A stretch of DNA of 64,000 bases from Caldilineaceae bacterium (GTDB lineage: Bacteria; Chloroflexota; Anaerolineae; Caldilineales; Caldilineaceae): assembly GCA_022821585.1 (NCBI GenBank), contig JAJEDI010000034.1, positions 1 through 64,000 of the forward strand. The letters are read 5' to 3'. This document shows, piece after piece, positions 1 through 64,000 of this stretch. Under the pieces are notes generated by a model. It was not told the DNA's origin, made no database searches, and worked only from the letters and a program-made list of their open reading frames with translations. The number at the start of each line of letters is the position of its first letter. The stretch's first letter is position 1. The position numbers and the translations under genes were made by a program.

Positions 1-133
1 ACCATGAGCGACCACACCAAAGTCTCAACTATCGCACGCCGGCGGAAGAGCACTTCGTGCTCTGTTCAGAGCCGGCCGCGTTCGTCTAAATGCACCTTAT
101 TTTTCCCATTTCGTGGTCTAACGATTGGGGCCA
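1..133 (+). mobile_element. Right end of an IS3-family element (copy 1, partial)
   Basis: The first 133 bases match, with about 16 mismatches by eye, the inner end of the complete IS at 3233-4476 read on the other strand. They hold the end of the OrfB transposase and a terminal repeat ending in TTGGGGCCA at about 125-133. The rest of the element lies outside the window. It faces the second copy in inverted orientation, so the two right ends bracket the PHP-ATPase gene. The divergence between copies argues against a very recent composite transposition. Confidence 0.85.
3..89 (+). CDS. IS3-family transposase OrfB, C-terminal fragment
   Basis: The reading frame open at the window edge encodes the last 28 residues of an IS3 OrfB, including the conserved HERPHQSLNYRTP block. 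It matches the C-terminus of the complete OrfB at 3302-4138. The stop seen in copy 2 (CTC TGA) is CTC TGT here, so this product runs eight codons further to a TAA at 87-89. Everything upstream, including the DDE catalytic residues, is outside the window, so activity cannot be judged. Confidence 0.85.
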   Translation, partial: HERPHQSLNYRTPAEEHFVLCSEPAAFV

Positions 134-483
134 ACCATAACCCTGATGGATCGCAATTCCCCCTAGACATTCCAACAGGTTTTGGGGCCCACTTCATTAT
201 AACAGAACAATAGCATCTAATTCTGTTGCGGAAGCATATCGATGCTTTGCCCCAGTTTAGATGCAATCGCCCTGGGGCTTGTATTCTCAAGAAATGGAGA
301 ATTATTGCCTTGCTACTCTAATGTTAACCATCATTGCTTGCCTCGAATCTTAACTCTTAATCCTGACCTGCTCCGCCACCTTCCGTGCTTTGGAATCCCT
401 CAGAGCAAGTGCTAAGCTAAGACCTGTTTTTGTCCAGATGCCAATGTGCTTCTCTGAAACAGCAAGAATGTTAAGGAATTCGC
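134..483. other. AT-rich gap between IS end and PHP-ATPase gene
   Basis: This 350-base stretch between the IS inverted repeat and the next start codon shows no convincing gene. It is clearly AT-richer than most of the window and ends with an AAGGA ribosome-binding site just before the ATG at 484. It should hold the promoter of that gene, but no close -35/-10 pair stands out. Confidence 0.6.
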
Positions 484-3144
484 ATGAGTTACAGAAACTT
501 TCCAGGTGCGAAATGGTGGAAATTCGACTTTCATGCCCACACACCTGCCTCAGACGACTTTGAAGAGCACTATCCCCCAAACAGCAATGACGAAATTACG
601 CCCGAATCCTGGTTAATCAGATTCATGCATGAAGGAATCGACTGTGTTGCGATCACAGATCACAATAGCGGCGATTGGATCGGTGAATTACAAGAAACAC
701 TTGAATGGATGAGAGAAAGCCAACATCAAGACTACAGACCACTCGTTCTGTTTCCCGGTGTGGAAATCACCGCATTTGGCGGCGTCCATATTTTGGCTAT
801 CTTTGGACCAGAAAGATCCCAACAGGATATTATTGCGTTAATGGGTGCCGTGCAGTTTGAAGGCACGCCAGGAAAGAGCGATGGCGTGACCATAAAGTCC
901 ATCCCCGATGTTGTAGATATCATTTCACGACGAGGTGGGGTCGCTATCCCCGCACACGCTGACCTCCCAAACGGGCTGTTTCAGGAGTTAGGTGGCAATG
1001 ATCTTAGATCAATATTAGGTAACGCCAACCTTCATGCCATGGAGGTCATAAACGATTGTTACGTACCACCACAGCTGTACACAGAACAGAAACTACAGTG
1101 GTCGAGAGTTAAGGGGTCCGATACACACTTTAAGACTGACGACAGATTTGGATCGTTTTCCTGGGTCAAAATGGATGAACCGAGCATGGAGGGTCTGAGA
1201 CTCGCACTGACAGACAATGATGCCTCTGTAAGTTGTCAGACAGACATAGACCCAAACAGGCATGCAGAATGGACTATCGAAAAGTTGACAGTTACAAATG
1301 CAAAATATGTGGGCCGACCCCGCTCCGTCGAATGCGTATTCAGCCCATACTTGAATGCAATTATTGGTGGAAGAGGAACAGGAAAGTCGACGCTGCTGGA
1401 ACTCATACGACTCACGCTGCAAAGAAAGGATGACATCCCTCAACGACTTATTGAAGAAAACAAGAAGTACTACGATGCGAGAAGTAACGATGGGCTGCTA
1501 CTCCCTTCTAGTCAATTGTCGCTAATCTGTCGCAAAGGAGTTGTTAGGTATCGCTTGACATGGGAAGCCGAATCCAATTCATCCATTATCGAGGAACTCA
1601 AGGAAGGAATCTGGACCCGTGCCCCTGGAGAGATTAGGTCCCTCTTTCCTACCCACATCTATAGTCAGAAGCAGATATTCGAACTAGCGGGAGAACCCTC
1701 AGCCCTCCTCGATATCATCGACGAAGCCCCCGATGTCAAGAAGGCAGAGTTCGAAGAAGAAAAGAGAGGTTTAGAGAATCGCTATAGGCAAATTGGACAC
1801 AGAATTCAAGAACTAGACCAGATACTCGGTGAGGAAAACCGACTGCAAGGCGAACTCAACGACTTTCTTAGACAGATTAGGCAGATCGAAGACTCAGGGC
1901 ACAGAGAAGCTCTGCAAAACTTCCGAACAAGACAGCAACAGAATAGCGACATCAGTAATTTGGAGAAGGAATGGGCAACCATAACAGATCAGATAGGTGA
2001 GATCAGCAACAAAATCACACCTCCAACCATCAACAGTAATATCTACCAAAACCACCCCGACATGCTGTCAGCACTCATATCCAATAATCAAAAGTGGGAA
2101 GAACTACACCAAAAACTCAAAGCCCTTTCGCACGAGGCAAGCACTATTTTGTCCCAATGGGAATACCAAAAGACAGCCGCTGCTTGGATGCGAGATTTGA
2201 CGCAAGATATGGAAAGACACAAAGAGGTGATCGAAACGCTCACCGAGCAAAGCATTGACCCAGATCTGTACCCCGAACTCTTGGAGAAACACAGAAACCT
2301 AGAGACCTCACTGCGGGACATGGATGCCCACAGATCTACTAGGCTGGGCTTGATAGCAGAAAGAGGGGCGATTCTTAGAAGATTGACGGAAAACAGGGAA
2401 AAGCTGACAGAAAGAAGACAATCCTTCCTCGCCAATGTGCTTCAGGGAAACACCTCAGTCAAAATCAAGGTGGAGCCCTTCGGAGAAGAATGGGATTCCA
2501 TAGAAAAGTCACTCCGCAACATCCTTGGCCTCGATTCAGGATACAATAGAGACTTTGAGTCCCTGAGACACACTTACACAAACGCAAACGATGGGAATAC
2601 CGATCTCCTGAAAGACCGAATCCTGAAAATTCGGGCCGGCGTTGAGCAGCCCCAAGATGGCAGACTTACGGAACGCCTAAGGCGGCTATCCCAAGACTCT
2701 ATTAGTAGCCTAGAGCTATGGTTCCCAACAGACGATCTAGATATCACCTTTGGCCATAACAATCAACCCATCGAACAAGGCTCACCAGGACAAAAGACGG
2801 CCGCCCTGCTCGCATTTATCCTGTCATACGGTGATGACCCTCTGCTCCTTGACCAGCCAGAAGACGACCTAGACAACGAACTCATTTATAAACTCGTAGT
2901 CCAGCAACTCAAACAGATTAAGAATAAAAGGCAAGTAATAGTGATCACTCACAACGCAAATATTGTGGTCAACGCCGACGCAGAAATGGTCCTGCCCCTC
3001 AAGATAGCAAAAGGGCAAACCGTAGTGCACGAACCTGCCAGCCTTCAAAGAAAGCAGGTCAGAGACTCCATATGTGATGTGTTGGAAGGAGGGCGCCAGG
3101 CGTTCAGGCTCCGATATAAGCGTATCAACCTAGAACAACCCTAA
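484..3144 (+). CDS. PHP-domain phosphoesterase fused to SMC/RecN-like ATPase (TrlF-family-like)
   Basis: An 886-residue two-part protein. The N-terminus (about 1-220) is a PHP metal-dependent phosphoesterase domain: FDFHAHT with H17/H19, ITDH at 57-60, E94 in PGVEIT, H158 in PAHAD and D213/H215 in GSDTHF. The rest is an ABC-type ATPase of the SMC/RecN/Rad50 kind: Walker A GRGTGKST at about 296-303, a long charged probably coiled-coil middle (about 395-650), signature SPGQK near 767, Walker B LLLDQPEDD near 787-795 and an H-loop VITHN near 823. All catalytic motifs look intact. The architecture resembles the family NCBI calls TrlF; the name is from memory. Such PHP-SMC proteins sit in mobile islands and are suspected nucleic-acid-processing or defence proteins, but the substrate is unknown. 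Composition is AT-richer than the neighbours and IS copies flank it, both signs of transfer. Start ATG has an AAGGA site 5 nt upstream. Confidence 0.85.
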   Translation: MSYRNFPGAKWWKFDFHAHTPASDDFEEHYPPNSNDEITPESWLIRFMHEGIDCVAITDHNSGDWIGELQETLEWMRESQHQDYRPLVLFPGVEITAFGGVHILAIFGPERSQQDIIALMGAVQFEGTPGKSDGVTIKSIPDVVDIISRRGGVAIPAHADLPNGLFQELGGNDLRSILGNANLHAMEVINDCYVPPQLYTEQKLQWSRVKGSDTHFKTDDRFGSFSWVKMDEPSMEGLRLALTDNDASVSCQTDIDPNRHAEWTIEKLTVTNAKYVGRPRSVECVFSPYLNAIIGGRGTGKSTLLELIRLTLQRKDDIPQRLIEENKKYYDARSNDGLLLPSSQLSLICRKGVVRYRLTWEAESNSSIIEELKEGIWTRAPGEIRSLFPTHIYSQKQIFELAGEPSALLDIIDEAPDVKKAEFEEEKRGLENRYRQIGHRIQELDQILGEENRLQGELNDFLRQIRQIEDSGHREALQNFRTRQQQNSDISNLEKEWATITDQIGEISNKITPPTINSNIYQNHPDMLSALISNNQKWEELHQKLKALSHEASTILSQWEYQKTAAAWMRDLTQDMERHKEVIETLTEQSIDPDLYPELLEKHRNLETSLRDMDAHRSTRLGLIAERGAILRRLTENREKLTERRQSFLANVLQGNTSVKIKVEPFGEEWDSIEKSLRNILGLDSGYNRDFESLRHTYTNANDGNTDLLKDRILKIRAGVEQPQDGRLTERLRRLSQDSISSLELWFPTDDLDITFGHNNQPIEQGSPGQKTAALLAFILSYGDDPLLLDQPEDDLDNELIYKLVVQQLKQIKNKRQVIVITHNANIVVNADAEMVLPLKIAKGQTVVHEPASLQRKQVRDSICDVLEGGRQAFRLRYKRINLEQP

Positions 3145-3301
3145 CCACAAGAGAAAACATCCCGCCCCGTACCATGGGGCAGGACGCACACACTCGGTAT
3201 GACTGTTGCGATAGTGCTCGCAACAGCTATGGTGGGTCCCAATGTTTGGACCACGAAACGGGTAGAATAAGGTGCATCCAGATGGATGCGGCCGGCTCTG
3301 A

Positions 3302-4138
3302 TCAGAGCACGAAGTGCTCTTCTGCCGGCGTGCGATAGTTGAGACTTTGATGTGGTCGTTCATGGTTGTAGAAGTCGAAATAGGCGGTCAAACTGGTTTG
3401 CAGCTGACGCACCGTGTCATACTGGTTGAGATAGATGTTCTCGTATTTGACGCTGCGCCATAGACGTTCGCAGAAGACGTTGTCGAGGGCGCGGCCGCGG
3501 CCATCCATGCTGACTTGAATGTTGGCCGAGAGCAGGCAGGTGGTGAAAGCATCGGCCGTGAACTGTGCGCCCTGGTCGGTGTTGAAGATCTTGGGCCGAC
3601 CTGTGCTGAGCGCCTGACGCAGGGCATCGAGACAGAAGATGCCGTCCAGAGTGTTGGAGAGCTGCCAAGCGAGCACATAACGACTGTGCCAGTCGATAAC
3701 AGCGACCAGGTACATGAAGCCACGCAGGAGCGGCACATAGGTAATGTCTGCGCTCCAGACCTGGTTGACATGCGTAATCGGCAGGTTGCGCAACAGATAG
3801 GGATAGCGCTTATGTCCCTTGCCAGGCGAACTGCTGCTTCTCCTGGGGTAGATAGCTTGAATGCCCATCAGACGCATCAGCCGTCTGACCCGTTTGCCAT
3901 TGACAGCATAACCCAGCCGGCGCAGATAGACGGTCATCTTGCGCCAGCCATAGAAGGGCGTGCGCAGGAATTGCTCGTCAATCAGCCGCATCAGTTGCAG
4001 GTTCAATGCTGACTCGGGAGCCGCCTGGTCGTAGAAAGAGGAGCGGTTGAGCCCGAGCAGTTCACCCTGCCGCCGGACACTTAGAGTCGGGTTTGCTACA
4101 TCGACCATACGCCGTCTCTCACGGACCGAAGCGGGCAA
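3302..4138 (-). CDS. IS3-family transposase OrfB (DDE integrase)
   Basis: A 278-residue catalytic subunit with an rve-type DDE core: first Asp in VWSADITYVPL, second Asp in FNTDQGAQF, Glu in DNVFCERLWRS, and the C-terminal block RPHQSLNYRTP. The N-terminal helix-turn-helix_21-like segment (RRQGELLGLNRSSFY) precedes it. It overlaps the end of OrfA by 20 nt. The listed start is a TTG; in practice OrfB is probably made as an OrfA-OrfB fusion. The OrfB frame is +1 (equivalently -2) relative to OrfA, not the usual IS3 -1, and stays open back to the A9 run at 4140-4148, where loss of one A would join the frames. Confidence 0.9.
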   Translation of the reverse strand: MPASVRERRRMVDVANPTLSVRRQGELLGLNRSSFYDQAAPESALNLQLMRLIDEQFLRTPFYGWRKMTVYLRRLGYAVNGKRVRRLMRLMGIQAIYPRRSSSSPGKGHKRYPYLLRNLPITHVNQVWSADITYVPLLRGFMYLVAVIDWHSRYVLAWQLSNTLDGIFCLDALRQALSTGRPKIFNTDQGAQFTADAFTTCLLSANIQVSMDGRGRALDNVFCERLWRSVKYENIYLNQYDTVRQLQTSLTAYFDFYNHERPHQSLNYRTPAEEHFVL

Positions 4139-4403
4139 CTTTTTTTTTCAGCCACTCAAGTTCCATCTTGAGCCGCCCGATCTGTTCATAGAGTTCGGCT
4201 TCCTGCGCCTCCTGCTCCCGTTGCTTGCGCTCGCCATTGCTGGCGAAGACGCTGGGCCCGTCTTCCAGCAGTTGCCGTTTCCAGGCTCGTATCAGGTTGG
4301 CATGAATCTCGTGTTCACTCGATAACTGGCTAATCGTCTTGCTGCCTTCCAGCGCAACCCGAAACTTGTAGGCTGCCGTGTGTCGACGTCGTTTCCTGAC
4401 CAT
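4119..4403 (-). CDS. IS3-family transposase OrfA (HTH/leucine zipper)
   Basis: A 94-residue DNA-binding subunit. Residues 1-50 form the helix-turn-helix (RRRHTAAYKFRVALEGSKTI, then SEHEIHANLIRAWKRQL). Residues about 58-88 form a heptad-rich zipper ending in LKKKVARFGP. OrfA binds the element ends and, fused to OrfB, gives the transposase. The three Lys codons come from a run of nine A at 4140-4148 on the coding strand, a likely slippage site. Confidence 0.85.
   Translation of the reverse strand: MVRKRRRHTAAYKFRVALEGSKTISQLSSEHEIHANLIRAWKRQLLEDGPSVFASNGERKQREQEAQEAELYEQIGRLKMELEWLKKKVARFGP
4140..4148 (-). promoter_or_regulatory. A9 slippery run at the OrfA/OrfB junction
   Basis: Nine consecutive A on the coding strand (CTG A9 GTT) inside the OrfA/OrfB overlap. 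OrfB lies in the +1 frame, so transcripts lacking one A (A8), or a ribosomal +1/-2 shift, would yield an OrfAB fusion. Homopolymer slippage is a known way to express IS3-type transposases; here it is inferred from position and frame only. Confidence 0.55.
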
Positions 4404-4521
4404 TGAACTGGCCCTCCACGTGCTTGGTGATCTGCTCCATTATACACCTTAGCTCGTGGTCCAGTTTTTGGGGCCAAGCTCGGCATTCTGTCACGACAGG
4501 AATCTAGAGATAGAAGCAGAA

Positions 4522-4863
4522 ATGGACTACTGGTTAAACTTTAGGGGCGCCGACCTAAGGGGGGTGGATCTTTCGTTAATGAATCTCTCTAGAGCTCCTC
4601 TCAGATGGAGAATATCCACTACCGTTTATCAGCAGTTTGCAACCGGACGGTACACAGATATGCGTGGCGCGAAAATGGACGACGTTTCTCTGTTCCTCAC
4701 AAAACTATCAGGAGTTGACCTATCTCGTGCAACCGGCCTGACCCAAGATAAAGTGAATGACGCAAGGTTTGATTCGGACAGTCCCCCCGAATTGAATGGC
4801 ACTACTGATGCCAAGACTGGAGTATCAATAGTCTGGAATGGTAACCCTTTGCAAGATGAGTAG
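4522..4863 (+). CDS. Pentapeptide-repeat protein, 5' end disturbed by the IS
   Basis: About 113 residues from the ATG at 4522. The frame is open upstream into the IS terminal repeat. Pentapeptide-like A(D/N)LXX repeats are seen in GADLRGVDLS, MNLSRAPL, MRGAKMDD and LSGVDLSRATG. The tail has the GLTQDKVNDA pattern common at the end of such repeats. The right IS end stops 45 bases before this ATG and no strong ribosome-binding site is visible, so the original N-terminus was probably removed by the insertion. Likely a remnant of a longer right-handed beta-helix protein; function unknown. Confidence 0.6.
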   Translation: MDYWLNFRGADLRGVDLSLMNLSRAPLRWRISTTVYQQFATGRYTDMRGAKMDDVSLFLTKLSGVDLSRATGLTQDKVNDARFDSDSPPELNGTTDAKTGVSIVWNGNPLQDE

Positions 4864-5257
4864 TAGCGCCACAGTAGACACCAACCATGGCGAGCAACTC
4901 TAGAATACTGAATGAATGGCCAAGGGTCTCGATTTCACTCCGTGCAAGAACCTAGGCATTTGGTGCAGGTAGCTCGACACTTAGTGCAAAGGCATAACGC
5001 ACAGTGCCCCACAGTTTGTTTCAGGTAAAGATCCCCAGAATGGCGCAATAGCGCTATCTCCACGAACCGCAAGCAGGACTGGACTTAAAGACAAAACCAA
5101 GAAGGAAACTCTCTACCCGCGCCTCAGTCTTCTGCGCTGGCTGGCGTCGGTATTGCCGATTCAATTGGGCAGGCACAAGGCCTGCCCCTACCGGAAGGTT
5201 TAGGGGATTGGCGGAAGTGGCGCCGGGGGCACGCGAGGGCAGGCACGAGGCCTGCAC
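4864..5257. other. Gap with two copies of palindromic repeat family B
   Basis: No convincing gene. It contains two copies of the GGGCAGGCACAAGGCCTGCC palindrome (5167-5191, and a diverged one at 5236-5261). The composition shifts from AT-rich to GC-rich around 5150, which probably marks the right boundary of the IS-associated island. Confidence 0.6.
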
Positions 5258-5261
5258 CTAC
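5167..5261. repeat. Palindromic repeat family B, two copies
   Basis: Two copies of the GGGCAGGCACAAGGCCTGCC-type hairpin element, the second with ACGAGG and TGCACC variants. The same element recurs at 52210-52235 and as the core of the 71-bp tandem array at 53951-54190. Each can fold by pairing GGCAGGC with GCCTGCC. Confidence 0.8.
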
Positions 5262-5674
5262 GCTTTTTCGGTGGGGGGCATGGCTGTGGGGGTTTTGCCG
5301 GGGGCGGGGTCCGGGGCGGGGTGGGATGGCGGCGACGGTATGATTAGGGCACCTTCAGGGGGTGAGGGGCGGCGAATCTTGAGGGAGTGTTCGCCGTACT
5401 GGCCGTCGCCGAGGGCCACGCTGTACCAGTGGTGGCCCTGTTTTTCGCGGTGTAAGGCGCGGGCGCCGTCTTCGAGGTGGATGTAGGCGGGCCAGCCGGC
5501 GTCGTTGATGTCCCAGCTGCAGGGGTAGCCGCAGAAGGTGGGGTGGGTTGGCGCGGGCTGGGCACGGGCGGTGGTGAGCTGCTGGAGCTGGTCGAGGAGT
5601 TGGTCGAGTTTGGTGTCGAGCTGCGAGAGCTTTTGTTGGATTGGGACTGCCCACTCGGGGGTTTTGGCAGACAT
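5258..5674 (-). CDS. Hypothetical protein with N-terminal coiled coil
   Basis: A 138-residue protein of no recognised family. Residues 8-35 are a heptad-like helix (IQQKLSQLDTKLDQLLDQLQ), residues 45-100 a compact region rich in aromatic and glycine residues (CGYPCSWDINDAGWPAYIH, then WYSVALGDGQYGEHSL), and the C-terminal 35 residues a proline-rich tail. The stop codon is supplied by the palindromic repeat at 5236-5261, so the tail may be recent read-through into repeat DNA. It stands alone, with repeats on both sides. Confidence 0.6.
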   Translation of the reverse strand: MSAKTPEWAVPIQQKLSQLDTKLDQLLDQLQQLTTARAQPAPTHPTFCGYPCSWDINDAGWPAYIHLEDGARALHREKQGHHWYSVALGDGQYGEHSLKIRRPSPPEGALIIPSPPSHPAPDPAPGKTPTAMPPTEKA

Positions 5675-5691
5675 TATGGCACCTTTGGACT

Positions 5692-5718
5692 GCAGTGGTC
5701 AGTGGTCAGTGGTGAGTA
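5692..5718. repeat. Short heptamer (CAGTGGT) array
   Basis: About three to four units of a CAGTGGT heptamer just upstream of the start of the 138-residue ORF. It belongs to a family of such arrays found in several intergenic gaps of this window. Confidence 0.7.
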
Positions 5719-6273
5719 ACGAAAGTCACTGAGGCCAGTTGGGATGTGCCGCGGTGGGCCTTGGGGGGGATCTTTTTGATCTGCGCTGTTCTTGGTCTAT
5801 TTCTAGGAGTTTGCTCATGTCTCTTACTGTACAACATCTTTGAGAGATTGCACATTTGTTCTTGTTTCGTGGTTGCCAGAAGTTGGTGATTTCTGTCTGA
5901 CCTGGGATTTGCGGGCCCGATATGGTGTCAAGCCACGAGGGCACCCACAAGGGGTGCCCCTACAGGGGATATGGCGGTGTGTGTTGGGCCTGGCCGGGCG
6001 TTGCGTTGCCTGCGCCGGGTCACGCCTCGGAACGAGCCACGAGGCGGGGTGGGGGAAAGTTCGGTCGCAGCGGGTCGTCAAGGTCATATTGCCACACACT
6101 GGCTGCGGCGGGGGGTTTAGGAGAGGGGGCGTTGCGGGGGCGGAGCCCCCCCACAAGGGAGGGCCGAATAGGCCCGACCGCCCAGAACTGCAGTAGTCAG
6201 TAGTCAGTAGTTAGCAGTTAGTGGAACACCGGTGGTCAGTTGTTTGAAGGTGGGGTGGGTGGTCGTTGATTTG
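5719..6273. repeat. Repeat-filled gap: families A and D plus heptamers
   Basis: No credible gene in 555 bases. It holds a copy of the family A palindrome (GGGCACCCACAAGGGGTGCC) at 5937-5963 and the family D block (GC-rich hairpin GCGGGGGCGGAGCCCCCC, then a GGGCCGAATAGGCCC stem) at 6120-6189. Short CAGTAGT/CAGTGGT heptamers follow to about 6240. The order D block, AACTGCAG, heptamers recurs elsewhere. Confidence 0.75.
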
Positions 6274-7038
6274 CTATTGTTGGAGGTCGTCGAAGAGGAT
6301 GGCGTGGACGACTTTAGGGCCGTGGACGCCGGTGGTGAGGTTGCCTTCGAGGTCGGCGGATTTGCTGGCGCCGGTGATGATGGAGAGGTTGCGGCTGTGG
6401 CGGAGGTAGGCGTCGAGTTTGCCGGCGTGCCGCATTTGGGCGAGCCAGTCTTCGCCGGTGGCGTAGAGCCGGCTGAAGGGGATGACGACGAGGTGGCGGA
6501 AGGGCGTCAGGCTGGCGGCGCGGGCGTTGGGGCCGCGGCCGCCGACGACGAAGGAGCCGGTGCTGGCGAAGGCGGCTTCGACGGTGGTGATGCCGGCACG
6601 GACATAGCGGATGCGTTCGCGCTGCTCGGGGTCGTGAAGGTCGGTCGGTTGGATGAGTTTGAAGCCGACTTCTTCGAGAATGAGGGGGAGGCCTTCGATT
6701 TGCAACTGGTCGAGCGGCCAGCAGAGGACGTCCCAGTCCTCCGGGCGTTCGGCGTCGGCGGTCTTGCGGGCGGCCTGCTCCTCTTCGAGCCAGAGCTGCA
6801 GGCGGGAGACGACGGAGAGGCGGGCTTCGGTGACGGTTTCTAGGAGCTCGCAGCTGCCTTTGACGGCGTGCAACTCCTGGGCGAAGCGATGGGCCTGGGC
6901 CCAGATATCGCCGTCGACGTGGGTTACGGTCATGCGTTCGGTGTGGGTGAGGGGTTCGCTGTGCGCGGGCGGGAAGGGGAGGTGGGGCTGTTGGAGGGCC
7001 TCGCGCAGGCGGGACAGGATCGTATCGCGAACGGTCAT
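6274..7038 (-). CDS. lutC: Lactate utilization protein LutC (LUD domain)
   Basis: A 254-residue single-domain LUD protein. The C-terminal signature GASKSADLEGNLTTGVHGP (about 219-237) and the ASTGSFVV block near 160 are typical of LutC/YkgG. In Bacillus LutABC oxidises L-lactate to pyruvate in the cytoplasm; LutC is the non-Fe-S partner. It is the last gene of a minus-strand operon, 49 nt after lutB, in the canonical order lutA-lutB-lutC. Length is normal and no key motif is missing. Confidence 0.9.
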   Translation of the reverse strand: MTVRDTILSRLREALQQPHLPFPPAHSEPLTHTERMTVTHVDGDIWAQAHRFAQELHAVKGSCELLETVTEARLSVVSRLQLWLEEEQAARKTADAERPEDWDVLCWPLDQLQIEGLPLILEEVGFKLIQPTDLHDPEQRERIRYVRAGITTVEAAFASTGSFVVGGRGPNARAASLTPFRHLVVIPFSRLYATGEDWLAQMRHAGKLDAYLRHSRNLSIITGASKSADLEGNLTTGVHGPKVVHAILFDDLQQ

Positions 7039-7087
7039 TTGTATTGTGTCCAGTGTTCAGGGAGCTGCGGGAAGTGGGAAAGCGTTT

Positions 7088-8515
7088 TCACTTTTGACCC
7101 CGCATTTTGCTGCGTTGGCGCCACCATTCGCGGAAGCTCTTGGGCGCGAATGGGGCGAAGTCGCGGTAGGCGGTCCAGCCGTTCAAGGGGGGCGGCATGA
7201 ACTTGATGTTGCCGCCACTCATACCGGCGTAGAGGTTGGAGCCGATGCTGGCCATTTTGCCGAGATTTTCGTACATGCGGCGGCTGTTCATGAGGCTGGC
7301 GTAGCTCTTGATGCCCCAGGCTTCGGTTTTAGGTGAGGCGCCTTCCTGTACGAGATCGGAGCGCAGGTCGAGGAGAAGGCGGGGCAGGTCGATCTTGACC
7401 GGGCAGGCCTCGCGACAGGCGCCGCAGAGGGAGGTGGCGTGGGGCAGCTCTTTGAACTGGGCGATTTCGGGGGCGAGGGCGGGTGAAATGACGGCGCCGA
7501 TAGGGCCGTTGTAGGTGCCGCCATAGGCGTGGCCGCCGATCTCCTGGTAGACGGGGCAGGCGTTGAGGCAGGCGCCGCAGCGGATGCAAAGGAGGGCCTC
7601 GCCGTAGCCGCGTGCCAACATGCGGGAGCGGCCGTTGTCGAGGAGGACGACGTGGACCTGCTCGGGGCCGTCGACGTCGCCCTGCTGGCGGGGGCCGCTG
7701 GTCATGGAGCAGTAGACTGTGAGCTGCTGGCCGGTGGCGCTGCGGCAGAGGGCCTGGAGCTGGAGGAAGGCGTCTTCGACGGTGGGGACGAGTTTTTCGA
7801 TGCCCATGACGGCGACGTAGACGCGGGGCATGCTGGAGACCATGCGGCCGTTGCCTTCGTTGGTGACGATGCAGATGGTACCGGTCTCGGCGATGGCGAA
7901 GTTGCAGCCGCTGACGCCCATGCCGGCGGCGAAGAACTCCTCGCGCAGACGGGCGCGGGCGAGCGAGGTCATTTTTGTGGGTTCGCGCGTGGGCGGCATG
8001 TCGAGTTTTTCCTGGAAGACTTCGGCGATCTCTTCCAGGCGCTTGTGGATGACGGGGGCGACGATATGGCTGGGGGGCTCGTCGGCGAGCTGGATGATGT
8101 ATTCGCCAAGGTCGGTCTCGACGACGCGCAGGCCGGCCTGTTCGAGAGCGTGGTTGAGGTGAATCTCCTCGGTTGCCATGGACTTGGCCTTGACGACCAG
8201 GTTGGCGCTGTTCTGGAGGGCGATATCCTTGACGATGGCCTGTGCGTCTGCGATGCCCCCGGCCCAGTGGACGGTGCAGCCGTTGCGGGTCAGGTTGGTC
8301 TCGAGCTGTTCGAGGTAGTCGGGCCAGTTGCTGAGGACGTGCTCCTTCATTTTACGCACTTGCGTGCGCAGCAGCTGTCCTTCGACCGCGCCCATGGAGG
8401 CGAGACGGGCATTGGTCATGCGGTCGGTGGCCTTGCTGACGGCGACGCGGAGATTGGGGTCGCTCAGGGCCTGATTGACGCGGTCTTTGTAGGGGGCGTG
8501 GATGTCTACTTGCAT
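7088..8515 (-). CDS. lutB: Lactate utilization iron-sulfur protein LutB
   Basis: A 475-residue protein with an N-terminal LUD domain (about 60-300) and C-terminal ferredoxin-type clusters: CIRCGACLNACPVY near 309 and CGACREACPVK near 363, enough Cys for two 4Fe-4S centres. The long insertion and C-terminal tail ending in WWRQRSKMRGQK are usual for LutB. It should pass lactate electrons through the LutA/LutC complex. It sits between lutA (49 nt upstream) and lutC (49 nt downstream). Confidence 0.92.
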   Translation of the reverse strand: MQVDIHAPYKDRVNQALSDPNLRVAVSKATDRMTNARLASMGAVEGQLLRTQVRKMKEHVLSNWPDYLEQLETNLTRNGCTVHWAGGIADAQAIVKDIALQNSANLVVKAKSMATEEIHLNHALEQAGLRVVETDLGEYIIQLADEPPSHIVAPVIHKRLEEIAEVFQEKLDMPPTREPTKMTSLARARLREEFFAAGMGVSGCNFAIAETGTICIVTNEGNGRMVSSMPRVYVAVMGIEKLVPTVEDAFLQLQALCRSATGQQLTVYCSMTSGPRQQGDVDGPEQVHVVLLDNGRSRMLARGYGEALLCIRCGACLNACPVYQEIGGHAYGGTYNGPIGAVISPALAPEIAQFKELPHATSLCGACREACPVKIDLPRLLLDLRSDLVQEGASPKTEAWGIKSYASLMNSRRMYENLGKMASIGSNLYAGMSGGNIKFMPPPLNGWTAYRDFAPFAPKSFREWWRQRSKMRGQK

Positions 8516-8564
8516 GGTCGCGGCTTCCTGGTGGCCGTTTGGGACCTGATTGGGTCGGGCACGG

Positions 8565-9410
8565 TCAGTCGCCCCAGCGGCGGGGGTGGTCGGCTTGTGC
8601 GGGCGCGGGCTGCGAAGGCGGGCGCAGCGTGCTGCCGAGATGGTTGTTGAGGATTTCGGCGATATGGTGGGCGTGACAGGCGATGCCTTCGCGGCTGAGA
8701 ATGCCGTTGATATGGGTCATGCAGCTGACGTCGCAGAGGACGATGGCGTCGGCACCGGACTGCTCGGCATTGCTGGCTTTGGCGCGGCCCATGGCGGCGC
8801 TGATGCCGCTGTTCTTGATGGCGAAGAGCCCGCCGAATCCGCAGCAGTCGTCGGCGTGGGGCAGGTCTACGACTTCGAGGCCTTCGACGCCGTCGAGCAG
8901 TGTGCGGGGTTGCCGGTCGACGCCGAGCTCGCGATAGAGGTGGCAGCAGGGGTGATAGGCGGCTTTGCCCTGCAGCTGTGCGCCGGTGTCGACGATGCCG
9001 AGGACGTCGACGAGGAATTCGGTGAGCTCGAAGGTGACCGATGCCAGACGCTCGGCCTGGTGGGCCAGGTCGGTCTCCCGTGATTCGTTGAAGATGACTT
9101 CGAAGAAATGGCTTGTCATGGTGGCGCAGCTGCCAGAGGGGGCGACGACGGCATCGACTTCGCCGCTTTCGACGAGCGGGGCGAAGACGGCGAGGAAGCG
9201 GCGGGCCAATTTGCGGGCCTCGTTGAGGTAGCCGGCGTTGAAGGCGGGCTGACCGCAGCAGGTCTGCTCTTCGGGGAAGACGACCTCTATGTCGTTCTTT
9301 TCGAGGAGCTCGCAGGCGGCGATGCCGACACCGGGGTAGAGCATGTCCACCATGCAGGTGACGAAGAGGGCGACGCGTTTTGGTCTTTGTTGGAATGAGG
9401 CTTTGTGCAT
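8565..9410 (-). CDS. lutA: Lactate utilization Fe-S oxidoreductase LutA (CCG domains)
   Basis: A 281-residue protein with two CCG domains: TCCGQPAFNAGY (CCG at 51-53) and PCCHLYRELG (154-156) with DDCCGFGG (189-194). These Cys pairs bind a heterodisulfide-reductase-like Fe-S centre. The family includes LutA and the GlcF subunit of glycolate oxidase; adjacency to lutB and lutC decides for LutA. First gene of the operon. The C-terminal 20 residues are Pro/Arg-rich and unlike the family core. No strong ribosome-binding site precedes the ATG. A heptamer repeat lies in its upstream region. Confidence 0.92.
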   Translation of the reverse strand: MHKASFQQRPKRVALFVTCMVDMLYPGVGIAACELLEKNDIEVVFPEEQTCCGQPAFNAGYLNEARKLARRFLAVFAPLVESGEVDAVVAPSGSCATMTSHFFEVIFNESRETDLAHQAERLASVTFELTEFLVDVLGIVDTGAQLQGKAAYHPCCHLYRELGVDRQPRTLLDGVEGLEVVDLPHADDCCGFGGLFAIKNSGISAAMGRAKASNAEQSGADAIVLCDVSCMTHINGILSREGIACHAHHIAEILNNHLGSTLRPPSQPAPAQADHPRRWGD

Positions 9411-9419
9411 GGGGAAAAC

Positions 9420-9458
9420 CAGTAGTTAGTGGTCAGTGGTCAGTGGTCAGTGGTCAGA
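9420..9458. repeat. Heptamer array (CAGTGGT) upstream of lutA
   Basis: Four to five units of GTCAGTG sit in the 72-base gap between the M24 peptidase and lutA. They lie where a lut promoter or 5' leader would be; no other element is visible there. Confidence 0.7.
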
Positions 9459-9482
9459 AACTGCGGTGATTGGTGGCGGGTA

Positions 9483-10802
9483 TCAGGTTAAGGCGACTAG
9501 TTCGGTTTGGTAGGGTAGGGTGGTTACTTCGAGGCGGCCTTTGTGGACGATGCAGTTTACTTCGGTGCGGATGCCGAGTCCTTTGGGCCGGCCGCTGTTG
9601 TCGAAGTCGAGGTGGGGGAGGTAGATACCGGGTTCGATGGTGAACATGACGCCGGGGATGAGCGTGCGGCGGTCCTGGGTTTCAACGTTGTCGATGTTGA
9701 CACCGTTCCAGTGGGTGTTGGGTCCCAGGCTGTGGCCGGTGCGGTGGAGGATGCCCGCGGCGTAACCGGCGTCCTTGATGACGGCGCTGACGGCGTCGTC
9801 GACTTCGTAGCCGTGGACTGTTTTGCCGGCTTCGAAGGCCGAGTTTATGACTTTGACCGCAGTGTCGCGTGCCTGGGCGACGACGGAAAAGACGCGGCTG
9901 GCGGTTGGGGGCGGTTCAGCGCCGCAGTAGGCGGTCCAGGTGATGTCGGCGTAGCAGTCGTCGGGACTGTTTTTTTCTTTGGCCCAGAGGTCGATCAAGA
10001 GCACATCGCCGGCTTGAATCGAGCTGTGTTGCCGGGCGCTGGGTGCGTAGTGGGGGAGGGCGGCGTTGCCGTTGACGGCGACGATGGGATCGTGGTCCCA
10101 ATCGAGGTCGGCGGCACGGAACCGGTCGACGATGAGTTGCTGGACGTTGTACTCGGTGATCTCTTGCTGCTGGGCGAGGGCCTGGGCCACGAAGGCGAAG
10201 GCCGCGTCTTTGGCGGCGAGCACGTGTGCGGCGGCGCGGCGGTGGCTTTCCATCTGCCGGGTCGTGAGCACGGCTTGTACGATTTGAACGAGGTCAGCGC
10301 TGCTGACGATGGTTGCGTCGGTTGCGGTGCGCACCATTTCGAGGGTGCCGGCGTCGACGTTACTGACGTAAGGGATGGCGCCGCGGGGGCTGTATTCCAT
10401 GGCGATGCGACTGGAAGGATCCTGCGGCAGGATGGTGCGCAGTTTACTCTCCAGCTCCTGCCAGCCGACGTAGAGGTGGAGCGGGCCGGCCATTTCGGGG
10501 GGTACTGAGCTGAAGGTGGACTGTTCGATTGCGTGGACGAGCCATTGGGGCTCGCCCTCGGCAGGGATCCAGAGCAACCAGCGGCGCGTTCCGGTGGATT
10601 CGAGGCGGGCGACGGAGGCGGCGATGGGGTTCTGGCCGCGAAAGTCGTAGAGGAGCCAGCCGGCCAGGTTTTGCTGGCGGAGGTGGTTGCGGATTTTTTG
10701 CAGCTTCACGGGTGCCGTCCCTGGTTGGCGTCGCTGTGTGCGTTGAGTTCTGACGTGCGCAATCTGGTCAGTAAGAGTTGAAGCAATTGGATATGCCGAC
10801 AT
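9483..10802 (-). CDS. M24-family metallopeptidase (Xaa-Pro aminopeptidase-like)
   Basis: A 439-residue protein with an N-terminal creatinase-like domain (GWLLYDFRGQNPIA near 48-61) and a pita-bread M24 domain. The five metal ligands are visible: Asp in LLIDLWA, Asp in CYADITW, His in HRTGHSLG, Glu in FTIEPGIY and Glu in IRTEVNC. It probably removes residues next to proline from peptides or cleaves creatine-like amidino substrates. The first ATG (10802) has no clear ribosome-binding site; homologues tend to start nearer KLQKIRNHL, so a downstream GTG near residue 32 is possible. Same strand as lutABC, 72 nt ahead; co-transcription is possible but unproven. Confidence 0.88.
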   Translation of the reverse strand: MSAYPIASTLTDQIAHVRTQRTQRRQPGTAPVKLQKIRNHLRQQNLAGWLLYDFRGQNPIAASVARLESTGTRRWLLWIPAEGEPQWLVHAIEQSTFSSVPPEMAGPLHLYVGWQELESKLRTILPQDPSSRIAMEYSPRGAIPYVSNVDAGTLEMVRTATDATIVSSADLVQIVQAVLTTRQMESHRRAAAHVLAAKDAAFAFVAQALAQQQEITEYNVQQLIVDRFRAADLDWDHDPIVAVNGNAALPHYAPSARQHSSIQAGDVLLIDLWAKEKNSPDDCYADITWTAYCGAEPPPTASRVFSVVAQARDTAVKVINSAFEAGKTVHGYEVDDAVSAVIKDAGYAAGILHRTGHSLGPNTHWNGVNIDNVETQDRRTLIPGVMFTIEPGIYLPHLDFDNSGRPKGLGIRTEVNCIVHKGRLEVTTLPYQTELVALT

Positions 10803-10897
10803 TATTCCACGAAGTGGCGATTAGGTCTAGTTTCTTGCGGTGGTCAGAGACAGCGGGGGAATTGCTGGCGAGACGGAAAACTGACCGAAACTGGGTG

Positions 10898-10926
10898 TTG
10901 ACAGATCACTAGAACATATGTACAAT
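10898..10926 (+). promoter_or_regulatory. Near-consensus sigma-70 promoter of the ssb cluster
   Basis: TTGACA at 10898-10903, a 17-base spacer and TACAAT at 10921-10926, followed about 85 bases later by the first ssb start. The -35 is perfect and the -10 has five of six consensus bases with optimal spacing, which is unusual in this GC-rich window. Confidence 0.75.
10912..10923. promoter_or_regulatory. LexA/DinR-like operator overlapping the ssb promoter
   Basis: GAACATATGTAC matches the Gram-positive-type SOS box GAAC-N4-GTTC with one mismatch and overlaps the spacer and the start of the -10 hexamer. A repressor bound here would block polymerase. SOS control of ssb is known in other bacteria; this site is inferred from sequence alone. 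Confidence 0.5.
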
Positions 10927-11011
10927 GTGGGTATGTCAGATTAGGAGAGACTTGACGGGCCACAGACGCGATGAATCGATCCAATTGCAGATGAAATGAG
11001 GGGACTGTACA

Positions 11012-11437
11012 ATGTATCAGCAGATCACTTTGGTTGGAAATTTGGGCAATGACCCTGAGATGAGGCACGTGCCGAGCGGGGATCCTGTAACGAATTTCAG
11101 CGTTGCCACCTCGCGGTCTTGGACAGGCCAGGACGGGCAGCGGCAGCAGAAGACGGTCTGGTTTCGGGTGTCTGCGTGGGAACGCCTGGCCGAGACGTGC
11201 AACCAGTATCTCGCGAAAGGCCGGCGCGTGATGGTTGTCGGCGAGCTGGAAGAGCCTTACATTTGGACAGACGACGAAGGCAATGCTCGGGCCATCTTGA
11301 AGGTTCGGGCGCGGAACGTGCAGTTTCTCAGTTCGCGGGAGCAAGGTAACGTCATGTCCGAGGGGCAGGCTGCGTACGGGAATGGGCAGCATGCTCCCAG
11401 TCCGGAATTGAACGGCGGAGAGGGGATACCGTTTTAG
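11012..11437 (+). CDS. ssb: Single-stranded DNA-binding protein 1
   Basis: A 141-residue OB-fold SSB. The N-terminus MYQQITLVGNLGNDPEMR is the family start. The core holds TVWFRVSAWERLAETCNQYL and KGRRVMVVGELEE, and the C-terminal tip GGEGIPF is a weakened form of the acidic DDDIPF tip that recruits repair enzymes. It binds ssDNA during replication and repair. First of three tandem paralogues, directly downstream of the strong promoter and SOS-like box. Ribosome-binding site GAGGGG lies 8 nt before the ATG. Compared with copies 2 and 3 it has the least acidic tip and HVPSGDP instead of the GVAV segment. Confidence 0.95.
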   Translation: MYQQITLVGNLGNDPEMRHVPSGDPVTNFSVATSRSWTGQDGQRQQKTVWFRVSAWERLAETCNQYLAKGRRVMVVGELEEPYIWTDDEGNARAILKVRARNVQFLSSREQGNVMSEGQAAYGNGQHAPSPELNGGEGIPF

Positions 11438-11574
11438 GTTTCCATATTGTCGTGACGTTTCCCGGGAAGACGGGGATTCCGGCGCGGCCAGGGAAGGTTG
11501 CGTCTTGGGCCGATTGACGGGATTCGCACAATTTTGAGACATTCATCACAGATCGAGGGAAGGAAGAGCGTTTA

Positions 11575-12018
11575 ATGTATCAGCAGATCACTTTGATTGG
11601 GAATTTGGGCCGCGATCCTGAAATGAGGTACTCAGCAAGCGGCGTGGCTGTCACCAACTTAAGCGTCGCCACTAGTCGAAATTGGACAGGTCAGGACGGG
11701 CAGCGTCAAGAAAAGACTGTATGGTTCAGGGTGTCAGTATGGGATAGGCAGGCCGAGACATGCAACCAGTATCTGACGAAAGGACAGAGGGTTCTGGTTG
11801 TCGGCGAAATGGAAGAACCATACGTGTTCACCGACCAGGAAGGGAATTCGCGAGCTTCTCTGCAGGTGCGGGCACGAAACGTGCAGTTCCTCAACTCACG
11901 AGCCGAACGAGAAGCCATGGGCGTAGGCGGTGGCCAGTACGGCGGCCAATCCGGACAGGCGGGGGGCGGGTCGGGAGCGACACAGGAGTACGGTGGTGAG
12001 GAGGATATACCGTTCTAA
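11575..12018 (+). CDS. ssb: Single-stranded DNA-binding protein 2
   Basis: A 147-residue SSB, highly similar to its neighbours: MYQQITLIGNLGRDPEMRYS, TVWFRVSVWDRQAETCNQYL, KGQRVLVVGEMEEPYVFTDQ. A Gly/Gln-rich linker leads to the acidic tip GGEEDIPF. A GGAAG ribosome-binding site lies about 9 nt before the ATG. The 137-base gap to ssb1 has no terminator, so it is probably co-transcribed with it. The intact tip suggests full interaction with SSB partners. Confidence 0.95.
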   Translation: MYQQITLIGNLGRDPEMRYSASGVAVTNLSVATSRNWTGQDGQRQEKTVWFRVSVWDRQAETCNQYLTKGQRVLVVGEMEEPYVFTDQEGNSRASLQVRARNVQFLNSRAEREAMGVGGGQYGGQSGQAGGGSGATQEYGGEEDIPF

Positions 12019-12143
12019 GGGTAGGTCTTGCTTGACCTGGGCGGCTCAATTGCAGCGTGGCAGAGTTGTCCATTGTGTGACTGCAGGCAGCAGACCCTGG
12101 CCCAAGCGGCATATTCATGGGGAGAGTGACAAGGGGGAGAGCC

Positions 12144-12587
12144 ATGTTTCAGCAGATCACACTGATAGGGAATTTGGGGCGCGATCCGGAGATGCGTTAC
12201 ACGCCCAGTGGCGTGGCGGTAACCAACTTCAGTGTCGCCACCAGTCGATCCTGGACTGGGCAGGACGGGCAGCGCCAGGAGAAGACGGTCTGGTTTCGAG
12301 TGGCGGCGTGGCGACGGCTGGCCGAGACGTGTAACCAGTATCTGACGAAGGGGCAGAGGGTACTGGTTGTCGGCGAAATGGAGGAGCCCTCCCCGTGGAC
12401 AGATCGAGAGGGCAACACGCGGGCTTCACTTGAAGTAACAGCGCAGACTGTGCGTTTTCTGAACACGCGGGCGGAGAATGAAGCGCTTGCGGGTGGATGG
12501 GGTCAGGCCGGTGGGCAGGGCGCGGCTGTGGGCGACGGGCCTGGTGGGGACGCGATGGCGGGCGGTGAGGAGGATATTCCGTTTTAG
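12144..12587 (+). CDS. ssb: Single-stranded DNA-binding protein 3
   Basis: A 147-residue SSB if started at the ATG at 12144 (MFQQITLIGNLGRDPEMRYT). That start aligns with the other two copies and is preceded by GGGGGAG; an upstream in-frame ATG at 12117 would add nine unconserved residues. The OB fold has TVWFRVAAWRRLAETCNQYL and the tip is GGEEDIPF. The segment after VGEMEEP (SPWTDREGNTRASLEVTAQT) is the most diverged of the three. Last of the ssb triplet; a strong hairpin-T6 terminator lies about 195 bases downstream. Confidence 0.95.
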   Translation: MFQQITLIGNLGRDPEMRYTPSGVAVTNFSVATSRSWTGQDGQRQEKTVWFRVAAWRRLAETCNQYLTKGQRVLVVGEMEEPSPWTDREGNTRASLEVTAQTVRFLNTRAENEALAGGWGQAGGQGAAVGDGPGGDAMAGGEEDIPF

Positions 12588-12790
12588 GATGCGTTGACGT
12601 TACGTTGGGTCACGAGGAACATCCTTTTTTTCCGCGAAGGTACGCGAAGGGTCGCGAAGAACTCCGGTGGCGTATCGAGTTTTTTCTGCATGACTGTGGG
12701 GCCCTCTGCGGATTAGACACACTTTATTCCCTCGGATCGCTGTTCAGACGAAAGTAAACAAGCCTCAGAAGCTTCAGATTGCCCGCGCCC
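12588..12790. repeat. Composite ~160-bp repeat E, upstream copy
   Basis: From about 12625 the sequence runs TTTTTTCCGCGAAGG, ACGCGAAGGGTCGCGAAGAA, then a weakly conserved arm and TCAGATTGCC just before 12781. The same order with many identities recurs at about 14120-14280 (for example CTCGGATCGCTGTTC here and CTCAGATCGCTGTTC there). The two copies flank the enolase-superfamily gene in direct orientation. No gene is seen in this gap. Confidence 0.65.
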
Positions 12791-12817
12791 CCCAAACCGG
12801 CGCGGGCAGAGTTTTTT
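12781..12817 (+). terminator. Rho-independent terminator after the ssb cluster
   Basis: A perfect 9-bp stem GCCCGCGCC/GGCGCGGGC with a 9-base loop (CCCCAAACC), followed by AGAGTTTTTT. It is well placed to end plus-strand transcription from the three ssb genes. It lies immediately after repeat E. Confidence 0.75.
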
Positions 12818-12955
12818 GTGTGGGCCGGTTGGTGAGGGTTGTGCTGCTGACGTTACAGGGGTTCTGACCTGGGGCGGCTCTTGGCGTTGCAGGTGGATTC
12901 GCGGCGTGATGGATTCGATGTCTGGCAGTTGGTGGTCGTTTTGGAGGCGTGGCAG

Positions 12956-14041
12956 ATGAAGATTGTAGAAGTTGAAACATTCCGCGTGCGAGTGCCGCTG
13001 CACCCTGTCAGCTGGCACAGCGCGAATATTGAAGGGTGGAGCGGTTCCTGGTGGGACCTGCCTATCGTGCTGCTGCGGATGACGACAGACAGCGGTCTCA
13101 GCGGGCTGGGCGAGGCTCCGAAAGGCGTGGCAGAGAGCACAGTTCGTCAGTATGCACCGCTGTTTACAGGGCGTGATCCTTTTGACCTGAACTGGCAGCA
13201 TTTGCCGATCGGCGACGTATGGAACCGTGCTGTCGGGGCTTATCAAGCCTATGAGATGGCAGTGTACGACCTGGTGGGCAAGGCGCTCGGGGTGCCGGTC
13301 TACCAGTTACTCGGGGGCGCGTATCGCAGCCGCGTGCGCGGGTCACTTTGCAGCGGGCAGATGTGGCCTGACGATGCGGCGAGGCGGGCGCGGCAGGCCG
13401 CTGAACTGGGGATTGACGTGCTCAAGATGAAGGCCAATCTGGGCGATCCCGTGGTGGAACGCATTGCAGCCATCAACAAGGCGGTTGGGACGGACGTAAA
13501 GGTGACTATCGACGCGGGGCAGCACCTGCGACATCCGAGGCATGCTTTGGAAATCGCACGCGGCCTGGAACCTTATCTCGATAACATTGAATGCTTTGAG
13601 GACCCTGTCGCGCGCAGTAATCTGGACTGGTACGTTCTGCTCAGAGAGAAACTGGATTTTCCCCTGGCATTGCACCTGGGCAATCATCAGGATGTCATTA
13701 ACGCGGTCAAGCGCGAGGCGTGTGACTACCTTAATCTGGGCGGCAGCATGAACAGTTTCATGCAGGGCACGGCGATAGCCGAGGCAGCCGGCATGCCTGT
13801 CTGGCATGGGTCGGGGGTCGGGCTGGGCATTTCGGAGGCCTCTTACGTCCATGCATGCGCGGCGGCTAAGGCGACAACGCTGTCAAGCGATATTGTGGGA
13901 GAGATGCTACGCGTGGACGATCTCATTGTTCGCCCTCTTGCGTTTGAGGACGGTTACTTCAGGGTGCCGCAGGAGCCGGGCCTGGGTGTTGAGCTAGACG
14001 AGGATGCGCTGGAGCGGTTCGGGGTTCGCCAGGCTTCGTAG
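12956..14041 (+). CDS. Mandelate racemase/muconate lactonizing (enolase) superfamily enzyme
   Basis: A 361-residue protein started at the ATG at 12956 (MKIVEVETFRVRVPLHP), which has GGAGG about 9 nt upstream. It has the N-terminal capping domain and (beta/alpha)7beta barrel: KMKAN (the KxK lysines), Asp in TIDAGQH and Glu in CFEDPV as metal ligands, and the late-barrel WHGSGVGLGI. Where most relatives have a third acidic ligand in a G-E motif, this one reads ALHLGNHQ, so the third ligand may be Asn or shifted. Family members dehydrate or epimerise sugar acids and related carboxylates; the substrate is not evident. It stands alone between the ssb terminator and a minus-strand gene, bracketed by repeat E. 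Confidence 0.85.
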   Translation: MKIVEVETFRVRVPLHPVSWHSANIEGWSGSWWDLPIVLLRMTTDSGLSGLGEAPKGVAESTVRQYAPLFTGRDPFDLNWQHLPIGDVWNRAVGAYQAYEMAVYDLVGKALGVPVYQLLGGAYRSRVRGSLCSGQMWPDDAARRARQAAELGIDVLKMKANLGDPVVERIAAINKAVGTDVKVTIDAGQHLRHPRHALEIARGLEPYLDNIECFEDPVARSNLDWYVLLREKLDFPLALHLGNHQDVINAVKREACDYLNLGGSMNSFMQGTAIAEAAGMPVWHGSGVGLGISEASYVHACAAAKATTLSSDIVGEMLRVDDLIVRPLAFEDGYFRVPQEPGLGVELDEDALERFGVRQAS

Positions 14042-14290
14042 ACATTTTGGGGAGGCCTCTCAGAGTAAAACAGAACCAATCGATCCGCGAAGGCACGCGA
14101 AGGGTCGCGAAGAACACCTTTTTTGAACCGCGAAGTCACGCGAAGGGTCGCGAAGAACAGCAGAGACGTATCGGACTTTTTTTGTGAGAATGCGCTGCTC
14201 TTTGCGGAATCGCTACAGTTTGCTCCCTCAGATCGCTGTTCGGACTTACTTAAACAAGCTTTAGAGATTTCAGATTGCCGGCGCCGGTTG
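14042..14290. repeat. CGCGAAG repeats and downstream copy of repeat E
   Basis: CCGCGAAGGCACGCGAAGGG at about 14084-14115 and a second run with AACCGCGAAGTCACGCGAAG at 14125-14160. These are followed by sequence matching the upstream repeat E copy, through GATCGCTGTTCGGACTT to TTTCAGATTGCCGGCGCC near 14283. No gene is seen. Confidence 0.65.
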
Positions 14291-14394
14291 GGGGGCGATG
14301 TGAAGTCTGGAGGTCGGCCGGTTTGTCAGGGCGTGTTGCTGGCAGGCAGGCCGATTTTGCGTGTCGGCGGGGGGAGCTATTGGATGTTTACCGG

Positions 14395-15450
14395 TCAGAT
14401 GCGGACGGACTGGCCGGTGCGGGCGGAGTGGTGGGCGGCGAGGAGGGAGCGCAGGATGGTGCGGCCTTGGTCGCCGGTCAGGCGGGGCGGGGTGTTGTCG
14501 TGGAGGGCGTCGATGAGGTGGCGGGTGGCGTGGATGAAGCTTTGCTCCCAGCCGGTGGGGATGTCGTCGAAGGTGCGGGTCTGGCCGTCGCGGGCCAGGG
14601 TGACGGGCGGTGCGTCGGCGAGGCGGCCGTGGCCGCCGTTGATCCAGATGACGCCTTTGGTGCCGGTAATTTCGACGCGGTCGTCCTGGGCGTAGTAGCT
14701 GGTTTCGACCTGGAGTTGGGGCGAGTAGACGACTTCGAGGGAGCCGAAGCGGTTGTTGGGGAATTTCCAGGAGACGATGGCGGGGGTGTCGAGTACGCGA
14801 CCGGGCATGAGCTCCATTGCGCCGATCCAGGCGTGTACCTCTGCGGGCGGACCCATGAAGTGCCAGGCGAGGGCGAATTTGTGGTGGCCGTCGTCGAAGA
14901 GCATGGGGCCGCCGCCGCAGATTTCCGGGTTGAAGCGCCAGGCCCAGGCGGCGAGGGGCACATGCCAGGCGGTGGGGCTGAAGCCGGCGTTGCTCTTGAT
15001 GCGGATGGTGAGGGGGTCGCCGATTTCGCCGGCTTCGATGAGGGCCTTGGCGTGGACGACGGGTGGGTAGAAGATGAAGTTTTCGTAGACGCGCAGGGTC
15101 TTTTGGGCGGCCGCGGCGGCGGCGATCATTTCGCCGGCTTGGGCGAGGGAGAGGGCCATGGGTTTCTGGACGGAGACATGTTTGCCGGCGGAGAGGGCGT
15201 CGAGGGTGACGGCGTGATGGAGGTGATGGGGCAGGAGGATTTCGATGATGTCGAGGTCGGGGAGGGCGAGGAGGTCGTGGTAGTTGGTGAAGACGCGATT
15301 GGGCGGCACGTTCCAGGCGGCTGCGCGGCGCTGGGCGCTTTCCTGGTCGACGTCGCAGACGGCTGCGAGCTGGGCGCGGTCGTTTTGGCGGTATTCGAGG
15401 GCGTGGAGGTCGCTGATGCGGCCGGTGCCGATGAAGGCTACGCGCAGCAT
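14395..15450 (-). CDS. Gfo/Idh/MocA-family oxidoreductase
   Basis: A 351-residue NAD(P)-dependent dehydrogenase. The Rossmann fold starts with VAFIGTGRISDLHALEY, with ICDVD-like AVCDVDQ after beta-2. The catalytic lysine motif reads VQKPMAL (usually EKP) near residue 97. The C-terminal domain has GGGPMLFDDGHHKFALAWHF, giving the HxxK-like catalytic His region. Such enzymes oxidise or reduce sugar, inositol or amino-sugar hydroxyls. It lies 52 nt downstream of a nucleotidyltransferase-fold gene on the same strand. One of five Gfo/Idh/MocA genes in the window. Confidence 0.88.
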   Translation of the reverse strand: MLRVAFIGTGRISDLHALEYRQNDRAQLAAVCDVDQESAQRRAAAWNVPPNRVFTNYHDLLALPDLDIIEILLPHHLHHAVTLDALSAGKHVSVQKPMALSLAQAGEMIAAAAAAQKTLRVYENFIFYPPVVHAKALIEAGEIGDPLTIRIKSNAGFSPTAWHVPLAAWAWRFNPEICGGGPMLFDDGHHKFALAWHFMGPPAEVHAWIGAMELMPGRVLDTPAIVSWKFPNNRFGSLEVVYSPQLQVETSYYAQDDRVEITGTKGVIWINGGHGRLADAPPVTLARDGQTRTFDDIPTGWEQSFIHATRHLIDALHDNTPPRLTGDQGRTILRSLLAAHHSARTGQSVRI

Positions 15451-15502
15451 GGGAAGGTGGTTGCTCCTCGAATCAGGTCACTTCACGACGGCGGGGGGCG
15501 GT

Positions 15503-15997
15503 TCAGATTTCGCCCATTTCGAGGCGGCCCAGGTAGATTAGCGACTCCAGATCCTCAGCGGCATCTGGCATGTAGCGGGTAACGGCCGCGCGAACCTGCT
15601 CCAAGTCATCCTCTTCGGCGAGGCCGAGCATCCTGGACAGATCGCCCAGGTCCTGCGGGCGGGACGTTTCCATCTTCATCAGGACGAGATAGGGAAGGCC
15701 GAGGACAGGGTAGCCGGCGGCGTCAGTTCGGTCGGGTTGCAATGCATCGTCAAGCCACTCGAAGGGGATGAGGAGCAGGTCGATATCGGTGCCGTCAGGG
15801 GCGTTCAACATGTAGCCGGGGATTGACAGTTCTGAAGCGACTTGGTAACCGGCCTCTTTCAGGCGCGCCAGCGCGGTGTCTCCGTCATGGTGGTGGACGA
15901 GAATGTCAAAGGCCCTGGTCTTGCGTTCGGGCATGTAGGCGCGGGTGGCGACGGCGCCGACGACCGCCCAACGTATCCCCGTTAGAATAGCCCGCAA
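15503..15997 (-). CDS. Nucleotidyltransferase-fold protein (MNT/AbiEii-like), N-terminus probably longer
   Basis: At least 164 residues. AVATRAYMPERKTRAFDILV followed by GTDIDLLLIPFEW fits the minimal nucleotidyltransferase/AbiEii fold used in antitoxins and unknown proteins. An R-x-[TS]-x-D-[IL]-D pattern is present, but a strict GS motif is not seen. The listed start is TTG (15997). The frame continues open upstream with protein-like sequence (AQRRCFLISIALRRQQPGTG, then SAPQFLRKRSALYDWPDLR) back to the end of the SDR gene, so the true product is probably about 225 residues. No ATG, GTG or TTG occurs there, but an ATC near 16177 has GGAGG at proper spacing. No toxin partner is seen next to it. 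Confidence 0.65.
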   Translation of the reverse strand: MRAILTGIRWAVVGAVATRAYMPERKTRAFDILVHHHDGDTALARLKEAGYQVASELSIPGYMLNAPDGTDIDLLLIPFEWLDDALQPDRTDAAGYPVLGLPYLVLMKMETSRPQDLGDLSRMLGLAEEDDLEQVRAAVTRYMPDAAEDLESLIYLGRLEMGEI

Positions 15998-16178
15998 ATC
16001 AGGCCAATCGTACAGTGCCGAGCGTTTGCGCAGGAATTGGGGGGCGCTGCCGGTCCCGGGCTGCTGGCGGCGCAGGGCGATCGAGATGAGAAAGCAACGC
16101 CTTTGGGCCGGGGTGAGCTGGCCGTCGGGCGCGATGGCGGCGATAGCCGGGGGTACTTCGGCGAGCTTCGTAGAGATG

Positions 16179-16916
16179 TCAGCCCACCTCCGTGTTGGTT
16201 GGGTAGAGGTCGATGCGTTCGGCGTTGGCGCGCAGGGGGAGGCCGGCGGCGTAGAGGACGGTGTCGGCGATGTCCTCGGACTGCATCATGAGCTTGCGGG
16301 CTTCCTGGGGAGGCGGGACGGGCCGCCGGTCGAGGAGGGGGGTGGCGGTGACGCCGGGGTTGATGATGCAGGCGCGCACGCCGTGGGGGTTGCCCTCTTC
16401 ATTGGTGACGCGGTTGAGGGCGTGCATGCCGAGCTTGGCGCTGCTGTAGGCGACGCCGGAGAGCAGGCTGGGGTAGTTGGCGGCGCGTGAGCCGATGTTG
16501 ATGATGGTGCCGGCGCCGCGGGCTTTCATCTGCGGCATGAGCAGGTTGGTGAAGAGATAGGCGCTGACGAGGTTGACGTCGGCGACGACGCGCCAGTCTT
16601 CGATGGTGGTGGCGTCGATGCTGCGGTTGACGACGTTGGTGCCGGCGTTGTTGACGAGTATATGGATGGGGCCGAGCTCGGCGTCGATTTTTTCGACGGT
16701 GGCGCGGATCTGGGCCTCTTCGCCGACGTCGCAGGGGTAGACGAGGGCGCGGCCGCCGTCGGCTTCGATGCGTTGGGCGAGGGCGCGGAGGACTTCCTCG
16801 CGGCGGGCGATCATGGCCACATGGGCGCCGGCGGCTGCGAATTTCAGCGCGATGGCTTCGCCGAAGCCGCTGCTGGCGCCGGTTACGATTACGTTCTGGC
16901 CGGAAAAGTCACTCAA
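16179..16916 (-). CDS. Short-chain dehydrogenase/reductase (SDR)
   Basis: A 245-residue classical SDR. NAD(P)-binding TGASSGFG (residues 12-19), NNAG near 88, catalytic Ser in IGSRAANYPSL and the YSSAK active-site pair near 155, and INPGVTATPLL after beta-6. It would oxidise or reduce a hydroxyl or keto group. It is 57 nt downstream of a Gfo/Idh/MocA gene on the same strand, so the two may act on one substrate in sequence. Its last codons overlap the open frame of the nucleotidyltransferase-fold gene. Confidence 0.92.
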   Translation of the reverse strand: MSDFSGQNVIVTGASSGFGEAIALKFAAAGAHVAMIARREEVLRALAQRIEADGGRALVYPCDVGEEAQIRATVEKIDAELGPIHILVNNAGTNVVNRSIDATTIEDWRVVADVNLVSAYLFTNLLMPQMKARGAGTIINIGSRAANYPSLLSGVAYSSAKLGMHALNRVTNEEGNPHGVRACIINPGVTATPLLDRRPVPPPQEARKLMMQSEDIADTVLYAAGLPLRANAERIDLYPTNTEVG

Positions 16917-16973
16917 TGTAGGGTCTCCTTTTTGGTCCTGCGCGTTCTCCCGTCGTAGGGGCGGGGCGCAGGC

Positions 16974-18302
<1,329 letters not shown>

Positions 18303-18435
18303 GGGTTGGTTGCCTTTCAGGACTGGACAGGGATCTGTTTGAGTTAAGTGATGAGTACAGTTAGAATCACAGGCTGATTTTCGATAGCGCTGGCGTTCGT
18401 CAGACTGTTTCGTCAGATTACGATGGGAAAGAGCA

Positions 18436-18627
18436 ATGTACTACAAGGGATTTTCAGCTGCCATACACTACGATGAGCATGACAGGATCTATCACGGTCA
18501 GTTGACGGACAGCTTCGACAACGTTTACTTTGAGGGCAGCACGGTCGAGGAGCTTGAGATCGCGTTCCGAGAGGCGATCGACGACTACCTGGCCTACTGT
18601 GCCGAGACAGGCCGGCAGCCGTCATAG
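18436..18627 (+). CDS. HicB-like antitoxin, truncated and without HicA
   Basis: 63 residues matching the N-terminal half of Hic[21 protein letters not shown], a beta-rich core, then [20 protein letters not shown] and ETGRQPS. Full HicB proteins usually continue with KPFSG-type sequence and a DNA-binding tail; here a TAG stops it just after the RNase-H-like fold. No HicA gene is next to it on either strand. It may be a short solitary HicB or the remnant of a lost toxin-antitoxin pair. It has a purine-rich GGGAAAGAG site before the ATG. Confidence 0.7.
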
Positions 18628-18675
18628 CGGCCCGGCACTTTCTTCTGAGTCACCTCTCTTTCGATTCCCCAGCGG

Positions 18676-20181
18676 TCATCCTGGCATACCCACTTGTCTT
18701 CCGGACAGGTCCAGGGGCGGCGGGGGCCAGTGCAGGCCGCGCTGGCCTGAGAGTTCGCGGTTCTTGACGGGCTGCCACTCTTTTTGGGGCAGGCCGACAA
18801 GCTGGCCGTCCTGCAGCCACTCCTCGTCGTTGCCGTAGAGCTCGTCTACCAGGAGCGCGGTCAGGCTTTGAAGCAAAGCTGCGTGGCTCTCTGAAGCGCT
18901 CAGGTTGGTCATCTCTTGGGGGTCGGCATCCAAATCGAACAACTGAAAACGGTTGCCGGTTGGGTAGTAGATCAGTTTGTACTGGTCCTGCCGGATCATG
19001 CGCGTGGCCATGGGCCCTTCGCCGACTTCGCCGAAGAGATAGGGGCGGCGGGCGTCGCCGACCATCGATGTGCCTTCGACGGTTTCGGGGACTGGGATGC
19101 CGGCCAGGTCGAGGAGGGTGGGCATGACGTCCTGCCAGCCGACGAGACGGTCATCCTGGGTGCCGGCGGGGGTACGTTCGTCGTTTGCGGGGCCGAGGAG
19201 CAGCATGGGGATGTTGGCGGACTGCTCGTAGTAGAGGCGCTTGGCCCAGAGGCCGTGCTGGCCGAGCATGTCGCCGTGGTCGCTGGTGAAGCAGATGATG
19301 GTGTTGTCGAGCAGCCTTTCCTCGCGCAGGGTGCCGATGACGCGGCGCAACTGGTGGTCGATATGGGTACAGAGCGCGTAGAAGGCGCGGTGGATGCCCC
19401 GGAGCTCCTCGTCGCTGAAGGTGTTGCCGTAACGGGTCTGGATCATCTGCAGCGCGTAGGGCAGGTTGTCGAAGTCCTGCGACCAGGCGGCCTGGTGGGG
19501 GAGCGGAATGTCTACGTCGCGGTAGAGATTGTAGTACCACTCGAGGGGGACGAGGGGCGGGTGGGGATGGCAGTAGGATAGGAACCAGAAGCCGGGCCGG
19601 GTGGGGTCTCGGCGGCGGATCATGCGGCACATCTGGTCGGTGGCCCAGTTGGTGACATGGGTCTCCTCGGACAGATGCCAGGGGCGGTAACTGTACTCGT
19701 TGTTGCTCATGCCGTGGGCGAAGGAGCGGCCGGGATGGCCCTCCTCGCCGAGCCAGAGCTCGTAGTCGTCGATGGCGCCGAGGATGGGGCGGCCTTCCTC
19801 GGCGAGGATGACGTCGTCGAAGCCGATGCGATCGCGCTGGGGGAAGACGTGGAGCTTGCCGACGGCGTAGGCCTGGTAGCCGGCGTCGCGGAAGGTCTGG
19901 GCGACGGTCGGGAGCTGGGGCATGGGTTCCTGCACCTTGAAGACGCGGTCGCCGTGGGTGCGGGTGGTTGTGCCGGTCATGAGTGTGCGGCGGGCCGGGA
20001 TGCAGACGGGGCACTCGGCGTAGGCGTTGGTGTAGCGGACGCCGGCGCCGGCGAGGCTGTCGAGGGTTGGAGTGCGGACGGCGGGATGTCCGGCACCGGC
20101 CATGAGGTGGGCGGGCCAGTGGTCGGTGGAGATGAGCAGGACAGAGGGCGCGTCCGAACCGGTGCGGGATTGGGATGCCAT
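18676..20181 (-). CDS. Type I sulfatase (alkaline phosphatase superfamily)
   Basis: A 501-residue arylsulfatase-like enzyme. The formylglycine motif C-x-P-x-R appears as CIPARRTLMTG near residue 62, Cys-type. Metal ligands are seen in LLISTDHW near the N-terminus and CFTSDHGDMLGQHG near 300. No signal peptide is visible, so it should act in the cytoplasm. It hydrolyses sulfate esters, probably of a sugar. It ends a three-gene minus-strand run: enolase-family enzyme, DapA-family aldolase, sulfatase (16 nt gap to the aldolase). A maturase for the formylglycine is not in the window. Confidence 0.92.
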   Translation of the reverse strand: MASQSRTGSDAPSVLLISTDHWPAHLMAGAGHPAVRTPTLDSLAGAGVRYTNAYAECPVCIPARRTLMTGTTTRTHGDRVFKVQEPMPQLPTVAQTFRDAGYQAYAVGKLHVFPQRDRIGFDDVILAEEGRPILGAIDDYELWLGEEGHPGRSFAHGMSNNEYSYRPWHLSEETHVTNWATDQMCRMIRRRDPTRPGFWFLSYCHPHPPLVPLEWYYNLYRDVDIPLPHQAAWSQDFDNLPYALQMIQTRYGNTFSDEELRGIHRAFYALCTHIDHQLRRVIGTLREERLLDNTIICFTSDHGDMLGQHGLWAKRLYYEQSANIPMLLLGPANDERTPAGTQDDRLVGWQDVMPTLLDLAGIPVPETVEGTSMVGDARRPYLFGEVGEGPMATRMIRQDQYKLIYYPTGNRFQLFDLDADPQEMTNLSASESHAALLQSLTALLVDELYGNDEEWLQDGQLVGLPQKEWQPVKNRELSGQRGLHWPPPPLDLSGRQVGMPG

Positions 20182-20197
20182 AGCGGGACTCCAGACC

Positions 20198-21154
20198 TTA
20201 GTGGTATTGGGCCAAGTCGGCGATGGCGGCCTGGACTTCGCGGGCTATATCGCCTGGGACCGGCGGATTGAAGGGTGCCCCTTCGCCGCCGTCGATGTCG
20301 TCGAATCCGCTCTGGGCCATGGCGGAGATGACGGCGGAATAGTTATAGCGGCGACCGTCGCGGAAGCGCAGCTCTTCGAGGGCGAAGATGGCGTCCTCGA
20401 CGCGCTGGGACTCGGCGTGGTCGCCGGCGCGCTGGGCGTTGTTGATGGCGTCGGAGGCCTTGGAATAGGCGACGGCGATGCCGGAGGTGTGGCCTTTGGT
20501 GCCGAGCTGGGAGGCGCGTGTGCAGCGGTCGCCGATGCCCCAGATGACGAGGCCGTTGTCGCCGATGGCGTGAACGAGCGGCTCGACGTCGTCTTCGCCG
20601 GTGCCGACTTTGAGGCCGATGAAGGCTTCAGAGTCGCGGAAGAGCTTGCCCATTTGGGACAGGTCGCGGCTGTCTTTGAAGTAGTAGATGAGGCGGGCGC
20701 CGAAGCGGTCGTGCACCTCTTCGCCGAAGGCCATGAACTCGTTGTACATGCCGGCCGGGTCGTAGACACCGACGAGCGGCATTACGAGGTAGGCGTCGGG
20801 CGGACGCTGGAGGCCGGAGAGCTCGCCGATGAGGTCTTTGGCGTCGGCGAGCGGGCTGGGCAGGACGCCGGCGACGTAGACACCCTCGTCGCCCATTTCG
20901 CGGGTGGTGATGTCGACGATGTGAACCTGCTCGGCGCGGGTCATCTGGTGGATGGGGCTAGTGCCGGCGATGGAGAGGACGCGGGGGCGGTTGTCGCTGA
21001 GATTGTTGGTGCGCATGAGGTAGCGGACATTTTTGAGATGGGCATCGTAGTCGATGCTGCCGGCGCGGTAGGGCGCGCAGGGGATGGCGGTGACGCCTTC
21101 GAGCGCGGTCAGCAGCTCAGAGATGGAGAGTTGGGGGGCGGTAGCGACGGTCAT
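20198..21154 (-). CDS. Dihydrodipicolinate synthase (DapA)-family aldolase/lyase
   Basis: A 318-residue class I aldolase-type TIM barrel. The Schiff-base lysine is in AFIGLKVGTGEDD near residue 180, with LIYYFKD before it where DapA enzymes have the catalytic Tyr. SIAGTSPIHQMT resembles the GTTGE substrate loop but is altered, so it is not lysine biosynthesis. DapA relatives in sugar catabolism cleave 2-keto-3-deoxy acids. Placement between an enolase-family dehydratase-like gene and a sulfatase suits that role. The substrate is inferred only. Confidence 0.82.
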   Translation of the reverse strand: MTVATAPQLSISELLTALEGVTAIPCAPYRAGSIDYDAHLKNVRYLMRTNNLSDNRPRVLSIAGTSPIHQMTRAEQVHIVDITTREMGDEGVYVAGVLPSPLADAKDLIGELSGLQRPPDAYLVMPLVGVYDPAGMYNEFMAFGEEVHDRFGARLIYYFKDSRDLSQMGKLFRDSEAFIGLKVGTGEDDVEPLVHAIGDNGLVIWGIGDRCTRASQLGTKGHTSGIAVAYSKASDAINNAQRAGDHAESQRVEDAIFALEELRFRDGRRYNYSAVISAMAQSGFDDIDGGEGAPFNPPVPGDIAREVQAAIADLAQYH

Positions 21155-21239
21155 AGGGAGTCCTCCTGGGAAGGCGAGCGTTACGGTGGCGCCTCTATCG
21201 GATCATGCGTATACGTTACGAAGTTTATGATTTGCGGTG

Positions 21240-22406
21240 TTAGCCGCCGTATTCTACCACTGACACGCGATTTCGTTCTACCCAATCCCAGTTGATGTCG
21301 ACGCCGAGCCCCGGTCCTTGGGGAATGGAGACGTGGCCGTTGGCGTCGATGGCTTCGAGGTCGTCCACGTAGTCGACGTAGAGGTTGGGTTCGTGACTGG
21401 CTGGGGCCTTGGGGTGGAGGAGGCCCATTTCGTAGTAGTTGGTGTTGCGGATGGCGGCCATGCACTGGCGCTGGGCGGGGCCGGGGCCGTGGAACTCGAG
21501 ATCGATGCCGAGGGCCTCGCAGGCGTGGGCGAGCTTTATGACGCCGGTGATGCCGTCGTAGCCGACGTCGCCGCGCACGTAGTCGGTGGCGTCGGCGAGG
21601 GCGAAGTCGATGTGGGGTTCGAGAGAACGGACATGCTCGGTCTGGAGGATGGGCGTATTGATGAGCTGGCGCAGCTTGCGGTGGGCGAACTGGGAGATGC
21701 CGCCGTCGCGGTAGGGGTCTTCGTACCAGAAGAAGCGGTTTTCGTCGCAGGCCCAGCCGACTTTGACGGCGTCGCCGAAGGTCATGAGCTCGCAGGCGGG
21801 GTCGAGCATGAGGTCCATTTTGTCGCCGACGCGTTTGCCGACGGCGTGGACGTTGGCGACTTCCTGGCTGACGGGTGCGCGGCCCCAGCCGTGGATTTTG
21901 AAGGCGGGATAGCCGAGGTCGAGGCAGTGTTCGGCGAAGTCGGCGAAGGCTTCGGGGGTTGAGAGGCCGTCAGGCTGGTGGTCGCCGTGGTAGGTGCTGG
22001 CGTAGCAGGGGATACTGTCCTTGTAGCCGCCGAGCAGTTTGTAGACGGGCTGGTCGTAGAGTTTGCCGGCGATGTCCCAGAGGGCGATGTCGACGGGGGC
22101 GAAGCCGATGCGGGCGACCTGGCGGAGGGCGCGTCGGACTTCGGTGTAGATGAGCTCACGCTGGAGGGCGCTGCGGCCGATGAGGAAGTGGATGAAGGTG
22201 GGGAGGGTGGAGTACTCTGCGCCGCTGCCGCCGGCGTACTCGCCGACGATGCCCTGGTCGGTCTCGATGCGGAGGATGCTGCCCTGGGTCTTGATGCGGC
22301 TGCCGGGCTCGTAGACGAGGTTGAAGCCGTTGTAGTCTTTGCCGAGGTTCACTCGTTCGGATTCGTAGGTATGGATTTCGATTTTGGTGATAATTGGGTC
22401 GGCCAT
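21240..22406 (-). CDS. Enolase-superfamily sugar acid dehydratase-like enzyme
   Basis: A 388-residue mandelate racemase-type protein. KIHGWG (K-x-H catalytic pair) near 168, metal ligands Asp in LMLDPACEL, Glu in FWYEDPYRD and Glu in ILQTEHVRS, and LEFHGPG late in the barrel. This set is that of acid-sugar dehydratases (gluconate/mannonate type) and differs from the KxK enzyme at 12956. First gene of the three-gene run with the aldolase 85 nt downstream. The pair suggests dehydration to a 2-keto-3-deoxy acid followed by cleavage. Confidence 0.87.
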   Translation of the reverse strand: MADPIITKIEIHTYESERVNLGKDYNGFNLVYEPGSRIKTQGSILRIETDQGIVGEYAGGSGAEYSTLPTFIHFLIGRSALQRELIYTEVRRALRQVARIGFAPVDIALWDIAGKLYDQPVYKLLGGYKDSIPCYASTYHGDHQPDGLSTPEAFADFAEHCLDLGYPAFKIHGWGRAPVSQEVANVHAVGKRVGDKMDLMLDPACELMTFGDAVKVGWACDENRFFWYEDPYRDGGISQFAHRKLRQLINTPILQTEHVRSLEPHIDFALADATDYVRGDVGYDGITGVIKLAHACEALGIDLEFHGPGPAQRQCMAAIRNTNYYEMGLLHPKAPASHEPNLYVDYVDDLEAIDANGHVSIPQGPGLGVDINWDWVERNRVSVVEYGG

Positions 22407-22705
22407 GGTTGGTCCTCGTGTGGGGTGGAGTTGGGATGTGAAGGCGGTGTTATTGGGTGCGTTTATGTGATTGTCCTGGGGCGCGTGGCCATTTGGCAGG
22501 GTGCAGGGGGTTGGTGGAAAGGGAATTGCCCTATTTTACACTGACTTATGCGGGTTGGCATTTTGTGGGGGGTCGTTGTCTGAATCAGGATTTGCGGGAT
22601 TGATAGGGATATTCGGGATGGCGGGCGATGGGGCGGTGTTTTTTTGGGCCTCTGCGGGGGACGGAGACTGCCCGAAGGGGCAAGGTGCAGTCCGAGAGGG
22701 AATAC

Positions 22706-22732
22706 GAGGGCACCCACAAGGGGTGCCCCTAC
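22706..22732. repeat. Family A palindrome
   Basis: GAGGGCACCCACAAGGGGTG followed by CCCCTAC. Folds by pairing GGGCACCC with GGGTGCCC. One of six near-identical copies. Confidence 0.85.
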
Positions 22733-23176
22733 GGGTGGAGGCGAAGGGGCGCGACGATCGTCTTGCTGCTGGTTCAGGAGATTTGGAAGAACGACGTTGG
22801 GAGGCGGATTCTACTTCCTTTGTGACGAAGAGGATGCGGGTGGGCCTTCAGAAGGAGGAGTCGGTGATTGGGTTTGCACTAGTCTGAAGCCGCTGCTCAA
22901 CTGGTTTGGCGTATTGGTTGGGGGACTCTTGGGGGAATCTTTGCTTCCTTTTGGCTGATATCCCTTTCCATTCCATTGTCTGCGGTCATGCTTTTGCATG
23001 TAGCTTCTCCTCGGGGGAATAGTCCCAGAATTCTAGTGTGCTGACTTCGTGAGCAGTTGTCAGGACACCTTTTTCGCCGGGAACAGACCATGTTCCTGCT
23101 CCATTGATACCACAGATCTATTCGACCTGCGAGTCTCCAAACTTTGAGAGTTGTAATTCAAGATTGAGGAAAGTAC

Positions 23177-23203
23177 GAGGGCACCCACAAGGGGTGCCCC
23201 TAC
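23177..23203. repeat. Family A palindrome
   Basis: Same 27-base element as at 22706, placed about 20 bases beyond the stop codon of the first small membrane protein. Confidence 0.85.
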
Positions 23204-23223
23204 GGGATGTTGGGGCAGGGGAG

Positions 23224-23598
23224 TTATGTCTGGCGTTGTCTTTTTTGGAACCAGAGGTCCAGGGCGAATGCGACAAATATGCCGACGAGGAGGGGAAGAA
23301 AGTTGTAGGGGGAGTCGGCGGTGAAGAGGGTGAAGGACAGCCATACGGAAAGGCTGATGACGGGGATGAAGATGGTGAGCGAGGCCCGCACTTCGGCAGG
23401 GGTCTTGCGTTTGTAGATCAGTACATGGATGAAGTAGACGGCGGATACGGCAATACACATGAAGGCGTAGCGCAAGCGGAAGTCGGACTGGAAATAGGAG
23501 CCGCCAATCCAGTCGCCGAGGAGAAGGATTGCGAGGGTCCAGATGAGGCTTGAGTGCAGGTAAGGGATTTTTCGCCATCTAGCCAGGATTTTGTCCAT
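23224..23598 (-). CDS. Four-TM membrane protein, orphan family, paralogue 1
   Basis: 124 residues with four hydrophobic segments: about 19-34 (SLIWTLAILLLGDWIGG), 43-60, 73-92 and 98-115. No known family is recognised. It shares a pattern with the next two genes: a LIYKRK-type basic loop after TM2, then W-x-S-[FY]-T-x-F in TM3, a D-S-x(5)-P loop, and a basic C-terminus after TM4 (WFQKRQRQT). Inner-membrane location inferred. Three such genes in tandem suggest duplication of one ancestor. Confidence 0.7.
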   Translation of the reverse strand: MDKILARWRKIPYLHSSLIWTLAILLLGDWIGGSYFQSDFRLRYAFMCIAVSAVYFIHVLIYKRKTPAEVRASLTIFIPVISLSVWLSFTLFTADSPYNFLPLLVGIFVAFALDLWFQKRQRQT

Positions 23599-23730
23599 AG
23601 TCGGATGTGCCTCTTATTCGTCCCGTTGTGGTGACAATGTGTTCGAAATAGTGGGTGTGAAGAGTTCGCTCTTACTATTCGCCAGATGCATGCGCCCTGT
23701 CAGGTAGAGTCGCGATGCGTGGTAAGGCTG

Positions 23731-24108
23731 CTATGTTCTGCGAAACCATTTGCGGATTGGGATACTAGGTCCCACCCCGACTAGAAGCCCAGCATAAATG
23801 GGAAGATAGCTCAGGAAAGAGTCGCTGTCGAAATAGGCAAAGGAGACCCATATCCCAGCACCGAATCCTGAAACAAGGATTGCCAACGCGAGGAGATCTT
23901 CACGAAGGCCCCGGAACACTTCTCTTCTGTAGATAAGGATATGCGCGTATGTGGTTGCCATTGCCGCGATCATCACGAAGATAGGTTCCAGCCGACCGTC
24001 GGACCCGGAAAAGAAGGCATCGTGAACCCATGTCGCGATAGCAATACTTGCAAACATCCCTAAGAATAGAGCGAGCTTGCCGGGGGTTTCCTTCCAGTTG
24101 CGAATCAT
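23731..24108 (-). CDS. Four-TM membrane protein, orphan family, paralogue 2
   Basis: 125 residues, four hydrophobic segments. LILIYRREV after TM2, WVSFAYFDSDSFLSYLPIY in TM3 and loop, and RKWFRRT at the end match paralogues 1 and 3. The 3' end of the gene (coding RKWFRRT) is also similar at DNA level to the 3' end of paralogue 3. It sits 132 bases upstream of paralogue 1 on the same strand. No function is assigned. Confidence 0.7.
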   Translation of the reverse strand: MIRNWKETPGKLALFLGMFASIAIATWVHDAFFSGSDGRLEPIFVMIAAMATTYAHILIYRREVFRGLREDLLALAILVSGFGAGIWVSFAYFDSDSFLSYLPIYAGLLVGVGPSIPIRKWFRRT

Positions 24109-24211
24109 TTGTCGTGTGAAATCATGTATAGTCTGAAAGGCAGTTCTGTCGAAACACTGCGTTCTTGCAGGGACAGAATACGGGTTTCAGAGCGACTTCC
24201 GGTAGGCTGGG

Positions 24212-24655
24212 CTATGCCTTGCGATACCATTTGCGGTATAGGGCGTAGATTCCATCGCCGACGAATGGCGCAACAATTATGGGAAAGACGCCCGAGAATG
24301 AATTGATGTCGAGAAAGGTATAGGAGATCCACCACCCCGCACCCAAACTAGCTAATCTGAAACCTGTCTCCAAAAGGTAGTCGCTAAGACCCTTTCGTTC
24401 GCAGATCAGGAAGTGGGCAACCTGTCCTGGGATTACCACTACGATGATGAGAATCGCATACAGGTAAGAGTCCAGATTGTTGTAGGCGGTAATGGCGGTG
24501 ATCAAGGCGGCTAAGAATATCAGGGACCCGACAGAGACTCCCAGTATCTTCGTCTCGCTGAGGAATTCTGAGGTGCTGCAGAAGGCTGTGGCGAGATTCC
24601 CGGCCAGCCCTTTTCGTTTTTCGGGAAAGCTCTGCATGGTTGGAAATGCCTTCAA
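24212..24655 (-). CDS. Four-TM membrane protein, orphan family, paralogue 3
   Basis: 147 residues; it has about 35 extra N-terminal residues before the first membrane segment (VSVGSLIFLAALITAI). The family pattern is present: FLICERKG after TM2, WWISYTFLDINSFSGVFP around TM3, RKWYRKA at the C-terminus. The first gene of the trio in transcription order, 10 bases after the Rieske gene stop on the same strand, so the whole row could be read from the sulfatase promoter. Confidence 0.7.
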   Translation of the reverse strand: MKAFPTMQSFPEKRKGLAGNLATAFCSTSEFLSETKILGVSVGSLIFLAALITAITAYNNLDSYLYAILIIVVVIPGQVAHFLICERKGLSDYLLETGFRLASLGAGWWISYTFLDINSFSGVFPIIVAPFVGDGIYALYRKWYRKA

Positions 24656-24665
24656 ACAGGTGCTG

Positions 24666-25142
24666 CTATGCGTGCAGCACGACCCAGCCGTCTTCGACGG
24701 TTACTTCGAAGCTTTCGACGGAGGGGTCTTCTTCTTGCGGCTCGGGTTGCTCGACGGTGACATCGTAGGTGCGGACGCGCAGGCGGTGGGGGTTGAAGAC
24801 GGAGCGGCCGGTGGCGATGTCGAACTCCCAGCCGTGCCAGGGGCAGCGGAGGATCCGGCCATCGCGTTCCCAGATGATTTCGCCGGGGGCTGTGGAGCGG
24901 GCGGTGCCGGTGATGGTGCCGCGGCAGAGGGGTGCGCCCTGGTGGGGGCAGAGGCTGCGTAGGGCGTAGTATTGGCCGTGGACGTTGAAGACGCCGATTG
25001 AGCGGCTGCGCACTTCGACGATTTTGCGTTCGCCGGGGGGCAGGTCGCTGACGCGGCAGATGGGATTGGGCCTGGTGCCGGCGCGGCGGGGCGTATTGCC
25101 GGCGGACGGCTGGGGGAATTGCTGCGGACTCTGACTCGACAT
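24666..25142 (-). CDS. Rieske [2Fe-2S] protein
   Basis: 158 residues from the ATG at 25142. Rieske box 1 C-P-H in LRSLCPHQGAPLCRG and box 2 C-P-W-H in LRCPWHGWEFD give the two Cys and two His ligands. The domain is of the soluble oxygenase-ferredoxin kind with the DIATG-x-S motif after box 2. It has an N-terminal Pro/Gln-rich extension without a signal or membrane segment. It likely carries electrons to an oxygenase or is a small standalone Rieske subunit. It starts 22 nt after a sulfatase stop, so the two are probably co-transcribed. No oxygenase alpha subunit is adjacent. Confidence 0.9.
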   Translation of the reverse strand: MSSQSPQQFPQPSAGNTPRRAGTRPNPICRVSDLPPGERKIVEVRSRSIGVFNVHGQYYALRSLCPHQGAPLCRGTITGTARSTAPGEIIWERDGRILRCPWHGWEFDIATGRSVFNPHRLRVRTYDVTVEQPEPQEEDPSVESFEVTVEDGWVVLHA

Positions 25143-25164
25143 GTTCTCTCCGGTGGCGGTCACC

Positions 25165-26565
25165 TCAGTAGGGCCAGGCGCGGGGCAGCGGCCTTTCTGC
25201 GGCCAGTAGTTTGCGGCCCAGTTCGTGACGGGACGCGGCGAGGTCGGAAGCGTAGGCGGGGTCGGCGGACACGTCGCGGTAGTCGCCCCACTCTGCTGAA
25301 AGATCATAGAGGTCTTCGGAGCCGTCGGCGTGGAGGAGGTAGCGGAAGCGCTCGGTGCGGAGTGATTTCCAGCCGGTGTGTTCGGTGAGGGCGGAGGTCC
25401 CGCCGGGCGCGTCGCCGTGCAGCCGGGGCAGGAGGGAGCTGCCCTGCAGGTGGGGGGGAACCTGGATACCGGCGAGGTCGAGAATGGTGGGCAGGACGTC
25501 AAGCGCCTCGGTGAGGCCTGAATCTCTGCGGGCGGTGAAGGTGTCGCCGGGCGGGCGGATGAGGAGTGGGACGCGGCTGCACTGGTCGTGTGCGGGGTAG
25601 CCTTTGCCATAGCGAAGGTGTTCGCCGAGCCATTCGCCGTGGTCGGAGGTGAAGATGACGACGGTGTCGTCGGCGATGCCCAGCTCATCGAGTGCGGCGA
25701 GGAGGCGACCAGTATGGTGGTCGACTTCGCTGATCTGGCCGTAGTAGCCTTGATGGGCGCGACGCAGTTCGTCGTCGGGATAGTTCTGCGGCCCGCGTTG
25801 CTCCTCTACTTCGGGCGGGAATGAGGGAAGAGTGAGCGCGGCGGGATCGTAGAGGTCGAAGTATTGCTGGGGGGCGACCCAGGGGGAGTGGGGGGAGTAG
25901 ATGCCGGCGATGCAGAGGAAGGGCTGGCCGGTCCCGGCCTGGTGGCGCATGAACTCGATGGACTGCTCGGCGACGAAGGCGGTGTGGGTCATGTCGTCGC
26001 GGCAGCGGGAGGCCAGAGGTTCAATGGGGAAGCGTTCGGCCGGGTGTTCGATGCCGTCCTCGATTCCCATGGCCGCCTGCCAGACTTCTGTCATGGGGGC
26101 CTGGCCGAGGCTGACGTGGGGGAGCTGGTCGGGGGCGAGGCGACGTACCCAGGCGCGGTAGGCATCTTCGTAGGAGCCGGGCTCGTCGGAGATTTCCAGG
26201 TGATCGAAGCCGTAGGGGGGATGCCAGGTACGGTGATCGCGGTTGGCGTGGGGCTGGAAATGGAGTTTGCCGATGTTGGCTGAGCGGTAGCCGTAGGGGC
26301 CGAGGAGGCGGGGCAGGGTGACGGTATCTTCGGGCACGGGCACGCCCATGTGGGTGATGCCGAGGGTGGAGGGATACTGGCCGGTGAGAAAGCTGAGGCG
26401 GCTGGGCATGCAGACGGGGTTCTGGACGAAGCAGCGGTCGAAGTTGACACTCCGGTCTGCCAGTCTGTCGAGGTGGGGCGTGTGGATATCGGGATTGCCG
26501 TTTGTGCCGATGCCGTCCCAGCGCTGCTGGTCGGTGTAGATGATGAGGAAGTTGGGACGGCGCAT
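25165..26565 (-). CDS. Type I sulfatase (arylsulfatase/choline-sulfatase-like)
   Basis: 466 residues. N-terminal metal site LIIYTDQQRWDGIG, formylglycine motif CMPSRLSFLTGQYP near residue 52 (Cys-type), TSDHGEWLGEHL near 280. No signal peptide. The DQQRWD start is common in cytoplasmic sulfatases acting on small sulfate esters. It differs clearly from the sulfatase at 18676 and forms an operon with the Rieske gene. The preference for a sulfated aromatic or a sulfated sugar cannot be decided from sequence. Confidence 0.92.
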   Translation of the reverse strand: MRRPNFLIIYTDQQRWDGIGTNGNPDIHTPHLDRLADRSVNFDRCFVQNPVCMPSRLSFLTGQYPSTLGITHMGVPVPEDTVTLPRLLGPYGYRSANIGKLHFQPHANRDHRTWHPPYGFDHLEISDEPGSYEDAYRAWVRRLAPDQLPHVSLGQAPMTEVWQAAMGIEDGIEHPAERFPIEPLASRCRDDMTHTAFVAEQSIEFMRHQAGTGQPFLCIAGIYSPHSPWVAPQQYFDLYDPAALTLPSFPPEVEEQRGPQNYPDDELRRAHQGYYGQISEVDHHTGRLLAALDELGIADDTVVIFTSDHGEWLGEHLRYGKGYPAHDQCSRVPLLIRPPGDTFTARRDSGLTEALDVLPTILDLAGIQVPPHLQGSSLLPRLHGDAPGGTSALTEHTGWKSLRTERFRYLLHADGSEDLYDLSAEWGDYRDVSADPAYASDLAASRHELGRKLLAAERPLPRAWPY

Positions 26566-27127
26566 GGGGCTGGTCTCCTGCCGGATTGAATCGGGTTGGC
26601 GTAGGGAGTACTCTACTATATTGGTTCTTCAGAATGCAATCTTTGTCAGTGAACGCAGGTTATGCGGTCCAGAGTGGGATGGGAGCGAGGGCACCCACAA
26701 GGGGTGCCCCTACGGGGATTTGATGGGACTGGCGGGATGTGGTCTGGCTGGACACCTTCGATTAGGCACTTGTTACGAATATCGGCACCAGGTCGGCGAG
26801 GGAGGGTGTAGGAGAGGGGGCGTTGCGGGGGCGGAGCCCCCGCACAAGGGAGGGCCGAATAGGCCCGACCGCCCGGAACTGCAGGGGCTAGGGGCCAGGG
26901 GTTAGGGGTCAGAGACGGCGCTACCTCTGATTCAGTTTTGCGCGAGATGGGTCCGGCTCCGGTGCTAGTGGAGGCATGGGGAAGTTTGCCCCCATTTGGG
27001 GAGGCACCCGATGGAAAAGGGGCGTTTACGCGAATGTGCCTTTGGTGCTAGTATGAATTTTGCTTTGGAGAGTTGGGGGGCACGCCTTTCAAACAGCGTC
27101 GATTTCCGGGAAAGCGAGGAGCAGAGC
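26566..27127. repeat. Repeat-filled gap: family A palindrome and 165-bp family D block
   Basis: Family A palindrome at 26687-26713, then a long block from about 26719 to 26885 that matches 51880-52042 over about 165 bases, including GACTGGCGGGATGTGGTCTG and the GCGGGGGCGGAGCCCCCGC hairpin at 26825-26845. The region ends with the ribosome-binding site of the MDR dehydrogenase. TTTACG (about 27025) and TAGTAT (27049) at 18-base spacing is a weak promoter candidate. Confidence 0.7.
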
Positions 27128-28099
27128 ATGATACGCGTAACCAAGCCCGAGGGATTTGGAAATATCGTTCTGGAAGAGGTCCCGATACCGCCGGTGGGGC
27201 CGAATGAGGTGCGGGTGCGGAGCAAGGTCAGCCTGATCAGCCGGGGCTCGGAGATCCTGCGGCGGTATATGCACGAGGAGGCGATTGACCCGAGGATTAT
27301 GGGTTACTCGCTGGCTGGCGTGGTGGACGCGGTGGGGAGCGAGGCGGCGGAGCGCTTTCAGCCGGGGGACCGGGTGATGGCGGTGGCGCCGCATGCGCAG
27401 TATGTGGTGCAGCCGGTTGATTCAAATGTAGGGCCGCGTGTGTGGCCGATTCCGGACGACATTTCGTTTGAGGAGGCTACTTTTCTGCCGCTGGCGAAGA
27501 GCGGGGTCACGTGGGCGGCGTCGCCGGGGATCCGGCCCAGTCATACGATCGTGATCATGGGGCAGGGGCTGGTGGGCAACCTGGTGCTGCAGGGGGTGCG
27601 GCAGCATCTGTGCGAGCAGGTAGTCGTGGTGGATGCGATCGCGAAGCGTTGCCAGATGGGCCTGATTTTCGGCGCGGACCACGCAATCGACGTTAATGAG
27701 ACGGATCCGGTGGAGCGGGTGATGGAACTGACGGACGGGCGGGGCGCGGATATCGTGTTTGAGTGTGTGGGCGGAGCGCCGGGGCTGAAGTCATTTGCGC
27801 AGGCCCAGGAGATGGTGTGCGACGGGGGAACGCTGCATTTGATCGGGCTGTATCACGGGCAGCCGTTGCCGCTGGACGCGGGCAAGATCCAACGGAGGCG
27901 TCTGATTGGGGGCTATTACGGTGAAGATCCGCCTGAGTACATGCTGGCGCGGACGGTGGAACTGATGCGGGAGGGGCGTATCCGCGTGGAGCCGCTGGTC
28001 AGCCACCGCTTTCCGTATCAGGAAGCTAAAGAGGCGTTCGATCTGCTGTATGGACGGTTGGCCGAGGCGATGGGCGTGCTGCTGGTGTGGGAGGAGTAG
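27128..28099 (+). CDS. MDR-family dehydrogenase without zinc ligands
   Basis: 323 residues from the ATG at 27128 (MIRVTKPEGFGNIVLEEVPI), with GAGGAG about 7 nt upstream; the frame is open further upstream without conservation. The catalytic-zinc motif GxCGTD is replaced by LISRGSE, and no structural zinc Cys cluster is present. The Rossmann site is VIMGQGLVGNLVL near 172. This S-x-G-[ST]-E type occurs in dehydrogenases annotated as bacteriochlorophyllide-dehydrogenase-like or galactitol-dehydrogenase-like. It is the same type as the gene at 33968. The plus-strand gamma-glutamyltransferase gene follows after a 350-base gap. Confidence 0.85.
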   Translation: MIRVTKPEGFGNIVLEEVPIPPVGPNEVRVRSKVSLISRGSEILRRYMHEEAIDPRIMGYSLAGVVDAVGSEAAERFQPGDRVMAVAPHAQYVVQPVDSNVGPRVWPIPDDISFEEATFLPLAKSGVTWAASPGIRPSHTIVIMGQGLVGNLVLQGVRQHLCEQVVVVDAIAKRCQMGLIFGADHAIDVNETDPVERVMELTDGRGADIVFECVGGAPGLKSFAQAQEMVCDGGTLHLIGLYHGQPLPLDAGKIQRRRLIGGYYGEDPPEYMLARTVELMREGRIRVEPLVSHRFPYQEAKEAFDLLYGRLAEAMGVLLVWEE

Positions 28100-28452
28100 G
28101 GTCCACTGACATTAGGGAAGGCCGCTCATGATTCCGCAATATGGGCATGTCTGCAGGCCCGTTGGGGATGCTCCTCGCTTGAAGGTTGTTAGAGACAAAA
28201 CCGTTCGATCCACGAAGGAACGCGAAGGGGCGCGAAGAACACCAGGGGCGTATTGGGACTCCTTGGTTCAGCTGCGCGGCCCTGCGGGGAAAGGCAATTT
28301 GCGCCCGCAAATCGCTGATCTGAGAAACATCGACGAGCACTTAAGGGCGGGAACTGAATTGCAAGAAACCGGTTCCAGATAGAGCTACTCCTCATCAAGA
28401 ACGTTTAATCAAGAAACAGAGAACCCAAAAACCAGTTGCAAGGAGAGAATCG
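28100..28452. other. Gap with a degenerate CGCGAAG/E-type repeat
   Basis: No gene is seen. CACGAAGGAACGCGAAGGGG near 28212 and a later TTTGCGCCCGCAAATCGCTG (hairpin-capable GCGCCCGCAAATCGC) resemble the repeat E units near 12.6 and 14.1 kb in order and spacing. The last 25 bases hold the AAGGAGAG ribosome-binding site of the next gene. Confidence 0.55.
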
Positions 28453-30090
28453 ATGTCCTTTTCTGCCAAGGGAATCGTTCATCGCTCGACGGTGACGGGC
28501 CGGCGAGGCATGATCGCATCGGCGCATCCGCTGGCTTCGCTGGCGGGGGTGCGGATTATGATGGAAGGCGGCAACGCGATCGACGCGATTGTGGCGGTGG
28601 CGGCGGCGCTGAATGTGGTCGAGCCGTACATGTCGGGGCTGGGGGGCGACGGGTACATGCATATCTACTCGGCGCGCGAGCAGGAGCATACGATCCTGGA
28701 CTATATGGGGCGCGCGCCGTACGGTGCGACGTTTGAAGAGGTGGGCGATGCGGAGAGCCGGGCTCGGGGGCCGCGTTCGCCGCTGGTTCCGGGGTCGTGC
28801 GGGGGCTGGCTGGCGGCGCTGGAGCGGTACGGGACGATGGATGCGGCCACGGTATTTGAGCCGGCGATCGAGTATGCGGAGCATGGCTTTCCTCTGACGG
28901 TGAAGAACGCCGAGTTCACGGATTTCAACGTGCCGGAGATGCTGAAGTATCCGGCGACGGCGGAGGCGTATTTGCCGCATGGGCGGGCGCCGGTTGCGGG
29001 TGAGCTGATGATACAGCCTGACCTGGCGAAGAGCATGCGCGCCATCGCCGAGGGCGGGGCCGATGTCTTTTACCGGGGCGAGATTGCGGACAGGCTGGTC
29101 CGTTACATGGAAGAGAACGGGGGGCTGATCACGCACCGGGACCTGGAGGATTTTGCGGTGGAGTGGCAGGAACCGGTTTCGGTCTCGTACCGGGGCTTTC
29201 GTGTGTATGCGCCGCCGCCGCCGTGCCAGGCGGTGCAATATTTGGAGACGCTGAACATCATGGAGGGCTTCGACGTGGCGGAGATGGGCCACAACCGCGC
29301 GGGGACTTTGCACCGGTTTATCGAGGCGGCGAAGCTGGCGCAGGCGGACAGGGCCGAGTATACGGGGCTTGAGGACGTGCCCACGGCCGGTCTGCTGTCG
29401 AAGGAGTACGCGGCGCAGCGCCGGGCAGAGATCGGCGCGCTGGCCCGCCCTTCGGGAGGTGAACGGTATACGTCGGAGAAGATGGAGGACGAGGTGCTGG
29501 CAGGGGACCCGCGGCGGTGGATGCGAACCGAGTGTACGACGCACTTCAGCGCGATCGATGCGACGGGCAACGCGGTGGCGATTACGCAGAGCCTGGGGGC
29601 AGGTTTTGGGTCGGCGGTGGTGGTACCGGGGACGGGGATTGCGCTGAACAATTTCCTGAACTGGTTTGACGGCGATCCGCAGAGCCCGAATGTCATTGCG
29701 CCGGGGCGGAAGATCGAGATGTGCATGTCGCCGGCGCAGGTGTGGGACGAGCAGGGGCTGCGTTTTCTGATCGGGACGCCGGGGAGCTACGGAATTTTGC
29801 AGACGACGCCGCAGATGATCATGAACGTGATCGATCATGACCTGAATATACAGGCCGCGATCGAGGCGCCGCGGGTGAAGGCGACGTCGCCGGGGACGCA
29901 GGTGGACGTTGAGACGCGGATTGGTGAGGATGTGCTGCTGGAGCTGACGCAGATGGGCCACCGGCTCAACAGGCTGGGGCCATGGAACGCGGAGGTCGGG
30001 GGCGGGCAGGGCATCATGGTCGATCCTGAGAGCGGCGGGTTTATGGGGGGTGCGGACCCGCGGCGGGATGGGTATGCGCTTGGATGGTAG
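28453..30090 (+). CDS. Gamma-glutamyltransferase family protein
   Basis: A 545-residue Ntn-hydrolase. The cleavage and nucleophile site reads ECTTHFSAIDATGNAVAITQ near residue 357, with Thr as in TTHFS; GAGFGSAVVVPGTGIALNN follows, and MSGLGGDGYMHIY in the N-terminal large subunit. No signal peptide is evident, so it would be cytoplasmic, whereas many relatives are exported. It may hydrolyse gamma-glutamyl amides such as glutathione conjugates. AAGGAGAG stands 7 nt before the ATG. Neighbouring genes do not point to a substrate. Confidence 0.93.
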   Translation: MSFSAKGIVHRSTVTGRRGMIASAHPLASLAGVRIMMEGGNAIDAIVAVAAALNVVEPYMSGLGGDGYMHIYSAREQEHTILDYMGRAPYGATFEEVGDAESRARGPRSPLVPGSCGGWLAALERYGTMDAATVFEPAIEYAEHGFPLTVKNAEFTDFNVPEMLKYPATAEAYLPHGRAPVAGELMIQPDLAKSMRAIAEGGADVFYRGEIADRLVRYMEENGGLITHRDLEDFAVEWQEPVSVSYRGFRVYAPPPPCQAVQYLETLNIMEGFDVAEMGHNRAGTLHRFIEAAKLAQADRAEYTGLEDVPTAGLLSKEYAAQRRAEIGALARPSGGERYTSEKMEDEVLAGDPRRWMRTECTTHFSAIDATGNAVAITQSLGAGFGSAVVVPGTGIALNNFLNWFDGDPQSPNVIAPGRKIEMCMSPAQVWDEQGLRFLIGTPGSYGILQTTPQMIMNVIDHDLNIQAAIEAPRVKATSPGTQVDVETRIGEDVLLELTQMGHRLNRLGPWNAEVGGGQGIMVDPESGGFMGGADPRRDGYALGW

Positions 30091-30095
30091 AACTG

Positions 30096-30177
30096 CAGTA
30101 GTCAGTAGTCAGTAGTCAGTAGTCAGTAGTCAGTAGTCAGTAGTCAGTAGTCAGTAGTCAGTAGTCAGTGGTTAGAG
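30096..30177. repeat. Heptamer array (CAGTAGT, about 11 units)
   Basis: Eleven or so near-perfect tandem units of CAGTAGT, ending with a GTCAGTGGT variant, directly in the gap between two convergent genes (30090 and 30178). It is preceded by AACTGCAG as at several other arrays. No spacers, so it is not a CRISPR. Confidence 0.9.
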
Positions 30178-31158
30178 TCATTCGGCGCGGTTGGTCAGGT
30201 GGATGAGGCCGTCGCCGGCGAGGACGCGGTGGACGCCGCGGCGCATGATGACGATGCCGTCTGTCTCGGCGTGGAGTTCGGCCAGGACGGTGCCGAGGGG
30301 GTCGTGGATGGAGCCGACGAGCTGGCCTGTCTGGACTTCCTGCAGGAGTTGGACACGGGGTCGGAAGTAGCCGGCCATGGGGGCGGACATGACTTCGTCC
30401 ATGTTGCCGTCGCCGATGAGGTGCTGGGCGGGTGGTACAGGGGCGGGGTCGCCTTCGAGCATGTCGAGGTGGTGCATGACGTTGAGGACGCCCTGTGTGA
30501 AACAGTCAACGTCTTTGGGGCGGGCGCGGCCGGCGCCGGCGGCTTCGGTGTAGAGGCAGGGAACGCCGAGGTCGGTGGCTGCGGAGATGCTACGGCCGGG
30601 GGGCACGGGCGGTGGATGGCCCCAAAGTACGGGCGCGCCGAAGACGCGGGCTCCGGCGAGGGAGCGACGGCCTACGTCATCATCGCTGTGGACATAGCCA
30701 GCCAGGGTGGGGATGTCGCCGACGATGCCGGCGCTGTGGAGGTCGATGAAGAAGTCGGCGGCGCTGAGGAATTTGTGCGTCAGCCAGTAGGCGATCTGTT
30801 CGGTGAGGGTGCCGGTCTGGGAGCCGGGGAAGACGCGTGCCAGGTTGAGCCCGTCGATGGGGCTGTTGCGGGTGGCGGTGGCGTAGGCGGCCATGTTGCA
30901 GACGGGGACCATGAGGAGTGTGCCGCGGAGTCGGGACGGGTCGACTTGATCGGCGATGCGGGGGATGGCTTCGACGCCCTCGTATTCGTCACCGTGGACG
31001 CCGGCGGTCACGACCAGGGTGGGTCCCGGTTCGGAGCCGGTGACGGTGAGCAGGGGCAGCTGCCACCAGCCGCCTTCGACGCGCTGGGATATGTTGAGCC
31101 AGCTGGCGGATTTTGTTGCACGCTCGAGGTTGGTCACGTCCAGTTCGGAAATATGCAT
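30178..31158 (-). CDS. Succinylglutamate desuccinylase/aspartoacylase-family deacylase
   Basis: 326 residues of the M14-like zinc amidohydrolase family. Zinc ligands are GVHGDEYEG (HxxE, residues 53-61) and the later His in FIDLHSAG near 143; LYTEAAG supplies the catalytic Glu. Members deacylate N-acyl amino acids or open related amides in the cytoplasm. An AAGGAG site precedes the ATG. It converges on the gamma-glutamyltransferase gene, with a heptamer array between them. Confidence 0.87.
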   Translation of the reverse strand: MHISELDVTNLERATKSASWLNISQRVEGGWWQLPLLTVTGSEPGPTLVVTAGVHGDEYEGVEAIPRIADQVDPSRLRGTLLMVPVCNMAAYATATRNSPIDGLNLARVFPGSQTGTLTEQIAYWLTHKFLSAADFFIDLHSAGIVGDIPTLAGYVHSDDDVGRRSLAGARVFGAPVLWGHPPPVPPGRSISAATDLGVPCLYTEAAGAGRARPKDVDCFTQGVLNVMHHLDMLEGDPAPVPPAQHLIGDGNMDEVMSAPMAGYFRPRVQLLQEVQTGQLVGSIHDPLGTVLAELHAETDGIVIMRRGVHRVLAGDGLIHLTNRAE

Positions 31159-31194
31159 TTCAGTGCTCCTTACAGATGGTCTTTATGTCGTCGG

Positions 31195-31427
31195 CAGGCC
31201 AGGAAGAAAACCTCTTTTTATCCGCGAAGGGTCGCGAAGAACACCCACTTCATTTCCACGAAGGGCCGCGAAGAACACCTCTCTTTGATCCGCGAAGGAA
31301 CGCGAAGGGTCGCGAAGAACACCTGCTTCCTTGCCACGAAGGGCCACTAAGGGCCGCGAAGAACAGTTGTTGTATTGGCCTATGATGATGGACGTATAGC
31401 ACGCGATTGGCCCTAGGGGTTGGCAAG
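31195..31427. repeat. CGCGAAG/CACGAAG repeat cluster
   Basis: At least four tandem-like runs of TCCGCGAAGGGTCGCGAAGA and CACGAAGGGCCGCGAAGAAC between 31216 and 31366, with AC-rich spacers. The same family occurs at 12633, 14084, 28209 and 36178. It lies upstream of the deacylase gene and could separate transcripts. Confidence 0.8.
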
Positions 31428-32930
31428 TCATTCACTGAACTGAATCGAGTAGAGGTCGGCGTCTTTGAGGACGAAGCGGAGGCGGACGGGTCGGTCTGAC
31501 AGTGCGCTGAGGTCGTTGCCGCCGGCCCAGTTGGCGGTGCGGTCGATGGCGTCGCCGAAGATTTCGTCGCTGTCGCCGAGGGAGAAGCCGGGGAGCGGGT
31601 TGCCTTCGTGGTCCTGGATTTCGACGCGCAGGCTGCCGGCGGCGGAGGTGGCGAAGTTGAGGACGAGATTGCGGCCTGAGAAGACCAGCGGTTTTGTGAG
31701 GCAGGCGCCGCCGGAAAGGGGCGCATGGAGGGAGACGAAGCCGTCGATGCGGGTGGTGTATCGGCGTACGTTCATGCTGGGGCCGGTCCAATAGCCTTCG
31801 ACGACGTAGAGGGAGAGCTCGGACGGGGCGCCAGGCGAATCGGCCTCGGTCTCGATGAGGCCCCAGGCGATGCTGTTGTCGCTGTAGACCCAACTGTCTA
31901 CGACGTTGGGGCCGGGGCGGATGTATGCCTCTCCCCAGCGCTTGAAGTTTTCACCGTCGCGGCTGGACATGAAGAGCCCGTCCGTAACCACGGAGCCGTA
32001 GCGGGGATGAGCGGCGCTGCGCTCCCGGCGGTACTCAAGGCCGGGGAGGTTGTCGGTCTGCGGTACCCAGCCTCTGTCGATGTAGCGCGTGGGGAAGCCG
32101 AAGAATATGTGGGGCGCGCGCGGGTAGGGCCGGATCTGGTTGGTGTAGAGTGGTTGTTCGGGGCTGTCGCCGTAGTCGAGCCACTTAGGTTGGGACCAGT
32201 TGAGAAAGTCGGGAGAGGTGGCGGTCTTGATGCCGCGCACGCCGTGGGGCGCGCCGCCCTGAAAGTCGCGGAAATAGGCCCGGTATTCGCCTCGACATTC
32301 GTCCCAGAAGGCCAGGTTCAGGGAGTCGAAGTAGCCTTCGGTGATGACGGGGTCAGGGATGTCTTCATTCTGGCGACGCATGAAGGAGAAGTTGAAGCCG
32401 TCAGGGGACTGGAGGGCATAGAGGGCACGCGGCGATTTGGCGGGGACGATGGCTTTGTACTCGAACCCCTCCTGGCAGGCTGGATTCGTGTCCTGAAATA
32501 CGGCGGTATCGCCGGCACTGATGTCGATGCCGGGGAAGCTATCAGGCGCGAGAACGATGTTGTTGTCGCGGTTGCCCTCGAATTCGACGAGGCCGAGGGC
32601 GGGTTTGGTCCAGCGCTTGCCGTCGCTGCTCTCTGCATAGCAGACAAAGTAGGGGTGGGGATAGTTTATGCGGCCGCCGCCCATGACGTAGTGCCAGGCG
32701 CCGTAGTACATGCGGATGCGTCCGTCTTTGTCCTGGAAGACGGTGCGGTAGAGGCAGGCGTTGCCCTCGCAGGGGGCGTCGGTCTGCATGACCACTTCGC
32801 GCTTGACGGGAGGATGGAGGCGGAGGTCGAGGCGGTCTGTCAGCTCGGCGATGAGGAAGTCATCGATGAGGGGTTCAAGGCGGGTGCCGATATCGATCGG
32901 TTCGGAGTTTGTGGTGGTGGAACTGCTCAT
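31428..32930 (-). CDS. GH32/GH43-like beta-propeller protein, paralogue 1
   Basis: 500 residues from the ATG at 32930 (AGGTGA site about 5 nt upstream; a GTG three codons earlier is less likely). The N-terminus reads IGTRLEPLIDDFLIAELTDR, then repeated D-x-G-x-W-type propeller motifs such as YAESSDGKRWTKPALGLVEF and SPDFLNWSQPKW. The C-terminal domain is beta-sandwich-like. The overall pattern is that of five-bladed-propeller glycosidase-like proteins common in Planctomycetes and Chloroflexota; enzymatic activity is not shown. It is about 40 percent identical by eye to the protein at 40366. No signal peptide. Confidence 0.75.
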   Translation of the reverse strand: MSSSTTTNSEPIDIGTRLEPLIDDFLIAELTDRLDLRLHPPVKREVVMQTDAPCEGNACLYRTVFQDKDGRIRMYYGAWHYVMGGGRINYPHPYFVCYAESSDGKRWTKPALGLVEFEGNRDNNIVLAPDSFPGIDISAGDTAVFQDTNPACQEGFEYKAIVPAKSPRALYALQSPDGFNFSFMRRQNEDIPDPVITEGYFDSLNLAFWDECRGEYRAYFRDFQGGAPHGVRGIKTATSPDFLNWSQPKWLDYGDSPEQPLYTNQIRPYPRAPHIFFGFPTRYIDRGWVPQTDNLPGLEYRRERSAAHPRYGSVVTDGLFMSSRDGENFKRWGEAYIRPGPNVVDSWVYSDNSIAWGLIETEADSPGAPSELSLYVVEGYWTGPSMNVRRYTTRIDGFVSLHAPLSGGACLTKPLVFSGRNLVLNFATSAAGSLRVEIQDHEGNPLPGFSLGDSDEIFGDAIDRTANWAGGNDLSALSDRPVRLRFVLKDADLYSIQFSE

Positions 32931-32949
32931 GAGTGTCACCTGTTGAACG

Positions 32950-33036
32950 GCAGTGGTCAGTGGTCAGTGGTCAGTGGTCAGTGGTCAGTGGTCAGTGGTC
33001 AGTGGTCAGTGGTCAGTGGTCGGTGGTCAGTAACTG
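32950..33036. repeat. Heptamer array (CAGTGGT, about 11 units)
   Basis: Tandem GTCAGTG units between two minus-strand genes, close to the start of the propeller gene at 32930. It ends with GGTCAGTAACTGCAGG, the AACTGCAG motif also found next to other arrays. Confidence 0.9.
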
Positions 33037-33049
33037 CAGGAGTGGTTAG

Positions 33050-33904
33050 TCAGAGATTGGGGGCGCGGAGGACTGTGTTGGTTGAGTGGAGCGCCCAGAC
33101 TTCGTGATAGACGGTCGGGGATGGGCGGGGCGGGGGATAGTTGGGCGGTCTGTTGTTGGGATCGTGGAGTTCGTTGCGGTCGCGGCCATCTATGTTGTGG
33201 AGCCAGGCCAGCTCCTCGGGGGCGGCGACGACTTCGCGGCGGAGGATAAATTCTGTGTAGTCGAAGGCGGTGAGGGCGACGTGGGCGAGGAAGACGCGAT
33301 CGACGATGCGGCCGTTCCAGGTCGTGAGGTCGGGGAGGACGAGGGGGCCGGTGCAGATCTGGAAGGCGGCGTCGGCGCGGTTGACGTTGATGAGGTTGAC
33401 AGGGAATTCGACGGTGACGTGCAGGCCGGTCTGTTCGTCGCGGTAGGTGCAGCGGGTGTTGAGAAGGGCGTTGGCGAGGGTGGCTTCGACCAGAGGCTCG
33501 CCGGCAGTAAGCTCGACTGGGTGGGGGAACTGCTTCAGGCTGATGTCGTGGTCCTGGAAGGCCTCGCTCAGCTCCTGCGCGGAGGCGGGCTCAGTTTCGC
33601 CGCTGGGGCGACGGGCGATTGGGATGCGGTGGGTGCGGCTGAAGGCCATGCGAAACTCGCTGCTGGGGATCTGGAAGAAGCCTTCACGGGGGATGGTGTA
33701 TTCGGTGCGGCAGGGGGCGCCGACGAAGAGCTCGGCCAGGGCGCGGCCGTTGTCGTCGGAGATGGTACAGCTGGCTTCGATGTTGAAGCGCACCTGGCGC
33801 ACATCGCCCGCCTTGCCGATGAAACCGCCGGCGTACTTGTAGTAGGGATCATCCTTCCAGGGGAAGGTCTTCCAGGTGAAGAAGGAGCGGGGAAAGTCGA
33901 TCAT
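33050..33904 (-). CDS. Hypothetical protein, conserved-looking, no recognised family
   Basis: 284 residues with clear coding character and a GGAGG site before the ATG. There are no transmembrane segments or signal peptide. The body is rich in aromatic and charged residues and reads like a beta-rich domain: FNIEASCTISDDNGRALAEL, REGFFQIPSSEFRMAF and FLAHVALTAFDYTEF. It is 63 nt downstream of an MDR dehydrogenase on the same strand, so it probably serves the same pathway. Function unknown. Confidence 0.65.
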   Translation of the reverse strand: MIDFPRSFFTWKTFPWKDDPYYKYAGGFIGKAGDVRQVRFNIEASCTISDDNGRALAELFVGAPCRTEYTIPREGFFQIPSSEFRMAFSRTHRIPIARRPSGETEPASAQELSEAFQDHDISLKQFPHPVELTAGEPLVEATLANALLNTRCTYRDEQTGLHVTVEFPVNLINVNRADAAFQICTGPLVLPDLTTWNGRIVDRVFLAHVALTAFDYTEFILRREVVAAPEELAWLHNIDGRDRNELHDPNNRPPNYPPPRPSPTVYHEVWALHSTNTVLRAPNL

Positions 33905-33967
33905 GCTGGCCTCCGGCGCTGCTGGCTCGTTTCAGTTTGCGGTTACAGACTCCAACGGTATGGGGTA

Positions 33968-35044
33968 TCAGTCCCAAGTAAAGAAGACGCTCAGCCAGCC
34001 TTCGTGGCCGGTCATCATGCGATCGAATAGTGCGGGGGCCTCGGTGTAGGGCACTACATGGCTGACGAGCGGTTCGATCTGGAGCTGGTCGCGGCGGATC
34101 AGGTCGAGTATCACGTGCTGGTTGCGGACGCGCGTCCAAGGCCAGTAGGGATGGGTGTCGCTCATGCCGGTCTGGTAGGAGCCGGTCATAATGATTTCGC
34201 GGCGGAAAAGCTCATCGGACTCGATGGGGATGGAGCCGCTGGTGGCGCCGACGAGGATGATACGGCCGCGATCGGCTGCGGCTTTGATCATGGTGGGATA
34301 GTTGCCGAGATAGGAGGTACAGTGGAGCTGGACCTCGGCGCCGCTGCCGGGCAACATGCTGGGCAGAGCGCCGCGCCAGCGCCAGGGCAGCTGTGTGTGG
34401 GCGCGGATTTCTTCGATCACGTCGTGGCTGCCGGCGTTGACGAGATGGGAAGCGCCGAGCTGGCGGGCGAGATCGAGGCGAGACTCGACGAGGTCGACGC
34501 CGATGAGGGGTTGGGCGCCGACGAGGCGACAGAGTTGGAGCGCCATCAGCCCGACGACGCCGAGTCCGTGGACGGCGACCGATTCGCCGATCTGGATCTG
34601 GGCGCGGCGCACGCCGTGGAGGGCCACGTCACCGAGAACGCAGAATGCGATCTCGACGTCGGTGAGATCATCGGGCAGTTTTTGAACGTTGTACTGTTGG
34701 GGGATGACGACTTCGCTGGCTTCGAGCTCGGGCGTCACGAGCCAGTGGGTGGCGTGGTTGCCGCTGCAGAGGACGCGGTCGCCGACGGCGACTTTCTTTA
34801 TCGCGCTGCCGGCGGCCTCGACGACGCCGATGGCGGTGTAGCCGAGTCCTGCGGGCTTGAAGGCGGCCTGTTCGGCGGGGCTGGCGTTGCGGCGGGCGCG
34901 GATGCCGTTCATTTCGGAGCCGGCGCTGACCTGGGTGAGGCTGGTGCGTACCAGGAGCTGATTGGATGCGGGGACAGGTATGTCGAATTCCTCGATCTCG
35001 ATTTGGCCCGTTGGGGTGAGGACCAACCGTTTTCCCTTTGTCAC
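33968..35044 (-). CDS. MDR-family dehydrogenase without zinc ligands
   Basis: 358 residues with a GTG start (35044) preceded by AAAGGA. Where zinc enzymes have GxCGxD this one has QVSAGSEMNGIR, matching the S-x-G-[ST]-E type at 27128. It has the Rossmann motif VAVHGLGVVGLMALQL near 160 and GAEVQLHCTSYLGN in place of the usual Cys-rich lobe. It may dehydrogenate a sugar alcohol or related polyol. The 284-residue unknown gene lies 63 nt downstream. Confidence 0.88.
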   Translation of the reverse strand: MTKGKRLVLTPTGQIEIEEFDIPVPASNQLLVRTSLTQVSAGSEMNGIRARRNASPAEQAAFKPAGLGYTAIGVVEAAGSAIKKVAVGDRVLCSGNHATHWLVTPELEASEVVIPQQYNVQKLPDDLTDVEIAFCVLGDVALHGVRRAQIQIGESVAVHGLGVVGLMALQLCRLVGAQPLIGVDLVESRLDLARQLGASHLVNAGSHDVIEEIRAHTQLPWRWRGALPSMLPGSGAEVQLHCTSYLGNYPTMIKAAADRGRIILVGATSGSIPIESDELFRREIIMTGSYQTGMSDTHPYWPWTRVRNQHVILDLIRRDQLQIEPLVSHVVPYTEAPALFDRMMTGHEGWLSVFFTWD

Positions 35045-35180
35045 GTGGGTGTCCTTTGGATGGCGGCGCTATGATGATAGACAGGAGTACAAGGTCAAGT
35101 GTACAATCATTTGCAGTCTGTTTCCAATAGGAATTACACATGGGCCGGGTGCCAAGAAACAGTGCCAGGGGAGGCGTATT

Positions 35181-36128
35181 ATGACCAGCCAACGCACGGT
35201 TTACGTCAGCGGATCGTTTGTACCTGAGAACGAGGCGGGGTTTTCGATTTTCGATTCTGCGCTCATGTACGGCGACGTGATTTTTGAGACGACGCGTACG
35301 TTTAACGGGCAGCCGTTCCGGCTGCGGGAGCATGTTGAGAGGCTCTATGTGGGGCTGCGGACGCTGGAGATCGACTGCGGCTTGTCGGCGGAGGAGATGG
35401 AGGCAGCGACACTGGAAACGATTGAGAGGAATCGGCCCAGTTTCGGGGACGGCAGGGATTTTCAGATCGTTCACAACGTGTCGCGCGGTCCGATGGGGTT
35501 GTACAAGACGGTATTCGCGGGAGAGGTGGGGCCGACGGTTACGATCAACTGCTGGCCGCTGACGTGGCACCTGGCCGCGTTCGCTGAGGCGTATGTGAAG
35601 GGCGTGCATGCTGTGGTACCGGCGCAGCGCTCGGTGCCGTCGCGGTTGATCGATCCGAAGATCAAGAACCGGAGCCGGATTTACTATCAGATGGCCAATC
35701 TGCAGGCGCAGAAGGTGGACCCGGAGGGTTGGGCCCTGCTGACGGATGAGGACGGGTTCCTGACGGAGGGGACGGGGTCGAACTTTTTCGTGGTCAAGGA
35801 CGGCGGTCTGTTGACGGCGGAGCCGCGAAATATCCTGCGGGGGGTGACGCGGCAGGCGGTACTTGAGCTGGCGGAGAGCCTGGGGCTGTCGTGCCGGGAG
35901 TGCAATCTGGAGCCGTATGACGTGATGACCGCGGATGAGGCGTTTTTCACTTCGACGCCGTTTACGATCATGCCGGCGACGCAATTTAACGGGCATGACG
36001 TGGGTACGGGTGAACCGGGGCCGGTTACGAAGCGGCTGATGTCGGCATGGAACCAGATGGTAGAGGTGGATATGGTGGCGCAGGCGCGGGCGTTTGCGGC
36101 GGAGGTGGGGGACTGCAGTGGTTTGTAG
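35181..36128 (+). CDS. Class IV aminotransferase (branched-chain/D-amino acid type)
   Basis: 315 residues from the ATG at 35181, with GGGGAGG just upstream; the open frame extends to 34962 but the extra residues are not family-like. PLP enzyme: D-P-K-I-K-N-R lysine region (SRLIDPKIKNRSRIYYQMA), LTEGTGSNFFVV with the E-G-x-x-x-N motif, RGVTRQAVLELAE and STPFTIMPAT. It transfers amino groups from branched-chain or D-amino acids, or acts as aminodeoxychorismate-lyase-like. It faces the opposite way to its neighbours. Confidence 0.9.
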   Translation: MTSQRTVYVSGSFVPENEAGFSIFDSALMYGDVIFETTRTFNGQPFRLREHVERLYVGLRTLEIDCGLSAEEMEAATLETIERNRPSFGDGRDFQIVHNVSRGPMGLYKTVFAGEVGPTVTINCWPLTWHLAAFAEAYVKGVHAVVPAQRSVPSRLIDPKIKNRSRIYYQMANLQAQKVDPEGWALLTDEDGFLTEGTGSNFFVVKDGGLLTAEPRNILRGVTRQAVLELAESLGLSCRECNLEPYDVMTADEAFFTSTPFTIMPATQFNGHDVGTGEPGPVTKRLMSAWNQMVEVDMVAQARAFAAEVGDCSGL

Positions 36129-36406
36129 TTTTTAGGATTCGTTGACGTTTTGGGTTTGTGAGCAACAAAACCAATCGATCCGCGAAGTCACGCGAAGGGT
36201 CGCGAAGAACACCTTTTTTCCACGAAGGGCCACTAAGGGCCGCGAAGTCACGCGAAGTGCCCGGAGGAGGGCACCCACAAGGGGTGCCCCTACGGGTATT
36301 GGCGGTGGGGCGAATGGTGCGAGGGCACCCACAAGGGGTGCCCCTACGGTAGGGGTAGCTGGTGGAAATGTCAGCGGGCCCTAGTAGTATAGTGGCGGTG
36401 CGGGGG
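36129..36406. repeat. CGCGAAG repeats and two family A palindromes
   Basis: CCGCGAAGTCACGCGAAGGG at 36178-36257 (three runs), then family A palindromes at 36267-36293 and 36321-36347 separated by 27 bases. No gene is visible between the convergent aminotransferase and Gfo/Idh/MocA genes. Confidence 0.85.
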
Positions 36407-37480
36407 TCAGTCTCGCGCCAGGGGCCAGTGGATTTTTTCGACGCCTTGGGCCTGGGAGCGCATGATGGCGATCATGATTTCGAGGCTGTGGAGGGCGCGG
36501 CGGCCGCTGGAGATGCTTTCGCCCCCGTTTTCGATGAGGTGGATCAGCTCGTCGACGGCGTGGACCATACCGCTGCCGTAGTCCACGGTCCCGCCGAGCT
36601 GGCGGCTGGTTACTTCGTGGGGATGCTCCTGCGAAGTCAGGTAGACGACGGCTTCAGTGTTGCTGATGCGGATGCGGCCCTTGGAGCAGAGGAGGTCGAG
36701 CTCGAAATTGACCAGGGTTCGCTGCGAGATTTCTATGTGGGCGCGGACGCCGTTGGTGAAGTAGAGAAAGGCGGAGGCGCCGGGATCGGTTGTGGGGTCG
36801 TGGCCGCCGTCGCCAAGGTATTCGATGCGGTCCTCGTAGCCCTCCTCCATGCCGCCGATGAGCCAGTCGGGGGCGGCGTCGGCATACATGCAGACGGTGT
36901 CGACGAGGTGGGTACCGTTGCGGAAGAGCATGGCGCGCTGGCCGCCGAGATGGGCGTTTATGCGGGTGAGGGAGCCGATGCGGCCTTCTTCGATGATGGA
37001 GAGGGCCTGGCGCCAGAAGGGATCCCAGCGGCGGCCATGGTTTACGCACATTTTAGTGCCGTTCTTCTCGATGGCGGCCAGCGTGCGGTCGGCGTCGGAG
37101 AGGGTCGTGGCTAAGGGTTTTTCGCAGTAGACTGCGGGGACGCCGGCCTCGGCTGCGTCGACTACCATCTGAGTATGGAGGTGGTCTGAGGTGACGACGC
37201 TGAGAATGTCGAGGTTTTCCTTTTCCAGCATGGCGCGGTAGTCGGTGTAGTGCGCGGCTGGGCCCCAGTTTTTGTCGTACAGGGTCAGTAGCTCAGGGAC
37301 CAGTTCGCAGACGGCAACCACTTCTGCGCGGGGATGGGCGGCGTAGGCGGAGGCGTGCGAGTGGGGCTGAGGGTGGCGGGTGGACCAGAGGTCGTAACGC
37401 GGCGGCGACTGGCCGATGCCGGTGAGACCGATGATACCGGCCCGGTAGACCTTGTCATTGGATTGATTGTTAGCGGTCAT
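36407..37480 (-). CDS. Gfo/Idh/MocA-family oxidoreductase
   Basis: 357 residues from the ATG at 37480 (AAGGGG upstream; a GTG ten codons earlier is weaker). Rossmann site YRAGIIGLTGIGQSPP, catalytic lysine in VYCEKPLATT near 110, and a C-terminal part with INAHLGGQRAMLFRNGTHL and the His-Thr-His-Leu segment. First in position of three consecutive members of the family, which share about 25 to 30 percent identity by eye. Presumed sugar or cyclitol dehydrogenase. Confidence 0.9.
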   Translation of the reverse strand: MTANNQSNDKVYRAGIIGLTGIGQSPPRYDLWSTRHPQPHSHASAYAAHPRAEVVAVCELVPELLTLYDKNWGPAAHYTDYRAMLEKENLDILSVVTSDHLHTQMVVDAAEAGVPAVYCEKPLATTLSDADRTLAAIEKNGTKMCVNHGRRWDPFWRQALSIIEEGRIGSLTRINAHLGGQRAMLFRNGTHLVDTVCMYADAAPDWLIGGMEEGYEDRIEYLGDGGHDPTTDPGASAFLYFTNGVRAHIEISQRTLVNFELDLLCSKGRIRISNTEAVVYLTSQEHPHEVTSRQLGGTVDYGSGMVHAVDELIHLIENGGESISSGRRALHSLEIMIAIMRSQAQGVEKIHWPLARD

Positions 37481-37546
37481 GATAGCCCCTTGTATACTCT
37501 TGTTTGCCACCTCTGACAGTGCTGGCAGCTGTTTACTTGGTGCCGG

Positions 37547-38707
37547 TTAAGGTCTTTCCTTCTCCGCTTCACTTCTCCAGACATCGTAGGGATTCTCGCG
37601 ATTTTGAAGCGGGAACTCGACGCGGCTGCGCAGCCGCTGCGATTCGTGGATCGCCATGATCATTTCGAGGACGGCGCGGGCGTCATGGCCGTTGGTTACG
37701 GCGGTTACCGGGCGGTCTTCCTCGATGGCGCGGATCAGCTCTTCGACAAATACCCGGTTGTTCAGTTGGAATTTCTCGGAAACGGAACGGGGCCGGCCGT
37801 CGGGATTCAGGTCCCAGTCGGGCAGGGTGATGCGTTCCCAGGCGCCGTCGCGGTCGCCGGGTAGCCAGAGGCGGTAGGGGTAGTGGTAGAGTTCGCCGAG
37901 CGGCGCGAGGCGGAGGGAGAGGATGCCGGCCGAGCCGTGGATTTCGAGGCCGAGCCAGTTGACCTGCTCGCGGGTGTCGGTGTTGTCGCTGCGGTAGGAG
38001 TCGAGATGGGCGGTGACGCCGTTGCGGAAGACGAAGTAGGCGGCCAGGCCGTTGCCGGCGACGGGGCCGACGCCTTCGTCGCCTTCATGGATGTCGGCGG
38101 TTGTGAGCTCGCGACCGTCCTGGGTGACGTGGGCGTGGGCCCAGGCGACTTCTGAAGCGGCGAAGAAACGGATATTGTCGAGGAGATGGGGGCCGAGAAC
38201 GACGAGGTCCATGGCGCCGGCGCGGTGGTCGGCTTTGCCGTGGCGGCGGATCATCCGGACATCGCCGATGAGGCCGTCTTCGATGAGCTTTTTGGCGTGC
38301 AGCTCGTAAGGGTTGGCGCGGCGATGGGCGACGGCGATGCGAGTGTTGTGCTTTTCGCAGGCGGCGAGCATGGCGTCGGCTTCGGCGAGGGTGCGGGAGA
38401 AGGGCTTTTCGCTAAAGATGCCCTTTACGCCCGCTTCAGCGCAGGCGATGACCATGTCGGCGTGCTGGTCGACCCAGCGGGGGCAGACTGCGACCAGGTC
38501 CAGGTCCGTTTGCGATAGCATGTCGCGATAGTCAGCGAAGCTGTGGGAGGCGCCGGTACGCTGGACGGCGGCGGCGCGTCCCTCGTCGTCGGGGTCGGCG
38601 AGGGCGACCACTTCGACATTGGGTAGCCCCTGGAAGGCGGTGTCGAGATGGTGGCCGTAGTTGCCGCGTCCGGTGTGGCCGATGATTGCGGCGCGGTAGT
38701 TTGGCAT
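37547..38707 (-). CDS. Gfo/Idh/MocA-family oxidoreductase
   Basis: 386 residues from the ATG at 38707, with GGAG seven bases upstream. Rossmann motif AAIIGHTGRGNYGHHLD, catalytic EKPF in IFSEKPFSRT near 97, MDLVVLGPHLLDNIRFF in the substrate domain. The Gly-x-x-Gly-x-x-Gly loop is unusually long and His-rich for the family. 66 nt upstream of the next member. Confidence 0.9.
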   Translation of the reverse strand: MPNYRAAIIGHTGRGNYGHHLDTAFQGLPNVEVVALADPDDEGRAAAVQRTGASHSFADYRDMLSQTDLDLVAVCPRWVDQHADMVIACAEAGVKGIFSEKPFSRTLAEADAMLAACEKHNTRIAVAHRRANPYELHAKKLIEDGLIGDVRMIRRHGKADHRAGAMDLVVLGPHLLDNIRFFAASEVAWAHAHVTQDGRELTTADIHEGDEGVGPVAGNGLAAYFVFRNGVTAHLDSYRSDNTDTREQVNWLGLEIHGSAGILSLRLAPLGELYHYPYRLWLPGDRDGAWERITLPDWDLNPDGRPRSVSEKFQLNNRVFVEELIRAIEEDRPVTAVTNGHDARAVLEMIMAIHESQRLRSRVEFPLQNRENPYDVWRSEAEKERP

Positions 38708-38719
38708 CAAGAGCTCCGA

Positions 38720-38737
38720 AGGTCAGTGGTCAGTGGT
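38720..38737. repeat. Short heptamer run (GTCAGTG)
   Basis: Two and a half units just upstream of the middle Gfo/Idh/MocA gene start; family member of the larger arrays. Confidence 0.6.
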
Positions 38738-38740
38738 CGG

Positions 38741-39778
38741 TTATTCGCCGGTCGAGCGGATTTCGAGTTCGTCGAGGCCGGGGGCGAGGGGCAGGCTCAC
38801 TTGCGTGCCGGTCTTGTGGGAGACGTGGATGGCGGTGATGACTTCGAGCGCTTTGAGGCCGTCGCGGCCAGTGGATACGCTTTCGCGGTCTTCGAGCAGG
38901 CAGTCGATGCTCTCGCGGGTGGCGGAGTAGAAGTAGTCGTCGAGCTTGAATTCGGCGGGCATGTCGGGGATGGGTTCGAAATCGTAGCGGGTGCCATAGC
39001 CCTCGTCGGCTTCGACGAGGGGACCGTATTCCCAGAGGCCGCGGCGTTCGCCGAAATGGATGCGGCCTTCGGTGCCGGCGATCTTGGTGTAGCCGAGGGA
39101 CTCCCTGCGCTCGGCGATGCAGTCGATGAAGACGACGACGCCGTCTGAGCAGGCGACCATGCCGGCGCCGCCCGGGTCGGCGACGGTTTCGGTGTTGAGG
39201 TAGCCGGAAACGAGCTGTGGCTGGGCGTCGGTGAAGAAGAAGGCGTAGTCGACGGTGTGGGTGCCGTTGGTGAGTAGGGGGCGGCAGCCCTCGTAGGTGA
39301 TGGTCTTGACGCGGCCGACGGCGCCGTCGTCGATCATACGCTTGATGCGCTGGTAGTGGGGGAGGAAGCGGCGGGTGTGCTCGGTGATGAGGCGGGTGCC
39401 GCTGCGGTCGCAGGCTTCCACCATCTTGCGGCCCCAGGCGACGCTGGTGGCAAGCGGCTTTTCGACCATGACGACCTTGATGCCGGCTTCGGCGGCTTCG
39501 ATGACGGGATGGTGATGGTAGAGGGTGTTGGTGGTGACATCCACGATGTCGAGGCGGGCTTTTTCGTACATGTCGACGGCGGTGGGGTAGCGGTGCTCGG
39601 GCTCGATCTCCCATTCGTCGCCGAACTGCTGGAGCCGCTGGGGGTCGATGTCGGCGATGGCGACGAGTTCGGCGTCATCGCAGCGCCGGTAGCCGGCTGC
39701 GTGGGAGAAGGGCCTGCCTCCCAGACCGCCTATTGGTCCGGCGCCTACAATACCGACTCTGACTTTGGCTTGTGACAT
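38741..39778 (-). CDS. Gfo/Idh/MocA-family oxidoreductase
   Basis: 345 residues; AGGAG 7 nt before the ATG. Rossmann site VGIVGAGPIGGLGGRPFSHA, catalytic MVEKPLATS near 102, GTHTVDYAFFFT in the substrate region. It leads the three-gene run. A GNAT gene lies 51 nt upstream and the propeller gene further upstream, all on one strand. Confidence 0.9.
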   Translation of the reverse strand: MSQAKVRVGIVGAGPIGGLGGRPFSHAAGYRRCDDAELVAIADIDPQRLQQFGDEWEIEPEHRYPTAVDMYEKARLDIVDVTTNTLYHHHPVIEAAEAGIKVVMVEKPLATSVAWGRKMVEACDRSGTRLITEHTRRFLPHYQRIKRMIDDGAVGRVKTITYEGCRPLLTNGTHTVDYAFFFTDAQPQLVSGYLNTETVADPGGAGMVACSDGVVVFIDCIAERRESLGYTKIAGTEGRIHFGERRGLWEYGPLVEADEGYGTRYDFEPIPDMPAEFKLDDYFYSATRESIDCLLEDRESVSTGRDGLKALEVITAIHVSHKTGTQVSLPLAPGLDELEIRSTGE

Positions 39779-39829
39779 GTGTAAGCTCCTGGGGCTGCGT
39801 TGGGCAGTGTGTGTTGGGAGGGAAGGCGT

Positions 39830-40312
39830 TTACGGATCGTCCTGGGTGATGGGCATGATGTAGTGGATCTGGCGGGCTACTTCCTGGAAGCCGAAGTCGG
39901 GGTAGAAGTGGGCGCCGACGTCATTCTGGTCGAGGGTCTCGATGCGGGCGTAGGACAGGCCGTGGGCGGCGAAGTAGGCGACGGCTTCGTCGAGGAGGCG
40001 GCGGCCTATGCCCTTTTGCTGGAATTCGGGCAGGACGGCAAAGTTGGGGATGCCGCCGATGCCGGCGGCTTTGTCGACGCGTGTGGTGACGTAGCCGACA
40101 GTTTGGCCGTCGACTTCGGCGACGAAGATGCCGTGTGCATTGGCTGCGGCATCGTCATCGATGTGGCGTACTTTGCGCCAGCGCCAGTCTTTGCCTCGGA
40201 TAATCCCATACAGACGCTCGATATTCTGGTCGATGGAGACGCCGTCGAAGCAGATGGCGGTGATGGTCTTGAGGGATTCCAGGTCGGATGGTCGATAGCG
40301 TCGTATTTCCAT
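39830..40312 (-). CDS. GNAT-family N-acetyltransferase
   Basis: 160 residues. The acetyl-CoA-binding motif A is intact as FAVLPEFQQKGIGRRLLDEA (Q-Q-K-G-I-G), followed by the GFQEVARQI strand near the end. It acetylates an amine on a protein, antibiotic or small molecule; the partner is not evident. AGGAG site precedes the ATG. Its place in the catabolic run suggests a small-molecule substrate. Confidence 0.9.
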   Translation of the reverse strand: MEIRRYRPSDLESLKTITAICFDGVSIDQNIERLYGIIRGKDWRWRKVRHIDDDAAANAHGIFVAEVDGQTVGYVTTRVDKAAGIGGIPNFAVLPEFQQKGIGRRLLDEAVAYFAAHGLSYARIETLDQNDVGAHFYPDFGFQEVARQIHYIMPITQDDP

Positions 40313-40365
40313 CGAAAGCTCCTGCCTGATGCCGTCCGGATGGCAGGCATCAGCCGGCAGAGTTG

Positions 40366-41832
40366 CTATTCCACAAAGCGGAAAGAGTAGATGTCGGCAT
40401 CTTGCAGCGAGAAGCGCAGGCGGACCAGTTCACCACTAAACGGGCTCACGTCGGCGCCGTGTGTCCAGCGTACGGTCCGATCAAGGTCATCGCCCAGGAG
40501 CTGGATGCAGTCGTCAAGGCCGTAGCCCTCGATCGCCAGGTCGACCTGTCCGTGCAACATTTCTACGCGCACACTGCCAGCGGCTGAGGCGGAGAAGTTG
40601 AGCTCCAAGTTGCTGCCTGTGAACCTGATGGGTTTGGTGATCATCTCGCCGCCGCTGGGGGGCGCGTGGAGCGAAACGAAACCGTCCATGCGGAGGGTGT
40701 AGCGGCGCTGGCACACCGATTGCCCGCGCCAGTAGCCTTCGCTGACGTACATTGACAGCTCATCGGGGGCGCCGTCGAACTGGGAACGGGTGGGGACCAG
40801 GCCCCAGTTCTGGTAGTTGTCGCCGTAGGTCCAATTGCCCTCGGGCCGCAGTCCGGGGCGGATGAAGGCTTCGGGCCAGATGTTGAATTCCATGCCGTCG
40901 CGGCTGCTCATGAAGAGGCCGTCGGTGAGGGCGGCGCCGTAGCGCTCGCGGGCGTCGGCGCGCATGCGGCGATGTTCCGGTTCGGGCAGGTCTTCGATGG
41001 CGGGCGACCAGGGGCGCTCGACGTAGCGGGCGGGGAAGCCGACGAAGAGGTGGGGGGCGCGGAAGTATGGCGTGACCTGGTTGGTGTAGAGCTCGGCGAT
41101 GCGGGTGGGGTTGTAGTCGATGAAGACGGGCTCGGTCCAGTTGATGAAATCTGGCGAGACGCAGGTCATGATGTCGCGGCCGTGGCGAAAGTCGCGGTGG
41201 TAGTCGCGGTATTCGCTGCGTTCGGCGTCCCAGAAGGCTAGGTTCTGGGAGTCGAAGTAGCCCTTGGTGATGACGGGTTGGTCGCGCATCTTTGTCCAGC
41301 GGAGGCCGTCGGGTGAGCTGAGGGCGAAGAGGCCTTTGTAGCCCCTGTCGTTGGCGAGCGCCTTGTATCGTTCGGAGGCGGGCGCGTCAGGATTTGGGTC
41401 CTTGAAGGGCACGAAGTTGATGGCGGGGCTATCGTCGTCGCGTGCGTCGAGGATGATGTTGTTGTTGCGCGAGCCGTCGAACTCGACGAGGCCGAGGTCC
41501 GGCTTGGTCCAGTTGATGCCGTCGCTGCTTTCGGCTACGCAGACGAATTCGGGGTGGGCGAATTCGAGGGAGCCCGAGTCATGCGTGAAGTGCCAGCCGC
41601 GGTAGTACATGAGGTAGCGGTCGTCGTCCTGGAAGACGGTGACGTAGCCGGAGGCGTTGCCCTCCCAGGGGGCGTCGGTTTCGAGGGCCACTTCCTGGGG
41701 CACGGGGCGGTGGAGGCGTAGTTCGGCGTCGCGGGACAGGGCGGCAATCAAGTAATCGTCGACCATCAGCTCGCGCCGGGAGCCGATGTGGATGCCCGCG
41801 CCGGGCTCGATTCTTCTGAGTGGACTGGTCAT
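40366..41832 (-). CDS. GH32/GH43-like beta-propeller protein, paralogue 2
   Basis: 488 residues from the ATG at 41832, chosen for its AAGGGGG site and because the 27 further upstream residues are not conserved with paralogue 1. It shares with the protein at 31428 the IGSRRELMVDDYLIA start, blade motifs such as VAESSDGINWTKPDLGLVEF and the C-terminal sandwich with RLRFSLQDADIYSFRFVE. Both are probably secreted-glycan or sugar-processing enzymes without a visible signal peptide; catalytic residues are not certain. Confidence 0.75.
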   Translation of the reverse strand: MTSPLRRIEPGAGIHIGSRRELMVDDYLIAALSRDAELRLHRPVPQEVALETDAPWEGNASGYVTVFQDDDRYLMYYRGWHFTHDSGSLEFAHPEFVCVAESSDGINWTKPDLGLVEFDGSRNNNIILDARDDDSPAINFVPFKDPNPDAPASERYKALANDRGYKGLFALSSPDGLRWTKMRDQPVITKGYFDSQNLAFWDAERSEYRDYHRDFRHGRDIMTCVSPDFINWTEPVFIDYNPTRIAELYTNQVTPYFRAPHLFVGFPARYVERPWSPAIEDLPEPEHRRMRADARERYGAALTDGLFMSSRDGMEFNIWPEAFIRPGLRPEGNWTYGDNYQNWGLVPTRSQFDGAPDELSMYVSEGYWRGQSVCQRRYTLRMDGFVSLHAPPSGGEMITKPIRFTGSNLELNFSASAAGSVRVEMLHGQVDLAIEGYGLDDCIQLLGDDLDRTVRWTHGADVSPFSGELVRLRFSLQDADIYSFRFVE

Positions 41833-41913
41833 AGTGAACCCCCTTTGCTGCCGATACCGGCTGGCTCGATTGACGGCTGCTTTCCGGGGAGGCAGAGGCC
41901 CCGGGAATTGCAC

Positions 41914-42780
41914 TCAGGCCGGTGACACGCCGATGCGGTCAAGGCGTTTCCTGGCTTCGGCGTAGACTTCCTGGGAAAGTGGGCCGGCGAGCGTAGCCTG
42001 TGCGTTTTCGGCGAGGTGGGCTGGATTGGTTGTGCCAACGATATTGGTGTGGACGTCAGGATGCGTGAGTGTATAGCGCAACACGAATGAGGTGTCGCTC
42101 TCGCCCTCCTGCTTGAGATCGGCCAAGCCGGCTGTCGCGAATGCCTGCCAGCGGTCGGCTTGGCCGAGTCCGACTCCCGGCTTGCCGAGGGCGACGCCGC
42201 CGCGGATGACGGTGCCGGCGCCAGCCTGCGCGGTCTTAGTGATCCAGTCTTCGTGGTCGCGTTCGAGGGCGGAGTAGGGGATCTGGTAGACGTCGAACAC
42301 GTCCCATGCGAGGTAGGTGGGCAGGTGGGGCAGGGTTGTGGACATGCCGATCCAGCGTACTTTGCCCTGGGCGCGCATGTCCTGCAGCGCCTGCACGAGT
42401 TCTCCCTGTTCACATTGGGTTACTGTCGGGTTGTGCAGCTGCATTATGTCGACGGAGTCGACGCGCAGGCGTTCGAGGCTTTCGTGGAGGCCGCGGAAGG
42501 CGTTTTCTCTGGTCCAGATGTGGCCATCGGGGTTGCAGCCGCATTTGGTGGCAAGGATAAACTCATCGCGGCGGTGGCGAAGGTAGCGGCCGATCATCTC
42601 CTCGCTGTTGCCGTAGTCGTTGGCGGTGTCGATGAAGTTGATGCCGGCATCGAGGACGGCGTTGAGCTGGGCGTTCATCTCCTCGTCGGTCATGGCGCGG
42701 CGATGGCCGGCGCCGAATCCGAGCCGGGTGACTTCCAGTCCGGTACGACCGAGCGTTGCTGTAGGGAGGATATTGGACAT
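41914..42780 (-). CDS. Aldo/keto reductase
   Basis: 288-residue NADPH-dependent TIM-barrel reductase with the full tetrad: D51, Y56 (DTANDYGNSE), K79 (LATKCG) and H116 (MQLHNP). It reduces aldehydes or ketoses, or oxidises the reverse. It lies 81 nt upstream of the propeller gene and 71 nt downstream of a phytanoyl-CoA dioxygenase. Confidence 0.93.
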   Translation of the reverse strand: MSNILPTATLGRTGLEVTRLGFGAGHRRAMTDEEMNAQLNAVLDAGINFIDTANDYGNSEEMIGRYLRHRRDEFILATKCGCNPDGHIWTRENAFRGLHESLERLRVDSVDIMQLHNPTVTQCEQGELVQALQDMRAQGKVRWIGMSTTLPHLPTYLAWDVFDVYQIPYSALERDHEDWITKTAQAGAGTVIRGGVALGKPGVGLGQADRWQAFATAGLADLKQEGESDTSFVLRYTLTHPDVHTNIVGTTNPAHLAENAQATLAGPLSQEVYAEARKRLDRIGVSPA

Positions 42781-42851
42781 TGGACGCCTTTCCTCAATGT
42801 GATGCCGGGGAGGTCAGTGTCATGGCAGCCTATAACAGAGGGCCGCTGCAA

Positions 42852-43649
42852 TTATACGCGCCCTGGGAACTCCTTGCCGCGGATGTGCATGAACGGTGTG
42901 CTGCCCTTACGGGGGGTGCCTTCGACCTGATCGCGGTGGGATTCGTCAACGATGCCGAGGTAGCTGGTTTCGGCGTCGAGGTAGTGGAGGGCGAGACCGC
43001 GGCGGCGGTTGGGGGTGGTGTTGGCCTCGGTACGGTGAAAGTTGAGGCCATGGTGGAACATGCATTGGCCGGCTTTCAGCTCGACGGGGACGGGTTCGGC
43101 CAGATGCGATTGGGCAAGGAACCGGTCTTTGTATTCGCGGGTGATGGGCCCCCACTTGTGGCTGCCGGGGATGACGGTCATGCAGCCGTTGTCGACGGTG
43201 GCGTCGTCGAGGGCGACCCAGCAGCTGACGTGGTTCTGGGGGGCGAACATGGGCCAGGCGACGGAGTCCTGGTGCCAGTCGGTGACTGTGCCGTTGAAGC
43301 GGGGCTTCATCATGAGCTGGTCGGTGTATAGCTTGATATTGGGGCTCAGTAGCTCTTCGATGACGTCGACGATTTCGGACTTTTTGGCGACGGCCTCGAA
43401 GAGGTCGTCGTGGTAGCAGAGGTAGACCATCTTGCGGATCATGTCGATACGGGGTTCGACGGTCTTTTTGCCGTCACGGAACTGCTCTTCAAATTGAATG
43501 TAGTTCGATGGCACGTGGGTGAGACGTCCGGCGGCGATATCTTCGGTGCGCTGGCGCAGGGCCTGGATATCATCGTCGGAGAGGACACGGCCGTAGGGCA
43601 GGTAGCCGTTGTCGTCGAAAAACTGTTTTTGTTCGGCAGTCAGGCTCAT
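42852..43649 (-). CDS. Phytanoyl-CoA dioxygenase-family protein 1
   Basis: 265 residues from the ATG at 43649 (AGGAG upstream). Fe(II)/2-oxoglutarate dioxygenase with the facial triad H126-x-D128 in DWHQDSVAWP and H205 in LNFHRTEAN, and Arg in NRRRG for 2-oxoglutarate. Members hydroxylate varied small molecules. It is closely similar in layout to the gene at 44664, and the two flank a membrane-protein pair. Confidence 0.92.
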   Translation of the reverse strand: MSLTAEQKQFFDDNGYLPYGRVLSDDDIQALRQRTEDIAAGRLTHVPSNYIQFEEQFRDGKKTVEPRIDMIRKMVYLCYHDDLFEAVAKKSEIVDVIEELLSPNIKLYTDQLMMKPRFNGTVTDWHQDSVAWPMFAPQNHVSCWVALDDATVDNGCMTVIPGSHKWGPITREYKDRFLAQSHLAEPVPVELKAGQCMFHHGLNFHRTEANTTPNRRRGLALHYLDAETSYLGIVDESHRDQVEGTPRKGSTPFMHIRGKEFPGRV

Positions 43650-43705
43650 GGTAGGTCTCCTCGAAGTCGAGCGCGGCATGCCACGCTGTCTGGAATACCT
43701 GCAGT

Positions 43706-44122
43706 TCAGCGCCGCAGGAGTTTGTATAGGAGTAACTGTACGCTGAATACGCCTAACAGTCCAAACACGATACTGGGCGCGACCAGGATGAAGCCGCGTT
43801 GAACGGTATAGGTGAAGACGTAGTCGGAGAACAGGAGGTCGAGGGCTGGGATCTGACCGCGCAAGAGCGCCAAGGAGGCAGAGGCCCAAAAGCCGCCAAA
43901 GAGGAGAACGCTCAAGATCGCGGCCAGGGTGAACAGCAGAATCGCTCTGCTTTCTGCCACGGCCAGCAACGCTCCGCATATGGCGGCGACCAGGCTGAGG
44001 GCGAGCATATCGGCCGGCCAAGGTACATAGTCCTGAATGTGAGTAAGAGAGATCAGCCCGACGTAGGCCAAGATTGAGGCGACCGCCAAGACGGCAGCGC
44101 CTTGTCGAATGAGCGACCTCAT
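43706..44122 (-). CDS. Four-TM membrane protein of unknown function
   Basis: 138 residues with four hydrophobic segments (about 7-27, 38-56, 62-84, 107-134). Not similar to the tandem trio at 23-24.6 kb. It overlaps the stop of the LEA-like gene by four bases (ATGA), a sign of translational coupling. No function recognised. Confidence 0.75.
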   Translation of the reverse strand: MRSLIRQGAAVLAVASILAYVGLISLTHIQDYVPWPADMLALSLVAAICGALLAVAESRAILLFTLAAILSVLLFGGFWASASLALLRGQIPALDLLFSDYVFTYTVQRGFILVAPSIVFGLLGVFSVQLLLYKLLRR

Positions 44123-44649
44123 GGCACCGGCTCCTGCAGGGTAGCCTGGAGGCGCAGGAGACGCTCGTCTTGCGAGTGGGGATGGATGAGGCGAAATCCG
44201 GCCTTAACGGACCAGTTCGGCGGCTCAGAATTCTGCTGGGACCCTCCGAGGAAGTTTTCCAAGTCAAAGACGTGCAGGAGGAATTCCATATCCAGACGTT
44301 CGTAAGGGGCCAGGGTCTGTTCGATAGTAGAAGCGCGGGTGTAAAGGGAGCGGTCGACATCGGGAATATCTTCGCGCCAAGTACTGCTACTGCCGCCGAT
44401 ACGGTTTCCGTCCAGATACAGGTCAAAGAAGTAGCTATTCAGTTGGACTGGGAGCTCCGACCGGTTATGGAGCCTGAATCGGACAACGAGTTGCGCAGTA
44501 TCGGAATCGACTCTGCGCACCTCTGTAAGCTCCAGTTCGAGGCCGCGCACAGATTCGAGTGATCCAACATAGTTGGACACGGCCTGCCAAGTGGCGGCCA
44601 GGGCAGTGAGACCGAGGACATAGAGGAGGGTACGGGCAACACGCGGCAA
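44119..44649 (-). CDS. Membrane-anchored LEA/WHy-like protein
   Basis: 176 residues: an N-terminal membrane anchor (about 7-24, LLYVLGLTALAATWQAV) and a beta-rich domain. LELELTEVRRVDSDTAQL and VRFRLHNRSELPVQLNSYFF match the late-embryogenesis-abundant type 2/WHy fold, which sits outside the membrane in bacteria. Translationally coupled to the next 4-TM gene. The exact role is unknown; a structural or stress-protective function is suspected. Confidence 0.65.
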   Translation of the reverse strand: MPRVARTLLYVLGLTALAATWQAVSNYVGSLESVRGLELELTEVRRVDSDTAQLVVRFRLHNRSELPVQLNSYFFDLYLDGNRIGGSSSTWREDIPDVDRSLYTRASTIEQTLAPYERLDMEFLLHVFDLENFLGGSQQNSEPPNWSVKAGFRLIHPHSQDERLLRLQATLQEPVP

Positions 44650-44663
44650 GGCTGTAGGTTTAA

Positions 44664-45440
44664 TCAGACAAATCCTGCGTAGGATTTGCCCCGCACCGAG
44701 ATATAGTCAACATGGACCTCTTCATCTGTACTCAGGTCTCTTGTTTTTGCCATCATATAGTGCAGGGCCCAAGCCCGGCGCCTGTTGGCGGAGGTGTTGG
44801 GGCTGGAATAGTGCAGGTTGAGGCTGTGGAAGAGGAGGCAGCCGCCAGCGGGGATGGGGACCGGGACTTCGCGGGCCTTCATTTCCTCGGTCAGCAGTTG
44901 CGGGAGGTGTCTGAGATGGAGCAAGCCATAGTGATGGCTGCCGGGAAGGCAGCGGATGCAGCCGTTCTCAAGGGTGGCGTCATCGAGCGCGATCCAGCAG
45001 GTGATCTGGTTCTGGGGAATGAGGAATGGCCAGGAGGCTGAGTCCTGGTGATATTCTTTGACTGATCCATGTCCGGGCGGCTTCATGAATATCTGATCGC
45101 CCAGTAGTTTTACGTCGGGTTCATCGAAGAGTTCGGAGATCAGGTCGACGAGCTTCGGTTTTCTGGCGACGGCGAGAAAGGTCTCATGGATGGAGGCGGG
45201 GAAGTTGATTTTGCGCAGTTCATCGAGCGCGCTATCGGCCTGCACTTCGCCGCGCGCGACGACCATTTCTTTTTCCAGGACCGGAATTCCTTTGATGTCG
45301 GCAGCCACTTCGACGCGCCCAAAAGCGATGTCCTCGGTCAACTGCTGGAGTTGTGTCAGTTCCTCTGGGTCGAGCAGGGTGGGGAAAGGCAAGAAGCCTT
45401 CCCGCCAGAAGGTTGCTCTTTGCTCCGGCGTAAGTATCAT
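44664..45440 (-). CDS. Phytanoyl-CoA dioxygenase-family protein 2
   Basis: 258 residues from the ATG at 45440, chosen because GGAG precedes it by six bases and MILTPEQRATFWREGFLPFP then aligns with the start of paralogue 1; a start four codons earlier is possible. Fe ligands HxD in EYHQDSASWP and the distal His in LNLHYSSPNTSANRRR. It lies 14 nt upstream of the LEA-like gene, so the two are likely co-transcribed. Confidence 0.92.
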   Translation of the reverse strand: MILTPEQRATFWREGFLPFPTLLDPEELTQLQQLTEDIAFGRVEVAADIKGIPVLEKEMVVARGEVQADSALDELRKINFPASIHETFLAVARKPKLVDLISELFDEPDVKLLGDQIFMKPPGHGSVKEYHQDSASWPFLIPQNQITCWIALDDATLENGCIRCLPGSHHYGLLHLRHLPQLLTEEMKAREVPVPIPAGGCLLFHSLNLHYSSPNTSANRRRAWALHYMMAKTRDLSTDEEVHVDYISVRGKSYAGFV

Positions 45441-45490
45441 TTTTTTCTCCATCAGACCTGAGATTTAAAGGAGAAGGGCACCAGACGACC

Positions 45491-46417
45491 TCAGTCCAAG
45501 CTCATGCGGGGGTCGAGGGCGTCGCGGAGGCCGTCGCCGATGAAGTTGATGGCCAGCACGCAGATGGTGATCATCAGGCCGGGCGGGACCCAGAACCAGA
45601 GCATGTTCTCGATAATCTGGACATTTCGGGCCTCGTTTAGCATGTTGCCCCAGCTGGGGGTCGGCACCTGCACGCCGAGGCCGAGAAAACTGAGGCCGGC
45701 CTCGGTGAGGATGGCGCCGGCGATGCCAAAGCTGGCGGCAACGGTGATTGGCGCCACGACATTGGGCAGGATGTGACGAATAATGATCCATTTCTCCTCG
45801 ACGCCTACGGCTTGGGCGGCCATGACATAGTCGGTTTCACGAATGGAAAGAATCAGGCTGCGCACAAGGCGGCAGACCCCTGTCCAGCCGATCAGACCGA
45901 TAGCGAGCATAGAGTTAAAGATGCCAGGACCAATGAAAGAAACGATCGTGATCAGGATGATGAGGGTGGGGAAGGCCATGACCGTGTCGGTGATCCGCAT
46001 GATCAGGGAATCAACGCGGCCGCCGTAGTACCCCGATACGCTGCCTAGAATCGTGCCGATAGTGACAAGGAGGGCGACGGCGACGATACCCACCGACATC
46101 GAGACGCGACCGCCATAGACCACGCGGCTCCAGACGTCGCGCCCGGTGAGATCGGTGCCCAGCAGATGGCCTTCCTCGCCTGGAGCGAGGCCGATCTCTC
46201 TGATTTCGATCTTGTGGGGATGAATGGGTGCGACAACTGGAGCAAGGGGGAAGGCAACGATAATGAGGACGAACATCAGGATGGCGCTGGCCAGAGCAAG
46301 TTTGTGACGGCGGAAACGGCGCCAGGCGCGGCGCCGCTGCGCGGCTGCACCGCCCTCGCCGGCCTGGAGAGCGTCGGATATTTCCTGGAGTCCTTCGGGT
46401 TTTGATTCAGCAGTCAT
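45491..46417 (-). CDS. ABC peptide-type permease, DppC/OppC-like
   Basis: 308 residues with an N-terminal extension of about 38 residues, then five to six membrane helices. The inner-membrane EAA loop is EEKWIIIRHILPNVVAPITV, and LGTDLTGRDVWSRVVYGGRV is the typical periplasmic entry loop of DppC-type permeases. Transports di/oligopeptides or similar solutes with the DppB-like partner, 86 nt upstream. 50 nt downstream is the second phytanoyl-CoA dioxygenase. Confidence 0.93.
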   Translation of the reverse strand: MTAESKPEGLQEISDALQAGEGGAAAQRRRAWRRFRRHKLALASAILMFVLIIVAFPLAPVVAPIHPHKIEIREIGLAPGEEGHLLGTDLTGRDVWSRVVYGGRVSMSVGIVAVALLVTIGTILGSVSGYYGGRVDSLIMRITDTVMAFPTLIILITIVSFIGPGIFNSMLAIGLIGWTGVCRLVRSLILSIRETDYVMAAQAVGVEEKWIIIRHILPNVVAPITVAASFGIAGAILTEAGLSFLGLGVQVPTPSWGNMLNEARNVQIIENMLWFWVPPGLMITICVLAINFIGDGLRDALDPRMSLD

Positions 46418-46503
46418 GGCACAGTCTGGCTCGCATTAGCGGAACAGTTCCGTTGGCAGGTGCCTGACAGTTGGAGCCGACCCCGGCCAAGAGAATGGAA
46501 TTG

Positions 46504-47487
46504 CTACTCGTAGCGAATTCGGGGGTCAATGGCCCCGTAGGTCAAGTCTGTAATGAGGTTGCTAAAGACGATGACAAAAGCGGAGACTAGAGTCATACCC
46601 ATGATGAGGGGATAGTCGCGCGTGGCAACCCCGTCCAGATAGAGAATGCCCATTCCGGGCCAGTTGAACATGGTCTCGATGATGATAGTGCCGCCGAAAA
46701 GGCTGGGTAGTCGCAGACCGATGATGGTGATCACCGGCAGGAGGGCGTTGCGTAGGATATGGCGAAAGATCACCACTTTTTCGCTCAGCCCTTTGCTGCG
46801 GGCGACAGTGATATAGTCGAGCCTCACTACCTCCAGTACACTGGAACGAGTGTAGCGCATTATGCCGGCGGTAGTCTCCAGGCCCAACACGGTCGCCGGC
46901 AGGGCCAGATAGCGCAAGCGATCCAGCATCGTTCCCCAGAGGCCGAAATCTCTGCCGATGGTGGAATAGCCACTAGTCGGCAACCAACCCAATTTCAATG
47001 AGATCAGATAGATGACGCCCATGGCTGCAAAAAAGCCTGGAATGGAGATGGCGATGAAAGTCAGAAAAGTGAGCGCGTAGTCGGGCGTAGAGTACTGATT
47101 CAAGGCCGAGAAGATGCCCAAGGGGATACCGAGGATAACAGAAATCGCCATGGCCGCGGCCATAAGACGCAAGGTTGCGGGCAGACGCCGCGCGACCTCA
47201 TCAGCGACCGGGATTTTGCTGCGGATGCGCACGCCCAGATTGCCTCTGAGGAGGCCGCCCATCCAACTGAAATAGCGAATGTGCGCCGGTCGGTCCAACC
47301 CGTACTTTTTGCGCAACGCTTCTGCGTTAGAGCCTTCATCTCCTCCGACACCCGATTCCGGGTTCATGAGGATCATGGCTGCCACTGCGTCGCCCGGGGC
47401 CAGTTCGGTGAAGGAAAAGGTGATGATGGTAATGCCGAAAAGCACGGGCAGCATCTGGACGATGCGGCGAAGGATGTAGCGGTTCAT
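46504..47487 (-). CDS. ABC peptide-type permease, DppB/OppB-like
   Basis: 327 residues. Starts MNRYILRRIVQMLPVLFGIT with the first membrane helix, typical of DppB, and has the EAA loop ARSKGLSEKVVIFRHILRNA. Pairs with the DppC-like gene. A remnant of the first 15 codons of a second copy lies downstream of the neighbouring binding-protein gene, marking a duplication. Confidence 0.93.
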   Translation of the reverse strand: MNRYILRRIVQMLPVLFGITIITFSFTELAPGDAVAAMILMNPESGVGGDEGSNAEALRKKYGLDRPAHIRYFSWMGGLLRGNLGVRIRSKIPVADEVARRLPATLRLMAAAMAISVILGIPLGIFSALNQYSTPDYALTFLTFIAISIPGFFAAMGVIYLISLKLGWLPTSGYSTIGRDFGLWGTMLDRLRYLALPATVLGLETTAGIMRYTRSSVLEVVRLDYITVARSKGLSEKVVIFRHILRNALLPVITIIGLRLPSLFGGTIIIETMFNWPGMGILYLDGVATRDYPLIMGMTLVSAFVIVFSNLITDLTYGAIDPRIRYE

Positions 47488-47505
47488 GGTAAGACCCAGG
47501 AGTGA

Positions 47506-47550
47506 GAGGGGAGGAGTGAGGAGAGAGAAACTGCTCTCACTCCTCCCCTC
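47506..47550 (-). promoter_or_regulatory. 15-bp intercistronic hairpin between binding protein and permease
   Basis: GAGGGGAGGAGTGAG at 47506-47520 pairs perfectly with CTCACTCCTCCCCTC at 47536-47550. In the minus-strand mRNA it falls between the stop of the binding-protein gene and the start of dppB. A strong stem here may cap or stabilise the upstream message, so more binding protein is made than permease, as known for other ABC operons. It has no T-run, so a factor-independent terminator is less likely. Confidence 0.6.
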
Positions 47551-47575
47551 CTCATATCTCTAGCTTTGCTGTTGG

Positions 47576-49297
47576 TTACTCTCCGGCCAGGTACCAGTTC
47601 ACCGGGTAGCGCTCGGCAAACGGTTCGTCCAGCTGGCGATAGATGTTGTTGCAGACGTCGGCGCTGAAAGCGGAATACCGTCTGGGCCAGAAGATAGGAA
47701 TCTCGCCGGCCTCTTCGGTGATGATTTCCGTGGCCCGGTGCAGCATCTCCTTCCGTTTTTGCGGATCGGGTTCGGACATGGCGTCCTCGGACAACTGGTC
47801 GAATTCTTCGTTACAGTAGTGGCCTGCGTTGCGGCCAGCCGGCCAGCCGCGATCACAGCCCAGTGAGAGCCGCAACTGATCGGGGTTGAACCAGCCACAG
47901 CAGGCATAGGCCAAGTGGAAATCGTCGTTCTCCAAGACGCGATCGACCCAGGCAGGACCATCCAGGTAGATGAGTTCCACCTGTATACCGACATCGTTCC
48001 AATACTGCTGAATGGCGGCGTGGATGCGCTTACTCTGATCATCCTGGTAGTAGGTGATGAAGTCCACCACCTGGTCGGAATCCCAGCCGGCTTCCTCCAA
48101 CAGGGCGCGGGCCTTGTCGGGGTCGTAGGGGTAGGTGGCGATGTTGGGGCTGACGAAGTCGGGGTTGGTGAGCCTGAGGTGGAGCACTTCAGCCAGATCG
48201 CCGTAATAGGCTTCGGCCATGGCTTCGCGGTCAAGCGAATAGAGGAGCGCCTGCCGTATACGCACGTCCTGCCATAGGGACCTGTTCTGGTTAGGAAAGA
48301 CTGTCAGACCGCCGGCGATCTTATCACCGAGCAGGACGATACTGGGGTCGTCCTTGTAGCGTTCATATTCGGTTGCGGTCACGCGGCCGGCCATGTGGAT
48401 TTCACCGTTTTCGAGCGCGGCATAAGCGGTTGCGCCGCGCAGGCCGATGCGGAAGATGATCTGATCCAGGTAGGGACGGCCGGCGTAGTAGTCTTCATTG
48501 GCTTCGAGAATGTAGTACTGGTCGGGCACGAATTCACCCATGGTGAAGGGGCCGGAGCCGACGGGATTGCGAACGGCATATTCGGTATCGCCCAGGTCGA
48601 TAAAGGCGGTGCCTTCAAGCAGGTGCTTCGGCCAGATATTGAAGGAGGCCATATTGAGAAGGACGCTGCCGCGCGGCGCAACAAGGTTCAACTCAACGGT
48701 ATAGTCGTCAAGCACCTTGATGCCGGTTATTTCATCGGCCTCGCCGGCTTCGAATTCAGCGGCGCCGACCAGCTGATCGAGGCCGGAGGTACGGCCGTGG
48801 GAGGCGCCGGTATCGGGATGGAAGAACATCTCCAACGAGAATTTGACGTCTTCAGCGGTCAGCGGCTCACCGTCATGGAAGCGCACGTCATCGCGCAGGT
48901 TAAAGGTATAGGTGAGTCCGTCAGTGGAGACGTCCCAGCTTGTGGCCAGGTCCGGATGGACGGAGACGGCATCGGTGTCGCGGTCGATCAACTGGCTGAA
49001 TAGATAGTCATCACGGGCGGTGAAGACGAACCAGTTGCTGCCCGTCATGGCGCCGGCGCCGCCGGCCACCACCACTTCGCCACCGTACTTGGGCGGTGAA
49101 TCGGTGCAGATATGCATATGGTCGCTATCCAGGTCTGCCTCATCGTACCAAGGCTCAACAGGCTCTGCAGGCTCTGCCGCTGTTTCCTCCTGCATCGCGG
49201 CCGATTCAGTCGCGACGGGCGCGACGCAGGCTGCGACCATCCAGACCAACAGGATCAGGAAAACGACGAATCCCACGTACTTCCTCGCAGTCGACAT
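47576..49297 (-). CDS. ABC peptide/solute-binding lipoprotein (family 5), copy 1
   Basis: 573 residues from the ATG at 49297 (AGGGGG about 10 nt upstream; the ATG three codons earlier is too close to it). The lipobox VAAC in LVWMVAACVAP marks a lipoprotein. SBP_bac_5 motifs: RDDVRFHDGEPLTAEDVKFS and the C-terminal EAGEIPIFWPRR block. An acidic linker rich in Glu and Pro follows the anchor. Very similar to the next gene upstream at 49787, with which it arose by duplication. It delivers solute to the permease genes 88 nt downstream. No OppD/OppF ATPase gene is nearby. Confidence 0.93.
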   Translation of the reverse strand: MSTARKYVGFVVFLILLVWMVAACVAPVATESAAMQEETAAEPAEPVEPWYDEADLDSDHMHICTDSPPKYGGEVVVAGGAGAMTGSNWFVFTARDDYLFSQLIDRDTDAVSVHPDLATSWDVSTDGLTYTFNLRDDVRFHDGEPLTAEDVKFSLEMFFHPDTGASHGRTSGLDQLVGAAEFEAGEADEITGIKVLDDYTVELNLVAPRGSVLLNMASFNIWPKHLLEGTAFIDLGDTEYAVRNPVGSGPFTMGEFVPDQYYILEANEDYYAGRPYLDQIIFRIGLRGATAYAALENGEIHMAGRVTATEYERYKDDPSIVLLGDKIAGGLTVFPNQNRSLWQDVRIRQALLYSLDREAMAEAYYGDLAEVLHLRLTNPDFVSPNIATYPYDPDKARALLEEAGWDSDQVVDFITYYQDDQSKRIHAAIQQYWNDVGIQVELIYLDGPAWVDRVLENDDFHLAYACCGWFNPDQLRLSLGCDRGWPAGRNAGHYCNEEFDQLSEDAMSEPDPQKRKEMLHRATEIITEEAGEIPIFWPRRYSAFSADVCNNIYRQLDEPFAERYPVNWYLAGE

Positions 49298-49613
49298 TAG
49301 TTTCATTCCCCCTAGTCTTTGATGCGATGGGCCCGATAGGCTGGACGCGAGCCGGGTGCGTGAATCCAAACACGTCAACAGTAGGCGCTTTAGCAGGGCT
49401 TGCTACTGCGGCCGATAGAGATGGGCAGTTGCCTTCGGGAGAGTCGCTCCCGGGCGTCCCGGTCTAACGACGCCGAAGCCCGAATCGACATTACAAGGAC
49501 AAATCGCGATGGCTGGAAAGTCTAAGCGCCGTGTTTGCCGTCGAGGCAAGAATGGAATGATACGTGCGGGATAGAAGCCTAACAAACACAATCGCTACCA
49601 TTGAGTACAGTAT

Positions 49614-49700
49614 CTATCCCACACTCAGATTGCGCCATATCCGTTCAAAGTGCGGGACGGGCAGCATCTTGCCAATACGGCGAAGGATGCAGCGGTTCAT
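49614..49700 (-). pseudogene. Remnant of a DppB-like permease 5' end
   Basis: Reading minus from the ATG at 49700 gives MNRCILRRIGKMLPV then unrelated residues and a stop at 49614. It matches MNRYILRRIVQMLPV at the start of the permease at 46504 over about 15 codons, and the preceding AGACCCAGGAGTGAG also matches. It lies after the second binding protein exactly as dppB lies after the first, with a hairpin between. This is a duplication scar. Confidence 0.75.
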
Positions 49701-49723
49701 GGGCAGACCCAGGAGTGAGTTGA

Positions 49724-49765
49724 GAGGAGTGAGAAGCGAGGAACACCTCTCACTTCTCACTCCTC
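49724..49765 (-). promoter_or_regulatory. 13-bp intercistronic hairpin after binding-protein copy 2
   Basis: GAGGAGTGAGAAG at 49724-49736 pairs with CTTCTCACTCCTC at 49753-49765, with an extra GAGG/CCTC pairing inside. It sits between copy 2 of the binding protein and the dppB remnant, mirroring the hairpin at 47506-47550. It probably ends or stabilises the copy 2 message. Confidence 0.6.
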
Positions 49766-49786
49766 ATTTCTCAGTCCTCGCGGTAT

Positions 49787-51514
49787 TTATTCTCCGGCCA
49801 GATACCAGTTCGCCGGATAGCGGTCGGCAAACGGTTCGTCCAGCTGGCGATTGATGTTGTTGCACACTTTGGCGCTGTAGGCAGAGAATCTTGTCGGCCA
49901 GAACACGGGGATCTCACCCGCCTCGGCTGTAATGATCTCTGTCGCCCTGTACAGCATCTCTTTGCGCTTCACCGGATCGGGTTCAGACATGGCGGCTTCG
50001 GACAACTGGTCGAACTCTTCGTTGCAGTAGTGGCCTACGTTGCGGCCTGCGGGCCAGCTACGGTCGCAGCCGAGGGAAAGGCGCAACTGATCCGGGTTGA
50101 ACCAGCCGCAGCATCCGTAAGACAGATCAAATTCATCGTTGTCGTAGACGCGTGCGACCCAAGAGGGACCATCCAGATATACAAGGTCAACCTTGATGCC
50201 GACATCGTTCCAATACTGCTGCATGGCGGCATGGATGCGCTTGTTCTGGTCATCCTGATAGTAGGTGACGAAACTCACCTCTTGTTCAGTATCCCAGCCA
50301 GCCTCTTCGAGCAAAGCACGGGCTTTGTCGGGGTCGTAATCGTACTTTGTGATATTGGGGCTGACGAATTCGGGATTGGTCAGCCGCAGATGCAGTACCT
50401 CAGCCAAGTCGCCGTAATAGGCTTCGGCCATGGCTTCGCGATCGAGTGCGTACAGGAGGGCCTGGCGCACGCGTGCGTCCTGCCACCGCGGCCGGTTGTG
50501 GTTGGCCCAGACTGTCATACCGCCGCCGAGCTGACCGCCAAGCAGGACGATATTAGGGTCGTCCTTGTAGCGCTCGTATTCGACTGCGGTGACGCGGCCG
50601 GCCATATGAATTTCACCGTTCTCGAGGGCGGCGAAGGCGGTGGCGCCGGACAGGCCGATGCGGAAGATGATGCGATCCAGATAGGGACGACCGGCGTAGT
50701 AGTCCTCGTTGGCATTCAGTATGTAGAACTGATCCGGCTCGAATTCACCCATGGTGAAGGGACCGGAACCGACCGGGTTGCGGACGGCATATTCGGTCTC
50801 GCCCAGATCGGCGAAGGGGATGCCTTCGAGCAAATGCTTGGGCCAGATGTTGAAAGAGGCCATGTTGGCGAGGACGCTGCTGCGCGGCGCGACGAGGTTC
50901 AACTCCACGGTAAAGTCGTCAAGCACCTTGATGCCGGAAATGTTGTCGGCTTCGCCACTTTCGAATTCGGCGGCGCCGACCAGCATATCCAGACCCGATG
51001 TGCGGCCATGGGAAGCGCCGGTGTCAGGATGGAAGAACATTTCCAACGTGAATTTGATATCCTCTGCGGTCAGGGGCTCGCCATCGTGGAAGCGGACATC
51101 ATCGCGCAAGTGGAATGTATAGGTGAGGCCGTCTGCGGAGATGTCCCAGCTTGTCGCCACGTCGGGATTGATGGTGACAGCATCGGTGCTGCGGTCAACC
51201 AGATGGCTGAAGAGGTAATCATCGCGGGGGGCGAAAACGAACCAGTTGCCTCCCGTCATTGCGCCGGCGGCGCCAGCATTAACAACCTCACCGCCGTACT
51301 TGGGCGGTGAGTCGGTGCAGACATGAATATGGTCGCTGTCGACGTCGGCCTCATCGTACCACGGTTCTGTGGGTTCTGCGGCCATTTCTTCCTTCATCTC
51401 CTCCTCTTCCATCTCGGCCGCCTCGGGTGCGGCCGGCGCGGCGCAGGCTGCGAGCAGCCCGAGCAGCAGGATGAGGAATACTGTAAGTCCAACAGACTTT
51501 CTTGTGATCGTCAT
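49787..51514 (-). CDS. ABC peptide/solute-binding lipoprotein (family 5), copy 2
   Basis: 575 residues from the ATG at 51514 (AAGGAGAG about 9 nt upstream). Lipobox LAAC in LLLGLLAACAAP. Its Glu-rich linker after the anchor is longer in acidic residues than copy 1. The ligand-binding domain is roughly 80 percent identical to copy 1 by eye (RDDVRFHDGEPLTAEDIKFT, ARVRQALLYALDREAMAEAY). The first gene of the transport run; 489 bases separate it from copy 1. Likely same solute class, with small shifts in specificity. Confidence 0.93.
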   Translation of the reverse strand: MTITRKSVGLTVFLILLLGLLAACAAPAAPEAAEMEEEEMKEEMAAEPTEPWYDEADVDSDHIHVCTDSPPKYGGEVVNAGAAGAMTGGNWFVFAPRDDYLFSHLVDRSTDAVTINPDVATSWDISADGLTYTFHLRDDVRFHDGEPLTAEDIKFTLEMFFHPDTGASHGRTSGLDMLVGAAEFESGEADNISGIKVLDDFTVELNLVAPRSSVLANMASFNIWPKHLLEGIPFADLGETEYAVRNPVGSGPFTMGEFEPDQFYILNANEDYYAGRPYLDRIIFRIGLSGATAFAALENGEIHMAGRVTAVEYERYKDDPNIVLLGGQLGGGMTVWANHNRPRWQDARVRQALLYALDREAMAEAYYGDLAEVLHLRLTNPEFVSPNITKYDYDPDKARALLEEAGWDTEQEVSFVTYYQDDQNKRIHAAMQQYWNDVGIKVDLVYLDGPSWVARVYDNDEFDLSYGCCGWFNPDQLRLSLGCDRSWPAGRNVGHYCNEEFDQLSEAAMSEPDPVKRKEMLYRATEIITAEAGEIPVFWPTRFSAYSAKVCNNINRQLDEPFADRYPANWYLAGE

Positions 51515-52260
51515 GGTTTCAGCTCTCCTTGGTTGTGGATGAATGCAAACACATCGTCGTTGAGCGCTACGGCGAAGTACGCTTTCGCGGCAGGTTGAAG
51601 CTGGTGAAGACTGGTAGTGGACTTCAGGACTGGTGAAACAAGGACAAACCCGGGCGGAGCGGGAGCCCGCCAAAGCGTCATCAGGGCAACGTCGGGTCGA
51701 TTGGAAATCCCTGATACGAGTTGAACGGCGACCGAAGGGTCCAGTATTGATCTACGGGTACGATACGCAGTCTCAACGTTTGCACTACGTTTTGTATACC
51801 ACAGACTCTATGGCTGCGTCAAGTTGCTCTTTCATGCGGGTACATCCCAGATTTGGGGTGGGAACAGTCTGGCGGGGAATTGATGGGACTGGCGGGACGT
51901 GGTCTGGCTGGACACTTTCGATTGGGCACCCGTCACCAATGTCGACACCAGGTCGACGAGGCATGTTGTAGGAGAGGGGGCGTTGCGGGGGCGGAGCCCC
52001 CGCACAAGGGAGGGCCGAATAGGCCCGACCGCCCAGAACTGCAGCAGCTAGGAGTCAGTAGTTAGTAGTCAGAGACGGCGCTTATTCTAGCGGAAACTGG
52101 AATAGTAACTGACCGTGGCCTGGTTGCTTTCGCAGGTATACGTATGTTCGCCCCCAATATTGGGATGCGGTCTCCTTGGTAGCTTGCGTCCCAGGATTTG
52201 GGGTCAGAGAGGGCAGGCACAAGGCCTGCCCCTACCGTGGTGTGCGGGAGGGGGGTTGGT
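51515..52260. repeat. Repeat-filled gap: 165-bp family D block and family B palindrome
   Basis: From about 51880 to 52042 this matches the block at 26719-26885, including GACTGGCGGGACGTGGTCTG and the GCGGGGGCGGAGCCCCCGC hairpin. A short run of AGTCAG heptamers follows, then a family B palindrome at 52210-52235, just before the YifB gene stop. No gene is visible. Confidence 0.75.
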
Positions 52261-53787
52261 TTACATTGTCAGTCGGGGTCGGTATTGCAGGGCTTCGGCG
52301 AGGTGGGGGGTGTCGATTTCATCTTGGCCGGCGAGGTCGGCGATGGTGCGGGCGAGTTTGAGGATGCGGTGGTAGGCGCGGGCGCTGAGGTCCATTTGAC
52401 GGACGGCGGCCTGCATCAGGTTTTTGCCGTTCTCATTGATCTGGCAGTAGCGCTGGACCTCGGCGGGACCCATGTCACCGTTGACGACGATATGGACTTT
52501 GTCCTGCCTGGAGAAGCGGGACTGTTGGCGGGCGCGGGCTTGTTCGACGCGGCGGCGGAGGAGGGTGGAGGGCTCGCCGGCGTCGAGGCCGGTGAGCTTC
52601 TGGAAGGGGACGCGGGCGACGTCAACGTGGAGGTCGATGCGGTCGAGGAGCGGGCCGCTGATGCGGTTCTGGTAGCGCTGGACGGTTGACATGGAGCAGG
52701 AGCAGGGCTTGCGGTCGTCGCCGTAGAAGCCGCAGGGGCAGGGGTTCATGGCGGCGACGAACATGAAATTTGCGGGGAAGGAGAGGGTACCGGAGGCGCG
52801 GCTGATGGTGACGATTTTGTCTTCGAGGGGCTGGCGGAGGCTTTCGAGATTTTTGGAGCCGAACTCGGGCAGCTCATCGAGGAAGAGGACGCCGCGGTGG
52901 GCCAGGCTGATCTCGCCGGGGCGGGGCATGGTTCCGCCGCCGACAAGGCCGGCGTGGCTTATGGTGTGATGGGGGGCGCGGAAAGGGCGGGCGCGGATGA
53001 GGGGGCCGGCGCCGTCGAGTTCGCCGGCGACCGAATAGATGCGGGTGATCTCCAGAGATTCGGAGAGGGTGGCTGCAGGCAGGACCGAGGGCAGGGCGCG
53101 GGCCATGAGGGTTTTGCCGCTGCCGGGCGGGCCAATCATGCGCACGTTGTGGCTGCCGGCGCAGGCGATTTCCAAGGCGCGTTTGGCGTGCTCCTGGCCG
53201 CGTACGTCCTGAAAGTCGACGGCGTGAACGACCTCTTCACTGGGGTCGAAGGTGGTCGCGTTCTGGGGAGGGATCTCTTTTTGCCCGGACAGATGGGCCA
53301 CGACGTCGGAGAGATGGCCGACGGGGAAGACGTCGATGCCCTCGACGAGCGCGGCTTCGGAGGCGTTGGGTTGGGGGATGAAGAGGCGCCGGTAACCGGC
53401 CCTTTGGGCCATGGCGGCCATGGACAGGGCGCCGTTTACGGGGCGGACGGAGCCGTCGAGGCCGAGTTCGCCGACGATGAGGGCGTCGTCGAGCTCGGCG
53501 AGGACCTGGCGGGTGGCGGCCATGATGCCGAGGGCGATGGGCAGGTCGTAAGCCGGGCCTTCTTTGCGAAGGTCGGCTGGGGCCAGGTTTACAGTGAGGC
53601 GGTGTTGGGGAAAGTGGAATCCGCTGTTGGCGATAGCGGAGCGAACACGTTCGCCGCTTTCGCGGACGGCGGCGCTGGGGAGGCCGACGACGGTCAGCCG
53701 TTCTAGCCCGTTGGTGATATCGACTTCGACTTCGATCTGTTCGGCATCCAGACCTACAATGGCACAGCTGCGCACTTTGGCGAGCAT
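52261..53787 (-). CDS. YifB/ComM-family Mg-chelatase-like AAA+ ATPase
   Basis: 508 residues. N-terminal Lon-protease-like fold domain, central AAA+ with Walker A GPPGSGKTLMARALPSV near 217 and Walker B VLFLDELPEF near 303, and a C-terminal Mg-chelatase-like region. It begins MLAKVRSCAIVGLDAEQIEV and is of typical family length. ComM promotes branch migration in natural transformation; in non-competent lineages the role is unknown. It is a solitary conserved gene in this window. Confidence 0.95.
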   Translation of the reverse strand: MLAKVRSCAIVGLDAEQIEVEVDITNGLERLTVVGLPSAAVRESGERVRSAIANSGFHFPQHRLTVNLAPADLRKEGPAYDLPIALGIMAATRQVLAELDDALIVGELGLDGSVRPVNGALSMAAMAQRAGYRRLFIPQPNASEAALVEGIDVFPVGHLSDVVAHLSGQKEIPPQNATTFDPSEEVVHAVDFQDVRGQEHAKRALEIACAGSHNVRMIGPPGSGKTLMARALPSVLPAATLSESLEITRIYSVAGELDGAGPLIRARPFRAPHHTISHAGLVGGGTMPRPGEISLAHRGVLFLDELPEFGSKNLESLRQPLEDKIVTISRASGTLSFPANFMFVAAMNPCPCGFYGDDRKPCSCSMSTVQRYQNRISGPLLDRIDLHVDVARVPFQKLTGLDAGEPSTLLRRRVEQARARQQSRFSRQDKVHIVVNGDMGPAEVQRYCQINENGKNLMQAAVRQMDLSARAYHRILKLARTIADLAGQDEIDTPHLAEALQYRPRLTM

Positions 53788-53950
53788 TGGGACCTCCGTT
53801 GGGGGATAACGAGGCGGCGGGATATTCGGATTTGAACAGGGTCCGTTGACGGTTGCAAAGGCCCAATGTCTTTAGTGTAAATCGAAGAGGCAAACGGGGC
53901 AACTGCAAGGGTTGCTGCTTGCGGTGGGCAGACGTCTGATCAGGAGCCAG

Positions 53951-54190
53951 AGGGCAGGCACAAGGGCGGCACCTACAGGGGGTTGAGGGGGGACGGTGAA
54001 GGCCTCGTGTGTGGGAGCACAAGGGCAGGCACAAGGCCTGCCCCTACTGGAGGTTGAGGGGGGACGGAAAAGGCGTCGTGTATGGAAGTACCAGGGCAGG
54101 CACAAGGCCTGCCCCTACAGAGGGTTGAGGGGGGACGGAAAAGGCGTCGTGTATGGAAGTACCAGGGCAGGCACAAGGCCTGCCCCTACA
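53951..54190. repeat. 71-bp tandem repeat, about 3.4 units
   Basis: The units begin at 53951, 54022, 54093 and 54164, exactly 71 bases apart. Each opens with the family B palindrome (AGGGCAGGCACAAGGCCTGC) and continues with GTTGAGGGGGGACGGAAAAG and CGTCGTGTATGGAAGTACCA. Units 2 to 4 are almost identical; unit 1 is degenerate. The array ends a few bases before the stop of the isomerase gene at 54197. Confidence 0.9.
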
Positions 54191-54196
54191 GAGGGC

Positions 54197-55057
54197 TTAG
54201 CTGTTGAGGCCGGCGAGTTGCCAGGATTTTTGCAGCGATTCGGCTGCCTCCCTGGCGGCGTCTGCGGGTGGGAGGTCGCGGATACGCTGGTTGAAGGGCT
54301 CGACGGTTACGGGGCCGTCGTAGCCGATGGCGTCGAGGGCTTGCAGGAAGCCGGCGATGTCGGTGAGGCCGGTCTCGGCGGGCAGCATGCGTTCGAAGTC
54401 GATCTGCTCGTCGGCGGTGCGGCCGGCGACGGCGTCGTTCACGTGGACGTTTACCACCTGCGCGTTGGAGAGGTTGCGCACTTCTGAAACGTTGGTGTGG
54501 CTGGTGTAGAGATGAAAAATATCTACGAGCAGGCCGACTTCGCCTGTACCGAGATCTGCGCCCAGCTGCCGGGCCCCCTCCATCGTATGGATGAAGTCGT
54601 ATTTCTTCTCGTCGCGCAGGGTCTTGGGGCCGACCCATTCCAGTCCGAAACGGATACCGTGATCCGCCAGGATTTTGGCGACTGGTTGCAGACGAGCGAG
54701 GTGAAATTCGTAGTTCTCTTCCCAATTGCGGTTGTCATCGGCGGGCGCGATGTAGGTGGATGTACGGTTTGCGCCGAGGGATCTGGCCAGCTCGGCGCGG
54801 GCGGGCAGTTCGGCCAGTCCCTGGCGCCAGCTGTCTTCGTCGTCGCGGTAGGGAAAGGGGAAGGTCCATATACCGAATTTCAGGCCGTTGCCGGCCATCT
54901 GTTCGCCGATGGCGTCGACGCCCTGTGAGGCTGCAATTTGCTGAAGTTCGGCGATCGACACATCGAGACCGCCATATCCGTAGCGAACTGCGAGTTGGAC
55001 GGCTTCGTTGAAGGGCACGTTGATGCCCAGCGGACCGGGGCTGAAATTCGGGAACAT
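54197..55057 (-). CDS. Sugar phosphate isomerase/epimerase-type TIM barrel
   Basis: 286 residues from the ATG at 55057 (AAGGAG six bases upstream; the ATG two codons earlier abuts the site). AP-endonuclease-2/xylose-isomerase-like fold. Metal-binding motifs are EWVGPKTLRD, VDIFHLYTSHTNVSE, VNVHVND and VTVEPFN. It could isomerise or epimerise a sugar or keto acid in the catabolic network. It ends at the edge of the 71-bp tandem array. Confidence 0.87.
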   Translation of the reverse strand: MFPNFSPGPLGINVPFNEAVQLAVRYGYGGLDVSIAELQQIAASQGVDAIGEQMAGNGLKFGIWTFPFPYRDDEDSWRQGLAELPARAELARSLGANRTSTYIAPADDNRNWEENYEFHLARLQPVAKILADHGIRFGLEWVGPKTLRDEKKYDFIHTMEGARQLGADLGTGEVGLLVDIFHLYTSHTNVSEVRNLSNAQVVNVHVNDAVAGRTADEQIDFERMLPAETGLTDIAGFLQALDAIGYDGPVTVEPFNQRIRDLPPADAAREAAESLQKSWQLAGLNS

Positions 55058-55168
55058 GGTCATCTCCTTAAGGGAGCCTGGTGTGCGGGTTTTGGCGTTT
55101 TCAAGGGGTGCATCGCCGTGCAGTGCGGCAGCCAGCGGTCAGGCGCCTGAGGCCGGCGGCCGCGTGTT

Positions 55169-56647
55169 CTACGCATCGCCGGCCGCTGGATTGCGGCTGC
55201 GCAGGCCCAGGCTGGTGGTGATACCGACGAGGCCGGCGAGGGCGATGATCAGGAAGACCTGTTGGTAGGCCTCGATGGCGGGCAGGCCGCGCTCGAGTGC
55301 ATTGTACAGGAGGACACCGGCCAGGGCGGTGCCGATGGCGACGCCCACGAAGCGGATCATACTATAGACGCCGGCGGCGGTCCCCATCTCCTCGGCATCG
55401 GTTTCGGACATGGCGGCCTGGTGGAGTGCGGCGAGCATGGTGCCGACGCTGAGCCCCTGCAGGGCCAGCAGGGCGAGGACGAAGCCAATATGGGCGGATG
55501 CTGAAAGTTGGGAAAAGAAAAAGACGGCGAGGGCCTGCCCGCTCAGGCCGACGAGAACGGGCCAGCGGCTGCCCCAGCGGTCGGCGGCGAGGCCGCCGAA
55601 GCGCACCATGACGGTCATGGCGCCGGGGTTGATGGTCAGGATGAGGCCGAGGTATCCGGGACTAAGGCCGTGGATATCGACGAGATAGAGTGGGATGAGA
55701 AAGCTGGAGCCGCCCATAACCAACATGCGCATGGAGGCGCAGAGGGAGGCTGAACTGAAGTTGCGGTAGCGAAAGAGATTCAGGTTGACGAAGGGATCGG
55801 GGCGGCGCTTCTCCCAGACGAGGAAGGCGACGAAACAGAGCAGCAACGCGCCCAACAGGCGCCAGTCCTGCAGCGGGGCCACACCGGTGATGGGGCGGCT
55901 GGAGAGGTAGAAAAGGCCCATGGTGAGGGCGCCGGCGAGCAGGAGGACGCCGGGCCAGTCGAAGGTGCGCCAGAAGCGGGGCCGCACATTGCTGAGGCCG
56001 GCGGGAACCCAGAGCTTTACGGCGAAGAGGCCGAGGAGGCCGAGAACAACTGCCGGTCCGAAGGCGGCGCGCCATCCCCAGGCGTCGACGAGGAAGCCGG
56101 CGAAGAAGGGGCCGATTGCGGCGGTCAGCGGGCCGATTGAACCCCAGGTGCCGAGGGCTTTGCCTCTTTCTCCTTCGCGGAAGATGGTGGCGATGAAGGC
56201 CATGCCGAGGGGCATAATACCGGCGATGCCGAAGCCCTGGACGGCGCGGCCGATCATGAGCCAAGTGAGGTTGGTTGCGAAGAAGGCCATTGCCGAGCCG
56301 GCGGAGAAGATGGCGATGCCGGCGAGGATGAGACGGCGGCGGCCCACGCCGTCGCTGAGGCGGCCGTAGACGGGCATCAGGATCATGTAGGGCAGGGTAA
56401 AGGCGCTGGAGGTCCAGGCGACGACATCGGCGCTCATGACGAAGGCGTCGCGCAGGACGGGGAGGGCCACACGGCTCATTGAGGAGCTGAGAGGCATGAT
56501 CGTCGACGGTATCATCAACGCGTAGAGAATCATCCACGCCTGCTGCGAGGGCAGTGCAGGCCCTGCGGAAGGAACCGGTTCGTCTTCCTGTCCGTTTCTA
56601 CGGCGTAAGCCAATCCGACGGAGGATTGCGATGGGGGTACTTTCCAC
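55169..56647 (-). CDS. MFS drug/solute exporter (DHA2, 14-TM type)
   Basis: 492 residues, GTG start. An N-terminal cytoplasmic segment (about 1-35), then about fourteen hydrophobic segments. The loop 2-3 motif GRLSDGVGRRRLIL and the GSIGPLTAAIGPFFAGFLVD motif C of antiporters are present. Proton-driven export of drugs or metabolites is inferred. The 540-base gap upstream separates it from divergent genes. Confidence 0.92.
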   Translation of the reverse strand: MESTPIAILRRIGLRRRNGQEDEPVPSAGPALPSQQAWMILYALMIPSTIMPLSSSMSRVALPVLRDAFVMSADVVAWTSSAFTLPYMILMPVYGRLSDGVGRRRLILAGIAIFSAGSAMAFFATNLTWLMIGRAVQGFGIAGIMPLGMAFIATIFREGERGKALGTWGSIGPLTAAIGPFFAGFLVDAWGWRAAFGPAVVLGLLGLFAVKLWVPAGLSNVRPRFWRTFDWPGVLLLAGALTMGLFYLSSRPITGVAPLQDWRLLGALLLCFVAFLVWEKRRPDPFVNLNLFRYRNFSSASLCASMRMLVMGGSSFLIPLYLVDIHGLSPGYLGLILTINPGAMTVMVRFGGLAADRWGSRWPVLVGLSGQALAVFFFSQLSASAHIGFVLALLALQGLSVGTMLAALHQAAMSETDAEEMGTAAGVYSMIRFVGVAIGTALAGVLLYNALERGLPAIEAYQQVFLIIALAGLVGITTSLGLRSRNPAAGDA

Positions 56648-57190
56648 GCGGTGTACCTTTGCGACCGGGGAGAAACTTCGGCCGGGCGACGTGACTCTTT
56701 AGCGGTTCAGGCGGGTTTATTTATGATACCTGTTGAGGGCGCAAAGGGTAAATGCAGTGTTGCGTCGATGGGTGTAGTCGATTTCGAGGAGAGAGGAGAG
56801 ACCGCGACCTGGTTGCTACCAGAAGAGTTGGATAGTTTCCCCTCATTTTGGGGTGCGCCCGGTCAAGCGGTTGCATTGACAAAACGGGGATGGCGTGACA
56901 AGATGCAAAGATTAGCACAGCACTTATTGATACCGCTCATAGACGAGAGGCATTCTTGGCAGTCCAATCACCCTGGAAAACCTGGTAGCCGGCTTAGGAC
57001 GGTCTGCGGTAGTTTGCGCGCCCGAGGAAACTTTGTGCTCGCACCCACACTGTGACCTGCCCTGCTATAGGACAGATCGGCGCGGGGTGGACGGATTGGG
57101 TGTGAGCAGCTCCAGCCGTTCAGCGTACCGGCGGCGGGCTTGCCGGGGGCGCGTTGACAGGCCGGCCATCTTCGAAAAGGAAACTCCCAG
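56648..57190. other. Gap with weak promoter candidate
   Basis: No convincing gene. TTGACA at 56876-56881 and CAAGAT at 56899-56904 with a 17-base spacer form a possible plus-strand promoter about 290 bases before the alcohol dehydrogenase. The last 20 bases carry AAAAGGAAAC, its ribosome-binding site. Confidence 0.4.
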
Positions 57191-58201
57191 ATGAAAGCAA
57201 TGATGTACCGCGGCCCGTGGAAGATGCCGGTGGAGGAGCTTGAGGAACCTACGGCGCCGGCGGGCAAGGTGGTTGTGGAGGTGGAGGCGGTGGGCATCTG
57301 CGGGTCGGATGTACACGGGTTCACCGGCAAGAGCGGACGGCGCACGCCGGGCATCGTGATGGGCCATGAGTTTGCGGGTACAATCGGCGAAGTGGGGCCA
57401 GATGTGGAGGGGTACGCTGCCGGCGACGGTGTGGTCGTGATGCCTCTTTTTTCGGTTGCTCCCGGAGGGGATCCGTACCCGATCAACCTGTCTCCGCACC
57501 GGCGGTTGACGGGCATGAACGAGCACGGTGCGTATGCGCAACGGGTTGCGGTGCGGACGGCGCAGCTGTTTCCCAAGCCGGCGGGCCTAAGCTGGCAGAG
57601 GGCGGCACTATGCGAACCGATGGCGGTGACGCTGCATGCGGCGCGCATTACGCCTATCAACCCCATGCAGAAGGTGGCGGTGGTTGGCGTGGGACCGATT
57701 GGGCTGCTGGCGATGCTGGCGGCGCGTTTGAAGGGGGCGGGAACGGTGATTGCGGTGGACCGTTCGGCGCACCGGCTAGAGCTGGCCGAGGAGCTGGGGG
57801 CGGACGCGGTCATCAACGTAGACGAGACGGATGCGGCGGCGGCGATCCGGGAGATGACGGACGGGGGCGTGGACGTTGCGTTCGAGGCAGTAGGACTGAG
57901 CCCGACGGCGCAACTTTCGGTCGAAGCTACGCGCAATGGGGGCAACGTCACCTGGATCGGAAACAATGCACCGATGATCGAGTTGGATATGCAGAGCATC
58001 GTTACGCGTGAGATGAGCGTGCGCGGCTCGTATGGGTTTGACGAGACTGATTTTGCGGCGGCCATCGAAGCCCTGTCTTCGGGCCGACTGAACGTGGACC
58101 CGCTGGTGGAGATGGTTGCGCCGCTGGACGACGGGCCGGAGCTGTTTCGCAGCCTGGCCGCGGGCGAGAATGACCTCGTCAAGATCATTTTGAAACCGTA
58201 G
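57191..58201 (+). CDS. Zinc-dependent alcohol (sorbitol-type) dehydrogenase
   Basis: 336 residues. Catalytic zinc ligands are Cys in GICGSDVHGF near 38 and His-Glu in MGHEFAG near 59. The structural-zinc loop, where four Cys normally stand, is VMPLFSVAPGGDPYPINLSP, with no Cys, so only one zinc is expected. Rossmann motif VGVGPIGLLAMLAA near 165. It oxidises a secondary alcohol or polyol. First of three plus-strand genes with an isomerase and a mutase. Confidence 0.92.
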   Translation: MKAMMYRGPWKMPVEELEEPTAPAGKVVVEVEAVGICGSDVHGFTGKSGRRTPGIVMGHEFAGTIGEVGPDVEGYAAGDGVVVMPLFSVAPGGDPYPINLSPHRRLTGMNEHGAYAQRVAVRTAQLFPKPAGLSWQRAALCEPMAVTLHAARITPINPMQKVAVVGVGPIGLLAMLAARLKGAGTVIAVDRSAHRLELAEELGADAVINVDETDAAAAIREMTDGGVDVAFEAVGLSPTAQLSVEATRNGGNVTWIGNNAPMIELDMQSIVTREMSVRGSYGFDETDFAAAIEALSSGRLNVDPLVEMVAPLDDGPELFRSLAAGENDLVKIILKP

Positions 58202-58304
58202 ACGAATCGGATAGATGTGATAGACGCAAAATCGGATAGCGTACTTGTCCGATCTCCGAACTGTGTGATTGACTGAATGTAGTGCCAACCACGCAATCAA
58301 CCCG

Positions 58305-59198
58305 ATGAAAATCGCAGCGTTTCCCAAGTGTTATCTGGACGATATATCGCTTCATCGCACGATGTCGGTCTTCGATTGGATCGAGCAGGCGGGCGAGCTT
58401 GGGGCAGAGGGGTTGGAGATGTACGAGGGCTTTTTCTGGAGCCTGGACGACGCCTATATCGATTCGATCGGGGAAGCGATCGAGGGGGCAGGATTTGCGA
58501 TGCCGATGCTGTGCTGCTCGCCCGATTTCACGGACCCCGACCCTGGGGCGCGGGAGCGGGCAGTTGAACGGGAAGCTCAGATGATCGGAATCACGCGGAG
58601 GCTTGGCGGTCCTGGCGCCGTCTGCCGCGTGCTCTCCGGGCAGAGGAGGCCGGGGGTGTCGGTGGAGCAGGGGTTGGCGTGGGTGGTGGAGTGCATAGAG
58701 GAGTGCATCGGGATCGCCAAGGAGAACGACATCGTCCTTGGGCTTGAGAACCATTATAAGGACGGATACTGGCAGTACCCGGAATTTGCGCAGAGGATGG
58801 AGACTTTTGTAGAGTTGGTAGAGGCCATCCCTGAGCGGACTCATTTCGGCGTCCAGTACGACCCTTCGAACGCGCTGGTTGCGGGGGACGATCCGGTTGA
58901 GCTGCTGCGGCAGGTGGCGGACCGTGTGGTGACGATGCACGCCAGCGACCGTTTTCTGGAAGAGGGGACGACGCTGGAAGAGGTGCTTTTGCCAGACGGC
59001 CTGATCGGGTATCCCGATAAGCTGCAACACGGCGTTACCGGACAGGGCAGCAACGACTATGACACCATCTTTTCGATCCTGCGAGACAGGGGATTTGATG
59101 GCTGGGTCAGCATCGAGGACGGCATCAACGGGATGGAAGAGATGCGAGAGAGCATTGAATTTTTGAAGCGGAAGCGCGCCCAGTATTTCGAACAGTAG
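58305..59198 (+). CDS. Sugar phosphate isomerase/epimerase-type TIM barrel
   Basis: 297 residues from the ATG at 58305 (MKIAAFPKCYLDDISLHRTM). AP-endonuclease-2-like barrel: GLENHYKDGYWQYP, GVQYDPSNALVAGDD and MHASDRFLEEG carry the metal ligands, and WVSIEDGINGMEE the last. 104 nt after the alcohol dehydrogenase and 64 nt before the mutase, so probably one operon that oxidises and isomerises a sugar. Confidence 0.87.
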   Translation: MKIAAFPKCYLDDISLHRTMSVFDWIEQAGELGAEGLEMYEGFFWSLDDAYIDSIGEAIEGAGFAMPMLCCSPDFTDPDPGARERAVEREAQMIGITRRLGGPGAVCRVLSGQRRPGVSVEQGLAWVVECIEECIGIAKENDIVLGLENHYKDGYWQYPEFAQRMETFVELVEAIPERTHFGVQYDPSNALVAGDDPVELLRQVADRVVTMHASDRFLEEGTTLEEVLLPDGLIGYPDKLQHGVTGQGSNDYDTIFSILRDRGFDGWVSIEDGINGMEEMRESIEFLKRKRAQYFEQ

Positions 59199-59262
59199 GA
59201 ACGATTGATTTATAAGCGAAAGAGCGTACCGGCTCGATTCGCAGTGCCGCGGAGGATACGAG

Positions 59263-60717
59263 TTGTCGATAAAATTTGGGACGGATGGCTGGCGAGCCGT
59301 CATTAGCGAAGATTTTACATTTGAAAATGTGCGGAAGGTCGCGCAGGCGATCGCGGACGTAACGAACGATCAGTTCCGGGGGCTGCCGCGTTTGCAGCCG
59401 TCGCTGGTTGTGGGATTCGATACACGATTTCTGAGCGATCGCTATGCGGTAGCGGTGGCGGAGGTGCTGGCAGGGAACGGTATCCGGGTCTGGTTGAGCC
59501 AGGCGGATGCGCCGACGCCGATGATCTCGTATGCGATCGTCGACAAGTGGGCTGACGGCGGCGTGATGATCACGGCGAGCCACAACCCGCCGCGCTACAA
59601 TGGAATCAAACTGAAGGCGTCGTACGGCGGTTCGGCCAGTGCGGCGACGCATAAGGAGGTGGAGCGGCGCATTCATCTGCGTGAGGGGCGTGGAGAGCAG
59701 CCGAGGATGCTGGCCTATGAGCAGGCGCTGAAGGCCGGCATTATCGAGCGATTCAACCCGTTGCCGGCCTTCCGTTCGCAGATGCGGAACCTGGTGGATT
59801 TTGATGCGATTGAACGGGCCGGGCTGTCGGTCGCCGTGGATGCGATGTACGGTGCGGGACGGATTTATCTGCGGCGGCTGCTGGAGGGAGCCGAGTGCCA
59901 GGTAACTGAGCTGCGGAACGAGATGAATCCCGGTTTCAACGGGATACACCCAGAGCCGATCGCGCAGCATTTGCAGCCGCTGGTGGCGGAGATGGCTACC
60001 GGCAAGTACCATTTGGGGCTGGCTACCGACGGCGACGCAGACCGTATCGGGGCGGTCGACCCGGACGGACGCTTTATCGATCCACATCAGATCATGGCAC
60101 TGCTGGTCGATTATTTGATTCAGGACCGGTCGCTGCGGGGGAGCATCGCCAAGACGGTGAGCACTACGCAGATGCTGAACCGCCTGGGGGCACACTACGG
60201 GCTGCACGTGCACGAGACGCCGGTGGGCTTCCATTACATCAGCGATCTGATGCTGCAGGAGCCGGTGCTGCTGGGCGGAGAGGAGAGCGGTGGGATCAGT
60301 ATACTCGGCCACATTCCCGAAGGGGACGGGTTGCTGATGGGGCTGCTGCTGACAGAGATGGTGGCCAAGCGGCGCAAACCGTTGGGCGAGCTGATCGATG
60401 AATTGATGGGACGGCCGTATATGGGCAGGTTCTGCTATGGTCGCGACGACCGGGCGGTGAAGCCGTTCCCCAAGGCGGACCTGGTGGAGGGATTGATCGC
60501 GAACCGGCCGAGTGCGCTGACGGGGACGAGCGTTGCGCAGGTGAACAACCAGGACGGCGTGAAGTTTATCCTGACGAATAACAGCTGGCTGCTGATTCGA
60601 CCCAGCGGCACGGAACCGCTGCTGCGCATCTATGCCGAGGCCTCGTCGCACGAAGCTGTTGCGACGCTGCTGGCAGAAGGGACGGTGCTGGCCCAGCAGG
60701 TATTGAAAAAGATTTGA
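59263..60717 (+). CDS. Phosphohexomutase (phosphoglucomutase/phosphomannomutase)
   Basis: 484 residues, TTG start at 59263, with GGAGG seven bases upstream. Four-domain alpha-D-phosphohexomutase: active serine in ITASHNPPRYNG near 107, metal loop TDGDADRIG near 254, sugar loop GGEESGGIS near 340 and phosphate loop RPSGTEPLLRIYAE near 448. Interconverts hexose 1- and 6-phosphates. Ends the three-gene plus-strand run. Confidence 0.95.
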   Translation: MSIKFGTDGWRAVISEDFTFENVRKVAQAIADVTNDQFRGLPRLQPSLVVGFDTRFLSDRYAVAVAEVLAGNGIRVWLSQADAPTPMISYAIVDKWADGGVMITASHNPPRYNGIKLKASYGGSASAATHKEVERRIHLREGRGEQPRMLAYEQALKAGIIERFNPLPAFRSQMRNLVDFDAIERAGLSVAVDAMYGAGRIYLRRLLEGAECQVTELRNEMNPGFNGIHPEPIAQHLQPLVAEMATGKYHLGLATDGDADRIGAVDPDGRFIDPHQIMALLVDYLIQDRSLRGSIAKTVSTTQMLNRLGAHYGLHVHETPVGFHYISDLMLQEPVLLGGEESGGISILGHIPEGDGLLMGLLLTEMVAKRRKPLGELIDELMGRPYMGRFCYGRDDRAVKPFPKADLVEGLIANRPSALTGTSVAQVNNQDGVKFILTNNSWLLIRPSGTEPLLRIYAEASSHEAVATLLAEGTVLAQQVLKKI

Positions 60718-60817
60718 GCTTTAGCGGGACGGCCGCAGGATATTCATGCTGGCGGAGGTCCGCTCCGGGGCCAGTGAAGGCAAACGCAGGGAACCTATAG
60801 TAGTAGGCGAGGAAGGG

Positions 60818-60853
60818 CGCGAGCTATGCGGCTCGCGTCTTTGCGTTTATCCG
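60818..60853 (+). terminator. Possible terminator after the mutase gene
   Basis: CGCGAGC and GCTCGCG form a perfect 7-bp stem (60818-60824 and 60831-60837) with loop TATGCG, followed by TCTTTGCGTTTAT. The T-run is weak, so termination is uncertain. Confidence 0.4.
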
Positions 60854-60921
60854 GGGCATGTACTCCGCGCTCTGCACAGGGGCGGACGGGGAGCGCGGCC
60901 AGCCAAAGCGCGATGTGTCAA

Positions 60922-61245
60922 TCAGCTGGGATTGGGAACCAGCCGCTGTCTGATTTCCTGACGGGTCTGCTCGAAGGTCTGACGAAGTCTCAGATCGGAG
61001 CCCCTATGGGCGGCGATGACGCGCTGTGCGCAGGTGACACAGCCCAGGGAGGCCTTGTAACAGCTCTGGTCGCAGCTAAGGCAGTCGCAGAGACGGATCA
61101 TCATGAGAGAGAAGGCAAGCGTATCCTCGTTCCCGTCACGCTGACTTGCGACTTGATCAACCAGTTCCTGCCAGTCGGCGCCGCGTTCCCGGCCCAGGGG
61201 TCTGATGGCCCGATGAGGAAAGAGAATTTCACTTTGGGGGTACAT
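60922..61245 (-). CDS. Cys-rich small protein of unknown function
   Basis: 107 residues with a GAGAGGAG site six bases before the ATG. The middle is a Cys cluster (CDCLSCDQSCYKASLGCVTC, about 57-76), six Cys, likely to bind a metal such as zinc or an Fe-S cluster. The C-terminus is a basic helix (RLRQTFEQTRQEIRQRLVPN). No family is recognised. It is followed downstream by the mutase gene on the other strand, and 81 bases separate it from the Yip1-like pair. Confidence 0.7.
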   Translation of the reverse strand: MYPQSEILFPHRAIRPLGRERGADWQELVDQVASQRDGNEDTLAFSLMMIRLCDCLSCDQSCYKASLGCVTCAQRVIAAHRGSDLRLRQTFEQTRQEIRQRLVPNPS

Positions 61246-61326
61246 GACGGCTCCTCTCGTGAGTTTTCGGTTGTTGGCGACTGACAGTCGGGAACAGAAC
61301 AGGCTACAGTTGCGAAGGCGTGCGGT

Positions 61327-62046
61327 TCAGAAGCCGGAGGCGAAAAGATAGACGCTCAGCAGGAACAGGGCGATGGCAGACAGCGTGACAATCAGGATAA
61401 ACAGGAGCGGCAGCAGGACGGCGGCCAGCGAACGCAGACGGGGAAGACGCGTCACTTCCTCATTGGCCCTGACGTAGACGATAAAGGCCCAGATGACGCC
61501 GACCAGACTGCAGACACGGCCGAAGCAGGGGATGGGGGAGAGGCCGAGGAGCAGCAGGGGCGCGGAAGCGAAACCGGTGGCGGCGAAGAAGGGCTGCAAG
61601 CGGCAGGTGGCGCCGAGTACGCTGTTACAGACCATGACCAGGGCGCCGTAGACGATCCAAAGGGCGAGCCAGCGCAGCGGCCAGTTGATCCATTCGCCGA
61701 GAGCGCTGATGAAGGCTGCAAGCCAACCAGGCAGGGGCTGGGGGAGGCCGGCGATCAGCTGGAAGAGGTCGACCAGCTGGGCAGGACTGAACAGGGGGTA
61801 GATAAAGTCGATTGGTGCTTGCTGTAAGAGGGGGGCCTGTGCGCCGAGCCGGGCAAGAGGGAGGGCGGTACCAACTGAAGTAGCCTGCTCCCAGTTGACG
61901 AGGAAGGGCAGGAAACCGGCCAGGAGGCCGAGCAGGAAGACCATGCCCAGGGACTGGCGCATGGTGGTATCGGTGAAACCAGAGGCGCGCAACTGGACGG
62001 CGTCGCTCAATTTCTGCGGCGTGGGCAGCCAGTGGCGGATGTTCAC
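61327..62046 (-). CDS. Yip1-like membrane protein
   Basis: 239 residues, GTG start overlapping the stop of the upstream gene by four bases (GTGA). At least five hydrophobic segments follow a soluble N-terminus. The WLALWIVYGALVMVCNSVLG region and the Pro/Cys-rich PLLLLGLSPIPCFGRVCSLV loop resemble the Yip1 fold. A membrane function of unknown detail; probably acts with the gene at 62043. Confidence 0.7.
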   Translation of the reverse strand: MNIRHWLPTPQKLSDAVQLRASGFTDTTMRQSLGMVFLLGLLAGFLPFLVNWEQATSVGTALPLARLGAQAPLLQQAPIDFIYPLFSPAQLVDLFQLIAGLPQPLPGWLAAFISALGEWINWPLRWLALWIVYGALVMVCNSVLGATCRLQPFFAATGFASAPLLLLGLSPIPCFGRVCSLVGVIWAFIVYVRANEEVTRLPRLRSLAAVLLPLLFILIVTLSAIALFLLSVYLFASGF

Positions 62047-62747
62047 AGGCCGCCTCCGGCGATAAGGAGCAAGGCGCCAAAAGCTAGGGCGACAGCGGCG
62101 CTGACAAGCAGAAGCAGCAGATAAGTGCCGACCGCCACCAGTGCGGCGGGCCGGGGAGCCAGTTCGTGGGCCACTTCCAGCCCGCGAAAGGCGATGAGGA
62201 TGCCCCAGACGTGGACGAGGACGGCGGCGACGGAGACGAACGGTATCACGGTAAAGAGATAGAGAAGACGCGGGGCGGTGCTAAGGGCGACGGCACCCAA
62301 AGTCTGGGCGAGTGTGCCCTGTCCACCGGCTGCACGGGCAAGCAGGTGGCTGACGAAGCCAAAGAGGAACCAGTGGCCGATCAGGCCGAGAGGGGTCGTT
62401 GCCAGCGAAAGCAGGCGGAAGCCGACACTGTCATAGCCGCTGTAGGCAAGGAGAAGAGGCCAGCCGTTGCGCAGTGTGCGTTCCAGCTCGAACAGGGTTT
62501 CGCCGCCTGCCGTTCCCTGCCGAAGGGTTTGCAGGACAGTGTTGAGGAGGGCCTCAGAGGGCGGCAGCGAGGCGGTCAGGAGGAGGCTGCCGATGAGTTG
62601 GGCGACGGCGACGAGGACACCGATGCAGGCGCACAGGAAGAGTCCCTCAATCCAGGGATTGTCGTCGTCGACCATTTCTACGAATGGATCGGGTTCCAGA
62701 AGGAGGGCCTTCCCGATGAACCGCGGATAGTTCTGTGGTTGTAACAT
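62043..62747 (-). CDS. Yip1-like membrane protein
   Basis: 234 residues with an acidic soluble N-terminus (FVEMVDDDNPWIEGLFLCAC) and about five membrane segments. LGLIGHWFLFGFVSHLLARA and TLGAVALSTAPRLLYLFTVI are Yip1-like. Translationally coupled to the next gene. Confidence 0.7.
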   Translation of the reverse strand: MLQPQNYPRFIGKALLLEPDPFVEMVDDDNPWIEGLFLCACIGVLVAVAQLIGSLLLTASLPPSEALLNTVLQTLRQGTAGGETLFELERTLRNGWPLLLAYSGYDSVGFRLLSLATTPLGLIGHWFLFGFVSHLLARAAGGQGTLAQTLGAVALSTAPRLLYLFTVIPFVSVAAVLVHVWGILIAFRGLEVAHELAPRPAALVAVGTYLLLLLVSAAVALAFGALLLIAGGGL

Positions 62748-62967
62748 GCGGTTGCGACGTCTGCCCGGGCCGGAGGCCCTAGCCGGGCCTCTTTTGAGGG
62801 ATGGGCCATGTTCAGGTATGCAGATGCCTGTGCCATGCCCTTTGTTCAGTTCCGGGAATCATAGCATAGATTTCAGTTGGCCTTGAAAATCGGGACTGTC
62901 CGGTGAGCGGCGATAAGTTCCGGAGCAACCGGCGGCCAGCACCGCGATAGACGCGGAGGAGATGGAA

Positions 62968-64000
62968 ATGTCAGAGAAATTCACCTTTCTTCCGACCGGG
63001 AAGCTGTCGCCAGCGTTGCTGGCGGAGCTCATCTCGACCTTGCCGATCAGTGACCCCGACCTTTTTCTGGGGCCAGGCGTAGGCGAGGATGCCGCCATTA
63101 TTGAGGTTGGCGGGGCTTCGGGGGCGGGAGGCGCCTCCAGCAGGCGGGAACGCAGTCTGTCCCAAGAGGGGAGCGCGGACACGCTGCTTGCCGCGAAGAG
63201 CGATCCGATCACGTTTGCCACCGATGAGATTGGGTATTATGCGGTCAATGTATGTGCGAATGACCTGGCGGTTTGCGGGGCGCGGCCGCGCTTTTATCTG
63301 CCGACGGTGTTACTGCCCGTAGGGACGACTGAGGAGGAGGTGCGGGAGATATGCGACCAGTTGGGCGCAGCCTGCCGGGCACTGGACATCGTGGTGGCGG
63401 GCGGGCATACGGAGGTGACGGCTGCGGTGAATCAGCCGGTGGTGGCGGGTACGCTGCTGGGGGAGGTTGCGCGGGGGAAGGTGGTGCGGACGGGCGGCTG
63501 CCGGCCCGGCGACGTGGTGCTGCTGGTGGGGAGCGCGGGGGTTGAGGGAACGTCGATCATCGCGCGGGAGATGGGGGAGATCTTGTTGGAGCTGGGCTGG
63601 TCAGAGGAGGTTGTGGAGGAGGCGGGAAACTATTTGTACGAACCGGGGATCAGCGTGCTGGAGCCGGCGCTGGCGGCGGCGGAGGCGGGGCTGGTGACGG
63701 CGATGCACGATCCGACGGAGGGGGGCGTGGCGACCGGTTTGTGGGAGCTGGCCGACGCTTCGGGTTGCGGGTTGGAGGTGGAGTTGGGGGCGGTGCCGGT
63801 GACGCGCTTGACTGCGGCGGCGTGCGCGGTGTTTGGGCTTGACCCGTTGGGTACGATCGCGTCGGGAGGGCTGCTGGCGACGGCTGGGGGGGATGATGTG
63901 GATGCGGTGTTGGGATTGTGGCGGGGGATGGGGAGAGAGGGGCGGGTTATTGGGCGGGTGCTGCCGGCGGGGGCGGGCGTTTATGGGTTGCGCGAGGGTG
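62968..64000 (+). CDS. AIR-synthase/HypE-like protein, 3' end cut by window
   Basis: The first 344 codons of a PurM-like ATP-binding protein. The ATG at 62968 is favoured over the one at 62962, which abuts GGAGGAG. GPGVGEDAAII near 36 is the N-terminal motif, and MHDPTEGGVATGLWELAD near 246 is the nucleotide-binding signature of the HypE/SelD/ThiL group. A Ser/Gly/Arg-rich insert interrupts residues about 50-72. HypE dehydrates the thiocarboxamide ligand of hydrogenase; similar lone proteins in this phylum are uncharacterised. No hydrogenase genes are visible. The end of the gene is outside the window. Confidence 0.85.
   Translation, partial: MSEKFTFLPTGKLSPALLAELISTLPISDPDLFLGPGVGEDAAIIEVGGASGAGGASSRRERSLSQEGSADTLLAAKSDPITFATDEIGYYAVNVCANDLAVCGARPRFYLPTVLLPVGTTEEEVREICDQLGAACRALDIVVAGGHTEVTAAVNQPVVAGTLLGEVARGKVVRTGGCRPGDVVLLVGSAGVEGTSIIAREMGEILLELGWSEEVVEEAGNYLYEPGISVLEPALAAAEAGLVTAMHDPTEGGVATGLWELADASGCGLEVELGAVPVTRLTAAACAVFGLDPLGTIASGGLLATAGGDDVDAVLGLWRGMGREGRVIGRVLPAGAGVYGLREG

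Follow-up and report, generated by a model that had tools for sequence, protein, structure and literature searches.

The question raised by this locus is whether the gene at positions 484-3144 of the stretch of DNA analysed here (64,000 nucleotides, referred to as the window; bases 1-64000 of contig C37 in an assembly of 5.49 Mb and 102 contigs) represents a new kind of bacterial immune system, and whether it has been carried to its present place by the insertion sequences found on both sides of it. Both had been proposed in a sequence-only reading of the window.

The gene and its family

The features at the start of the window are collected in Table 1. A single open reading frame spans the locus exactly and begins with ATG (55 open reading frames were listed for the window); the sequence AAGGA can be read shortly 5' of this start. 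The sequence-only reading was headed as a gene set, which has to be reduced to a single gene. Its description of one large gene joining intact PHP metal motifs to an intact SMC-type ATPase agrees with both the reading frame and the alignment, and the gene is indeed AT-richer than its neighbours, with a GC content of 0.475 versus 0.621 in window positions 6001-64000.

Table 1. Coordinates of the trlF/ppl-like gene, its domains and the adjoining elements in the window
Feature	Position	Strand	Details and evidence
IS right end piece	1..139	+	139 nt, cut by the start of contig C37; 88% complementary to the right copy
trlF/ppl-like gene	484..3144	+	886 aa, stop codon included; ORF, PADLOC Ppl, NCBIfam TrlF_fam_ATP, AF2 model
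PHP phosphoesterase domain	505..1233	+	about residues 8-250; metal-binding motifs intact
ATPase head, N-terminal lobe	1270..1728	+	Walker A (residues 293-303), Q-loop (Q395); Pfam, alignment, model
Coiled-coil helices	1741..2439	+	about residues 420-652; long helices in AF2 model, Foldseek matches to SMC/Rad50/MukB/JetC heads
ATPase head, C-terminal lobe	2731..3009	+	signature, Walker B, H-loop; invariant columns
Gap, trlF stop to IS	3145..3232	.	88 nt; Schlafen starts here in nearest partnered homologues, absent in window
Complete IS3-family element	3233..4477 (about)	-	orfA 4119-4403, orfB 3302-4138; right end facing trlF

The PHP part of the protein holds the motifs DFHAH (H17, H19), TDHN (H60), GVEI (E94), H102, H158 and D213-x-H215, and the ATPase part a Walker A motif GGRGTGKST (K301), the Q-loop Q395, the signature SPGQ, the Walker B motif LDQPEDD and the H-loop H823. 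The conservation of these residues was followed in an alignment of the window protein with 49 of the 62 homologue loci fetched (13 truncated, fragmentary or duplicate ones were excluded; the near-copies L037/L039 and L048/L049 were retained among the loci). The columns of H19, D59, H60, E94, H102, H158, D213 and H215 are invariant, as are those of K301, Q395, S767, G769, D790-E793 and H823 in the ATPase, and H17 is kept at 90% or more. Among domain models, a CehA/McbA-type match covers residues 10-249 under that model's cut-off; in the N-terminal lobe AAA_15 stays under its Pfam cut-off and AAA_23 reaches 27.3 with a cut-off of 27, and in the C-terminal lobe the matches to SMC_N and AAA_21 lie above theirs. 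An AlphaFold2 model (mean pLDDT 88.1, pTM 0.75) gave as top Foldseek matches in the PDB the heads of SMC, MukB, condensin, JetC (Wadjet), RecN and Rad50 (query-normalised TM-score 0.20-0.33 within the 50 matches listed). By sequence, the best 60 of 102 PDB matches are led by ABC-F, ABC transporter and Rad50 heads and include no Ppl-like chain with a solved structure.

The protein was called Ppl by PADLOC (E 7.9e-139, residues 8-881), and two curated NCBIfam models define this assignment more closely. The TrlF_fam_ATP model (NF045780), which covers Ppl too, is matched with 553.6 bits versus a cut-off of 350 over model positions 2-943 of 944. The Ppl_antiphage equivalog (NF042955) is matched with 582.7 bits versus a cut-off of 1000, and a plasmid protein annotated as Ppl, used as a positive control, scored 1330.4 bits. 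Since the first cut-off is passed and the second is missed, the protein belongs to the TrlF family and lies outside the Ppl equivalog. It has the architecture of Ppl: a PHP domain whose metal-binding motifs are complete stands at the N-terminus, fused to an ABC/SMC-type ATPase. Its identity to the E. coli plasmid Ppl is 28.9% over 849 columns; because the Ppl cut-off is so widely missed and the identity is only 29%, activity, substrate and trigger may differ from those of Ppl. Judged by its sequence, the gene is a divergent, intact member of the TrlF (Ppl-like) antiphage family, which has already been described. The proposal of an undescribed immune system does not hold, as Ppl has models in both PADLOC and NCBIfam and its mechanism has been summarised in print (PMC12904381); taken alone, the window gene adds one more divergent member to a described antiphage family.

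The Schlafen gene behind trlF

The comparison of neighbourhoods matters more than the gene itself, because a branch of the TrlF family keeps, in several phyla, a Schlafen gene right behind trlF. Among 16 genus relatives a close homologue was found in two: G004 (53% identity, full length) and G010 (L149 7918-13391; 54% identity, interrupted near residue 822 by about 2.7 kb). Four genes located directly 3' of trlF (in G004, on contig C89 of the window's own genome and at loci L024 and L036) encode SLFN_AlbA_2 and HATPase_c_4 domains, and they served as seeds of a Schlafen HMM with which all loci were searched. Fifty of the 62 loci were evaluable, that is, their trlF match reaches the 3' end and is followed by at least 1.3 kb. 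A Schlafen gene lies directly downstream on the same strand in 22 of them (two being HMM seeds) and is absent from this place in 28. Of the 12 loci remaining, two show a partial Schlafen match at the contig end and one a Schlafen gene 382 nt after a truncated trlF. The HMM gave no match in the 20 control stretches or in the window.

In a quick tree of 54 proteins, made without bootstrap and with the E. coli Ppl and the C89 protein on long branches, the window protein falls into a clade of 11 rows (SH-aLRT 100). All of the other ten rows, which come from Pseudomonadota, Spirochaetota, Nitrospirota, Poribacteria, a mussel symbiont and the window's own genus, have Schlafen directly after trlF. 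The Schlafen label, given to L017 on a partial match, changes four times on the tree versus a mean of 17.0 after shuffling, and none of 500 shuffles was as low. The interrupted G010 copy, close enough to the window protein for this clade, was excluded from the tree; no Schlafen gene was found in the stretch of it that was read, which counts against the pairing and means that it is not universal.

At eight of nine junctions in the clade (G004 excluded) the ATG of the Schlafen gene follows the trlF stop by 2 nt, and at L010 the Schlafen start overlaps the trlF stop; trlF and Schlafen are probably translationally coupled in this branch. Three loci (L011, L012 and L024) have the order methyltransferase, trlF, Schlafen and helicase/Res, in other words a type-III-like restriction operon, and G004 has the same four proteins in a different order. 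At the other six clade loci the methyltransferase and Res proteins found no match in the sequence covered, which is short in some. The operon methyltransferase is named MTase_III by PADLOC and the match of Res is weak, and the four Schlafen proteins that were scanned gave only partial matches, to Argonaute-system models. The G004 stretch (L148, 1-11048) can be read as a same-strand run of trlF, Schlafen, a type-III-like methyltransferase, a PDC-M47A/PD-T4-4_A-like ATPase and a Res-type helicase.

By its place in the tree the window copy lies inside the TrlF-Schlafen branch, and no Schlafen gene stands downstream of it; on these sequence grounds it is an orphan in a branch which mostly carries a second, Schlafen gene. 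There is perhaps an even chance that its origin lies in an immune branch of two proteins, as yet undescribed, where a Ppl-type DNA 3'-exonuclease and NTP sensor is coupled in one operon with a Schlafen-type RNase, sometimes between type-III-like modification and restriction genes. A DNA-degrading and an RNA-degrading arm could then both be fired by a single trigger (nucleotide depletion or DNA ends), and the window copy would have shed the second. No description of a Ppl/TrlF-Schlafen pairing was found in the literature searched, most preprints and subscription journals lying outside that search. If this is true, the window copy would be a natural test of whether the second arm is dispensable. 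Since Schlafen is kept behind trlF across phyla, it becomes testable whether a DNA exonuclease that senses nucleotides is backed by a Schlafen RNase as a second effector.

Should this branch depend on its Schlafen partner, the orphan may be inactive. A rival reading takes the gene for a decaying remnant that has lost its function, half of a TrlF-Schlafen operon whose partner was removed by an IS3-linked rearrangement. Such an origin is compatible with the partner in all ten other clade rows, with an insertion sequence only 88 nt past the trlF stop at which no target duplication was seen by eye, and with the interrupted G010 homologue, for which no Schlafen gene was found in the stretch that was read. 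Nevertheless, it is unlikely, because the reading frame runs uninterrupted through its 886 codons and no motif has been lost, the adjacent Schlafen gene is absent from 28 of the evaluable loci, and section 5 of a 2026 review (PMC12904381) presents the E. coli Ppl as a system of one gene.

Other Schlafen and trlF-like genes of the same genome were considered as well. A Schlafen gene at contig C43 was examined as a displaced partner; its product is 72-73% identical to the G004 Schlafen, and Schlafen proteins 69-77% identical to that of G004 occur in nine of the 16 genus relatives and in the own genome. As these equally close homologues occur in relatives lacking a close trlF, and as the trlF genes of the window and of G004 are not sisters in the tree, the C43 gene is probably unrelated. 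In five of the six stretches fetched around such genes (L202-L207) Schlafen adjoins a conserved protein of about 422 aa, perhaps marking a defence hotspot of the genus. On contig C89 (30000-49900, L151) a trlF-like gene at 7824-10529 of the stretch is followed directly by Schlafen at 10539-11783; in the alignment the trlF-like protein has an apparently degenerate PHP motif I, and the stretch contains several fragments of the IS found beside the window gene. This second TrlF is too distant (22-28% identity) to explain the window gene.

Insertion sequences, accessory setting and defence context

The right-hand insertion sequence is a complete element with rve, HTH_21 and HTH_Tnp_1 matches above the Pfam cut-offs in its two ORFs. 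Its boundaries were set by eye, and no target duplication of 3-4 bp was seen by eye in the flanks. The earlier statement that the gene is bracketed by facing right ends of one IS family stands in so far as right ends do face it from both sides and the right copy is complete, but the left copy is a 139-nt contig end. When the IS was used as a query, at least 44 matches were obtained in its own genome, itself and the left piece included; these are pieces, not copies, and the number is a lower bound because the scoring did not extend to every candidate. Contig ends account for at least 20 of the 44, each measuring 130-142 nt, which would fit an assembler stopping at a repeat. Since the left IS stands at a contig start and contigs starting in this IS are common, the bracket says little for the claim that the module was moved by its flanking IS, an element that is frequent in this genome. 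A composite transposon, in which the two copies move trlF as a unit, is suggested by the facing right ends and is nevertheless very improbable, given a left copy that is a contig end, an identity of 88% (not full) between the two ends over 139 nt, the abundance of the IS in the genome and at contig ends, and the lack of a second gene copy at such identity in the genome. On the far side of the right element, the listed start of a pentapeptide-repeat ORF (window 4456-4863) falls inside the IS end, so the true 5' end of this ORF is uncertain.

The accessory character of the region is indicated by the comparison with relatives. Full-length orthologues of the gene at 7088-8515 are present in 14 of the 16 genus relatives, and the 14 stretches fetched from relatives align to the window as far as 6126-6287 (three of them hold next to no sequence past the alignment end and one holds 1.8 kb). 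Below this border the only matches over 60 nt are the IS-end piece and short repeats at 6101-6243. With synteny ending there, window positions 1 to about 6100 look accessory. The short repeat at 6101-6243 has further copies in four of the relatives' stretches (L161, L163, L164 and L166).

In all, some match was found in 77 of 100 genomes (the own one included), mostly short and to the PHP part of other proteins. Of 72,556 plasmid records 896 match; in 502 the match extends over 80% of the protein or more, and 677 of the 896 are predicted conjugative; many of the listed records have one common identity and look like near-copies. Phage records rarely match (7 of 50,697, two over at least 80%). 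To judge by its composition and patchiness, the trlF gene appears to have been acquired horizontally.

The neighbours of homologues were scanned at 20 of the 62 loci, chosen on longer contigs, at a threshold of E 1e-20 or better. Their 115 neighbouring ORFs matched 101 PADLOC families, versus 24 for 119 ORFs in 20 control stretches elsewhere on the same contigs; families and not genes are counted here, the models overlap and one methyltransferase may match a dozen of them. Half of the control families (12 of 24) are DpdF helicase models, and a strong PsyrT/PsyrA pair was found there too. Among nine hand-picked neighbours five match restriction enzymes or methyltransferases (types I, III and IIG; one of the five weakly, 3.8e-21) and four match nothing. 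In Pfam, McrBC, MmeI and DNA methylase stand beside three homologue loci, one scanned neighbour is an ordinary YdbH-like protein, and a homologue on a Citrobacter plasmid has genes for a type II restriction endonuclease and a cytosine methyltransferase in its vicinity. It had been suggested to check whether homologues lie in defence islands more than expected, and the excess over matched controls agrees with such placement; a uniform position in core chromosome operons was not seen, the homologues being patchy and often on plasmids. The view of a one-gene nuclease-ATPase defence module is thus upheld by TrlF-family membership, patchy occurrence, many plasmid homologues and defence-type neighbours. 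A housekeeping role in DNA repair or as an SMC-type gene, with no link to defence, which the likeness of the ATPase head to Rad50/SMC heads might suggest, is extremely improbable in view of the absence of a close homologue from 14 of 16 genus relatives, the many plasmid homologues and the restriction-type genes adjoining homologues in several loci.

Putative mechanism and relation to known systems

Ppl was reportedly discovered by Gao et al. in 2020. According to the 2026 review (PMC12904381), in a statement for which no source is cited there, the E. coli protein is a single-gene 3'-5' exonuclease on ssDNA that is held off by NTPs and released on nucleotide depletion by phage. A primary paper on this mechanism was not found in the literature search; a 2026 study correlated ppl with phage resistance. 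By analogy with E. coli Ppl, the PHP domain of the window protein would be a metal-dependent 3'-5' exonuclease acting on single-stranded DNA, and NTPs bound at the PHP and ATPase sites would keep the enzyme off. A phage that drains the nucleotide pool and exposes 3'-OH ends would release it, and DNA would be degraded. In the two-gene relatives the Schlafen protein, which combines an RNase-type fold with a histidine-kinase-like ATPase, would provide the second arm, which probably cuts RNA. The window copy would act as the DNA arm alone, like the single-gene Ppl, or be the leftover of a two-gene operon. The reading we favour, and regard as likely, is that of an intact TrlF-family antiphage gene with a putative Ppl mechanism, standing as a DNA arm alone or as such a leftover; by this analogy the gene is probably functional by the Ppl mechanism.

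Several described systems can be set beside the window gene. An SMC-type ATPase head with a coiled coil is shared with LmuB of Lamassu and JetC of Wadjet: LmuB matches the window protein in PADLOC (4.9e-16), and JetC and LmuACB chains are among the Foldseek matches. In contrast to the window gene, these systems consist of several proteins, the nuclease being a separate one, and are not known to contain a PHP domain. The TrlF family AAA-like ATPases (NF045780) include the window protein above the curated cut-off and over its full length; the family name carries no tested function in the literature examined, and no literature combining TrlF, phage and defense was found, with most preprints and subscription journals outside the search.

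One paper (PMC12839542) describes, near BREX loci, Schlafen RNases that carry a fused minimal histidine kinase and wHTH, and it cites a preprint on antiphage defence by Schlafens of bacteria. The trlF partner resembles these RNases in joining a Schlafen domain to a C-terminal histidine-kinase-like ATPase. The difference is that those accompany BREX-type loci, whereas the ones reported here follow trlF and are missing from the window. A further comparison is that with Ppl itself (NF042955), with which the window protein shares the order of domains over its full length (8-881) and the PHP and ATPase motifs, and from which it is set apart by low identity, a score far below that of the equivalog, and membership of a branch that usually comes with a Schlafen partner.
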